Shown one piece after another: positions 1 to 36,954 of a stretch of DNA of 36,954 nucleotides (its first letter is position 1; every line of letters starts with the position of its first letter). This stretch comes from Nitrospirales bacterium (GTDB lineage: Bacteria > Nitrospirota > Nitrospiria > Nitrospirales > UBA8639), in contig JAJEJG010000010.1 in the NCBI GenBank assembly GCA_022828225.1, positions 1 to 36,954 of the forward strand, written 5' to 3'. Under the pieces are notes generated by a model. That model saw only the letters and a list, made by a program, of their open reading frames with translations, had not been told where the DNA came from and ran no database searches. Both the position numbers and the translations under genes were made by a program.

Positions 1-1
1 G

Positions 2-151
2 AAGCGGGCGTTGTCGACGAATGACGCGAACGACGTGCAATTCGGCGCCGGGGCGAGCATTCCGGTAGCGTTTGCGGTGTGGGATGGCCAGAACGTGGAA
101 CGGAATGGCATGAAGGGCATCTCCACCTGGTTCACCGCCAAAATGCCGTAA
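2..151 (+). CDS. 3' end of heme-b gamma-subunit-like protein (EB_dh / NxrC-like), partial
   Basis: Only the last 49 codons are in the window; the reading frame enters from the left edge and stops at TAA 149-151. The visible tail contains IPVAFAVWDGQNVERNG followed by a short hydrophobic end. The same pattern (VAFAVWNGENKERNG) closes the second gamma-subunit-like protein at 6012-6905, so the two are paralogues. This ending is typical of the ethylbenzene-dehydrogenase-like heme-b domain found in gamma subunits of type II DMSO-reductase enzymes (ethylbenzene dehydrogenase, chlorate reductase, nitrite oxidoreductase). A strong terminator follows directly, so this is the last gene of an upstream operon. 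Whether that operon encodes nitrite oxidoreductase cannot be seen here. Family placement is fairly sure; the specific enzyme is inference. Confidence 0.7.
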   Translation, partial: KRALSTNDANDVQFGAGASIPVAFAVWDGQNVERNGMKGISTWFTAKMP

Positions 152-186
152 GACATACCGAATTTATTTGAAGTAGGGAATTGAAG

Positions 187-235
187 AGACCCTGGGGTCC
201 TCCTGGAAAGAAGGGGGACGTCAGGGTCTTTTTTT
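187..235 (+). terminator. rho-independent terminator after the gamma-subunit-like gene
   Basis: Perfect 8-bp outer stem AGACCCTG (187-194) / CAGGGTCT (222-229), with a further GTCC-rich inner stem, followed by a run of T (230-235). It sits 36 bp after the stop codon and separates the upstream operon from the radical SAM gene. Confidence 0.85.
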
Positions 236-315
236 AGGTGGTGTTTTGAGGGACTTGGCATCCATGTGTGATGTCATGTGACCGGATGTCAAAAAGTATC
301 AGTCCTTTCGTAGAG

Positions 316-345
316 TTGCATAAGAAACCGGAAGCCGTGTATAAG
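316..345 (+). promoter_or_regulatory. candidate sigma-70 promoter for the radical SAM operon
   Basis: TTGCAT (316-321) and TATAAG (340-345) are 18 bp apart in the 207-bp gap between the terminator and the next gene. A direct repeat GATGTCA (270-276 and 285-291) lies just upstream and could be a regulator site. Both are weak matches read by eye. The rest of the gap 236-442 shows no gene. Confidence 0.35.
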
Positions 346-442
346 AATTGCAGACCCTTCTGGGCATCAATTGACGAACGACACTGATGATCGGAAGATG
401 CATATTCATGGGACACCAGACTACTTCATGTAAGGAGGCAAT

Positions 443-2218
443 GTGAAAATCTCTTTACTATTTCCTCCCAGTTGGCATCCCTCGCAACCCTACCTGAGTC
501 TTCCTTGTTTAACGGCTTTTCTCGACCAGGCCGGCATTACCGACAAGAGTCAACGCGATCTGAATATTGAACTTCTCGATACGATTCTCTCGAGAACGTA
601 TGGCCTGGAAGTGTATGAAAAACTTGTTGAAAAACTGAAGAAATTGGAGCATTCGCGTCAGGGCGAAACGGGACCGGGGAGCGATGAACATTACGGTCGT
701 ATTGTGGAAGCCTTGGACCGGTTCCCCCATTTGATCGATCAGATCGAACCGGCCAAAGCCTCACTCCGTGGGGAAGAGTTTTATGACATTGAGCGGTATC
801 GGGAATGTCTGTTTTTGATCGATCGCTGGTTGGAGGTGGTGTCTTCGGTGTATTTCCCAACCAGGATTACCGTCGTCGACAACCAATTTTCCTATTCCAT
901 CTATTCCTCTCGAGAGATTCTCAAAGCGATTCATGATGAAGAACAAAATCCGTATCTGGACTTATATCGACAACATTTTCTCTCTTCCATTCTCGATGAA
1001 GATCCTGGGTTGATCGGCGTATCGATTACCGCAACGTCCCAGATCATCCCCGGCCTGACCTTGTGCCGGCTCATCAAGGAAGCGAATCCCGACATACACG
1101 TGACCGTGGGCGGCAGCATCTTCACCAGGCTGGTGGACAACCTGCGTCGAGGTGACCGGCTATTCCAGGTAACGGACGATTTTATCGTGTTCGAGGGAGA
1201 GAAGGCGTTACTGGAGTTGGTGAATCAATTGGAAGGGAAAAAGAATTTTGCGAAGGTTCCCAATCTCATCTATCGGGACAACGGAAAAGTCATCGTCAAT
1301 CAGCCGTTCTATTCAGAGAATTTGGCGGAACATCCGGCTCCCAATTACGATGGATTCCCGCTCGACCGTTACCTGGCTCCGAAGACGGTGTTGCCGGTGC
1401 AGTTTTCACGAGGGTGTTATTATAAGGACTGCGCTTTCTGCGCCCTGACGTTGGACCATCAGAATTTCCGCCAAAAGGATCCCATCAAGGTTGTGGACGA
1501 GCTCGAAGCGCTTTCCAAAAGGTATGACACGCCGTTTTTCTTCTTCACCGATGAATGCCTGGCGCTTTCGCCGACGCGCCGGCTCTGTAAAGAGATCCTG
1601 AAACGACAATGTGACTTTCAATGGACGGCCGAACTGCGTTTTGAGAAGAATCTCTCGAGAGAATTGCTGACCCTCATGCGGGATGCCGGGTGCCACAAGA
1701 TCGTATTCGGGTTGGAGACCTACAACAAGCGTATGATGGACTTTATGCAAAAGGGCATTACCCAGGAGAACGTCGACCGGATTTGTTCGGACTGCGTTGA
1801 CTTGGGAATCGGGGTCCATTGCTACGTCATCGTCGGCTTCCCGACCGAAACGGAGGCGGAAGCCAGGGAAACCATGAATTTCGTGTTGGACAATACAAAG
1901 TTGAATTCGTCGTATGGGTTTTCATGCCAGCCCTGTCTCTTCGATCTTGAAAAAGAAGCTCCCATTATGAACGATCCGGGAGGCTACGGGATTCAACGGA
2001 TTATGAGACCGGCTGCTGAAGATTTGAGCTTGGGCTTTTTCTATGAAGTCAAAGAGGGCATGACGCCAGAACAGGCGGAAAAGCTGTATCAACACGTGTA
2101 CGAAAAAATCAGCGAGGTGGTCGTGGAATTGCCGTTCAACTATTCCATGGCCGATGGCTTGCTGTACATCGCTCGCCATAAACGACAACATGCTCCGGAA
2201 TTCACTGCCGTTTCTTAA
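443..2218 (+). CDS. B12-binding-type radical SAM protein
   Basis: A 591-residue protein with the architecture of cobalamin-binding-domain radical SAM enzymes. The N-terminus (KISLLFPPSWHP) and a Rossmann-like region near residues 185-250 (GLIGVSITATSQ, VTVGGS) resemble the B12-binding fold, although the DxHxxG cobalamin ligand motif is not obvious. The radical SAM cluster motif is C325-x4-C330-x2-C333 (GCYYKDCAFC), a spacing seen in this subgroup. A conserved FGLET segment and a GFPTET segment follow in the TIM barrel. The start is GTG at 443, chosen because AAGGAGG (432-438) precedes it; the ATG at 441 is out of frame and stops at once. It heads a co-directional gene series with a membrane protein and a TPR protein. 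The substrate is unknown; C-methylation or another radical chemistry is possible. Confidence 0.85.
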   Translation: MKISLLFPPSWHPSQPYLSLPCLTAFLDQAGITDKSQRDLNIELLDTILSRTYGLEVYEKLVEKLKKLEHSRQGETGPGSDEHYGRIVEALDRFPHLIDQIEPAKASLRGEEFYDIERYRECLFLIDRWLEVVSSVYFPTRITVVDNQFSYSIYSSREILKAIHDEEQNPYLDLYRQHFLSSILDEDPGLIGVSITATSQIIPGLTLCRLIKEANPDIHVTVGGSIFTRLVDNLRRGDRLFQVTDDFIVFEGEKALLELVNQLEGKKNFAKVPNLIYRDNGKVIVNQPFYSENLAEHPAPNYDGFPLDRYLAPKTVLPVQFSRGCYYKDCAFCALTLDHQNFRQKDPIKVVDELEALSKRYDTPFFFFTDECLALSPTRRLCKEILKRQCDFQWTAELRFEKNLSRELLTLMRDAGCHKIVFGLETYNKRMMDFMQKGITQENVDRICSDCVDLGIGVHCYVIVGFPTETEAEARETMNFVLDNTKLNSSYGFSCQPCLFDLEKEAPIMNDPGGYGIQRIMRPAAEDLSLGFFYEVKEGMTPEQAEKLYQHVYEKISEVVVELPFNYSMADGLLYIARHKRQHAPEFTAVS

Positions 2219-2286
2219 TCGCGAAGAGCCGTCTGTGTATTCTCAGTGCTGATCTGACCGGATAGAGAAGAAAAGGCGGAACGGAT

Positions 2287-3396
2287 ATGACGGCAGCGCC
2301 GACATCGGGTCACGAAAGCGGGACGAACTCCGGTATCCTGTTTGAGTATGCGCTCAAGTTTCTGCTGCTGTCGGCGTTTTTGGAACTCGTGCTGTATCGC
2401 TTGGCCTCCCGGCTTGGCATGCACATGGCCAAGCTCGCCGAAAAATCCGAAGCCGTCCGGTTGACGTTTAAGACGCTTTCCTCCTTGGGGTTCATTCTTC
2501 TCAACGTCACCTCCATCCTGCTGTTCCTGGTCCTTTTCATTCTGCTGATCCAGAAAGTACGGCAATCGATATGGTCAGGGAGGTTTGACGGGTTCTTGGT
2601 CCCGTCCGTCTCCCTGCTCGTCGTGTTAACGGTCGTCTATCTTCTGTTTCCGCCCGCCATGTTGGGATCGGTTGTCTATAATGTCGTGTCCTTCGTGATC
2701 CTGGCGACCCTGATGGCGGAATTTCTGGCAACGCATCATCTGTGGGCGCAACGTATCACCGTGGGGTGTTTTTTCTTCGGCATCATGGGGTGGATTTACT
2801 ACCAGACGGTGTCCACCACCTATGGGTTAATGGGCATTGTCTCCGCGCCGCCTTTCGTGAATGAAATCAGCCGGGGAGGCGAGGCCCTCATGGTCCTGGC
2901 GAGTATCCTGGTTTTGTGGTCGTACGGCAGCACGTCGCTCTTTACCAAGAACAAGACCCAACGGAAGTGGGCCATGACGCTGCTGTTGAGCGGGAGCGCA
3001 ACCTTTTTCGTGCTGCTCTACATCGATTTTTTTCTGTCGCTCTATAGCCCCGCGCTGGCCGAAGACGCGAGAAAGGCCGGGCAGGGAATCGGCTGGGTAT
3101 TTCAAATGGGCATGGGGTACACGTTTTATTTACCCTTTGCTCTTTATATGGCAGGGTTTACCTGCTGGGCGTACACCGTCATTAAACTGGTGTTGATCGG
3201 TCGCCTGGCAGGCTATGGTTTGGGATTGATGTTCATGGCGGGATATGCCTTGCAGTTGTCGCATTTGACGTTAATGGTGGTCGTTGGGCTCATGCTGATG
3301 ACGCTCGACAAGCGGGGCACGCTGGGCAAATTACGCAATAAAGCAGGAACCGTGGCGTATGCCCCGGTGACGCCTGCATTCAGCCAAATACGTTGA
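2287..3396 (+). CDS. polytopic inner-membrane protein, unknown function
   Basis: 369 residues with about nine hydrophobic segments. The first lies near residues 22-40 (YALKFLLLSAFLELVLY), the second near 68-89 (LGFILLNVTSILLFLVLFILLI), and further segments continue to the last near 310-340. There is no signal peptide and no heme- or quinone-binding motif that I recognise. Charged loops are short except around residues 220-230 (TKNKTQRKW) and 260-270. The C-terminal tail is basic (DKRGTLGKLRNKAG). The gene lies 68 bp after the radical SAM gene, with AAGGCGGA upstream of its ATG, and its stop is only 17 bp before the preferred start of the TPR gene, so the three are probably cotranscribed. Given the neighbours, a membrane anchor or transport role in the respiratory module is possible but unproven. 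Confidence 0.7.
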   Translation: MTAAPTSGHESGTNSGILFEYALKFLLLSAFLELVLYRLASRLGMHMAKLAEKSEAVRLTFKTLSSLGFILLNVTSILLFLVLFILLIQKVRQSIWSGRFDGFLVPSVSLLVVLTVVYLLFPPAMLGSVVYNVVSFVILATLMAEFLATHHLWAQRITVGCFFFGIMGWIYYQTVSTTYGLMGIVSAPPFVNEISRGGEALMVLASILVLWSYGSTSLFTKNKTQRKWAMTLLLSGSATFFVLLYIDFFLSLYSPALAEDARKAGQGIGWVFQMGMGYTFYLPFALYMAGFTCWAYTVIKLVLIGRLAGYGLGLMFMAGYALQLSHLTLMVVVGLMLMTLDKRGTLGKLRNKAGTVAYAPVTPAFSQIR

Positions 3397-3413
3397 GAGG
3401 ACATGTAACGATC

Positions 3414-4214
3414 ATGGAAGCAGAACGTGTTGCAACACAGGAAGAGGGCGGGGTGGCCGAGCCGCAGGCCCAAGAGCAGCAGTTGACGCCGGATGAAGAG
3501 ATTGCGGAACTTGAAAAGTTGCTCAGTGAAGAGCCGGACGATTTTCAAGCCCGTTGCCGGTTGGGCGAGTTGTATTTTGGGAAAGGGAAACTGGAAGAGG
3601 CCCTGACCGAAGTCAAAAAGGCCATCGAAATGGCCGAGGGGTTGAGAACCGAAATGGATCGATCTCTGGCCATGTATTATTCCAACTTGGGTACGATCTA
3701 CGGCACCAAGGGGATGATGGACGATGCCCGTCCCCAATTCGAGCGGGCGCTGGAGTTGAACAAGTATGACGTGCTGTCCCTGTTCAATCTGGGAAGGCTC
3801 CATAACGACAAGAAAGAATACATGCAGGCCAAGGAATATTTCGAGCGATTAATCGAAATTACCCCGGAAGATCCGATTGCCTGGTATAATCTGGCAGGCG
3901 TCTATGAAGAGTTGGATAATCCGCAGATATCGGACTACAACACCCTGGATATGGCGGTGCAGGCCTATATGAAGGTTTTGGAATTCGATCCCAAACACTT
4001 GGAGTCCAGTTTTAAACTCATGGACATTGCGTTTACGTTGAAAAAATCCGACATGGCTGTAAAAATCATGGAAGAAGCCGTTGAGCACAGCCCGGATGAG
4101 CCGTTGGCGTACTACAACCTCATCAATACCTATGAAAAGTGTAAAATGTTCGAGCAGGCCGAAGAAGCGCGCCAACGGCTAAAGCAGCGGTTTGCAAAAC
4201 GAGCCCGTGACTGA
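3414..4214 (+). CDS. tetratricopeptide-repeat protein
   Basis: About 266 residues, mostly TPR units. Recognisable repeats include ARCRLGELYFGKGKLEEAL, YYSNLGTIYGTKGMMDDAR, LFNLGRLHNDKKEYMQAK, AWYNLAGVYEELDN and a final AYYNLINTYEKCKMFEQAE. The N-terminus is acidic and Gln-rich, with no signal peptide, so a cytoplasmic scaffold is expected. The ATG at 3414 is preferred because AGAGGA lies upstream; a TTG at 3393 in the same frame overlaps the preceding stop and has no ribosome binding site. Some nitrite oxidoreductase clusters (for example in anammox bacteria) include a TPR protein, so a role in assembling the neighbouring redox proteins is possible. That link is inference from position. Confidence 0.8.
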   Translation: MEAERVATQEEGGVAEPQAQEQQLTPDEEIAELEKLLSEEPDDFQARCRLGELYFGKGKLEEALTEVKKAIEMAEGLRTEMDRSLAMYYSNLGTIYGTKGMMDDARPQFERALELNKYDVLSLFNLGRLHNDKKEYMQAKEYFERLIEITPEDPIAWYNLAGVYEELDNPQISDYNTLDMAVQAYMKVLEFDPKHLESSFKLMDIAFTLKKSDMAVKIMEEAVEHSPDEPLAYYNLINTYEKCKMFEQAEEARQRLKQRFAKRARD

Positions 4215-4241
4215 CGGCGTTGGTATGAAGAGAGTTCCCTT

Positions 4242-4375
4242 CTGTCATTCCCGACGTTAGTAATCGGGAATCCAGTGTCTTTTGTCTTCACGGAGAAGGA
4301 GAAAGCAAAGACGCTGGATCCTAATGGATTGCCTGGATCCCCGATCGAGTCGGGGACAAGCGTCGAGGATGACAG
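4242..4375. repeat. REP-like palindromic repeat doublet, family A
   Basis: A roughly 134-bp imperfect palindrome that starts CTGTCATTCCCGAC and ends in the complementary ATGACAG (4369-4375). Each half has a small hairpin followed by an ATCCAGTGTCTTTTG-like tail. Related doublets occur at 11968-12058 and 15732-15831. It fills the gap between the TPR gene and tatA. Confidence 0.75.
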
Positions 4376-4395
4376 ATTGAAAGGAGAAGACCATC

Positions 4396-4707
4396 ATGTT
4401 TGGGAGTTTAGGGTTTACCGAGTTGATTTTGATACTGTTCATTGTGTTGATCATATTCGGCGCCGGGAAATTGCCCCAACTCGGTGAGGGGGTCGGGAAA
4501 GCGATCAAGGGCTTCAAGAAATCCGTGAATGAAGCGGAAGCCGTTGACCTCGAGGCGCAGAATATCGCAGACCAACAGGCTCAGGCCCAGGTGAGTCCGC
4601 ACGGTGCGGACGCGGCGCCACCGCCGGCCCCGGCTCCTCAAGGCGATCAAACGGTTGCTCCGGCACAAGCCGCTCAACCGGAACCGGCGGAGACGCCGAA
4701 GAGTTAA
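4396..4707 (+). CDS. tatA: twin-arginine translocase subunit TatA/TatE
   Basis: 103 residues, normal for TatA. The N-terminus [30 protein letters not shown] is the diagnostic hydrophobic helix, the FG.GKLP hinge and the start of the amphipathic helix ([15 protein letters not shown]). The rest is a low-complexity, Ala/Pro/Gln-rich tail. TatA oligomers form the pore that exports folded cofactor-bearing proteins across the inner membrane. The start is preceded by AAGGAG at about 4380-4385. No tatB or tatC is nearby, so this copy must work with components encoded elsewhere. Its place inside a block of periplasmic redox genes suggests a dedicated supply of export capacity, as folded molybdo-enzymes need Tat; this is inference. 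Confidence 0.92.
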
Positions 4708-4748
4708 TGGCCTGCGGTGCGGCGGGAACATAAAGACAGGAGTATGGT

Positions 4749-6002
4749 ATGGAAACAAGCGTAGAATCCCCGGTCGGAAAAATTGAAACGTTTGCGGGAA
4801 ACGGCAAGTCCCGGAGTACGGGTGACGGGAAACGTGCGAAGAAAGCCGGCATTCCGTTGCCGAATCACATTTGCGTCGACAAGGAAGGGCGTTGGCTCTA
4901 CATCGCGGAAAACGGGTCGGACCGGGTGCGCCGGGTCGATTTGGAGGCCGGGATCATTCACAACTATGCGGGCATCGGGGAAACCTGTTACAGCGGGGAT
5001 TACGGCCCTTGCGCCGAAGCCGGGCTGTACCTGCCCTTGAGCGTGGCGATAGACGCGAATAACGATCTGTATATCTGTGATTCCGGAAGCAACCGTATTC
5101 GCAAAGTCGATCACGGGACTGACATCATTACCACGGTCGTGGGGTCGGGAGACTCCGGCTTCAACGGCGACGGTCCGGCGTTGGAGGTCAACCTGACTTA
5201 TCCCGGGGCTATTGCCTTCGATGCGGATAACAATCTGTACATTGCGGACACCCAGGCCCACCGCATACGCAAATACGATCCGCAAACGGGTATGGTGACC
5301 ACGATTGCGGGGACATGGACCAGGGAAGATGAAGACTGGATCAGCCCCCTGACCGCGCAAAACCTGGTGGTGCTGTCCGGTGACGCCATCGGCATCGACT
5401 TCAGCGACGATCAAGGCTGGCTTCGCCCGCAATGTTCGGATAATTTGGACCTGTCCCCCTATCTGGACGACGGTCGACCGGCGCTGGAAGCGAAGCTCTG
5501 GGACGTGGTGGCGATCGACGCGGACCGTCACGGGAACGTGTACCTCACGGACAAGGCCAGTAACCGCATTCGCAAGGTTGACGCGCAAACGGGCACGATT
5601 TCGACCGTAGCCGGGGTGTGTCGTTTCGGGTATGACGGAGATGGGAAGCCCGCGGTGATGTCCATGTTGAACGTGCCGGAGGCGGCTATTGTCGATGAAG
5701 AGGCCAACGTTTATATTGCCGATTCGATGAATCATCGCATCCGCAAAGTGGATCCCGCCACGGGCATGATCGAGACCATTGCGGGGAACGGAGACAGCGG
5801 GTACGAGGACAAGAACATGGGCGGATGCGGCGCCGCGCGCTTTGTCGCCAAGGAAGACGCGGGGATGCTGAAACATGGCGACGGGAACCTCGCCGTGGAT
5901 GCGGTGGTGAATGCCCCGTCGGGTTTGGCTCTTGACGGTCACGGGTACCTCTATATTTGCGAACGCAACGAAAATAAAGTCCGGCGCGTCAAACTTTGGT
6001 AA
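4749..6002 (+). CDS. NHL-repeat beta-propeller protein
   Basis: 417 residues with six NHL-type repeats of the form YIAD-x-x-x-x-RIRKVDPxTGxIxTIAG. Examples are YIAENGSDRVRRVD, YICDSGSNRIRKVD, YIADTQAHRIRKYD, YLTDKASNRIRKVD, YIADSMNHRIRKVD and a closing YICERNENKVRRVK. Six repeats fit a single six-bladed propeller. An insertion of about 50 residues with acidic character (around residues 195-245) separates blades three and four. No signal peptide is visible, so the location is uncertain. AGGAG precedes the ATG at 4749. NHL propellers usually bind proteins or ligands; nothing here shows catalysis. The gene lies 9 bp before the next gamma-subunit-like gene, so cotranslation is likely and a partner role is plausible. 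Confidence 0.85.
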   Translation: METSVESPVGKIETFAGNGKSRSTGDGKRAKKAGIPLPNHICVDKEGRWLYIAENGSDRVRRVDLEAGIIHNYAGIGETCYSGDYGPCAEAGLYLPLSVAIDANNDLYICDSGSNRIRKVDHGTDIITTVVGSGDSGFNGDGPALEVNLTYPGAIAFDADNNLYIADTQAHRIRKYDPQTGMVTTIAGTWTREDEDWISPLTAQNLVVLSGDAIGIDFSDDQGWLRPQCSDNLDLSPYLDDGRPALEAKLWDVVAIDADRHGNVYLTDKASNRIRKVDAQTGTISTVAGVCRFGYDGDGKPAVMSMLNVPEAAIVDEEANVYIADSMNHRIRKVDPATGMIETIAGNGDSGYEDKNMGGCGAARFVAKEDAGMLKHGDGNLAVDAVVNAPSGLALDGHGYLYICERNENKVRRVKLW

Positions 6003-6011
6003 GGGTGACAG

Positions 6012-6905
6012 ATGAGTGAAACAGTAGCATCAAGCCATGGACGCAGTTCCGTGAAATCAAAACGAAGACTTCCCCGTTCGCTGATCCTGCTAGGCTCGGG
6101 AATTGTGTGTCTGGCAATGGCACTGGTTTGGCTTGGTATTCCTGCGGTGAGTTCGCAAGGTATTGTGATCCGGTCGCATTTTACGGACGGTCCGCTGCCC
6201 ACGAAGCCCGATGACGAGGCTTGGGAGACCATCGCACCCATTCCCATTCCCCTGAGCGGTCAGATCATCACGCGACCGGTTTGGCCGGAACCCAGCGCCA
6301 AGGTCATCTCGGTGCGGTCGGTTCACGACGGCAAAGACATCGCATTTCTGGTGGAGTGGCAGGATGCGACCAAGAATGAACAACTGACCCCCGGGGTCTT
6401 TCGTGACGGGGCGGCGCTGGCCCTCCCCTTGGGGAATGCGCCGGCGTTTTTCTGTATGGGCCAATTGGATCACTACGTGAACATCTGGCATTGGAAAGCG
6501 GATTGGCAAAGCGACGTGGATCGCCGGAAAGCCAGGGCCAAGGAACGCGGACGCAAGAAGAGAGGGATTCGCAAGTTCGAAGTGATTCCTCGCCGTCCCT
6601 CTTCGGTCGAAGACCTCATCGGCGGCGGGTTCAGTACGTTGACGAGCAAGAACCGGCAAGGCAAGGTCAAAGGCGAAGCCGAATGGGACAAAGGGTTCTG
6701 GCGAGTGGTGATGAAGCGTCCATTGACCAAAGACGGGGATGACACGGAAAATGAAGCCCTCCTGGTCCCTGGCCGCATGCAAGCCGTGGCCTTTGCCGTC
6801 TGGAACGGCGAGAATAAGGAAAGAAACGGGCAAAAGGCCGTGGCGTCCTGGCTTCAACTGCTGGTCGATCCGGTCGGCGGCACGAAGGCTTTGACGAAAT
6901 CCTGA
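6012..6905 (+). CDS. heme-b gamma-subunit-like protein (EB_dh domain; NxrC-like)
   Basis: 297 residues. A basic N-terminus and one hydrophobic segment (residues about 24-44) form an uncleaved or cleaved signal anchor without a twin-arginine motif. The mature part starts VIRSHFTDGPLP and continues with an ethylbenzene-dehydrogenase-like heme-binding domain. The conserved stretch FCMG...VNIWHWKADW contains Met149 and Lys162. In ethylbenzene dehydrogenase the heme-b iron is held by Met and Lys, so these are candidate ligands. The end (VAFAVWNGENKERNG) matches the partial gene at 2-151. Between lies a strongly basic insertion (about residues 170-190, KARAKERGRKKRGIRK). There is no alpha or beta catalytic subunit beside it, so it may be an orphan gamma subunit or an electron carrier for the cytochromes downstream. 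Confidence 0.8.
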   Translation: MSETVASSHGRSSVKSKRRLPRSLILLGSGIVCLAMALVWLGIPAVSSQGIVIRSHFTDGPLPTKPDDEAWETIAPIPIPLSGQIITRPVWPEPSAKVISVRSVHDGKDIAFLVEWQDATKNEQLTPGVFRDGAALALPLGNAPAFFCMGQLDHYVNIWHWKADWQSDVDRRKARAKERGRKKRGIRKFEVIPRRPSSVEDLIGGGFSTLTSKNRQGKVKGEAEWDKGFWRVVMKRPLTKDGDDTENEALLVPGRMQAVAFAVWNGENKERNGQKAVASWLQLLVDPVGGTKALTKS

Positions 6906-6959
6906 GCCGGTTCACGGTTGTCTTCATGTGGCTCTCCGACTCCATAACATGAAGGGCGA

Positions 6960-7406
6960 ATGATGATGATCAGATGGTCGCGTCGTATCGTGTTGGCACT
7001 TTGCATCAGTGGCGTTGTGGGGTGGTTTTTCCTCTCTGTCCCGGAGTCCGTCGCCGAAGAAATGACCGAGGATCGAGCCTTGGCCCTGGCGTTAGAGTTC
7101 GGAATCGACGTCGAAGAAGTCAATGAGGAGATCAAAGAATTTCTTGGCTTGACCAAGGCCGAAGGCGTGGTGGTTTTCGAGGTGATCGGAAGTTCGCCGG
7201 CAGACCGTGCCGGCATCAAGGTCAAGGCCGTGCTCAAGGAGGTAGACGGAAAAGATATCCGGACCTTGCTGGATTTGGGAAAGGCGCTCGAAAAAGCGAT
7301 GCCGACGCAGAATTTCTCCGTGGCGACGTTTGAACCGGCCGGCATCGATGATCAGGGTGTCGGTGGCGGGCTGAACTTCCACTTCGTACGAGTTGAGAAA
7401 GATTAA
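6960..7406 (+). CDS. exported single-PDZ-domain protein
   Basis: 148 residues. An N-terminal signal sequence (RRIVLALCISGVVGWFFLSV, probable cleavage near SVAEE) is followed by a short acidic helical region and then one PDZ domain around residues 60-135, with GVVVFEVIGSSPADRAGIK and KEVDGKDIRTLLDLGKAL as its carboxylate-binding and alpha-B regions. No protease domain is present. Three tandem ATGs (6960, 6963, 6966) make the exact start uncertain; GAAGGG lies just upstream. The stop is 2 bp before the first pentaheme cytochrome gene, which implies tight coupling. A periplasmic adaptor for the neighbouring cytochromes or gamma-subunit-like protein is a fair inference. Confidence 0.8.
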   Translation: MMMIRWSRRIVLALCISGVVGWFFLSVPESVAEEMTEDRALALALEFGIDVEEVNEEIKEFLGLTKAEGVVVFEVIGSSPADRAGIKVKAVLKEVDGKDIRTLLDLGKALEKAMPTQNFSVATFEPAGIDDQGVGGGLNFHFVRVEKD

Positions 7407-7408
7407 CC

Positions 7409-8755
7409 ATGTCATCTTTTCGAAACAGCCGGACCAAAAGACAAGTGAAAAGCTGTTTGCTGATCGTGCTGGTCGGCATTTTGTGGATTTCGGTGCCATG
7501 CGCAACGGCACAGGAAGCACCCAAGGTTCCTGAAACCCACAAGTGGATCAAGGAAATCGAGGAAATCTTTCTGCCGTCCGATCATTGCAAACAATGTCAC
7601 GATCGTCACTACGAGGAATGGAAGGGGATGCGCGAGCAGACCCCCGACCTCAAAACGTTCGGGCGTGTGGACGGGGCCCTGTTGCACGGGACCGCGCTCA
7701 CGTCTCCCGTGTTTCAAACCGTCCTCGGCCTGTGGCTGCAAACGGGACCGACCGCGGAAGAAAAAACCCGGTGTCTCTCGTGTCATGCGCCCGCGGTGAC
7801 GGTGTTCCCGCAACATACGGAAAAGTTCATCGCCCAGGTCCTGTCGGAAAAGCCGAAAAGACGGGGCAGGCGGGCGAAGAAGACCCATGGCGCGGAAGGG
7901 ATCAGTTGTTCGTCCTGTCACCTGATCGATTCGGTCAAGGAGAACAACGGGGAGTTCCCGGCATTCAAGATCAATCCGGGAAACGCCTTTTTCGGCCCCT
8001 ATGCCGATGCCGAAGAAAATCTGGTGCATCCCTCGAAACAGGCTGAAGTGTACAAGGGCGCTCAATTTTGCGCCTCCTGTCACTTCAGTAAAGTCAAAGA
8101 CGTGACAAAGGCAGAACTACCCGGACAAATCCTGAAAGGAACGATTTGTCAGGATTGCCACATGGAGCGGTCCACGGGGAGTTCCACCTCGCAACGCGGC
8201 TCGCTCACGCGGCCCATCGGACGGCATTGGTTTCAAGGGATCGTCATTCCGGGCATCATGCTCAGCAATCGCAACCTGCAAGCCGAATGGTTTCCGCGCG
8301 TGGATCTTGAGGTCAAGCAATCGGGGGCCGGTGTGGAAGGCAGGGTGCTGGTCAGGAACGGGAGTCTCCCCCACGTATTTCCCGGCGGTGACCCCGTATT
8401 GAAGCAGTTTTTCGTGACGGTCACGGTCAAGGACGCCGAAGGGCACGTACTCGGGACCCAGCAGGAACGATTCGGTTTGCCGTTTGACAAGATCCTTCGC
8501 GGGCCGATTCCCAACCCGCTCGTCAACGGCGGAACCACGCGGAAAGTGCCGTTCTCCATACAGGTCAAGGAGGGGACTGCGCCAAGTTACGTGGAGGCCT
8601 CCTTGAATTACGCGTTGATCCCCGAGCCGAGCCAGGCATTACTCGACCGGTATCTGGGGACCCTGAAAAATGAACGGCAGAAAAAGAAGGCCGCGGAGAT
8701 CATCAAGGATTACTCCTCGCAACGACTCCTGACGTTCCGGACGAAATCCTTATAA
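7409..8755 (+). CDS. pentaheme c-type cytochrome (cytochrome c554-like), first of tandem pair
   Basis: 448 residues with a signal peptide (SCLLIVLVGILWISVPCATAQ). Five CxxCH heme attachment sites are visible at about residues 60 (CKQCH), 122 (CLSCH), 167 (CSSCH), 221 (CASCH) and 247 (CQDCH), giving a periplasmic pentaheme domain of about 230 residues. The C-terminal half has no cysteines and looks like a beta-sandwich (VDLEVKQSGAGVEGRVLVRN, LPHVFPGGDP). The spacing of the heme motifs matches the paralogue at 8806-10056, so the two arose by duplication. The overall type resembles cytochrome c554/octaheme-family domains rather than NrfA, because no CxxCK motif is present. It starts 2 bp after the PDZ gene. 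The role is probably electron transfer in the periplasm; the partner is not shown. Confidence 0.85.
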   Translation: MSSFRNSRTKRQVKSCLLIVLVGILWISVPCATAQEAPKVPETHKWIKEIEEIFLPSDHCKQCHDRHYEEWKGMREQTPDLKTFGRVDGALLHGTALTSPVFQTVLGLWLQTGPTAEEKTRCLSCHAPAVTVFPQHTEKFIAQVLSEKPKRRGRRAKKTHGAEGISCSSCHLIDSVKENNGEFPAFKINPGNAFFGPYADAEENLVHPSKQAEVYKGAQFCASCHFSKVKDVTKAELPGQILKGTICQDCHMERSTGSSTSQRGSLTRPIGRHWFQGIVIPGIMLSNRNLQAEWFPRVDLEVKQSGAGVEGRVLVRNGSLPHVFPGGDPVLKQFFVTVTVKDAEGHVLGTQQERFGLPFDKILRGPIPNPLVNGGTTRKVPFSIQVKEGTAPSYVEASLNYALIPEPSQALLDRYLGTLKNERQKKKAAEIIKDYSSQRLLTFRTKSL

Positions 8756-8805
8756 TTGGCCTTGTCGTTTCACGTATTCCAACTTGATCGATTGAGGGCG
8801 ACTTC

Positions 8806-10056
8806 ATGCAAAAATTTATCCATGCACTAAGTTGGGCCATCGGCACGTTCATGGCGGTCGCCGTGTTCACGGTTGCCGTTGACGTTCCCGTGTCCCAAAC
8901 AGCGGCCGCCGAGAAAAGCGCGAAGAAACCGATGACAAAGGCGTTCCCGCATTCCCAGAAATGCAAGCGGTGCCACCTGCGTGTGTTTGAGGAATGGGAG
9001 GCTTCCGCCCAGTCCCGGTCCATTCTGAGTTCACCCTTTCGTGTTTCGTTGGAACGGTACCGGTCGAGATCCGGTGACGAAGAAGGCAAAATGTGTTTCC
9101 GGTGCCACGCGCCGAGCGTGTTGGAGTATCCGGAGCATACGCGCGTCTATATCAAGGAAATCGAATCCGGCGATCCCCGGTTGGACGGGGTGGGCTGTTC
9201 GCAGTGCCACCTGATCAAGGACGTGGATCCTGACCAGCATCCGCCGCATCCGACCTATCAACTGGAACGAACCGTTTTCGGTAGTTATAAAAAACCGGTC
9301 GAAAATCTGGCGCATAAGTCCGTCCCCACGGAACTCTACGGCCAATCACAGTACTGCGTGACCTGTCATGAAAATTTACCCGGTCATGAGAAGCTTCCTG
9401 ACCTGCTGGGTCCTTGGCAGAAGACCGAAACCCAAAAGGAAGGCAAGAATTGCCAAGCATGCCATATGCCCGAAGCCTTCGGCGAGTCGGCCAACGGAGA
9501 GCGCAATCGAAAAATTTCGAACCACAGTTTCCCCGGCCGTTTCGGCAAGGTACGTGCCGACGCCGTGAAAGTGGAAGTCGAAACTGAAGTCAAAGGTGAG
9601 GAATCCGAAGTCAAGGTCACGGTCCAGAGCCTGGTCCCGCACAACCTGCCGTTACCCCATCCGGGATGGTCCCGTGTGGAACTCAACCTGACGATTCTCG
9701 GAAAAAATCTGCGGAAAGCCTACGAGGAAAAACGCCACTATGAACGGGTATTCGGAACCAAGGACGGGAAACCCACGGTCTTCGACTTCGAAGCGGCCAA
9801 GGTGCTGAAAGACAACGTCCTCAAACCGGAGGAGAAGCGCGTCGAAACCTTTACCTTCCCGACTCCCAAGAACGCTCCGTCCATGGACGTGATCGTCACC
9901 ATGACCTATGCCCCGATTTACGGGCCTGACGCATTCGTCAAAGAAGTCGAACAACGGGCGGCCTTGGGCAAAAAGGCCCGGGCCTTCAAGCCCGTCCAAA
10001 TCATTCGCTTCAAGGAAAATATTCTCCTGAAAGACTTCAAGAAAGCCGCGGGATAA
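8806..10056 (+). CDS. pentaheme c-type cytochrome (cytochrome c554-like), second of tandem pair
   Basis: 416 residues with an N-terminal signal peptide (hydrophobic residues about 8-28, cleavage near TAAAEK). Five CxxCH motifs occur at about residues 53 (CKRCH), 97 (CFRCH), 131 (CSQCH), 184 (CVTCH) and 216 (CQACH). Order, spacing and flanking words (CxxCHAPxVxxxPxHT, CSxCHLI, CQxCHM) repeat those of the preceding gene. As there, a cysteine-free beta-rich C-terminal domain follows, with VPHNLPLPHPGWSRVEL. GAGGGCGAC precedes the ATG. The gene ends the block, since a strong terminator lies 30 bp after the stop. Likely a periplasmic electron carrier. Both family and heme count are directly visible, but the donor and acceptor are not. 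Confidence 0.85.
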   Translation: MQKFIHALSWAIGTFMAVAVFTVAVDVPVSQTAAAEKSAKKPMTKAFPHSQKCKRCHLRVFEEWEASAQSRSILSSPFRVSLERYRSRSGDEEGKMCFRCHAPSVLEYPEHTRVYIKEIESGDPRLDGVGCSQCHLIKDVDPDQHPPHPTYQLERTVFGSYKKPVENLAHKSVPTELYGQSQYCVTCHENLPGHEKLPDLLGPWQKTETQKEGKNCQACHMPEAFGESANGERNRKISNHSFPGRFGKVRADAVKVEVETEVKGEESEVKVTVQSLVPHNLPLPHPGWSRVELNLTILGKNLRKAYEEKRHYERVFGTKDGKPTVFDFEAAKVLKDNVLKPEEKRVETFTFPTPKNAPSMDVIVTMTYAPIYGPDAFVKEVEQRAALGKKARAFKPVQIIRFKENILLKDFKKAAG

Positions 10057-10086
10057 ACAACGCATCGTGCGAAGCCGCATGTGCGA

Positions 10087-10121
10087 AAGCGGGAAGGGTC
10101 ATTGCCCTTCCCGCTTTTTTT
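10087..10121 (+). terminator. rho-independent terminator closing the respiratory block
   Basis: A near-perfect stem AAGCGGGAAGGG (10087-10098) / CCCTTCCCGCTT (10105-10116) with a 6-nt loop, running into seven T (10115-10121). It lies 30 bp after the second cytochrome gene. Confidence 0.93.
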
Positions 10122-10154
10122 CGCCTGCAGGCGATGACAGCAGTGACCCTCTTA

Positions 10155-10192
10155 TTCCCCTCCTTTGTAAGGAGGGGCAGGGGAGGTAGAGG
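10155..10192. repeat. palindromic repeat, family B
   Basis: A 21-bp perfect palindrome with arms CCCCTCCTT / AAGGAGGGG around TGT (10157-10177), followed by GCAGGGGAGGTAGAGG. The same unit occurs at 24499-24536, 34836-34870 and, split by a transposon, at 31929-31953 plus 34795-34809. Here it lies between the convergent cytochrome and ilvD genes. Confidence 0.85.
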
Positions 10193-10214
10193 CTCGGGAG
10201 TCAGATCAAACCCG

Positions 10215-11885
10215 TCAGGTCACCGCACCTTTGGACGCCGATGAGACGGCGCGGGCGTACTTGGCGAGGACCCCGCTCGTGTACTTCGGCGGCGGCGCGG
10301 TCCATTGCCGCAACCGGGCATTCATTTCATCGGGCGAAATCTGGACGTCGAGCCGCCTGTTGGGCACGTCGAACGTAATCGCATCTCCATTCTGGACGAT
10401 CGCAATGGGACCGCCTTTGGTGGCTTCCGGCGTGACGTGGCCGGCCATCATGCCGTGCGTGGCGCCCGAAAACCGTCCGTCCGTAAGCAGGGCCACGGTT
10501 TCGCCAAGTCCGGCGCCGACGAGCGCGCTGGTCACGCCCAGCATTTCCCGCATACCCGGTCCCCCTTGAGGCCCTTCGTACCGGATTACGACCACGTCGT
10601 TGTCCACGATCTCTCTATTCTGCACCGCGGCAAAGGCGTCTTCTTCGCAATCAAACACCTTGGCCGGACCGGTATGGGTCAGCTTGCTGTGGCCCGCGAC
10701 TTTGACCACGCACCCGTCGGGCGTCAGGTTGCCGTGGAGGATCACCAGCCCGCCCGTGGCCTTGATCGGCTCTTCCGGGCGATAGAGGACTTCTTGTCCC
10801 GGCGTTTCCGATGCCGTTTCGGTTTCTTCCTTGATGGTGCGTCCAGTCACGGTCACACACTCGCCTTTGAGCAGGCCGGCCTCGATCAAGCGTTTGGCCA
10901 CAAGACGGGTGCCCCCGGCTTGATACAAGTCCGCGGCCATGTACCGGCCGCCCGGTTTCAAGTCCGCGATCAGGGGAATGCGCTGGTTCACCGCGTCAAA
11001 ATCGTCGATGTCCAGGGCCACCCCGGTTTCATGGGCCACGGCCAACAGGTGCAGCACCGCGTTCGTGGACCCGCCGGTGGACGCCACCGCGGCAATCGCG
11101 TTTTCCAGGGCGTCCCGCGTGATGATGTCCTTGGGCCGGAGGTCGCGTTTCAACAGGTCCATCACGAGATGCCCGCATTGGGTTGAGACGGATTCCTTTT
11201 GGGCGTCCAACGCGGGGACGCCGTTGAACCCCATCGGGGAAATGCCCAGGAACTCGAAGGCGATCGACATGGTATTGGCGGTGAACTGCCCTCCGCAGGA
11301 GCCTGCTCCCGGGCAGGCATGACTCTCGAGATCGTGCAGGTCGGTATCCGACATGGTCCCGCGAGCATGGGCGCCCACGGCCTCGAACACTTCCTGGATC
11401 GAGACGTTTCGGTCCTGGAAGCGGCCGGGCATGATGGATCCCCCGTACAGCATCAGCGACGGAAGATTGAGCCGGCACAGGGCCATGACCGTACCGGGAA
11501 TGGTCTTGTCGCACCCGGAGATCGCCACCACGGCGTCGAACAAATGCCCGCGCACCACCAGTTCGATGGAATCGGCCACGACTTCACGGCTGATCAGGGA
11601 GGTCTTCATGCCTTCGGTGCCCATGCTGATGCCATCCGATATCACGATGCTGTTGAACTCGAGAGGTACCCCGCCGGCCTCGCGGATACCCGCCTTGACC
11701 TTGTCCGCAATGTCCCGCAAATGGAAATTGCAGGGCGTCACTTCCGACCAGGTATTCGCTACGGCCACGAGCGGTTTATCAAAATCCTCATCCCGCAGCC
11801 CCACGGCCCGCAACATGGCCCGAGCCGGCGCCCGTCCCGGTCCCTCGGTCAACTCACGACTCTTGTGTTTCAGATCCGATGCCAT
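10215..11885 (-). CDS. ilvD: dihydroxy-acid dehydratase
   Basis: 556 residues, the usual length for IlvD, which converts 2,3-dihydroxy-isovalerate or -methylvalerate to the 2-oxo acid in valine, leucine and isoleucine synthesis. The iron-sulfur ligand regions are clear: TPCNFHL near residue 52, SGCDKTIPG near 120 and [11 protein letters not shown] near 190. Also visible are [14 protein letters not shown] and the C-terminal [11 protein letters not shown] signature. The related Edd (6-phosphogluconate dehydratase) is about 600 residues, so IlvD is the better call. The ATG at 11885 is chosen because GGAGG stands 5 nt before it; a TTG four codons upstream overlaps that ribosome binding site. It is a single-gene unit with convergent and divergent neighbours. 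Confidence 0.95.
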
Positions 11886-11929
11886 AAAATCCTCCAACGG
11901 TCTTGGTGGTCACGTCCTCAGGAAAACCG

Positions 11930-11959
11930 AATGTGGCATAGCGGAAGCGGTCCGGTCAA
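11930..11959 (-). promoter_or_regulatory. weak candidate promoter for ilvD
   Basis: On the minus strand TTGACC (11959-11954) and CACATT (11935-11930) are 18 bp apart, about 45 bp before the ilvD start. The -10 match is poor, so this is tentative. Confidence 0.3.
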
Positions 11960-11967
11960 TTTTGGGG

Positions 11968-12058
11968 TGTCCGGCCGGAAGCCGGAATGACAGGCAGGCG
12001 TTGCTCAGCCTCCTCTCTGTCATGCCCGGCTTGATCGGGCATCCAGTGTCTTTGCTTA
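11968..12058. repeat. REP-like repeat doublet, family A
   Basis: Two half-units, GGCCGGAAGCCGGAATGACAG and CTGTCATGCCCGGCTTG...GGGCATCCAGTGTCTTTG (the second from 12018), lie head to head in the 380-bp gap between ilvD and the TtuA-like gene. The rest of that gap (12059-12265) holds a second dispersed repeat and no gene. Confidence 0.7.
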
Positions 12059-12107
12059 TGACATGCGGGGTGTCGCCCCCGCGCGACGAGGTTCCTTCGC
12101 TCTGCTT

Positions 12108-12141
12108 CCTTCGACTTCGCTCCGCTACGCTCAGGACAGGC
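12108..12141. repeat. 34-bp dispersed repeat, copy 1
   Basis: CCTTCGACTTCGCTCCGCTA followed by CGCTCAGGACAGGC. It matches 34912-34945 with a single difference (TCCGC here, TTCGC there). No coding function is visible. Confidence 0.7.
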
Positions 12142-12265
12142 TCTTTTGTTTCGGCAAAAGGACCCAAAACCATTGGCGCCCGAGCGCAGCCCCGCCCGGA
12201 GGCGCCGGGAGGTGGCATCTGCCTTTCTTGTCATGCGCAACAACGGGACTGGATTCCCGATTAAA

Positions 12266-13207
12266 CTAGCCGCGTTGTAATGCCACTGCGGCTTTGGCCA
12301 TCATTTGGCAGTAGGAGCAGACTTCCGTGGTTGTCGGTTGTCCGCAGGTTGTGCAGGGGTGGAGACGTTGACGATCCTGTTCGGCGATGTTTCCCGTTGT
12401 TTCCTGCTGTTTGGCCTGACGGTCCAGGAAGGTCAGGTAAAAGGTATGCTTGGTTCCAGGCGAGTCGGCTTCCAGTCGATTCAAGGCGTGTTTGTAGGCC
12501 AGCATCTTGGAGCCTTTGGCCATGGGGCATTCATCCACGATGTAGTCGATGTGATGGATGACCGCGTAGGCCGCGATTTCCCGCTCGGTCAGGCGATACA
12601 GGGGCTTGACCTTCTTGGCGAACCCGTCGAGTGAGGCCGGCAAAGTCGGCGTTTGTTTGTCCAGGTAATCCGTCTGCCAATGCAGGACGTTGCCGAGAAG
12701 CCTGGCGGCTTCATCGTCCAGGTTGTGACCGGTTGCCATCACGTCATAGTCCCGTTCGACGGCCACACGGTTGAACTGGTAGCGCTTCATGGTCCCGCAG
12801 GTGGCGCAGGTCGGCCGATGGACCAGGGTTGCCAACTCGCGGATCCCGGCGCCCTGCTCCTGTTCCACCGTATGCACGTGCAGTTTCGCTTGATAGGCGG
12901 CGGCCACGGTGTCGGTGAATTGTTGGACCTTTTGCCGGGATTGGATTGAGTACTCGCCGATGCCCAGGTCCACGTACAGGGCGTCGGCGCGATACCCCAA
13001 TTTCAGCAGGATGGCCCAGAGGGTGAGGCTGTCCTTGCCGCCGGATACGGCCACCAGAATGCGGTCGCCGGTCGTGAACATCCGGTGGGATTTGACGGCT
13101 CGACGGACCTGGGTATGCACGAACCCGGTAAAGCAGTCCTTGCACAGGGAGATATTGTGCCTGGGCATTTTGATGACCGCGGGATGCGTACACTTTCGGC
13201 AACGCAT
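12266..13207 (-). CDS. TtuA/Ncs6-family tRNA 2-thiolation enzyme
   Basis: 313 residues of the adenine-nucleotide alpha-hydrolase type. An N-terminal zinc finger (CRKC...CKDC, residues about 3-25) and a C-terminal one (CTTC...CSYC, about 280-300) flank a PP-loop domain with VSGGKDSLTLW near residue 55. CATCGTMKRYQFN near 135-145 and DECPMAKGS near 225 supply the three cysteines that in TtuA hold a [4Fe-4S] cluster. GHNLDDEAARLLGN is a further family signature. Such enzymes adenylate a tRNA uridine and replace its oxygen with sulfur. The upstream gene, 7 bp away, encodes a small ubiquitin-like protein ending in Gly-Gly, the expected sulfur donor in the TtuA-TtuB system. TtcA was considered, but the two zinc fingers favour TtuA/Ncs6. 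Confidence 0.85.
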   Translation of the reverse strand: MRCRKCTHPAVIKMPRHNISLCKDCFTGFVHTQVRRAVKSHRMFTTGDRILVAVSGGKDSLTLWAILLKLGYRADALYVDLGIGEYSIQSRQKVQQFTDTVAAAYQAKLHVHTVEQEQGAGIRELATLVHRPTCATCGTMKRYQFNRVAVERDYDVMATGHNLDDEAARLLGNVLHWQTDYLDKQTPTLPASLDGFAKKVKPLYRLTEREIAAYAVIHHIDYIVDECPMAKGSKMLAYKHALNRLEADSPGTKHTFYLTFLDRQAKQQETTGNIAEQDRQRLHPCTTCGQPTTTEVCSYCQMMAKAAVALQRG

Positions 13208-13214
13208 GGCGTGG

Positions 13215-13409
13215 CTACCCTCCGGAGATCACCGATCGAATTTCAATCGAGTCGGAATCCTCAAGCACCGTATCTTCCGTGACCAACTCGTCTCCACGGA
13301 TGACCAGATAGGCTTCCGGCGTCAGGTCGAGCCGTTTCAGGAGTTGCTGGACCTTGGTGGGTCCCGGCACTTCAAGCTCCCGATGCGGATTGGTCACGAG
13401 GACTTTCAT
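13215..13409 (-). CDS. MoaD/ThiS/TtuB-like ubiquitin-fold sulfur carrier
   Basis: 64 residues from the ATG at 13409: MKVLVTNPHRELEVPGPTKV at the start, LLKRLDLTPEAYLVIRGDELVTED in the middle, and ending SVISGG. Length, beta-grasp pattern and the C-terminal Gly-Gly are those of sulfur carriers whose tail is turned into a thiocarboxylate by an E1-like enzyme. It lies 7 bp upstream of the TtuA-like gene in the same direction, which points to TtuB rather than MoaD or ThiS. The start is uncertain: no clear ribosome binding site precedes it, and an in-frame ATG lies five codons further upstream. No E1-like activating gene is in the window. Confidence 0.8.
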   Translation of the reverse strand: MKVLVTNPHRELEVPGPTKVQQLLKRLDLTPEAYLVIRGDELVTEDTVLEDSDSIEIRSVISGG

Positions 13410-13617
13410 CGCAGGTGGTATCATAAGGCCGTGAGAAGCCGGTTTGCAATGAACCGTCGAGCCTCTGCTGTTTGCTGTTATCATTTGGCAAGACCCTCTT
13501 CAAAAGGGTATTCTCCGGTTGTCGAAACGTGTGCCGGAAAAACCGGAATGCATGGGAAATTTACGTATATGTCCGTGAATCGTCATGGCGGAAGCATAGG
13601 ATGAAAGGGTGATGGCT

Positions 13618-15690
13618 ATGTCAGGGCAGCAATCGATCGAGCAGCTCAGTATCAACACCATTCGGACGTTGGCGATGGACGCGGTGCAAGCCGCGAACTC
13701 CGGCCATCCCGGTACACCTATGGCCCTGGCGCCTGTGGCGTATTGCCTGTGGAACCGGTTTATGCGTTTCGATCCTGCTGATCCGACGTGGTCCAACCGT
13801 GATCGCTTCGTGCTGTCCGTGGGCCATGCCTCCATGCTGCTGTACGCCATGCTGCACCTGTGCGAAATCAGGGAGGCCGGGGACGGGCATGAACCGGGCA
13901 ATGGCCCGGCGGTGTCCCTGGACGACATTAAACGGTTCCGGCAGTTGGACAGCAAATGCCCCGGGCATCCCGAACAGCATTGTACGACCGGTGTGGAAAC
14001 TACCACCGGCCCTCTGGGACAGGGATTGGCCAACAGCGTCGGCATGGCCATTGCCCAGCGGTGGATGGCCGGGTATTTCAATCGTCCCGGATTCGACGTG
14101 ATCGACTTCGACGTGTTTTCCCTGTGCGGAGACGGGTGTTTGATGGAGGGCGTGTCCGGCGAAGCCGCCTCGCTCGCGGGCCATCTCAAGTTGTCGAATC
14201 TCTGTTGGGTATACGACAACAACCGCATCACCATTGAAGGCAAAACCGACCTGGCCTTCAGTGAAGACGTGGCCGCGCGGTTCCGGGCCTACGGATGGAA
14301 GGTGACACACGTCGCGGACGCCAATGACCTGGACGCGTTGGCGCAGGCGTTGGAATTGTTCAAGCACGAAACCGAGGGTCCAAGTCTCATTATCGTGGAC
14401 AGTCACATCGCGTTCGGGGCGCCTAATAAACAGGATACGCATAGCGCGCACGGCGAACCCCTGGGCGAAGATGAAATCCGTTTGGCGAAGAAAAACTACG
14501 GGTGGCCCGAAGACGCGAAATTTCTGGTGCCCGAGGCAGTTCTGGGCCATTTTCGATCCGGTATCGGCGCGCGGGGACAAGCCGCACGGGACGCTTGGAC
14601 CACCATGTTTCGCGCGTACGGCGAACAGTATCCCGAACTGGCGGAGCAACTCTCGCAAATGGAAAGCCGTCAACTGCCCGAAAGCTGGGACCGGGATTTG
14701 CCGGAATTCCCCGCGGATCCCAAGGGCGTGGCCAGCCGGGCGTCTTCCGGCAAGGTCCTCAATGCCATTGCCAAGGAAGTCCCCTGGTTGATCGGCGGCT
14801 CCGCGGATTTAGCTCCTTCTACCAAAACGCTCCTCACCTTCGAAGGGGCGGGAGAGTTTCATGCCGGCAAGGGACGCAATATGCATTTCGGCGTTCGGGA
14901 ACACGCGATGGGTTCGATTTTGAGCGGGATGGCGCTCTCCAAGGTCCGGCCCTATGGCGCCGGGTTCTTGATCTTCAGCGATTACGGGCGACCGGCCTTC
15001 CGCCTCGCGGCCATGATGAACCTCCCCGTGATTTACGTGTTCACGCATGATTCGATCAGTCTTGGCGAGGACGGACCCACGCATCAACCCATTGAGCACC
15101 TGGCGTCGTTGCGCGCCATTCCCAATCTCGTGCTGATCAGGCCAGGGGATGCCAATGAAGTCGTGGAAGCATGGCGGGTCGTCATGCAACTCCAACGGCA
15201 GCCTGCGATATTGGTCCTGACGCGGCAGGCCATTCCAACGTTGGACCGGACGCAGTATGCGCCGGCCAGCGGTCTCGCCAAGGGCGCGTATGTCCTGGCG
15301 GACGCCGGGAACGGCAAGCCCGATGTGCTGCTGTTGGCTTCCGGGAGCGAAGTGTCGCTTTGCGTACAAGCATATGAAGAACTCAAAGAGCAGGGCATCC
15401 ATGCGCGAGTCGTGAGCATGCCGTCCTGGGGACTCTTCGAGCGGCAAAGCCGGGAGTATCGGGACAGCGTCCTTCCTCCGGAGGTGACGGCCAGGGTGTC
15501 CGTCGAGCAAGCCACGACGTTCGGCTGGAGCAAGTATGTGGGATCAAACGGCGCGAGTATCGGCATCGACACCTATGGAGCCTCGGCCCCGTATAAGGCG
15601 CTCCTCGAACATTTCGGATTTACCGTGGACCGTGTCGTCGCCGCGGCCAAACAGCAAGTAGAGAACGCCGTCAACGCTGAAGTTCGTTGA
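13618..15690 (+). CDS. tkt: transketolase
   Basis: 690 residues, the normal length. The N-terminal half carries the thiamine-diphosphate region: ANSGHPGTPMALAP, GHASMLLYAMLHL, GPLGQGLANSVGMAIAQR, then GDGCLMEGVSGEAASLAGHL followed by an N-N-x-I-T-I-E-G segment (thiamine-diphosphate and metal binding). The pyrimidine domain has LIGGSADLAPS, GVREHAMGSILSGMAL and HDSISLGEDGPTHQPIEHL. The enzyme moves two-carbon units between sugar phosphates in the pentose phosphate pathway or Calvin-type cycle. The ATG at 13618 is preferred because AAAGGG lies 8 bp upstream; GTG 13609 and ATG 13612 are too close to it. It precedes phosphoglucose isomerase in the same direction. Confidence 0.96.
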   Translation: MSGQQSIEQLSINTIRTLAMDAVQAANSGHPGTPMALAPVAYCLWNRFMRFDPADPTWSNRDRFVLSVGHASMLLYAMLHLCEIREAGDGHEPGNGPAVSLDDIKRFRQLDSKCPGHPEQHCTTGVETTTGPLGQGLANSVGMAIAQRWMAGYFNRPGFDVIDFDVFSLCGDGCLMEGVSGEAASLAGHLKLSNLCWVYDNNRITIEGKTDLAFSEDVAARFRAYGWKVTHVADANDLDALAQALELFKHETEGPSLIIVDSHIAFGAPNKQDTHSAHGEPLGEDEIRLAKKNYGWPEDAKFLVPEAVLGHFRSGIGARGQAARDAWTTMFRAYGEQYPELAEQLSQMESRQLPESWDRDLPEFPADPKGVASRASSGKVLNAIAKEVPWLIGGSADLAPSTKTLLTFEGAGEFHAGKGRNMHFGVREHAMGSILSGMALSKVRPYGAGFLIFSDYGRPAFRLAAMMNLPVIYVFTHDSISLGEDGPTHQPIEHLASLRAIPNLVLIRPGDANEVVEAWRVVMQLQRQPAILVLTRQAIPTLDRTQYAPASGLAKGAYVLADAGNGKPDVLLLASGSEVSLCVQAYEELKEQGIHARVVSMPSWGLFERQSREYRDSVLPPEVTARVSVEQATTFGWSKYVGSNGASIGIDTYGASAPYKALLEHFGFTVDRVVAAAKQQVENAVNAEVR

Positions 15691-15731
15691 TGGCGCGCGT
15701 CAGGGTAGGCCACGGCTGATGCATTTTCCTT

Positions 15732-15831
15732 CTGTCATCCCCGACATTTTTCATCGGGGATCCAGCGTCTTTGTCTTTTCTTCACTCGTTAAATGAAAGA
15801 CACTGGATTCCTGCTTGCGCAGGAATGACGG
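15732..15831. repeat. REP-like repeat doublet, family A
   Basis: Two facing half-units. The first is CTGTCATCCCCGAC...CGGGGATCCAGCGTCTTTG and the second is AAAGACACTGGATTCCTG...CAGGAATGACGG. They lie in the 192-bp gap between tkt and pgi and may form hairpins in a joint transcript. Confidence 0.75.
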
Positions 15832-15882
15832 ATCTTGGCCGTTGGTACACCAATGACTTCAGTCGTAGATTGAATCGCACAC

Positions 15883-17652
15883 ATGAATGAGAACAGACAG
15901 AAGCATTCACTTGATCCAAGCATGAACCATCAGACCTTCGCTGTGGGACCATACGACGAGGCCGTGCGTGCCGCGCTGGATGATTTGCAAGCCAAGGATT
16001 TCGTTCGCAGGCTCTGGGCCAAGGATCCCGCGCTGTGGCATGAAGATCCCGCACATCAGGTCATCATTCGCAACGCCCTCGGTTGGTTGACCGTTTCCGC
16101 AGAACAGATCCGTGACATTTCACGCTTGCAGGCGTTTGCCGGCGAAATCAAAACCGCCGGGTTCACTCATCTCCTTTTGTTGGGTATGGGCGGGAGCAGC
16201 CTTTGTCCTGAAGTATGCCGGATGACCTTCGGCGTCATCTCCGGCTATCCTGAACTGCACGTGTTGGATAGCACCGTTCCCTCGCAAGTGAGGAGTTTTG
16301 AAGAACAAGTCGATCTCGAACGGACGCTGTGTATCGTGGCGAGCAAGTCGGGTTCAACCACCGAACCGTTGGTCTTTCAAAAATATTTCTTTGAACGAAT
16401 ACGCCGGATCAAGGGCGATCGCGCGGGGGAGAATTTTATCGCGATCACCGATCCGGGTTCTCTTTTGGAAGGCCTGGCCCGGGAACTCCGGTTTCGAGAG
16501 ATTTTCCCCGGTACGCCCGACATTGGAGGACGTTATGCGGCCTTGTCCAACTTCGGCACGGTGCCGGCCGCTGCAATGGGCGTGGACGTCGAAGCGCTTC
16601 TGCATCGGGCTGAACGCATGCGTCAGCATTGTGATGCGACCGTGTCCGCTCCGGACAATCCCGGGATCACGTTGGGAGCGGTCTTGGCGACATTGGCCCA
16701 AGCCGGTCGTGACAAGGTGACGTTTGTCACCTCTCCCGCCATCAGCGATTTGGGGGCCTGGTTGGAGCAGTTGATTGCCGAAAGCACGGGGAAAGAAGAC
16801 AAAGGCGTCATCCCGGTGGACGATGAACCGTTGGGGGAGGCAGGCGTCTACGGCGACGATCGCGTGTTCGTGTACATCCGTCATACGGATGGAGCCGTCC
16901 CGGAGCAGGATGCCATTGTCGATACCTTGGAGTCGGCCGGACATCCGGTCGTGCGCATTGATTGTGCGAGTTTACTGAATCTCGGGCAGGAATTCTTCCG
17001 GTGGGAAATGGCCACGGCCACTGCCGGCTCTCTGTTGGGAATCAACGCGTTCGATCAACCCAACGTCCAGGAAAGCAAAGACTTCACCAAGTCCTATCTC
17101 GAAGAATTCAAGAAGAGCGGGCGATTGCCGGAGGAAACACCCGTGCTTACGGACGGCGCCGTGCGAATCTTTGCCGATGATGAGAATCGTCAAGCGTTGG
17201 ACGGCGCGGCTTCGTTGTCCCGGGCGGTGGCTGCACACCTGTCTCGCGTACGAACGGGCGATTACGTGGCGATCAATGCCTACCTCGAGCGGACGCCCAT
17301 GGTTCACGATGCCTTTCAGCGTATTCGTGCTCTCGTTCGTGACGCCAAGGGAGTCGCTACGACGTTGGGGTATGGTCCCCGCTTCTTGCATTCAACCGGC
17401 CAACTCCATAAAGGCGGTCCCGCTTCCGGCGTATTTCTTCAGGTCACTGCCGATCAGGGCGAGGATCTGGACATTCCCGATGAGCCCTACTCCTTTGGGA
17501 CACTGGTTGCTGCTCAGGCTTTGGGGGACATGAAAAGTCTTTGCACGCGCAACCGGAGGGTGATCCGGATTCATTTCGGCCGTGACGTTGAAGCCGGCCT
17601 CAGGCGAATCCAGCAAGCGGTCGAGGATGCGTTGCCAGGACCATCTCAGTAA
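15883..17652 (+). CDS. pgi: glucose-6-phosphate isomerase (Pgi half of Tal-Pgi type)
   Basis: 589 residues. The body matches the isomerase half of bifunctional transaldolase-phosphoglucose isomerase proteins rather than classical Pgi. Sugar-phosphate (SIS) domain motifs are GMGGSSLCPEV near residue 104, LDSTVPSQVR near 128 and ASKSGSTTEPL near 152. Also present are GRYAALSNFGTVPAA near 225, GINAFDQPNVQESK near 390, and the catalytic-loop region FLHSTGQLHKGGP near 505. No transaldolase domain precedes it: only about 30 residues lie before the Pgi homology, and the DNA upstream is a REP doublet. It interconverts glucose-6-phosphate and fructose-6-phosphate, linking transketolase products to the zwf-gnd oxidative branch encoded opposite. 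The start is uncertain (ATG 15883 or 15922), as neither has a clear ribosome binding site. Confidence 0.88.
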   Translation: MNENRQKHSLDPSMNHQTFAVGPYDEAVRAALDDLQAKDFVRRLWAKDPALWHEDPAHQVIIRNALGWLTVSAEQIRDISRLQAFAGEIKTAGFTHLLLLGMGGSSLCPEVCRMTFGVISGYPELHVLDSTVPSQVRSFEEQVDLERTLCIVASKSGSTTEPLVFQKYFFERIRRIKGDRAGENFIAITDPGSLLEGLARELRFREIFPGTPDIGGRYAALSNFGTVPAAAMGVDVEALLHRAERMRQHCDATVSAPDNPGITLGAVLATLAQAGRDKVTFVTSPAISDLGAWLEQLIAESTGKEDKGVIPVDDEPLGEAGVYGDDRVFVYIRHTDGAVPEQDAIVDTLESAGHPVVRIDCASLLNLGQEFFRWEMATATAGSLLGINAFDQPNVQESKDFTKSYLEEFKKSGRLPEETPVLTDGAVRIFADDENRQALDGAASLSRAVAAHLSRVRTGDYVAINAYLERTPMVHDAFQRIRALVRDAKGVATTLGYGPRFLHSTGQLHKGGPASGVFLQVTADQGEDLDIPDEPYSFGTLVAAQALGDMKSLCTRNRRVIRIHFGRDVEAGLRRIQQAVEDALPGPSQ

Positions 17653-17663
17653 AGAGGTGAAGG

Positions 17664-17704
17664 CTCCCTCGCCCTTGGTGGGAGAGGGTCGGGGTGAGGG
17701 GGGA
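17664..17704. repeat. G/C-rich hairpin repeat between convergent genes
   Basis: Arms CCCTCGCCC (17666-17674) and GGGAGAGGG (17680-17688), followed by CGGGGTGAGGGGGG. It resembles widespread bacterial dispersed repeats, and lies between the convergent pgi and zwf. There is no T-run, so termination is not claimed. Confidence 0.5.
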
Positions 17705-17760
17705 GTACTGTCAACTAATAAGGGAAGACGTTGGTATAAGATAGCGTCCTGCAACCGGCA

Positions 17761-19275
17761 TCACACCAACCGCCATTGTTGGCCGTCGGTGGCGATCAGC
17801 TTGTCGGCTTCGACGGGGCCCCACGTGCCCGCGGGGTATTCAGGCAACCAGCGGCTGCCTTGGGCGTTCCAGCCATCCAGAATGTCCGTGATCCAGGCCC
17901 ATGAGGCTTCCACGGCATCGCGCCGCATGAACAGCGAAGCGTCTCCGGCCATCACGTCCAACAGTAACCGTTCATAGGCTTCGGGCGACGGCGCGGCAAA
18001 GGCATCGCCGTAGTTGAAGTTCATGTCCACGGGATGGGTCGTTGCCCGGCTTCCGGGATTCTTGGCCATAATCCTCAATGCCATACCCTCCTGGGGTTGA
18101 ATGCGAAACGTCAGCACGTTGGGGGCCTGGCGCTTTTCAGGGGAGGCGTTGAAGAGAATTTCCGGAATGTCTTTGAATTGCACGGCGATTTCCGAAGCGC
18201 GACGCGGCATGGCTTTGCCCGTTCGCAGGTAAAAGGGCACGCCCGACCACCGCCAATTTTCCACGTAACACTTCAGCGCCACGTACGTTTCCGTAGTCGA
18301 ATCCGTCCGGACGCCGGCCTCGTGCCGGTACCCCGGCACGGCTTGGCCTTTGACGGTACCCGGAGCGTATTGCGCGCGGACCGTGACACGCTCCACGTCC
18401 GTGCCGCGGATCGGCCGGAGGGAACGCAGGACCTCCATGCGGGCATTGCGCACGACGTTCGTATCCAACGAATAGGGCGGTTCCATGGCAATCAGGCAGA
18501 GGAGTTGGAGGATGTGATTCTGCATCATGTCCCGGAGTGCTCCGGCGTGTTCGTAATAACTGGCTCTGGTGCCCAAGCCCTCCTCTTCACTCACGGTAAT
18601 TTGCACGTGGTCGATGTTTTTATAATTCCAGATGGGCTCGAAAATACTGTTGGCGAACCGGAGTACCATGATATTCTGCACCGTCTCTTTCCCGAGATAA
18701 TGATCGATGCGATAGATTTGGGATTCTTCGAATACGTCGCCAATCGTCGTATTGATGGCCTTTGCCGATTCCAGATCGTGACCAATGGGTTTTTCAACGA
18801 TGACCCGGGAGACACGGTTCGGCAGGTTGGCCGGATAGACCAGCCCGGCATGCCGCAACCCTTCACATGAGGGTCCGAAGGAAGCAGGCGGAATCGCCAG
18901 GTAGAAAATGCGGTTGCCCGGCAAATTGAATTGGGCCTCGATGTCTTCGATTCGTTCGCGGAGCCGTTCATACATCGTGAGGTCTTCACTGGCTCCGGAG
19001 AAATAATGCAGTCGTCGCTCAAAGTCCTGCCATACGTCCTGTTGGAGAGACTGGCGGGAAAATTGCTCGACGCCGCCGTATGCCACCTTTCGGAATTCAT
19101 CGTCGCTCCAAGGCTTGCGTCCGATTCCGACCACGGCATAGTCGGCGGGAAGCAAGCCGTCCAGCCCCAGATTGTAGAGAGCCGGCAGGAGCTTGCGCTT
19201 CGTGAGATCCCCGGACCCTCCGAAAATAACGAGGGTACAGGGTTCGACTTGGACGCCGGAGTTGGTTTTGGTCAT
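17761..19275 (-). CDS. zwf: glucose-6-phosphate 1-dehydrogenase
   Basis: 504 residues, standard length. The nucleotide-binding site is LVIFGGSGDLTKRKLLPALY near residues 16-35, and the catalytic signature IDHYLGKETVQN lies near 194-205. VEKPIGHDL and FYLRTGKAMPRR are further conserved words. It oxidises glucose-6-phosphate to 6-phosphogluconolactone, producing NADPH (or NADH). It follows gnd by 10 bp on the same strand and is surely cotranscribed. Together with transketolase and Pgi on the facing strand it makes a pentose phosphate cluster. A 6-phosphogluconolactonase gene is not in the window. Confidence 0.96.
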   Translation of the reverse strand: MTKTNSGVQVEPCTLVIFGGSGDLTKRKLLPALYNLGLDGLLPADYAVVGIGRKPWSDDEFRKVAYGGVEQFSRQSLQQDVWQDFERRLHYFSGASEDLTMYERLRERIEDIEAQFNLPGNRIFYLAIPPASFGPSCEGLRHAGLVYPANLPNRVSRVIVEKPIGHDLESAKAINTTIGDVFEESQIYRIDHYLGKETVQNIMVLRFANSIFEPIWNYKNIDHVQITVSEEEGLGTRASYYEHAGALRDMMQNHILQLLCLIAMEPPYSLDTNVVRNARMEVLRSLRPIRGTDVERVTVRAQYAPGTVKGQAVPGYRHEAGVRTDSTTETYVALKCYVENWRWSGVPFYLRTGKAMPRRASEIAVQFKDIPEILFNASPEKRQAPNVLTFRIQPQEGMALRIMAKNPGSRATTHPVDMNFNYGDAFAAPSPEAYERLLLDVMAGDASLFMRRDAVEASWAWITDILDGWNAQGSRWLPEYPAGTWGPVEADKLIATDGQQWRLV

Positions 19276-19285
19276 ATCATCCTGC

Positions 19286-20185
19286 TCACGTTGACGTTTT
19301 CACCTTATGGCCGCCGAATGCATTCCGGAGCGCCGCCAGCATTTTTTCCGAAAACGATTCTTCCTGCCTGGACCGGAAACGGGTGAACAGCGCGGCGGAC
19401 AGGGTGGGTACCGGCACGTCCTTGTCCATGGCTTCCATCAGCATCCATCGACCTTCGCCCGAATCCTGAACGTATCCTTTCAAGCCGGCAAGCGTGGGAT
19501 CGTCTTTCAGCGCCGCGGCCCCGAGTTCCAACAGCCATGAACGCACGACGCTTCCATGCATCCACAGGTCGGCAATCCTGGGCAAATCAAGACGGTAATC
19601 GCTTTTCGACATCAATTCGAACCCTTCGGCATAGCCTTGCATGATGCTGTATTCAATGCCGTTATGGACCATTTTGACGTAATGGCCGGCCCCATGGCCG
19701 CCGACGTGCGCCCATCCGTCCGGCGGCGCCAGCGTGGTGAAGACCGGCCCAAGCCGGCGCACGACCGGTTCTTCGCCGCCGATCATCAGACAATAGCCGA
19801 TCCGGAGCCCCCAAATTCCCCCGCTGGTTCCGGCGTCGATGTAATGAATCCCTTTGGTTTCCAATTCGGCAGCCCGGCGCACGTCGTCGTGGAAGTTGGT
19901 GTTGCCTCCATCGATGATCACGTCGTCGGGGTCCAGCAGACCTGCCAGGGTCTGGACGGTCTCTTCCGTCGGCGCGCCTGAAGGGACCATCATCCAGACG
20001 GCCCGTGGCTTGGCCAGTTTCGAGACGAGATCTTGCAGCGAAGAAGATCCGATCGCTCCGATGCCCTCAGCCTGCGTCACGAGGTCCTGTGCCCGGTCGA
20101 AGACCAGCACCCGGTGATCGTCCTGCCGGAGCCGGGTGACCATATTCATGCCCATTTTGCCGAGTCCGATAAATCCGATTTCCAT
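19286..20185 (-). CDS. gnd: 6-phosphogluconate dehydrogenase (decarboxylating), short form
   Basis: 299 residues. This is the short (YqeC/GntZ-like) form, about 170 residues shorter than the classical enzyme. The Rossmann motif is GFIGLGKMGMNM at residues 4-15. DGGNTNFHDDVRRA, DAGTSGGIWGL and the catalytic-region HGAGHYVKMVHNGIEYS are all present. It oxidatively decarboxylates 6-phosphogluconate to ribulose-5-phosphate; short forms are often NAD-preferring. It starts the gnd-zwf pair, with GGAAGGGA in the leader just before the ATG. The 146-bp gap to the divergent amgK-like gene must contain its promoter, but no clear match was found on that strand. Confidence 0.94.
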   Translation of the reverse strand: MEIGFIGLGKMGMNMVTRLRQDDHRVLVFDRAQDLVTQAEGIGAIGSSSLQDLVSKLAKPRAVWMMVPSGAPTEETVQTLAGLLDPDDVIIDGGNTNFHDDVRRAAELETKGIHYIDAGTSGGIWGLRIGYCLMIGGEEPVVRRLGPVFTTLAPPDGWAHVGGHGAGHYVKMVHNGIEYSIMQGYAEGFELMSKSDYRLDLPRIADLWMHGSVVRSWLLELGAAALKDDPTLAGLKGYVQDSGEGRWMLMEAMDKDVPVPTLSAALFTRFRSRQEESFSEKMLAALRNAFGGHKVKTST

Positions 20186-20294
20186 ACGAGGTCCCTTCCT
20201 TTACGTGTCAATATGCTTTTGGGCGTGTATGAGCGGACAGTGGCCCGTCGCAAACTGAACCCTAGCTTACCTTTGGTTATCCCGATATTGCAAA

Positions 20295-20323
20295 GTGACA
20301 GGGCCGGCGAGACGCCTTATAAT
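20295..20323 (+). promoter_or_regulatory. sigma-70 promoter, probably giving a leaderless amgK mRNA
   Basis: GTGACA (20295-20300), a 17-bp spacer and a perfect TATAAT (20318-20323). The expected transcription start, about 7 bp downstream, falls at about 20330. The amgK ATG is at 20332 and no Shine-Dalgarno sequence is present, so the mRNA would be leaderless or nearly so. Confidence 0.6.
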
Positions 20324-20331
20324 TTGCCGGT

Positions 20332-21453
20332 ATGGGGCCTGAAGCCGTTTCTTCACCTCCTCGACCGGACCCGGCGCTGTTGGAGACGACGCTGCGGACC
20401 CGGTTGCCGTTTCGGGCCGAACTGGTTCGCAGCGTGCCGTTGTGCGGCGACGCGTCGAATCGGCGGTATTACCGGCTCGAGTTGAACAACGCCCCCATCT
20501 CTTCGCTGATCCTCATGCAGTTGGCGGACCCCGAAGGATTCAAGGTTTCGGAAGAAGCCGTAAGCGGAGCTGCCACGGATATCCGCGAGCTTCCGTTCCT
20601 GAATATCCTGCGGCCCTTGGCCCGGTCGGGGATCCCGGTCCCCGTTCTTCACTTTTATGATGAAGCCGCCGGGCTCCTGTATCTCGAAGATTTCGGTGAC
20701 CTGACCTTATTTCATGCGTGTCAGAGAGGTGGGGAATCCGCCGTTCGGCAATACTATCCGCTGGCTGTCGATACGTTGGTTCGGATCCACCTTCAACTGA
20801 CGGCGCGCGGTGCCGACGCCGATGACTGTCAAGCTTTTTCCCGCTCGTTTGATAAGCCGCTGTTGATGTGGGAATTCGAGCATTTTCTGGAATACGGCAT
20901 TTGGGCCAGGCGCGACAACAAACCGATATGCGCGGATGACGAACGGGCAATTCTCCAAGGGTTTGCAGCCATCGCCGAATGGCTTGCCGTCCAGCCCCGG
21001 GTGTTTACGCATCGTGATTATCACTCACGGAATTTGATGGTGCATGGCGACCGACTGGGCGTCATTGATTTTCAGGATGCGCTGCTGGGACCTGCCACCT
21101 ATGATCTGGCCTCGCTGCTCCGGGATTCCTACGTGGCGTTGGATGAAACGTTTGTCGATGAGATGATCGATCGATACGTCACCGGGATGTGTGCGGGACT
21201 CGAACCGGATGGGCAGGAGCGTCTGTTGTTGACGGATCGCACGGCGTTCCGGCGGCTCTTCGACTTCACGAGCATTCAACGCAATCTGAAAGCCGCGGGC
21301 CGGTTCGTGTATATTGACCGGGTCAAGGGGAACCCCAAATTCTTGGCGGACGTTCCCCGGACGTTGCGCTACGTGCGACGGAACCTGGAAAAATATCCCG
21401 AGTTGGAACCGCTCCTTCTGCATCTCACGCCCTATATTCCCGAATGGCGGTGA
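20332..21453 (+). CDS. amgK: aminoglycoside-phosphotransferase-fold kinase, AmgK-like (N-acetylmuramate kinase)
   Basis: 373 residues of the APH/choline kinase fold. The N-lobe contains GDASNRRYYRLEL and a VPVLHFYDEAAGLLYLEDFGD hinge. The Brenner motif is FTHRDYHSRNLM near residue 225, and the metal-binding IDFQDALLGPATYDL is near 243. In the AmgK-MurU route this kinase phosphorylates the anomeric carbon of MurNAc/GlcNAc recovered from peptidoglycan. The assignment rests on the next gene, 10 bp downstream, being a MurU-type nucleotidyltransferase. Length (373) is a little above the usual AmgK size of about 340. The start is taken at ATG 20332, directly below a good promoter. Another sugar or small-molecule kinase remains possible. 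Confidence 0.8.
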   Translation: MGPEAVSSPPRPDPALLETTLRTRLPFRAELVRSVPLCGDASNRRYYRLELNNAPISSLILMQLADPEGFKVSEEAVSGAATDIRELPFLNILRPLARSGIPVPVLHFYDEAAGLLYLEDFGDLTLFHACQRGGESAVRQYYPLAVDTLVRIHLQLTARGADADDCQAFSRSFDKPLLMWEFEHFLEYGIWARRDNKPICADDERAILQGFAAIAEWLAVQPRVFTHRDYHSRNLMVHGDRLGVIDFQDALLGPATYDLASLLRDSYVALDETFVDEMIDRYVTGMCAGLEPDGQERLLLTDRTAFRRLFDFTSIQRNLKAAGRFVYIDRVKGNPKFLADVPRTLRYVRRNLEKYPELEPLLLHLTPYIPEWR

Positions 21454-21463
21454 AGACGATCCC

Positions 21464-22198
21464 ATGAAAGCCATGGTCCTGGCAGCGGGTCTCGGCATCC
21501 GGCTTCGTCCGTTGACGGAGTCCGTGCCAAAACCGCTCTTGCCCTTGGGCCCCTATCCCCTTCTCGTGTGGAATCTCCTGTTGCTGCGTCGCCACGGCGT
21601 TGAGCACGTGATGATCAACCTGCACTACCTCGGCGAGCAGATCAGGCAAACATTGGGCGACGGGTCGCAATGGCGCATGCAGCTTTCGTATTCGGAGGAA
21701 CCGGTGTTGCTGGGAACGGGTGGCGGCATCAAACAGGTCGAAGAGTTCTTTGAGGGCGGCCCGTTTCTCGTGGTCAACGGGGACACGATTGCGGATCTGG
21801 ATTTGTCCGAATTGGTTGCGCGTCATCAAAAAGAAGAGGCGCTTGCCACCATGGCGATCCGTGATGATCCCGACGTCGAGCGTTGGGGCGTGATCGAGAC
21901 AGGTGAGGAGGAGCGGGTCTTGCGCATTCAGGGAAAAGGACGTGCGGCTCAAGAGGACGACGTGCCCCCGTGCCGCCGCATGTTTGCCGGGATCCACGTG
22001 CTCGATCCGGTTATGCTGCGCCACGTTCCGCGAGGAAGTTTCTCTTCAATCATTGATGCCTATGTGTGGTGGCTGCAACGAGGAGCCACGGTCGCGGGAT
22101 ACGTGTTTCCCGGGTATTGGTCGGACGTCGGGACACCCGAGCGTTATGCTCAGGTTCAACGTGACGTCGCCGCAGGCATCGTCAACGTTCCCGAATGA
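21464..22198 (+). CDS. murU: sugar-1-phosphate nucleotidyltransferase, MurU-like
   Basis: 244 residues. The N-terminal signature is AMVLAAGLGIRLRPLTESVP followed by KPLLPLG, the GxGxRxxPLT...PKP nucleotide-binding loop. GTGGGIKQVEEFF, VVNGDTI (metal site) and YWSDVGTPERYAQ near the end are typical. MurU makes UDP-MurNAc from MurNAc-1-phosphate and so lets recycled sugar bypass de novo synthesis (and fosfomycin). The ATG at 21464 lies 10 bp after the kinase stop; a longer in-frame reading would overlap the kinase and is rejected. An insertion around residues 150-170 (EERVLRIQGKGRAAQEDDVPP) is normal variation. Sure of fold, fairly sure of pathway because of the kinase partner. Confidence 0.82.
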   Translation: MKAMVLAAGLGIRLRPLTESVPKPLLPLGPYPLLVWNLLLLRRHGVEHVMINLHYLGEQIRQTLGDGSQWRMQLSYSEEPVLLGTGGGIKQVEEFFEGGPFLVVNGDTIADLDLSELVARHQKEEALATMAIRDDPDVERWGVIETGEEERVLRIQGKGRAAQEDDVPPCRRMFAGIHVLDPVMLRHVPRGSFSSIIDAYVWWLQRGATVAGYVFPGYWSDVGTPERYAQVQRDVAAGIVNVPE

Positions 22199-22207
22199 GA
22201 ACCGGTG

Positions 22208-23293
22208 ATGAAGACGTTGATCCCGGAAGAGTTTCTCCCACTGCTTCAGGACCTGGGTGAACAGGTTCTGGATGGGACATCCCTTTCACAATGCGTCGTG
22301 CGTCTGTGTGAGCAATTGACGCGACGCTGTTCGTATCCCCTGGTGTGGGTGGCGATACGAGAGTCTGACGGAGACCTCTCGGTGTATGCGCGGGCCGCTG
22401 ATCCCGGGTTGAACCCGGATTCGTCTTGGTTGACTGACGAGGAACGGCATTGCATGGACTCCGTTCTGAATACGCAAAAGACGCTTCATCTTCAGGCGGA
22501 GCGTGACCGGACCGGCGAGACGCCTTGTCTCGCGGGAGGGAGACCCTACCCGGCCCAACTTGTCGTTCCGCTCCGTACGCGAGATCTGATCATCGGTGTC
22601 CTGGCTCTCTATGGTACACAGCGGAACGCGTTCGATTCAGTCACGATTCAATGGGTTGAAACCTTTGCGAGGCACGTCTCGATCATCTTGTCCTTGGCCG
22701 CGGTTCGCAAGGAGACGGCAGCGCGGATATTTCACTTGACCCATCACGATCCCCTGACTGATTTACCCAACCGGATTCTGTTCGCCGATCGACTCAAGCA
22801 GGCATTGGCGCGGGCGAAACGGTATGGCCGGGGAGTCGGGGTTCTCTTCGTCGACCTGGATCAGTTTAAATCGATCAATGATTCCCTGGGTCACGAAACG
22901 GGTGACGCGGCGCTCAAAATCGTGGCGGAACGTTTGGTGCGTTGTGTACGCAGCACGGATACCATCGCCAGGCTCAGCGGCGATGAGTTTGCCGTGGTAT
23001 TGTCCGATCTGGCGCAAGGACAGGATGCCGGGCACGTTGCGCAGAAGGTCCTGGATGCCGTCTGTCGACCGGCAATCGTGGGTGACCGGACGATTCCAAT
23101 CACGGCCAGCATAGGCATTGCGTTATATCCTTTCGATGCCGCCGACCCCGATGCGTTGCTTGCGCAGGCTGATCGGGCGATGTATCGCGCCAAAGAGAAA
23201 GGCGGGCGGTGCCATCAATTCTGGTCCGCAGACATGGACGTACAGGCGTTTGATCGCCGCACGTTCGAGCGGAGCCGTGATTCAAAGCGTTGA
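22208..23293 (+). CDS. GAF-GGDEF diguanylate cyclase
   Basis: 361 residues. A GAF-like sensor domain covers about residues 10-165 (YPLVWVAIRESDGDLSV, QLVVPLRTRDLIIGVLALYG). A linker then leads to a GGDEF domain starting at LTHHDPLTDLPNRILF. The active-site loop reads LSGDEFAVVL, with Ser for the first Gly, a variant found in active cyclases. An RSTD inhibitory (I-site) motif lies exactly five residues before it. The Mg-binding FVDLDQFKSIND is intact. It should make cyclic di-GMP and be feedback inhibited. No EAL domain is attached. It starts 9 bp after murU; ATG 22208 is preferred over GTG 22205. The functional tie to cell-wall recycling is unclear. Confidence 0.9.
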   Translation: MKTLIPEEFLPLLQDLGEQVLDGTSLSQCVVRLCEQLTRRCSYPLVWVAIRESDGDLSVYARAADPGLNPDSSWLTDEERHCMDSVLNTQKTLHLQAERDRTGETPCLAGGRPYPAQLVVPLRTRDLIIGVLALYGTQRNAFDSVTIQWVETFARHVSIILSLAAVRKETAARIFHLTHHDPLTDLPNRILFADRLKQALARAKRYGRGVGVLFVDLDQFKSINDSLGHETGDAALKIVAERLVRCVRSTDTIARLSGDEFAVVLSDLAQGQDAGHVAQKVLDAVCRPAIVGDRTIPITASIGIALYPFDAADPDALLAQADRAMYRAKEKGGRCHQFWSADMDVQAFDRRTFERSRDSKR

Positions 23294-23493
23294 CAAAAAG
23301 CCACGTTTGTTGAAAAAAAACATCAACTAATCCGGCTCGGATGCGCTTCATCTGTTTTTGGGACGTTGTTCTCTTCTGATCTCATTTCCCTCTCGAAAGA
23401 GCTCTTGGCCAATATTGACAAGCCTTTTCGTCATTGACGATCGGTCCGTTCGACGCTTGTTTGAACGGTAACCCCTTCTCCAGTTTTGCAAAT

Positions 23494-23509
23494 TGGTCCC
23501 ATTATTGCA
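23494..23509 (+). promoter_or_regulatory. candidate sigma-54 promoter for the Pal-like lipoprotein
   Basis: TGGTCCCATTATTGCA has the invariant GG and GC exactly 10 bp apart and a perfect TTGCA at -12. The -24 half is incomplete (TGGTCCC against TGGCACG). Predicted start is about 23520, 93 bp before the gene. The rest of the gap 23294-23612 is A/T-rich and shows no gene. Confidence 0.35.
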
Positions 23510-23612
23510 TGTATCCTTTTTGGGTATAGGCAAGAGTCGTTTCTTCGGAAGCAAGAATCCGTGTCGTAAAGCACGGCTATGGAACAAGCAGCATCTGAGA
23601 AGGAGGTATCCT

Positions 23613-24431
23613 ATGAAAACACATCGATCAATCATCGTGGTCGCGCTGTCATGTCTGCTCCTGTTGATTTCGGCGTGTGGGAAGAAATCTATTCGTGGTG
23701 TCAGTGGAGTGGAAGATTCCTCTTCACTCGAGGGTATGGTTGCAGGTCATCTGGATGAGAACAACGTTTTCGATGAGGCCTTGACGCAGTTTGACGAGGC
23801 ATTGTCGGGAGACAGCGGGGACGCCGGAGCAGTCCAAGCTTTATCGGCCGACGATTTTACTGACGGTCAAGACGAAACCGCCCTTGTTGGAATGGGACAG
23901 GAGAGTCCCGGGTCCGTTTTCCCCGATTCGAACAGCAGTAGAGGATTGGGTTCTTCCGCGAGGGTTGGTGACATGGCAAATAACAATAGCGCGTCACGGG
24001 CACTGCCCCGGGATCAGTTGGCGGCGTCCGGCAATACGGGTGCTCATGATGATGCCGGGGGAAATGGCGCACATGATTCACAGGATCTCAGAGATGTTTT
24101 TTTCGCCTACGATAGTTGGCGGCTCTCCGAGCAGTCGCACCGAATTCTGGAAACCAATGCAAAGTGGCTCAAGGCACGCCCGCATGCTCGCGTGACCATT
24201 GAAGGGCATTGCGATGAGCGAGGGACGCAGGCGTACAATTATGTCCTCGGCGATAGACGAGCCGAGACGGCCAAACAGTTTTTGGTTCATCTAGGGGTTC
24301 CTGCCGGTCAAATGACGGTGGTCTCTTATGGCAAGGACCAGCCGGTGTGCCATGCCTTCAGCAAAGCCTGTTTCCAGTCCAATCGGCGAGTGCATTTTTC
24401 CATGGACGTGAACATGGCGTCACGTGACTAG
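23613..24431 (+). CDS. Pal/OmpA-type peptidoglycan-associated lipoprotein
   Basis: 272 residues. A lipoprotein signal peptide (VVALSCLLLLISAC, lipid on Cys at about residue 24) is followed by roughly 130 residues of acidic, Ser/Gly/Asp-rich linker and then an OmpA C-terminal domain. That domain has VFFAYDSWRLSE, VTIEGHCDERGTQAYNYVLGDRRA and VSYGKDQPVCHA...NRRVHF, the Pal consensus for binding meso-diaminopimelate in peptidoglycan. AAGGAGG (23600-23606) fixes the start at ATG 23613. It is longer than classical Pal (about 170) because of the linker. No tolB or ybgF lies nearby, so it may be an accessory Pal paralogue rather than the Tol-Pal component. Confidence 0.88.
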   Translation: MKTHRSIIVVALSCLLLLISACGKKSIRGVSGVEDSSSLEGMVAGHLDENNVFDEALTQFDEALSGDSGDAGAVQALSADDFTDGQDETALVGMGQESPGSVFPDSNSSRGLGSSARVGDMANNNSASRALPRDQLAASGNTGAHDDAGGNGAHDSQDLRDVFFAYDSWRLSEQSHRILETNAKWLKARPHARVTIEGHCDERGTQAYNYVLGDRRAETAKQFLVHLGVPAGQMTVVSYGKDQPVCHAFSKACFQSNRRVHFSMDVNMASRD

Positions 24432-24498
24432 AGCCGTAAGCAAAGATCTTCCTTTTCCTATATGCGTCCACTCATCCCTTGACAATTTCCGCCTTTCC

Positions 24499-24536
24499 TT
24501 CCCCTCCTTTGTAAGGAGGGGCGAGGGGAGGTAGAG
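24499..24536. repeat. palindromic repeat, family B
   Basis: The palindrome with arms CCCCTCCTT / AAGGAGGGG around TGT (24501-24521), followed by GCGAGGGGAGGTAGAG. It lies between two convergent lipoprotein genes. Confidence 0.85.
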
Positions 24537-24543
24537 CCGTTCA

Positions 24544-25101
24544 TCACGGCACCGGAATACGCGCTTTCCGAGCGTCTATCCGTTCAGCTTCCTCGCGACG
24601 ATTCAAACGCCGAAGCAAGCCCGCATATTGTTCAAGACTGGGAACGATCCGGGGATGCTCAACGCCAAAGGCCACCTCTCGGACTTTGAGCGCTTGTTCC
24701 ACCAAGGAGACGGCTTTCGCATATTCTTGTCTGGCTTCAAAGACCAAAGCCAAGCTGCTCAAGGTGATCGCCATGCGGGGATCCATGGCTCCCACCGAGG
24801 CCGCCCACACGGGCAGTGCCCGCCAGAAGTAAGGTTCTGCCGCAGCCAGGTCTCCACGGACTCGATACAGTTCACCGACGTCATGCAACGCTGCGGCGAG
24901 GGCGCTGTCCGGTTGTTCCAGGGCTTCGGCTTGACGAAGCGCCTCCAAAAGGATGGATTCCTTCTCGGCATCATCACTCTCCCGAACCGGGTTGGACTCA
25001 GCCTGTGAGGCGGGCGGTGAGGACGCCTGTTCTTCGCAAGCCGCGAAGACGAATGCCAAGAAAAGCCCGGCCATGATTTTGCACAGAAACGGTATCATCA
25101 T
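24544..25101 (-). CDS. TPR-containing lipoprotein
   Basis: 185 residues. A signal peptide with lipobox FVFAAC (lipid on Cys at about residue 21) is followed by a low-complexity stretch (SSPPASQAESNPVRES) and kinesin-light-chain-like TPR repeats. These include AALHDVGELYRVRGDLAAAEPYFWRAL, AITLSSLALVFEARQEYAKAVSLVEQAL and PSLEQYAGLLRRLNRREEAERI. Outer- or inner-membrane anchored periplasmic scaffold is the likely role. Start may be at 25101 or 25098 (ATGATG). Transcribed away from the BrkB-like gene, sharing a 160-bp intergenic region. Confidence 0.8.
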   Translation of the reverse strand: MMIPFLCKIMAGLFLAFVFAACEEQASSPPASQAESNPVRESDDAEKESILLEALRQAEALEQPDSALAAALHDVGELYRVRGDLAAAEPYFWRALPVWAASVGAMDPRMAITLSSLALVFEARQEYAKAVSLVEQALKVREVAFGVEHPRIVPSLEQYAGLLRRLNRREEAERIDARKARIPVP

Positions 25102-25261
25102 GACGAATCATAAGAGAAATAGAGCCGTTCGCCAACCGTTGGGGTTGTCGTGCCAGAGGGGCCAGTCTGGACTTTTGGGAGCGTCCGCTGTAGCCTGACG
25201 TAATCATCAGGGCATCGTTTGAACGGAACCTATTGGAAGTGCCGGTCGTGAAGGAAAACCC

Positions 25262-26629
25262 GTGAACGTCCTCCATCGAATCGAGAAATTTTTTCGCCGG
25301 GACTTGTGGGTTCAGGATTCCGCCTCACTTCAGGGGATGCAGGCGGTCTATATTAAACCGCTACGGTTGACCGTGGTCGCCATCTCGGATTTTCGCGACG
25401 GCGTGCTCAGTATCCGGGCGACGAGTCTCGTTTCGACCACGCTGCTGTCCCTCGTTCCGTTCCTGGCCGTAACGTTCTCCGTGCTGAAAGCCTTCGGCGT
25501 GCATCAACAATTCGAACCGTTGCTTGTCCAGGGACTGGAGCCGTTGGGAGAAAAAGGCACGGAGATCGCCGACCACATCGTCGAATTCGTCAATAACCTC
25601 GAAGTCGGCGCCCTGGGGGCCGTTGGGTTGGCCGGCTTGTTTTACACCACGTTCTCACTGATCGATAAAATCGAAGAAGCCCTCAACTATATCTGGCGCG
25701 TGCGCGACGCACGACCCCTGACAAGAAAATTTACCGATTACTTGAGTGTGGTGCTGGTGGGCCCCGTGCTCGTCTTCACCGCCGTCGCCACCATCGCTTC
25801 GGCCCAAAGCCATTGGCTCGTGCAAACGATCTTGCGAATCGAACCCGTGGGGACCGCCGTACTCTGGATGACGGCCTTCATGCCGTTTGTCCTGATTTGT
25901 CTCGGGTTTACGTTTTTGTACAAGTTCGTTCCTCATACGCAAGTCACTATCGCCTCGGCCCTGGTGGGAGGAGTGACGGGTGGGGTCCTGTGGAAAATCG
26001 TCGGAATGCTGTTTGCCTCGTTCGTTGCAGGAGCGGCGCGCTACAGTGCCATTTATTCAGGTTTTGCCATCCTGATCCTGTTCCTCCTCTGGCTCTACGT
26101 GGGCTGGCTGATTGTCCTGGTCGGCGCCCAAGTCGCCTATTATCATCAACATCCCACGGCCTATCTGACGCGCCTCCGATGGAAACAGGACACCGCCGCG
26201 TTCCAGGAACATTTGGCCCTGACCATGCTGGTCCATGTCACGCGGCAGCATGCGGCCGGTGAGCCGCCCTATCAGCCTCAACAGTTGGCGGCAAAATTAG
26301 GCGTGCCACTTTCCGCGCTGGAAGCCCTCGTCGAAAACTTCGTGGAACACGGCCTGATGTATCGAACGGCCGAGCCCAAAGGCATGACCCTGGGACGCCC
26401 TCCGGAACAGATCACCGTGCTGGAAGTCCTTCGACTCGTCGCGCATAAAGACCAGCCCGACCTGCTGTCGCAAAGCAACGACCCCATCGGTGCGCTGCTC
26501 CGCCAACGTGATCAAGCCGTCCACCAGGCCTTAGCCGACGTCACCCTGGCGACACTCGCCACCCAGGAACCCGCCGCCCTGCTCTCTCCCGAACCGTCTT
26601 CCGTCTTCGCGGATCAGCCCGTCTCATGA
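25262..26629 (+). CDS. YihY/BrkB family membrane protein
   Basis: 455 residues. Six hydrophobic segments lie between residues about 50 and 300, including TSLVSTTLLSLVPFLAVTFS, LGAVGLAGLFYTTFSLIDKIE and FAILILFLLWLYVGWLIVLVGAQ. LVPF...S, the IDKIEEALNYIWRV word and the Y-S-A-I-Y-x-x-F-A motif typify this family, once misnamed RNase BN. The C-terminal cytoplasmic part (about 320-455) contains a winged-helix-like region (QQLAAKLGVPLSALEALVENFVEHGLM), which many family members lack. The start is GTG 25262 with AAGGAAAA upstream. Function of the family is unsettled (transport or envelope integrity). Confidence 0.88.
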   Translation: MNVLHRIEKFFRRDLWVQDSASLQGMQAVYIKPLRLTVVAISDFRDGVLSIRATSLVSTTLLSLVPFLAVTFSVLKAFGVHQQFEPLLVQGLEPLGEKGTEIADHIVEFVNNLEVGALGAVGLAGLFYTTFSLIDKIEEALNYIWRVRDARPLTRKFTDYLSVVLVGPVLVFTAVATIASAQSHWLVQTILRIEPVGTAVLWMTAFMPFVLICLGFTFLYKFVPHTQVTIASALVGGVTGGVLWKIVGMLFASFVAGAARYSAIYSGFAILILFLLWLYVGWLIVLVGAQVAYYHQHPTAYLTRLRWKQDTAAFQEHLALTMLVHVTRQHAAGEPPYQPQQLAAKLGVPLSALEALVENFVEHGLMYRTAEPKGMTLGRPPEQITVLEVLRLVAHKDQPDLLSQSNDPIGALLRQRDQAVHQALADVTLATLATQEPAALLSPEPSSVFADQPVS

Positions 26630-26713
26630 CGGCATCCTTTTGTTCTTTCATGATGCCAATGTGTCCCAGAACGAAGGGTTGTCGCACGGCGGAGGTTTCG
26701 GTAGGCTCATCTT

Positions 26714-27625
26714 ATGAACACGGAAAATAATCTGACGATAGCGCTTGTTCAAATGGCGTGTGGGGCTGATTCCAACGAGAACGTCAGCGCTGCCGTTGCG
26801 AAGGTTGAAGAAGCGGCGCGGCGCGGGGCCAAGGTTGTCTGCCTGCCGGAGTTGTTTCGTTCGCGGTATTTTTGTCAGACGGAAGATGCGGCGTTGTTTG
26901 ATTTGGCCGAGCCGGTTCCCGGACCCTCGACCGAGGCGTTGGGGAAGGTGGCGGGTCAGCTCAACGTGGTGATTATCGTCCCGGTTTTTGAACGACGGAC
27001 GGCCGGGATTTATCACAACTCGGTGGTTGTGGTGGACAGCGACGGGTCCATTGCGGGTCTGTATCGCAAGATGCACGTGCCCGATGATCCGGCCTACTAC
27101 GAGAAGTTTTATTTTACCCCCGGTGACAGGGGTTTTCAGGCGATCCGGACGAGTGTCGGCAAGATCGGCACGCTCATCTGTTGGGACCAGTGGTATCCCG
27201 AAGCCGCCAGGCTCACCACGTTGCAAGGCGCCGAGATGTTGTTCTATCCCACCGCAATCGGGTGGCATCCGTCGGAAAAAGCCTGGGAAGGCGAGACGCA
27301 ACGAAGCGCATGGCAGACCATTCAGCGCAGTCACGCGATCGCGAACGGCGTATTCGTGGCCGCGGTGAATCGAGTGGGTCATGAGAAACCCGACACAGGT
27401 GGAGACGGCATCGAATTTTGGGGGAGTTCGTTCGTGTGCGATCCATTCGGCACGGTCCTGGCCGAAGCATCGATCGACAAGGAAGAAATTCTCCTCGCCG
27501 AGGTGAACATGGGCCGGGTTGAGGAAGTCCGGCGCAATTGGCCATTTCTACGTGACCGGCGGGTTGATGCGTATGGCGGCATCACGAAGCGGTTCTTTGA
27601 CCAGAGCGACGATGGTGAGTGCTAG
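26714..27625 (+). CDS. aguB: N-carbamoylputrescine amidohydrolase
   Basis: 303 residues, nitrilase superfamily. The catalytic triad is visible: Glu in VVCLPELFRSRYF near residue 51, Lys in GLYRKMHVPDD near 121 and Cys in GTLICWDQWYPEAARL near 158. The words FRSRYFCQ, YYEKFYFTPGD and AIGWHPSE are those of plant- and Pseudomonas-type AguB. It hydrolyses N-carbamoylputrescine to putrescine, CO2 and ammonia. The next gene overlaps it and encodes the preceding enzyme, agmatine deiminase. The ribosome binding site is weak (TAGG). The identification is strong because both enzymes are adjacent. Confidence 0.94.
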   Translation: MNTENNLTIALVQMACGADSNENVSAAVAKVEEAARRGAKVVCLPELFRSRYFCQTEDAALFDLAEPVPGPSTEALGKVAGQLNVVIIVPVFERRTAGIYHNSVVVVDSDGSIAGLYRKMHVPDDPAYYEKFYFTPGDRGFQAIRTSVGKIGTLICWDQWYPEAARLTTLQGAEMLFYPTAIGWHPSEKAWEGETQRSAWQTIQRSHAIANGVFVAAVNRVGHEKPDTGGDGIEFWGSSFVCDPFGTVLAEASIDKEEILLAEVNMGRVEEVRRNWPFLRDRRVDAYGGITKRFFDQSDDGEC

Positions 27626-28745
27626 ACAGCCTCTCTCACCCCGTGGTCCTGTCTCTTCCCGAGTGAAGACAGTGAATCTGGAGCCTGCTCGGGCGGGGTT
27701 TCGCATGCCCGCGGAGTGGGAGCCGCATGAGGCAACCTGGTTGGGGTGGCCCCATAACGCTAACGATTGGCCCGGGAAACTGGCCACGATTCATTGGGTC
27801 TATGGGGAGATTGTCCGGAAGTTGGCGGATGGGGAACGGGTCCGCATTCTCGTTCAGTCCCGGACCCATGAGGACCGTGCGCGGCGCGTGTTGACACGGG
27901 CGGGCGCCGATCTGTCCGCTGTCGAGTTTTTTCGGATTGCCACGGATCGCGGGTGGGCTCGTGACTTCGGTCCGATGTTCGTCACGCGGGACCGGCCGGT
28001 TCCGGAAGCGGCTATCGCACGGTTCCGTTTCACCGCGTGGGCCCGCTACCCGGATTGGAAAAAAGACGATCGGGTTCCGGCGAAACTGGCTTCCCGTTTG
28101 GCATGCCGTTCTTTTCCCGTCGTGCACAATGGGCGGAACGTGGTGCTGGAAGGGGGCAGCATCGACGTGAACGGGGCCGGGACCGTCTTGACCACCGAAG
28201 AATGTTTGCTCGATTGTCACGTCCAGGTGCGCAATCCGGGGTTTCGGGCCGCGGACTATGAGTCGGTGTTCAAGGAATCCCTGGGCGTGACCAACGTCGT
28301 CTGGTTGAACAAGGGCATAGCCGGGGACGATACCCATGGGCACGTGGATGACGTGTGCCGGTTTGTCAATCCGACGACGGTGGTGTTGTGTCAGGAACGG
28401 AACAGCCATGACGCCAATTATCGCGTGCTGGCTGAAAACCGGGAGCGCCTGGAGAACGCGACGCTGGCGAATGGAACGAAAATCGAGGTGGCGCCATTGC
28501 CCATGCCGGCCCCTCTGTATTTTGACGGCCGGCGGCTACCGGCGAGCTACGCCAATTTTTATATTGCGAATACGGCAGTTCTCGTTCCGACGTTCAATGA
28601 TCCCAATGATCGGATAGCCCTGGGAATTTTGGGTGAATTGTTTCGAGACCGCCCCGTAGTCGGGATTCACGCGGTCGATCTGGCGTGGGGCTTCGGGACG
28701 GTACATTGTCTGACGCAACAACAACCCGCCTTGCCCGCCGGGTAA
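27612..28745 (+). CDS. aguA: agmatine deiminase
   Basis: 377 residues from ATG 27612, which overlaps the aguB stop by 14 bp. The fold is the pentein (guanidino-group-modifying) type: FRMPAEWEPHEATWLGWP at the start of the homology, DRGWARDFGPMFV, EGGSIDVNGAGTVLTTEECLL, the catalytic-His region GIAGDDTHGHVDDVCRF, and the catalytic Cys in GFGTVHCLTQQQP near the C-terminus. It converts agmatine to N-carbamoylputrescine and ammonia. About 30 residues precede the family homology, so a GTG further in could also be the start. Peptidyl-arginine deiminase is the alternative, but the AguB partner decides it. Confidence 0.92.
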   Translation: MVSARQPLSPRGPVSSRVKTVNLEPARAGFRMPAEWEPHEATWLGWPHNANDWPGKLATIHWVYGEIVRKLADGERVRILVQSRTHEDRARRVLTRAGADLSAVEFFRIATDRGWARDFGPMFVTRDRPVPEAAIARFRFTAWARYPDWKKDDRVPAKLASRLACRSFPVVHNGRNVVLEGGSIDVNGAGTVLTTEECLLDCHVQVRNPGFRAADYESVFKESLGVTNVVWLNKGIAGDDTHGHVDDVCRFVNPTTVVLCQERNSHDANYRVLAENRERLENATLANGTKIEVAPLPMPAPLYFDGRRLPASYANFYIANTAVLVPTFNDPNDRIALGILGELFRDRPVVGIHAVDLAWGFGTVHCLTQQQPALPAG

Positions 28746-28755
28746 CTTCTTCTCC

Positions 28756-29691
28756 ATGTCCGAATCACTCACACTCCCTTCGCCGCTTCGTCTTGGATGG
28801 ATCGGGACGGGTGTCATGGGCGCTTCCATGGCCGGCCACCTCCTGGCCAAAGGCCATGAGCTCACGACCTTTTCACGAACGCGATCAAAAGCCGAAGACC
28901 TGCTGAAACGAGGGGCGCGATGGGCGGATTCGCCCGCGCGGGTCGCCGATGAGTCCGACGTCGTTTTCACGATGGTGGGGTTTCCCCGGGACGTGTCCGA
29001 CGTGTACCTGGGCGAAGAAGGTCTCGTGCATCGGGCGCGAACCGGAATGGTGTTTGTGGACATGACGACCGCGCCTCCAAGCCTGGCCGTTACGGTAGCC
29101 GAGGCCCTCAAGGCTCGCGACGCGCATTTTCTGGATGCGCCGGTTTCGGGCGGAGACGTGGGGGCGCGCAACGCGTCGTTGTCCATTATGGTGGGCGGGG
29201 AAGCCGGCGTCGTGGCAATGATCCGGCCGCTGTTCGAATCGTTGGGTCGAACCATTATTCATCAGGGTGTGGCAGGCGCCGGCCAGCACGCCAAGCTCTG
29301 CAACCAGATCACGATCGCCGGAACGATGATCGGGGTCTGCGAGTCGTTACTGTACGGCTATCGCGCGGGATTGGATTTGGAAACCATGTTGCAATCGATC
29401 AGGGGTGGCGCCGCGGCGTGTTGGACGTTGGACAACCTGGCCCCGCGAATCCTGGCCCGGAACTTCGCCCCAGGGTTCTTTGTCGAACATTTCGTGAAGG
29501 ACATGGGTATGGCCCTGGAAGAAAGCCGGCGCATGGAGCTCGTCCTGCCGGGGCTTGCTTTGGTGCATCAACTCTATCTGGCCGTACAGGCTCACGGGCA
29601 CGGACGCTCCGGCACGCATGCCTTGATGCTCGCGTTGGAGGAATTGTCGAACGTCCGCGTGAGCGCCAAGCCGGTCGAGTCTTCTTCATAG
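28756..29691 (+). CDS. beta-hydroxyacid dehydrogenase family oxidoreductase
   Basis: 311 residues of the 3-hydroxyisobutyrate dehydrogenase / glyoxylate reductase family. The Rossmann motif is LGWIGTGVMGASMAGHLLAKG at residues about 13-33. FLDAPVSGGDVGARNASLSIMVGG is the substrate-binding signature, and the catalytic Lys lies in GAGQHAKLCNQ. FSRTRSKAEDL after the second strand suggests NADP preference. The substrate cannot be told from sequence: 3-hydroxyisobutyrate, tartronate semialdehyde and succinic semialdehyde are all possible. It starts 10 bp after aguA without a ribosome binding site and ends 13 bp before the ATPase gene, so all four form one run. Confidence 0.88.
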   Translation: MSESLTLPSPLRLGWIGTGVMGASMAGHLLAKGHELTTFSRTRSKAEDLLKRGARWADSPARVADESDVVFTMVGFPRDVSDVYLGEEGLVHRARTGMVFVDMTTAPPSLAVTVAEALKARDAHFLDAPVSGGDVGARNASLSIMVGGEAGVVAMIRPLFESLGRTIIHQGVAGAGQHAKLCNQITIAGTMIGVCESLLYGYRAGLDLETMLQSIRGGAAACWTLDNLAPRILARNFAPGFFVEHFVKDMGMALEESRRMELVLPGLALVHQLYLAVQAHGHGRSGTHALMLALEELSNVRVSAKPVESSS

Positions 29692-29704
29692 CATCCTCTC
29701 TCCG

Positions 29705-31456
29705 ATGCGCACCGTCGACGATCTCAGATCAATCCTGGCCCGGATCGATGGCCGGGGATACAAGGCGTACAAGGATCTCCAAGGCGCTTACGTCTTTCCT
29801 TGGTTCAGCCTGTTCATCGACCACGTGCAAGGCGATCCCTTCGCGTCCCCTTCCAAAATTCGAGTGCGCGTCCCCGCTACCGCCGCCAAGCTCCCGCCCG
29901 ATCTTTTTTCAAGCCGCGTCCGGCGGGTGGCGTTACAGGATTTCTTGATCCGTGATGTGCATCACGCGATTCATAAAATATGTCAGGGCAACCGGGGAAT
30001 CGGCAAAAGCGGCCTCGTTGCCATCGACGTGGGCGGCCAGGAGGTGTTGGAACGAACGGCGATGGTGGTGACGCCGGAGTGGGTCGAAGCGCGCTTGTCA
30101 CTCGGCCTCCCGGCGCACGGTCGCACCGTTCTGGGTCGCCAAGCCGAGGCCATGTTGTGCCGGGAAGTGCCGGAGCTTGCGGAACGGGCCCTGAAGTGGG
30201 AACGCGTTGACCGGGAACGCGCACGCGCCTTTGTCGATTGCGTGGACAATCAGGAATCCATCCGCAGCCGACTCGATGCGTTGGGGCTGGTGGCCTTCAT
30301 CGCCGACGGGGCGGTTCTTCCTAGGAGCAGCGGCGCGTCCGATCGTCCGCTTGCACGTGAAGGTGCCCAACCGTTTCACGCGCCCGCTTCGCTTCGCGTG
30401 TCGATTCCCGTCCCGCATCCGGTTTCCCGGGACGGCAGGCTCACGCACTCGTTGACGGGTTGCGGGATCCCCAAAGGCGTCACGTTGATCGTGGGAGGCG
30501 GGTATCACGGCAAGTCTACGGTCCTGCGGGCGTTGGAGCGCGGGGTGTATCCCCACGTGCCGGATGACGGACGGGAGTACGTGGTGACCGCGGACCAGGC
30601 CGTCAAAATCCGCGCCGAAGACGGACGTTCTATCAAGCAGGTTGACATCAGCGCCTTTATCGACAACCTCCCATACGGGCAGGAGACCGGACGATTTTCA
30701 ACGGACAATGCCAGCGGGAGCACCAGTCAAGCCGCCTCGATTCTGGAAGCCGTCGAGGTCGGCGCCGCCGCGTTGTTGCTGGACGAGGATACATCCGCGA
30801 CGAATTTCATGGTGAGGGACGCTCGTATGCAGGCTCTGGTTCACAAAGAACATGAACCCATCACCCCCTTCGTGGATCGTGTTCGTGAGTTATACGAACG
30901 GCACGGAGTGTCCACGGTGTTGGTGATGGGCGGCTGCGGCGACTATTTCGACGTGGCCGATACCATAATGGCGATGCAGGACTATCGGCCGTTCGACGTG
31001 ACGAAGGACGCGAAACGCATTGCCCAGGAGTTCCCGACGCAACGGGCCATCGAAACGATTTCGTCTTTATCCGAGGTCGCGTCCAGGATTCCGGTGCGGG
31101 AGAGTCTCGATCCTTCCCGGGGCAAGCGCGAAGTGAAAATCGAGGCCAGGTCCGTGGATGCCATTGCCTTCGGTCATGAGGTCATCGATGTGAGCGGCGT
31201 CGAACAACTCGTGGACGTCAGCCAAACCCGGGCGATCGGATATGCGCTGCATCTGGCGGCAAGCCGTTTCCTGGAAGGACGCATGGACATCAAAGCCATG
31301 GTGCAAGGTCTTGTCGAACGGTTTGACGACGCCGGTTTGGATGGGCTCGATCCCTATCACCAGGGCGAACGACACCCCGGCAATTTCGCCCGCCCCCGCG
31401 CCTTTGAAATCGCCGCGGCTCTGAACCGCCTGCGCACGCTTCGGATCAGGGAATAG
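29705..31456 (+). CDS. predicted ATPase of the ABC class (PF09818-type)
   Basis: 583 residues. The N-terminus (LRSILARIDGRGYKAYKDLQG, YVFPWFSLFIDHVQGDPFASP) is the distinctive lead domain of this family. The nucleotide site has an unusual Walker A, LIVGGGYHGKSTVLRALE near residue 260. The ABC-like signature region is FSTDNASGSTSQAASILEA, and the Walker B is ALLLDEDTSATNFMVRD near 360. A further domain of about 200 residues follows. No transmembrane segments are present, so it is soluble and not a transporter. The biological role of the family is not known to me. It ends the aguB-led run; no terminator hairpin is obvious after it. Confidence 0.88.
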   Translation: MRTVDDLRSILARIDGRGYKAYKDLQGAYVFPWFSLFIDHVQGDPFASPSKIRVRVPATAAKLPPDLFSSRVRRVALQDFLIRDVHHAIHKICQGNRGIGKSGLVAIDVGGQEVLERTAMVVTPEWVEARLSLGLPAHGRTVLGRQAEAMLCREVPELAERALKWERVDRERARAFVDCVDNQESIRSRLDALGLVAFIADGAVLPRSSGASDRPLAREGAQPFHAPASLRVSIPVPHPVSRDGRLTHSLTGCGIPKGVTLIVGGGYHGKSTVLRALERGVYPHVPDDGREYVVTADQAVKIRAEDGRSIKQVDISAFIDNLPYGQETGRFSTDNASGSTSQAASILEAVEVGAAALLLDEDTSATNFMVRDARMQALVHKEHEPITPFVDRVRELYERHGVSTVLVMGGCGDYFDVADTIMAMQDYRPFDVTKDAKRIAQEFPTQRAIETISSLSEVASRIPVRESLDPSRGKREVKIEARSVDAIAFGHEVIDVSGVEQLVDVSQTRAIGYALHLAASRFLEGRMDIKAMVQGLVERFDDAGLDGLDPYHQGERHPGNFARPRAFEIAAALNRLRTLRIRE

Positions 31457-31461
31457 ACACT

Positions 31462-31497
31462 TACGTGTTAGACATAGTATGTTTTGTCATACGTGTT
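31462..31497 (+). promoter_or_regulatory. inverted/direct repeats upstream of the DUF1902 gene (possible operator)
   Basis: Direct copies of TACGTGTT at 31462-31469 and 31490-31497 flank an inverted repeat GTATG-N6-CATAC (31477-31492). Toxin-antitoxin genes are often autoregulated through such sites. Tentative. Confidence 0.35.
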
Positions 31498-31570
31498 TCA
31501 ACGACAGTTTTGCCTTGGCCTGAAAGTGGTAAGAGGTTCCGTCTGAATTCTTGCAGCAGGAGAGGACAGG

Positions 31571-31822
31571 ATGAAGCGCACCTTTAAAGTGAAAGCCGTG
31601 TGGGATGCCGATGCAAAGGTTTTCTATTCCCAAAGCGATATCGAGGGTCTGCATATCGAGGCCGCCGACCTTGACGAATTTGAAGAAATCCTGATGGACG
31701 TGGCGCCTGAATTGATTATCGCCAATCATCGGACTGCCCCCGAGATTGCCGAGCATTCTTTCAAGGACCTGATCCCGGCTATTCTGTGGCAACGGCCGGA
31801 GACGGAAACGGCGGCCGTATAA
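31571..31822 (+). CDS. DUF1902 / HicB-like antitoxin-type protein
   Basis: 83 residues. KRTFKVKAVWDADAKVFYSQ, SDIEGLHIEA and DVAPELIIANH follow the DUF1902 pattern, a partial-RNase-H/HicB-like fold commonly found in antitoxins. It lacks a DNA-binding C-terminus of its own. AGGAGAGG stands before the ATG. The next reading frame, 21 bp downstream, is a stub that resembles the start of a TumE-type toxin. If that is right, this is an antitoxin whose toxin has been destroyed. GC content is like that of the surrounding chromosome. The DUF assignment is fairly sure; the antitoxin role is inference. Confidence 0.75.
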   Translation: MKRTFKVKAVWDADAKVFYSQSDIEGLHIEAADLDEFEEILMDVAPELIIANHRTAPEIAEHSFKDLIPAILWQRPETETAAV

Positions 31823-31843
31823 TTTGACAGGCAATTTATTGAG

Positions 31844-31939
31844 ATGGCCGAAAATCCCCTCGGATCCCTTGCCGATTATAGTCATTTCGTTGCTGAAACC
31901 CTGAATCGTCCTTCCAGCCGCAAGATCTACCTCCCCTGA
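31844..31939 (+). pseudogene. truncated TumE/DUF6516-like toxin stub
   Basis: 31 codons: MAENPLGSLADYSHFVAETL then NRPSSRK, after which the frame runs into a family B palindromic repeat and stops at TGA 31937-31939 inside it. From memory, DUF6516 (TumE-type) toxins begin NPLESLAEYSRFVAELLNRP, a close match, and are about 140 residues long. The remaining ~110 residues are not found after the repeat and transposon either. It follows the DUF1902 gene in the same direction, as a toxin would. The identity needs a search, since only about 25 residues can be compared. Confidence 0.5.
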
Positions 31940-31953
31940 CCCCTCCTTACAAA
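31929..31953. repeat. family B palindromic repeat, left part (split by transposon)
   Basis: CTACCTCCCCTGACCCCTC plus CTTACAAA, which is one copy of the target duplication. With 34803-34809 it rebuilds a complete 21-bp palindrome, arms CCCCTCCTT / AAGGAGGGG around ACA. Confidence 0.85.
31946..31953 (+). repeat. 8-bp target site duplication, left copy
   Basis: CTTACAAA directly before the left inverted repeat; identical to 34795-34802. Eight bp is the usual duplication for IS1595-family elements. Confidence 0.93.
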
Positions 31954-31976
31954 GGGAATTATATACAATCCTAGAC
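31954..31976 (+). repeat. terminal inverted repeat, left
   Basis: 23 bp beginning GGGAATTATATACAA; exact reverse complement of 34772-34794. Just inside it lies another inverted repeat, GGTGGTC (31988-31994) / GACCACC (32014-32020), which could fold in a read-through transcript. Confidence 0.95.
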
Positions 31977-32093
31977 GGGCGTGGGAAGGTGGTCAATGAG
32001 TCCAAAGCCTTACGACCACCGGCTCATGTTCTATTTTCCCTCTGGTTTCTTTTCTCTGTTGCTTCCCTATTGCAATCTTATAGGAGATAGTAA

Positions 32094-32963
32094 ATGATCA
32101 ATTCTAATATAGTTCCGTCTAATTCAAGGTCTGGCGTGAAGTTTTGTTATTGTGATGAGAGTGGTGTAGGTGACGAACCGATTGCTGTTATGGTCGGCGT
32201 AGTTGTAGATGCGTCTCGGATGCATTTGACTAAAGATGACTGGCAAGAATTGTTAGGCAGCGTATCTAAGTTTGTTGGCAAACCTATTCCAGAATTACAT
32301 ACAAAGGCGTTCTACGCTGGGAACAGTCCATTTCGTGATCTAACGGGAACACAGCGATCTAACATCATATCAATAATTTATGATTGGTTGGCGGAGAGAA
32401 AGCATCATGTCGTCTACACCTCGGTTTTCAAAGAAAAGTATGAAAATTCTTTTGCGAAAGGCGATATCCCTGATGAACTAAATACGGTATGGCGTTTTCT
32501 TGGGTTTCATTTGGTGTTGGCTATGCAGAGGCATTGTCAGAAGCAAGCAAAACAAAAAGGGCATACGATTTATGTGTTTGATAACAAAGAACGTGAAGAG
32601 AAGAGATTTGTAGATATTATTTTGAGGCCCCCTAAGTGGAGTGATGAATACTATGGTCGCAAACTAAGGCAAAAACAACTCGATCAAATCATTGACGTGC
32701 CTTATTTTGGTGACTCTAAAGACGTGGGACTGATTCAGCTTGCCGACTTTTTTTCGTTCTTTTTACGACGTTATGCAGAAATTTCCGAAGGACTGGCCAA
32801 GCCGAATTATAAGGATGAGCGTTCAAAGCTTTCAAACTGGATTAAGATATTTGCAGAACGATCCATAGGGAGGGCGCATATTTACCCTAAAGGGTCCCTG
32901 AATTCGGCAGAAGAGTTGTTTTTTAACCACGCTCCGCCGTCTATCAGAATTCTCGGAAGCTAA
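32094..32963 (+). CDS. DUF3800 protein (transposon passenger)
   Basis: 289 residues. The DUF3800 hallmarks are the N-terminal YCDESG (Asp21-Glu22), PELHTKAF near 66-73, YVFDNKEREE with Asp163 and KDVGLIQLADFFSFFLRRY with Asp210 and Asp218. These acidic positions fit an RNase-H-like nuclease fold, though activity is not shown for the family as far as I know. The gene is visibly richer in A/T than the chromosome around it, with many TTT/AAA codons, which marks foreign origin. ATAGGAGA precedes the ATG. It lies upstream of, and in line with, the transposase inside the element. Possible roles are a transposition accessory factor or a defence nuclease; neither is shown here. Confidence 0.85.
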   Translation: MINSNIVPSNSRSGVKFCYCDESGVGDEPIAVMVGVVVDASRMHLTKDDWQELLGSVSKFVGKPIPELHTKAFYAGNSPFRDLTGTQRSNIISIIYDWLAERKHHVVYTSVFKEKYENSFAKGDIPDELNTVWRFLGFHLVLAMQRHCQKQAKQKGHTIYVFDNKEREEKRFVDIILRPPKWSDEYYGRKLRQKQLDQIIDVPYFGDSKDVGLIQLADFFSFFLRRYAEISEGLAKPNYKDERSKLSNWIKIFAERSIGRAHIYPKGSLNSAEELFFNHAPPSIRILGS

Positions 32964-32982
32964 GTATGCTCTACGAAAATCC

Positions 32983-33011
32983 TTGACACCAAGTCCTATT
33001 TTTGGTACAAT
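32983..33011 (+). promoter_or_regulatory. consensus sigma-70 promoter of the transposase
   Basis: TTGACA (32983-32988), 17-bp spacer, TACAAT (33006-33011). The predicted start is about 33018, 33 bp before the ATG. It lies just after the DUF3800 stop, so the transposase has its own promoter. Confidence 0.85.
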
Positions 33012-33041
33012 ACTAGACATATTCAACGACCAAAAATAGGA
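32994..33041 (+). promoter_or_regulatory. 13-bp perfect inverted repeat across promoter and ribosome binding site
   Basis: TCCTATTTTTGGT (32994-33006) and its exact complement ACCAAAAATAGGA (33029-33041). The left arm fills the -35/-10 spacer; the right arm contains the Shine-Dalgarno TAGGAG (33037-33042). Transcripts from the native promoter start between the arms and leave the ribosome binding site free. Read-through transcripts contain both arms and should hide it. It could also be a protein-bound operator. Confidence 0.75.
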
Positions 33042-33050
33042 GCGACGATC

Positions 33051-34001
33051 ATGCCGAAGAAAGCCCCTGGAAAACACTACCGACACGGAATCAGCTTGGT
33101 GGAATTGATTGACCGATTCCCCGACGAAGCCTCAGCGCGGACATGGTTTGAATCCATCCGATGGGCCAAGGGTCGGACGTGTCCGCATTGTGCCTCCACG
33201 GAAACCAAGCCGGTTCCGAACGAGAATCCCATGCCGTATCATTGCGGGGCCTGTCGGAAGTATTTCAGCGTGAAAACGGGAACGGTCATGCAGTCCAGTA
33301 ACTTGCCCTTGAGAAAGTGGGTCATCGGGTTTTACCTCATGTCCACGAACCTCAAAGGGGTGTCCAGTATGAAACTCCATCGGGATTTGAAAGTGACGCA
33401 AAAGACGGCCTGGATGATGGCGCAAAAAATTCGGCAAGCATGGAATCTGGACCAAGCGATGTTAGCCGGTCCCGTCGAAGTGGATGAGACCTATATCGGC
33501 GGCAAAGAGAAGAACAAACACCAAAGTCTGAAACCGAAGAAACTCCGAGGGACAACGGGCAAGCAAGCCGTCATTGGGATGCGGTCACGCAAGGGGCAGA
33601 TCAAGGCCAAACCCATTGCTGGAACGGATCGCGGCACCTTGTGGAATGAGATTGAACAGAACGTCCCGAAGGGCAGCACGCTCTATACAGACGACCACGG
33701 AGCCTATCGGGGTCTGGATATGTCGGACTACGACCATCATGTGGTCAATCATTCAGCCAAGCAATACGTGAACGACCAAGCCCACACCAACGGGATTGAA
33801 TCCTTTTGGGCTATGCTCAAGAGAGGCTACCACGGCACGTTTCACAAGATGAGTGTGAAGCACCTGCATCGGTACGTGAACGAGTTTGCCGGACGGCATA
33901 ATATTCGGGAAGCGGACACGATTGAACAAATGGCATTCTTGGCTCAGGGTGTCGTGGGGAAACGGTTGCCGTATAAGGAATTGATTGCCAATGTCCGTTG
34001 A
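33051..34001 (+). CDS. IS1595-family (ISXO2-like) transposase
   Basis: 316 residues, full length. An N-terminal zinc ribbon has C44-x2-C47 and C65-x2-C68 (CPHC, CGAC). A helix-turn-helix-like stretch follows (SSMKLHRDLKVTQKTAWMMAQKIR). The DDE-type catalytic domain has VEVDETYIGGKEKNKH with Asp145, LYTDDHGAYRGL with Asp214/215, and TNGIESFWAMLKRGYHGTFH with Asn247, Glu250 and Lys257. TAGGAG lies 8 bp before the ATG. All catalytic positions are intact, so the protein should be active. Its GC content resembles the host chromosome, unlike the DUF3800 neighbour. Confidence 0.95.
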   Translation: MPKKAPGKHYRHGISLVELIDRFPDEASARTWFESIRWAKGRTCPHCASTETKPVPNENPMPYHCGACRKYFSVKTGTVMQSSNLPLRKWVIGFYLMSTNLKGVSSMKLHRDLKVTQKTAWMMAQKIRQAWNLDQAMLAGPVEVDETYIGGKEKNKHQSLKPKKLRGTTGKQAVIGMRSRKGQIKAKPIAGTDRGTLWNEIEQNVPKGSTLYTDDHGAYRGLDMSDYDHHVVNHSAKQYVNDQAHTNGIESFWAMLKRGYHGTFHKMSVKHLHRYVNEFAGRHNIREADTIEQMAFLAQGVVGKRLPYKELIANVR

Positions 34002-34082
34002 TTGAAGGGTGGTGGAGACGGGCCAGCCGAGGCTACCTTGGCTGGGAGGAAAGCGGCCCCAACTAATGCTGTTTGGTTAGCA

Positions 34083-34343
34083 ATGCGGCAAAAATGGAAA
34101 GAGAAGATCGCGCAGTGGGGGATAGTGGGGTCTAGTGTTTTGGTCATTGTTATTGCCAGAAAGCAGGATCAGATAAACGCGTTCATCCTGGACCACCTCA
34201 GCATTATCCTTCTCCTTATCGCTCTTGTTTGTGTCAATCTTGGCATAGCCGTCTACGAATGGAAAATGAAGCTAGAGAAGCAACTTGAAAGTCTCGACGA
34301 GAAAGCCACGAACATTATCGAGAGACTGGATGAAAATGACTGA
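34083..34343 (+). CDS. small membrane protein, transposon passenger
   Basis: 86 residues from ATG 34083. Two hydrophobic stretches (WGIVGSSVLVIVIA and LSIILLLIALVCVNLGIAV) are followed by a charged, probably coiled-coil tail (KLEKQLESLDEKATNIIERL). A longer reading frame from TTG 34002, immediately after the transposase stop, would add a Gly-rich segment with no ribosome binding site; I do not prefer it. The upstream 80 bp contains a hairpin, AGCCGAGG / CCTTGGCT. No family recognised. It overlaps the next gene by 8 bp, which supports that it is translated. Confidence 0.55.
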   Translation: MRQKWKEKIAQWGIVGSSVLVIVIARKQDQINAFILDHLSIILLLIALVCVNLGIAVYEWKMKLEKQLESLDEKATNIIERLDEND

Positions 34344-34581
34344 CTATTTGTGCACTCATGTTCTACCCCATCGGCACCCGCCTTGGGACGTGACCTATTC
34401 CGTGGACAATCACGAGGAAGGCACGGGTTGGGGCGCCTATAGTTATCATTGTTTTGAGATTCCGTGTGGGTCCAATCGGCGGGCCGGAGAGAAACGGAAA
34501 TGGATCAAGGGGAGTGTTGCGCAAGCGGAGCAGGCCGGATTCGTGGCGTGCCGTCGGTGCCTGAAGCCATTAAGCCCATAA
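34336..34581 (+). CDS. 81-residue Cys/His-rich protein, transposon passenger
   Basis: Starts ATGACTGA, overlapping the stop of the membrane protein by 8 bp. The sequence is mixed and aromatic (YLCTHVLPHRHPPWDVTY, GWGAYSYHCFEIPCGSNRR) and ends GFVACRRCLKPLSP. The C-x2-C at the end with earlier Cys/His could bind a metal. No family recognised. It is a separate short gene within the element and has no counterpart elsewhere in the window. Confidence 0.55.
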   Translation: MTDYLCTHVLPHRHPPWDVTYSVDNHEEGTGWGAYSYHCFEIPCGSNRRAGEKRKWIKGSVAQAEQAGFVACRRCLKPLSP

Positions 34582-34596
34582 CGTATAAGTGCGCGC

Positions 34597-34761
34597 ATGA
34601 AGCCTAAACCCAAAAAGTCTCCCAAACCCAAGCGTCCCCGTGGCCGTCCTGCAACACGAGTCATTGAACCCATAGACGCGCCTCCCGAAGAAATCGTCAA
34701 AGCCGTCTTTCGGGTGGCCGATACTAAGCGGGATTGGCAGGTCAAGAAGGACGCGCACTAA
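34597..34761 (+). CDS. 54-residue basic protein with AT-hook-like start, transposon passenger
   Basis: The N-terminus is Lys/Pro/Arg-rich (KPKPKKSPKPKRPRGRPATR), with an RGRP core like an AT-hook, which binds the minor groove of A/T-rich DNA. The second half (IDAPPEEIVKAVFRVAD) forms a probable amphipathic helix. The stop is 10 bp before the right inverted repeat. Small proteins of this type occur in many genomes as hypothetical proteins. A role in binding transposon ends is speculative. It was missed by a minimum-length ORF search because it is short. Confidence 0.5.
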   Translation: MKPKPKKSPKPKRPRGRPATRVIEPIDAPPEEIVKAVFRVADTKRDWQVKKDAH

Positions 34762-34771
34762 CCACTTGGCT

Positions 34772-34794
34772 GTCTAGGATTGTATATAATTCCC
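34772..34794 (-). repeat. terminal inverted repeat, right
   Basis: 23 bp ending TGTATATAATTCCC; exact complement of 31954-31976. Confidence 0.95.
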
Positions 34795-34802
34795 CTTACA
34801 AA
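34795..34802 (+). repeat. 8-bp target site duplication, right copy
   Basis: CTTACAAA, identical to 31946-31953, directly after the right inverted repeat. Confidence 0.93.
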
Positions 34803-34870
34803 GGAGGGGGACAGAAGGTGAAACGACCAGCTTTTCCTCCCCTTTGTAAGGGGAGGGCAGGGTGGGGTAG
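34803..34870. repeat. remainder of split family B repeat and a second, inverted copy
   Basis: GGAGGGG (34803-34809) completes the palindrome interrupted by the transposon. After a 26-bp spacer, arms CCTCCCCTT / AAGGGGAGG around TGT (34836-34856) and a GCAGGGTGGGGTAG tail form a second copy in opposite orientation. The original locus was thus a repeat doublet. Confidence 0.8.
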
Positions 34871-34911
34871 AGTTGAACGTGAGTCATAAGGGCAGGTCGG
34901 GTTGGCGTAGC

Positions 34912-34945
34912 CCTTCGACTTCGCTTCGCTACGCTCAGGACAGGC
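34912..34945. repeat. 34-bp dispersed repeat, copy 2
   Basis: CCTTCGACTTCGCTTCGCTA followed by CGCTCAGGACAGGC; one base differs from 12108-12141. It lies between the transposon and the nucleotidase gene. The gap 34871-34997 holds nothing else recognisable. Confidence 0.7.
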
Positions 34946-34997
34946 GTATCCCGACGACTCGTATGTATTTCATCTCAATGATAGGAATTGATCACGT

Positions 34998-35558
34998 ATG
35001 CGACCGGGGTTTGCCGTTGATATCGATAACGTGGTGGCGCAGGCCGAGCAGGAAGTTCAACGAATTTTTCATGAATTGACCGGCAAGCCGTGGCCGTCTG
35101 CGACGTATGCCAGTGCCGGCGGGCTCGATACAAGCAATTTGGATCCGGCTCTGATTGAACGGATTTTCGATCATTTTCATGAGCGCAGCATTCCCGTCCT
35201 TCCTCTGGTTCCCGGTGCGCGACGCGTGTTGCAGCAATTGCAAAAGGGGTATCGGATCGTCCTGATCACGGCGCGGCGACCCACGGCCCGGCCGCAGACC
35301 CTGACCTGGTTGGAAGCACACGGCGTTCCGTTCGATGAACTCCATCACGCCAAGGACAAAACCGACGTGGCGGAAGGCATTGTCCTGGCGGTGGACGATC
35401 ACCCCGAGCACGTGAGTGATTATCTGGAACAAGGCGTCCGGGTCTTTCTGATGGACCAACCCTGGAACCGCACGTTTGCCGCGCCCGGGGCAACCCGTGT
35501 GTCCGGCTGGGATGAGTTGTGGCGAACCCTCAATCTGAGTCCTAACCCGGCTTTATGA
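34998..35558 (+). CDS. 5'(3')-deoxyribonucleotidase-like HAD phosphatase
   Basis: 186 residues. The N-terminus FAVDIDNVVAQAE corresponds to HAD motif I (DxD) and lies within six residues of the start. LVPGARRVLQQLQKGYRIVLITARR carries motif II (Thr), the Lys of motif III is probably in HHAKDKTDV, and VLAVDDHPEHV is motif IV. The layout matches the NT5C-type deoxynucleotidase family, which removes phosphate from deoxynucleoside monophosphates. A weak AGGA lies about 11 bp before the ATG. It stands alone, 48 bp before an unknown gene in the same direction. Family fairly sure, substrate not. Confidence 0.8.
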   Translation: MRPGFAVDIDNVVAQAEQEVQRIFHELTGKPWPSATYASAGGLDTSNLDPALIERIFDHFHERSIPVLPLVPGARRVLQQLQKGYRIVLITARRPTARPQTLTWLEAHGVPFDELHHAKDKTDVAEGIVLAVDDHPEHVSDYLEQGVRVFLMDQPWNRTFAAPGATRVSGWDELWRTLNLSPNPAL

Positions 35559-35606
35559 AGAAACTTCCCCGGACACACCTTCTTTCAAGCCGCTGAGTTT
35601 CAACCC

Positions 35607-35954
35607 ATGGCTGTCGCGACAGTGACGTTTCGACGCTGCCTCGTGAATGCTCCCGAAGCCGGGAGTGACGACAAGCAGACCGTTTCACGCGTCTTCTTCG
35701 ATCTGAATATCGAGGGACAAGAGTTCGTTGACGTGTCTGTGGACGTGATACAGGCTAACCGGGAAGGGGACGAGCATGCGCCGTTGGTCGTCACGACCCC
35801 GCAGGGCTATGACGGGCCGTTGAACAATCAGGTGTTTCAAGGACTCGTCGAGTTCTACTGCCGGCAGGCTGCGGGAGGCAGCCTGCCGGGGCTCGGCCTG
35901 AGGCTGCCGGATTGGGTGATCGAACAGAAAATGGTCGTGCAGCTTGAAGTCTGA
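35607..35954 (+). CDS. conserved hypothetical protein, 115 residues
   Basis: No family recognised. It is small, acidic and soluble, with alternating hydrophobic beta-like segments (ATVTFRRCLVN, RVFFDLNIEGQEFVDVSVDVIQ, EQKMVVQLEV), and has no signal peptide or membrane segment. The middle (GPLNNQVFQGLVEFYCRQAAG) looks helical. No ribosome binding site stands before ATG 35607. It is probably cotranscribed with the nucleotidase and converges on the glutathione peroxidase gene, 16 bp away. Codon use is like that of the chromosomal neighbours, which supports a real gene. Confidence 0.65.
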   Translation: MAVATVTFRRCLVNAPEAGSDDKQTVSRVFFDLNIEGQEFVDVSVDVIQANREGDEHAPLVVTTPQGYDGPLNNQVFQGLVEFYCRQAAGGSLPGLGLRLPDWVIEQKMVVQLEV

Positions 35955-35970
35955 TTCCTTTCGAGGTTCC

Positions 35971-36576
35971 TCAGCTCTTGTCGAGTGCCTGTTCAATATC
36001 CTCAATGATTGAAGCGGAGAGTGGTTTCAATCCCGGTCGATAACGGGCAATGATTTCTCCGTCCCGATTCACCAGAAATTTCTGAAAATTCCACTCGATT
36101 TCGCCGGGGAACGGGCTTTGCGTGGTCAGGTAGTGATAGAGGGGATGCATATCCTCGCCCTTGACGCTGATTTTGCTGAACAAGGGAAATTCCAACGCGT
36201 ACTTGGTGTAACAGAAGGATTTGATCTCCTCGTCGGTGCCGGGTTCCTGTTTCCCGAAATTATTCGCCGGAAACGCCAGAATTTCCAGACCCTGCTCCCG
36301 ATAGCGTTCATACAAAGTCTGCAAGCCTTCGTATTGCGGCGTGTTGCCGCACATGCTGGCGGTATTCACCAGGAGCAGGACTTTCCCCGTAAAAGTGTTC
36401 AGGGCCAGGGGGTTCCCGTCAATATCGTTCAACGTGAAAGAATGGACAGGGGCCATGGCGTTACCAATCATGGGGGTTCCGGCTGCATACCCGGGTTTGC
36501 AGGCGCCAAACGTGAGGGCCAACAACAGAAAGCCGGTGAAGGCGACCAGCGACATAAAATGGGAAGCTCGTTTCAT
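35971..36576 (-). CDS. exported lipoprotein glutathione peroxidase (Cys type)
   Basis: 201 residues from ATG 36576, chosen because GGAG stands 7 nt before it; an upstream in-frame start has no such site. A signal peptide with lipobox LTFGAC (Cys at about residue 26) predicts a membrane-anchored periplasmic enzyme, unusual since most bacterial members are cytosolic. The active site is LLLVNTASMCGNTPQYEGL (peroxidatic Cys). The second conserved region reads FPANNFGKQEPG, with Asn where most family members have the catalytic Gln (NQFG) and Ala for the usual Cys. The resolving Cys is in EIKSFC, and WNFQKFLV gives the conserved Trp-Asn. Probably a thioredoxin-type peroxidase of peroxides at the envelope. 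Confidence 0.9.
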   Translation of the reverse strand: MKRASHFMSLVAFTGFLLLALTFGACKPGYAAGTPMIGNAMAPVHSFTLNDIDGNPLALNTFTGKVLLLVNTASMCGNTPQYEGLQTLYERYREQGLEILAFPANNFGKQEPGTDEEIKSFCYTKYALEFPLFSKISVKGEDMHPLYHYLTTQSPFPGEIEWNFQKFLVNRDGEIIARYRPGLKPLSASIIEDIEQALDKS

Positions 36577-36591
36577 TGGCGACTCCTTCAT

Positions 36592-36846
36592 TCAGGTGAC
36601 TGCCATTTTTCTCCAGAATGGGGCTGTCACTATTCTACTGCGAAAGAGAAATATTTGCCAATCAACAAAAAAAGGGAATGATGTGTGTAACGTTGCAAAG
36701 TTTTTCCTCCTGTCAAGTTCAATGCGTAATTTCACAAAATATCCATAGGCACTCCTCGAAGCAGGAGGAGGGGCCATGCGCGTCCACCATGTCGGCTACC
36801 GCATCAGGGGGGGTATCGCCTGGCCCGGTTCGGGCATCGTGGGGAG
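36592..36846. other. intergenic stretch, no gene seen
   Basis: About 255 bp before the last reading frame. The left part is A/T-rich and should hold the glutathione peroxidase promoter on the minus strand, though no clear pair was found. A hairpin, CTCCT / AGGAG, occurs near 36751-36766 and the sequence becomes G/C-rich after it, which may mark the border of a mobile element. Confidence 0.4.
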
Positions 36847-36954
36847 ATGACACCCAAAGATGCTCGCCACCGATTCAACATTCTGCAGTTGTGCGCTCGT
36901 GACGGCCCCGCGGCGACCGGTGAGGCCTGTGGGGTGAGCCGGCGCACGCTCTAT
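36847..36954 (+). CDS. N-terminus of probable transposase/integrase (helix-turn-helix), partial
   Basis: 36 codons from ATG 36847 to the window edge: MTPKDARHRFNILQLCARDG then PAATGEACGVSRRTLY. The last 16 residues form a helix-turn-helix of the kind that starts IS481/IS3-type transposases with an integrase core. The frame is also open upstream, so the true start could be earlier; GGGGAG lies directly before the ATG, too close for a normal ribosome binding site. No catalytic residues are within the window, so a transcription regulator is also possible. Confidence 0.5.
   Translation, partial: MTPKDARHRFNILQLCARDGPAATGEACGVSRRTLY

Follow-up and report, generated by a model that had tools for sequence, protein, structure and literature searches.

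A promoter-embedded inverted repeat that probably guards an IS1595-family transposase gene against translation from read-through transcripts

The principle of protecting a transposase gene from transcripts that enter from outside is already known from IS10 and IS50. Read-through protection has reportedly been described for the left end of IS10 in Tn10. There, the native mRNA begins downstream of one arm of an inverted repeat, the other arm overlies the site where transposase translation starts, and read-through RNA is blocked in translation. IS50 in Tn5 is likewise said to be under read-through control, with read-through transcripts folding over the transposase Shine-Dalgarno (SD). IS10 has an IS4-family transposase, a promoter at the element's end and, besides, the antisense RNA-OUT; IS50 has a second promoter that yields an inhibitor protein. 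IS elements in general restrict their activation upon insertion into transcribed genes (PMC7986276). In ISPpu9 of Pseudomonas putida, structure in the 5′-UTR of the transposase mRNA limits translation and two small RNAs act on this native 5′-UTR (PMC8450116). For the IS1595 family (Siguier, Gagnevin and Chandler 2009, as cited in PMC7986276 and PMC12428005), these citing passages give 8-bp target duplications, TIRs starting with GG and passenger genes as features. In the literature that we searched, with most subscription papers outside it, we found no earlier report of a read-through hairpin for this family.

We analysed a 36,954-nucleotide stretch of DNA from a Nitrospirales bacterium (GCA_022828225.1, contig JAJEJG010000010.1; hereafter the window), which carries the only copy in its genome of a 2841-bp element (Table 1). 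Its transposase has the N-terminal zinc ribbon and IS1595-type DDE domain of the IS1595 family (PF12762, E 7.1e-46; PF12760; NF033547, 195 bits against a cut-off of 75; all above cut-off) and matches IS1595 models only, unlike the IS4-family transposases of IS10 and IS50. The element's 23-bp TIRs are identical and open with GG, and the 8-bp duplication CTTACAAA flanks both ends, as in other IS1595-family members. A co-oriented DUF3800 passenger gene lies directly 5′ of the transposase gene, its stop codon 19 nt 5′ of the -35 and 30 nt 5′ of the left arm of the inverted repeat considered here. Since this passenger adjoins the transposase gene and no terminator-like site was found between the two, read-through RNA should arise from the cargo of the element itself and not from host genes alone. 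The SD of the passenger itself also falls within a small potential stem (CCTAT/ATAGG, 32060-32095). Compared with IS10, the present transposase promoter lies 1 kb into the element and is preceded by a passenger gene, and an arm of the repeat sits in the -35/-10 spacer; compared with IS50, no second product of the inhibitor type was seen; and whereas many other IS1595 members have their -35 within IRL, this promoter is an internal one. Together with relatives from the genus (L003, L004, L107), the element sits in a shared REP-like palindrome (34791-34854 and 31930-31953 in the window) with the motif CCTTACAAAGG, which recurs inverted downstream, and these elements may target the palindrome; ISPpu9 too inserts into REP-like palindromes (PMC8450116). 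An Rfam scan of the element gave no match, and no relative of it was found among viral contigs.

Table 1. Features of the IS1595-family element, in window coordinates
Feature	Position	Strand	Basis or remark
Target-site duplication, left copy CTTACAAA	31946..31953	.	direct reading; exact 8-bp match by script
IRL GGGAATTATATACAATCCTAGAC, 23 bp, identical to IRR	31954..31976	+	
DUF3800 passenger gene, 289 aa	32094..32963	+	Pfam PF12686, E 4.5e-13
-35 TTGACA, transposase promoter	32983..32988	+	
Left arm TCCTATTTTTGGT (anti-SD arm), in promoter spacer, 5′ of predicted start	32994..33006	+	
-10 TACAAT	33006..33011	+	start predicted at ~33018, inferred as 7 nt past the -10
TIR-core copy TACAATNCTAGAC, candidate transposase binding site	33006..33018	+	0-mismatch match
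Right arm ACCAAAAATAGGA, over Shine-Dalgarno	33029..33041	+	
Shine-Dalgarno AGGAG	33038..33042	+	direct reading
IS1595-family transposase, 316 aa	33051..34001	+	Pfam, NF033547
Small ORF 3′ of transposase, 86 aa, no Pfam family	34083..34343	+	
Small ORF 3′ of transposase, 83 aa, Ada_Zn_binding match sub-threshold only	34330..34581	+	
IRR	34772..34794	-	
Target-site duplication, right copy CTTACAAA	34795..34802	.	

A preliminary description of this DNA had proposed a 13-bp stem with its left arm upstream of the predicted start of the native mRNA and its right arm on the SD, and the sequence agrees at each of these points. The two arms are complementary at 13 of 13 positions across a loop of 22 nt. 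The left arm, whose last T also belongs to the -10, occupies the 3′ portion of the 17-nt spacer of a promoter that is predicted by its consensus (11 of 12 bases, with TG before the -10), and thus lies 5′ of the start predicted from it; the right arm overlaps AGGA in the AGGAG, which stands 8 nt before the ATG. A perfect inverted repeat of at least 13 bp with a loop of at most 40 nt did not appear in any of 3000 dinucleotide shuffles of 32951-33070, and the whole window contains three such repeats against an average of 0.0 in shuffled windows. Another of the three (10086-10117, 13 bp, followed by a T run) is an ordinary intrinsic terminator. The 48-nt hairpin RNA folds at -14.3 kcal/mol (z -5.6), while the predicted native leader, from 33018 onward, has no left arm with which to build the long stem. 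Opening the SD is predicted to cost 3.9 kcal/mol in the native RNA, 9.5 in the read-through RNA and 4.2 when the left arm is shuffled.

In our view the inverted repeat probably works as a conditional RNA switch and guards the element from accidental activation. Native transposase mRNA would begin at about 33018, without the left arm and with a fairly open SD, whereas RNA starting further upstream, either the DUF3800 passenger transcript or a host transcript running across the left end, would carry both arms, fold the 13-bp stem over AGGA and be translated poorly. A ribosome terminating on the passenger should not melt the stem, because the stop codon lies 30 nt before the left arm. The earlier claim that only outside transcripts carry both arms has to be widened to the element's own passenger transcript. 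The arm plan relative to the predicted native start and the transposase translation start is that of IS10, and folding over the SD is what IS50 read-through transcripts do; the silencing logic that had been proposed by analogy with these two elements is supported by our in silico tests on relatives, on recurrence across the family and on SD opening. ISPpu9 differs in that small RNAs control its native 5′-UTR, as opposed to a stem confined to read-through RNA.

Loss of the repeat in close relatives would have spoken against this switch, and among relatives drawn from GTDB genomes the two nearest elements both keep it. In L003, a 3469-bp element of a Nitrospira MAG with an 83% identical transposase, the left arm TCCTATTTTTGGT is unchanged and the right arm reads ACCAAAAA--GGA, with a 2-nt deletion. 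In L004 (transposase 80% identical) the arms have become CTCTTATTTATGAT and ATCATCAAATGGGAG, and all 13 left-arm positions are still paired: two pairs have been exchanged by double substitutions (T-A to A-T and G-C to A-T), two are G-U, and a single C is bulged; this stem is the optimum fold in RNAfold. Pairing is weakly supported in L005 (71% identity). A covariation count over three sequences of the clade gave no clear signal, being reached by 48 of 500 shuffles, in part because one of the three has a 1-nt deletion that the MAFFT alignment left unplaced. The upstream passengers of L003 and L004 are likewise co-oriented and end at the promoter; 3′ of the transposase, both elements carry a further passenger that joins a DNA N6/N4 methyltransferase to an HNH nuclease domain (L003:2942-4537, L004:3244-4488). 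The Dadabacteria relatives L008, L009 and L012 have a hairpin just 5′ of the main SD and not over it. These three also share a conserved five-codon upstream ORF (MIKE-S/T/I; 1940-1985 in L009), with an SD-like AAAGAG in the hairpin arm and codons that contain the transposase SD, so that translational coupling of this ORF to the transposase is possible.

The same plan recurs across the IS1595 family with other arm sequences. This genome has two more complete IS1595 transposase genes, and both show it with unrelated arms, ACCTCCA/TGGAGGT in L002 and ATATGTCCCT/AGGGGTATAT in L089, and in the L089 homologue L088 a 16-bp pairing extends through to the start codon; within the trio L071, L088 and L089 there are compensatory exchanges in the arms. 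Further clear cases are L060 (TAGACTCC/GGAGTCTA), L150 (ATGGCCTC/GAGGCCAT) and L166 (ATCTCC/GGAGAT), while no SD pairing stands out in L030. In ISPma1, ISKpn3, ISAeca5 and IS1595 itself, too, the SD region forms a stem with sequence close to the -10 or the start; the promoters of these four are less clear, and they are not counted as proof. To put this on a statistical footing, we took 48 transposase genes of the IS1595 type in which promoter, SD and start codon could be recognised, with 31 host genes picked by the same rules as controls, and scored how well the stretch from the -35 hexamer to -1 pairs with the gene's own SD window. Own segments paired better than swapped ones both in 13 elements below 50% identity (mean -13.7 against -9.8 kcal/mol, z -4.8) and in 18 elements below 50% identity (-12.0 against -9.5 kcal/mol, z -3.9; 22 of 100,000 permutations). 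Against spacer shuffles that keep the hexamers, the mean z was -1.50 in the 48 elements and 0.00 in the 31 host genes. The layout is not universal, with 46% of the 48 elements reaching a shuffle p of 0.05. For 31 representatives that share less than 70% identity, the predicted cost of SD opening was 2.5 kcal/mol in native, 6.3 in read-through and 3.8 in left-shuffled RNA (p 0.0002), a rise of about 4 kcal/mol from native to read-through RNA; control genes and their shuffles did not differ in it. In a sliding-window scan, pairing stood out at centres between -6 and 0 relative to the predicted start and rose again at -18, in the spacer as in the window's element; centres -27 to -54 gave no signal. 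A strand test meant to detect selection at the RNA level, the ratio of G-U to A-C mismatches, gave 18 to 8 against a shuffled expectation of 7.1 to 4.8, which is in the right direction and not significant.

A second layer of control is suggested by the -10 region TACAATACTAGAC (33006-33018), which matches the TIR core TACAATNCTAGAC, located at 31964-31976 and 34772-34784 within the TIRs, at every base; the promoter copy is the sole other match in the window. Such a match was reached in 1 of 5000 shuffles for the window and in 0 of 5000 for L003, where promoter and IRR have the core in one and the same altered form (TACATT-CTAGACAA). In L008 and L009, two of the Dadabacteria elements, TTACCA at the promoter stands against CTACCA in the TIR. 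The transposase may bind the TIR-core copy and repress its own internal promoter at the DNA level. Autorepression stays a suggestion from sequence, because, of 11 elements compared, the window's and L003 show a clear similarity of own TIR to own promoter and the rest a weak one. The IS1 promoter lies in the left end itself, in contrast to the separate TIR-core copy at an internal promoter seen here. IS1 nevertheless offers a parallel as presented in the passages of PMC12428005 that cite Zerbib et al. 1990, namely autorepression by InsA, an element-encoded DNA-binding protein acting at a TIR-containing promoter.

Could the dyad instead act on DNA, as an operator across the -10 and the start that binds a dimeric repressor or the transposase? 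The predicted start lies at the centre of the repeat, which encloses the exact TIR-core copy, and a DNA-level site at a transposase promoter is plausible in any case. However, a dimer site would need constant spacing, whereas the arms vary between elements in sequence, length and spacing and gain bulges and G-U pairs with the SD still paired; moreover, the TIR-core copy lies between the arms and not inside them, and what recurs across the family is complementarity to the SD, which is absent in host genes. An operator alone does not explain the changing spacing, the bulges or the SD complementarity, and we regard it as unlikely. A constitutive attenuator, in which the native start lies 5′ of the left arm, the hairpin is part of every transcript and just keeps transposase translation low, draws on the fact that the start is a prediction and that DUF3800 and the transposase gene could form a single operon without another start. 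It must contend with a left arm placed inside the spacer of the region's best promoter and with a pairing segment that, across the family, lies at or 5′ of the predicted start, and it too seems quite improbable.

The reading that the palindrome has no function, arising by chance or being kept only through constraint on promoter and SD, has in its favour that spacers tend to be rich in pyrimidines and SDs in purines, which makes some pairing expected. Indeed, by a cruder count, in which the MFE structure pairs at least three SD bases with pre-start bases, 48% of control genes score alongside 71% of the elements, a weaker contrast. Composition-preserving shuffles, swapped arms and host genes nevertheless all fail to reproduce the pairing, and L004 and the L071/L088/L089 trio carry compensatory changes; absence of function is already disfavoured and appears very improbable. 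Two other identities for the repeat were rejected: an intrinsic terminator, as no T run follows the hairpin and no terminator-like site was found, and a TIR, the true TIRs being at 31954 and 34794.

Returning to the RNA switch, we lean towards a wider view, held with less assurance than the account of this one element, that it is a widespread and fast re-evolving trait of the IS1595 family. The promoter itself, through its spacer, -10 edge or discriminator, would serve as an anti-Shine-Dalgarno arm that silences transposase translation from all foreign transcripts; in passenger-carrying members it would also insulate the transposase from the RNA of their own cargo, with the TIR-core copy adding autorepression by the transposase. 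Read-through protection is textbook knowledge for IS10 and IS50 and has so far rested on few elements. Here it appears as a trait that statistics can pick up across an entire transposase family unrelated to theirs, in which the arm sequences have been replaced repeatedly while the pairing stays. A transposon that bears cargo could thereby have that cargo transcribed without waking its transposase, and the simple sequence test used here, of a promoter segment against its own SD, could serve all IS families.

Follow-up and report, generated by a model that had tools for sequence, protein, structure and literature searches.

A conserved AT-hook gene and a two-gene cargo at the right end of an IS1595-family transposon from a Nitrospirales genome

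Three small open reading frames packed against the right end of a mobile element may be a single functional cassette or may each be there for reasons of their own, and which of these applies is the question raised by a 36,954-nucleotide stretch of a Nitrospirales genome (contig JAJEJG010000010.1, here termed the window). As the original prediction stated, the three ORFs lie at the right end of the element, the 81-residue Cys/His protein (ORF2) begins at the end of ORF1, with the two frames overlapping in ATGACTGA, and the 54-residue AT-hook-like protein (ORF3) stops 10 bp short of the right inverted repeat (34772-34794); the coordinates bear out each of these points. Three same-strand ATG ORFs in a row, each of at least 54 aa and with overlaps of up to 20 nt permitted, occurred in 16 of 5000 dinucleotide shuffles of positions 34002-34774. 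We consider it likely that the three ORFs make up the right-hand half of a passenger-carrying IS1595-family transposon, ORF3 being a conserved gene of the element and ORF1 and ORF2 the cargo of a slot.

The transposon occupies positions 31954-34794 (2,841 bp) and contains all three small ORFs. Terminal inverted repeats GGGAATTATATACAATCCTAGAC at either end, together with 8-bp CTTACAAA target duplications, are those of the IS1595 family, as is the transposase, which matches the catalytic domain DDE_Tnp_IS1595 (PF12762) over positions 1-153 of 153 (E 7.1e-46), has the N-terminal zinc-finger (zinc ribbon) domain PF12760 (E 2.1e-8; 34.4 bits against a cut-off of 25.4) and reaches 195 bits with NCBIfam model NF033547 (cut-off 75). 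With the passengers DUF3800, ORF1, and ORF2 between its own ends at 31954 and 34794, the element is a transporter IS (tIS). The left-hand passenger has a GC content of 0.42, versus 0.53 for the transposase gene, and only a weak match in PADLOC (E 0.0095). The promoter-like site between these two genes (Table 1) agrees with 11 of 12 consensus positions, and six such sites are present in the window against 3.4 expected. A second full match to 33000-34800 was not found in the same genome, an Rfam search of 31900-34900 returned no match, and no terminator-like site was found. We considered a leader RNA before ORF1 and dropped it, as Rfam was empty and the predicted fold of 33990-34090 barely beats shuffled sequences (z -1.23). 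A DUF1902 gene (31571-31822) lies just beyond the left end of the element.

Table 1. Features of the transposon and of its immediate flanks, in window coordinates
Feature	Position	Strand	Basis
Target duplication, left copy, 8 bp, CTTACAAA	31946..31953	.	End comparison
Left terminal inverted repeat, GGGAATTATATACAATCCTAGAC	31954..31976	+	23/23 identical to right end
DUF3800 gene, 289 aa, left-hand cargo	32094..32963	+	Pfam PF12686, E 4.5e-13
Promoter-like site, TTGACA-17-TACAAT, ahead of the transposase and later genes	32983..33011	+	Consensus match only
IS1595-family transposase, 316 aa	33051..34001	+	Pfam and NCBIfam
ORF1, cargo gene for a small membrane protein of 86 aa	34083..34343	+	ATG start; hydropathy
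ORF2, cargo gene for an 81-aa Cys/His protein with weak likeness to the Ada zinc domain	34336..34581	+	Overlap with ORF1; relatives
ORF3, AT-hook (PRGRP) protein, 54 aa, conserved element gene	34597..34761	+	Homologues behind related transposases; pN/pS <1
Right terminal inverted repeat, 23 bp	34772..34794	-	End comparison
Target duplication, right copy, 8 bp, CTTACAAA	34795..34802	.	End comparison

When homologues of the three ORFs were sought together, they did not turn up as a set. Among the first 57 loci, tblastn detected ORF3 in 11 besides the window's own copies (L006, L007, L034-L041, and L044), and found ORF1, ORF2, and the DUF3800 gene in the window's own copies only. Two of these loci, L006 and L036, have an identical ORF3 and are therefore probably one place. 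In the tblastn loci, ORF3 comes after the transposase and in its orientation, with the exception of L044, where it is inverted. Because its homologues hold the frame and six pairwise comparisons gave pN/pS values of 0.28-0.58, ORF3 looks like a coding gene, and the check on codon conservation that accompanied the original prediction came out in its favor for this ORF.

An AT-hook consists of a PRGRP core with basic flanks, and ORF3 contains one in the form KRPRGRP. In an alignment of the family (22 rows), the G-R-P of the core is invariant, and a second motif of the approximate form I-x-A-T-P-E-x-I-A-x-A-I is recognizable. No model in Pfam or NCBIfam scored above its cut-off with ORF3, and there was no match in PADLOC. 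Profile searches, in which the genomes drawn include those taken as centers, recovered ORF3 from 8 of 295 Nitrospirota genomes (every one from a single genus), 10 of 18 genomes with related transposases, 8 of 385 genomes belonging to the class of L041, 7 of 57 from the phylum of L039, and 14 of 395 from that of L045. The hosts are labeled Nitrospirota, Dadabacteria, Alphaproteobacteria, Nitrospinota, Chloroflexota, and Gemmatimonadota, labels that may err because most of the source genomes are, by title, draft or metagenome derived. Queries with the homologue from L041 retrieved nothing from plasmids, and those with the family alignment retrieved nothing from viral contigs. In most cases ORF3 closes the element as its final gene, next to the right end; in L130, L138, and L186, it is 147 to ~330 bp away from that end. 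Two further loci have unusual layouts: L141 holds a ~720-bp element (~3891-4612, reverse strand) with IS1595-like ends that has kept ORF3 and in which a transposase was not detected, as if it were a short non-autonomous element, and L126 (1320-3260, reverse strand) has three consecutive genes without a Pfam family, possibly further cargo, followed by a remnant resembling ORF3 and by an IS1595-like end.

The distribution of ORF3 follows the transposase phylogeny. In a tree of 46 transposases, all 15 ORF3-positive rows fall within one clade of 19 rows (support 99/97), and the ORF3 label changes four times along the tree, against a mean of 12.7 when labels are shuffled (0 of 500 shuffles were that low). 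ORF3 was not detected for four rows of the clade: L069 and L070 reach the contig end, L072 ends in a 66-aa ORF that by eye resembles the second half of ORF3, and L042 has 5 kb of downstream sequence without ORF3. Within a single transposase clade, then, ORF3 is conserved as a second gene.

What lies between the transposase and ORF3 is far less constant. Among 48 ORF3 loci, a count that includes two weak profile matches that are possibly not true ORF3 (L137 and L139), a transposase or its remnant is found in 34, preceding ORF3 in the same orientation at a distance of up to 6 kb; it is not found in the other 14, as judged within the fetched stretches, some of which stop at a contig edge. The slot holds restriction-modification (R-M) genes in 21 of the 34, is empty in 5, and has other contents in 8. 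Pfam matches above the curated cut-off confirm the R-M assignment in 16 of the 21 (L034, L035, L037, L039, L040, L041, L068, L123, L124, L129, L131, L132, L133, L143, L185, and L187), and for L077, L134, L135, L180, and L181, it relies on tblastn matches to proteins of the Pfam-confirmed loci. ORF3 directly follows the transposase in L036, L038, L142, L144, and L182 (remnants in L142 and L144), and no R-M gene was seen in the slots of the window, L122, L130, L138, L179, L183, L184, and L186. Some of the R-M matches are marginal (L077, 57 bits; L180, 61 bits plus a BglII match below cut-off; L123, 27.3 against a Pfam cut-off of 26.7), and the second genes of L068 and L124 have no Pfam family. 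The cargoes of L132 and L181 are 97-99% identical, so these two loci are not independent; L140 and L145 carry methylase genes without a transposase and are outside the 21.

The R-M systems are of varied kinds, including methylase-HNH fusions, an EcoRI-type methylase with a GmrSD-HNH enzyme, a C5-methylase with an HNH protein, an IIG-type methylase with a specificity subunit (PADLOC), a methylase with a weakly BglII-like protein, and a methylase-Mrr combination. In five loci (L034, L037, L040, L041, and L068), transposase and cargo genes overlap by 1 or 4 nt. As a control, we inspected 27 IS1595 loci outside the clade, 17 of which have, on the strand of the transposase, an ORF of at least 120 aa beginning within 900 bp downstream; in 2 of the 27, both from the window's genus (L073 and L076), this ORF is a DNA methylase. 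The control loci often have shorter downstream sequence than many of the ORF3 loci and were not scored by identical criteria, so we give no test value. This Pfam-based control replaces one based on similarity only (1 of 27), which was biased, its queries having come from ORF3 loci. Neither profile matches to ORF1 and ORF2 nor tblastn with 21 proteins from the R-M loci revealed an R-M gene in the slot of the window. The slot thus holds different contents in different elements, most commonly an R-M system, and from these changing contents between a transposase and a conserved ORF3, it follows that ORF1 and ORF2 are the cargo of the slot in the window. Membrane proteins also occur on the other side of the transposase: L034 (4349-4939) and L035 (4385-4930) encode related ones (29% identity) upstream of it, that of L034 having no Pfam family, and different membrane proteins are likewise located upstream in L039, L040, and L043.

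The target site of the element is itself repetitive. Joining its two flanks restores a palindrome, two further copies of which are present within the window (copies at 10157, 24501, and 34794, centered on CCTCCTTACAAAGGAGGGG); the 16-base core CCTTACAAAGGAGGGG, allowing up to two mismatches, has 230 matches in the genome versus 1 for the reversed control pattern, and a strong hairpin is predicted at 34755-34870 (z -4.0). Two elements from Nitrospira sp. SB0677_bin_15, L034 and L035, are bordered by the duplications TTTACAAA and CTTACAAA and have the same ACAAAGGAGGGG flank, and two more distant elements (L071 and one on contig C10 of the window's genome) are bordered by CTTACAAA and its complement TTTGTAAG. 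Judging from these sites, IS1595-type elements of the window's genus seem to insert repeatedly into the palindromic repeat. Exact 8-bp duplications border 13 ORF3 elements, counting the window, L034, and L035; the duplicated 8-mers are others in L038, L040, L041, L129, L130, L131, L134, L143, L186, and L187. The duplication of L044 is imperfect (7/8), and L138 and L179 have ends without matching duplications. On C10 of the window's own genome, the second IS1595-like element (L065, 835-5580, reverse strand), with ends GGGACTTATATATCAAACTACA and duplication TTTGTAAG, has genes that by eye are HicA/HicB-like, on the strand opposite to its transposase.

The two cargo genes of the window differ in how far they can be traced. 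ORF1, whose ATG is 81 bp past the transposase stop and is not preceded by a Shine-Dalgarno site that we could see by eye, had been described as a two-helix membrane protein; a 19-residue hydropathy window retains one strong segment (residues 39-57) and leaves the N-terminal hydrophobic stretch below threshold. It has no homologue in the first 57 loci (own copies aside) or in 58 further genomes, and none of ten other proteins compared with it matched at E 0.1. Residues 2-78 give a single weak match to the PADLOC model PDLC03819 (RTasSLATT; E 0.005, 14.6 bits), and the Pfam SLATT models give none at E up to 1; the match would fit a role in defense and is not strong enough to alter its probability.

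ORF2, which has an alternative in-frame start (ATG 34330) that would lengthen it to 83 aa, is related to proteins from three further genomes of the genus and from one genome of the order. Relatives were present in 3 of 58 further genomes (L155, L156, and L157), and the ORF2 profile matched in 4 of 295 Nitrospirota genomes, namely, its own, that of L156, one with a small ORF (L160), and one with an Ada-like protein (L161; E 3.5e-4). In L155, the ORF2-like gene overlaps at its stop with the gene of a small protein in which a hydrophobic stretch was seen by eye; in L156, the ORF2-like domain is fused to a membrane segment; and in L157, the ORF2-like gene is broken and lies behind an ORF read by eye as an adenine methylase. 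These couplings and fusions of ORF2 relatives to membrane segments make it probable that ORF1 and ORF2 act together. ORF2 and two relatives at 36-39% identity have C6, H12, C39, C44, W56, C72, and C75 in common, among other residues. ORF2 had no PADLOC match and no homologue in plasmids or phages, and the L156 protein likewise retrieved nothing from plasmids; the one match in a viral contig (L149), a short stretch antisense inside a 643-aa ORF, was dropped. With the Ada model PF02805, ORF2 scores 17.9 bits against a cut-off of 23. Its predicted structure (pLDDT 69.1, built from three sequences) matches 1wpk at Z 2.5 (rmsd 3.6 over 59 residues), the sole Z of at least 2 among 12 chains, and yields just two matches in Foldseek, both with E values of 7 or worse. 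A weak likeness to the Ada zinc domain thus recurs, and we do not file ORF2 as Ada.

We propose that the transposase through ORF3 would be read as one message from the promoter-like site at 32983 and that the transposase would recognize the ends with their AT-rich core AATTATATAC. ORF3, short and basic, could use its PRGRP core to bind AT-rich ends of the TTATATAC type by way of the minor groove, and it might help the transposase to pair the ends or mark them as those of the element. From its motif and position, we give such an end-binding, transposase-aiding role for ORF3 an even chance. Cargo read together with the transposase would give the element a stake in its host, and R-M systems give such a stake through defense and post-segregational killing. 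That ORF1 and ORF2 form a membrane-anchored zinc-protein pair is somewhat more probable than the end-binding role of ORF3; that this pair benefits the element or the host, perhaps in defense or addiction, is the function we favor for it, though with odds clearly below even, and position, gene coupling, and the one weak match lead to it. More speculative still is the idea that two-gene IS1595 elements, consisting of a transposase and an AT-hook microprotein, are a class of vehicles specialized for immunity modules, with the microprotein as a separate end-binding subunit that permits long cargo and SLATT-like ORF1 plus Ada-like ORF2 as a new defense or addiction system in the slot that R-M systems occupy in relatives.

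The idea from which the question arose, that ORF1, ORF2, and ORF3 together are one toxin-antitoxin or immunity cassette, draws on the overlap or tight spacing of the three, the presence of a membrane protein beside small partners, the frequent defense genes of the slot (R-M in 21 of 34 loci), and the SLATT-type match of ORF1. Its immunity component is, for ORF1 and ORF2, partly supported by position and by that match, and translational coupling, which had been taken as a sign of expression for all three, is plausible for the ORF1-ORF2 pair. The three genes are nevertheless not one unit: ORF3 is separate and goes with the transposase, directly behind it in 5 of 34 loci and without ORF1 and ORF2 in 11 tblastn loci, and relatives of ORF2 occur in stretches where ORF3 was not noticed by eye. 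None of the three ORFs matches a toxin or antitoxin family above the curated cut-offs of Pfam and NCBIfam, models to which new families are invisible; ORF1 and ORF2 match no defense family above those cut-offs, and PADLOC has no match for ORF2 or ORF3. We regard the single cassette as improbable. Another view, that ORF1 and ORF2 are functionless debris of older cargo, is helped by the absence of ORF1 homologues from 58 other genomes and by the 81-bp gap before ORF1, where the cargo of five related loci overlaps the transposase gene. Yet both frames are open and joined by a coupling-type overlap, ORF2 retains the cysteines and other residues common to its two relatives, and two relatives of ORF2 likewise have a membrane partner, so that decay of the pair seems doubtful to us, about as much so as the vehicle class just outlined.

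Less readily set aside is the possibility that ORF3, rather than helping transposition, regulates the cargo or the transposase promoter, its AT-hook acting as a repressor or activator that, for example, balances R-M genes. ORF3 often adjoins or overlaps R-M genes, and an IS1595-family element, ISNha5, is reported to have transcription regulators as passengers (PMC11891212). Against control of the cargo, ORF3 is kept right behind a transposase that has no cargo in 5 of 34 loci, an arrangement that control of the transposase promoter could accommodate, and it is present in the window, where an R-M gene was not found. We rate a regulatory ORF3 as unlikely, on a par with a defense or addiction benefit from ORF1 and ORF2, and retain the reading of the three ORFs as a conserved element gene behind slot cargo.

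For the question of how R-M systems pass from one genome to another, a small transposon with a fixed slot offers a concrete vehicle, one whose R-M system differs from copy to copy in genomes labeled as six phyla. The slot could be mined for new defense genes, with ORF1-ORF2 as the first candidate, and a conserved protein of ~50 residues beside a DDE transposase presents a testable case of a helper subunit.

Among known proteins, the cargo pair has two partial counterparts. Measured by the cysteine spacing of Ada, cysteines 39, 44, 72, and 75 of ORF2 are spaced nearly like those of the Ada N-terminal zinc domain (PF02805, 1wpk); ORF2 differs in falling below the Pfam cut-off, in a fold similarity of only Z 2.5, and in being 81 aa long with no further domain found. 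ORF1 residues 2-78 resemble the SLATT-type defense membrane proteins of PDLC03819 (RTasSLATT) at E 0.005, but this is a single weak match, and the genes identified in the element include neither a reverse transcriptase nor any other SLATT partner.

Passenger-bearing IS1595 elements are already known. In the literature searched, neither R-M cargo nor an AT-hook gene appears for IS1595 elements among the matches listed or in the passages covered, and in passages naming both IS1595 and R-M or methylase, the terms occur separately and unconnected. The family is described as having terminal inverted repeats and an 8-bp target duplication (PMC5704250, PMC8101967), with an N-terminal zinc-finger domain except in the IS1016 group and a single transposase gene (PMC8101967). 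MTnSag1 (tISSag10) and tISCpe8, which as described encode lincosamide resistance, a transposase, and nothing else (PMC5704250), resemble the present element in their IS1595-type transposase, 23- to 25-bp inverted repeats, 8-bp duplication, and passenger between the ends (PMC5704250, PMC8101967), whereas here a conserved AT-hook gene closes the element and the slot of its relatives is most often occupied by R-M genes. ISNha5, of the same family, is described in one review as carrying transcription regulators as passengers (PMC11891212). A further parallel is with Tn3-family transposons, in which toxin-antitoxin pairs reside in the transposition module (PMC7157771): there as here, genes for transposition are linked with a module of the maintenance type, with the differences that the transposase is another one and that the module in the relatives of the present element is an R-M system.
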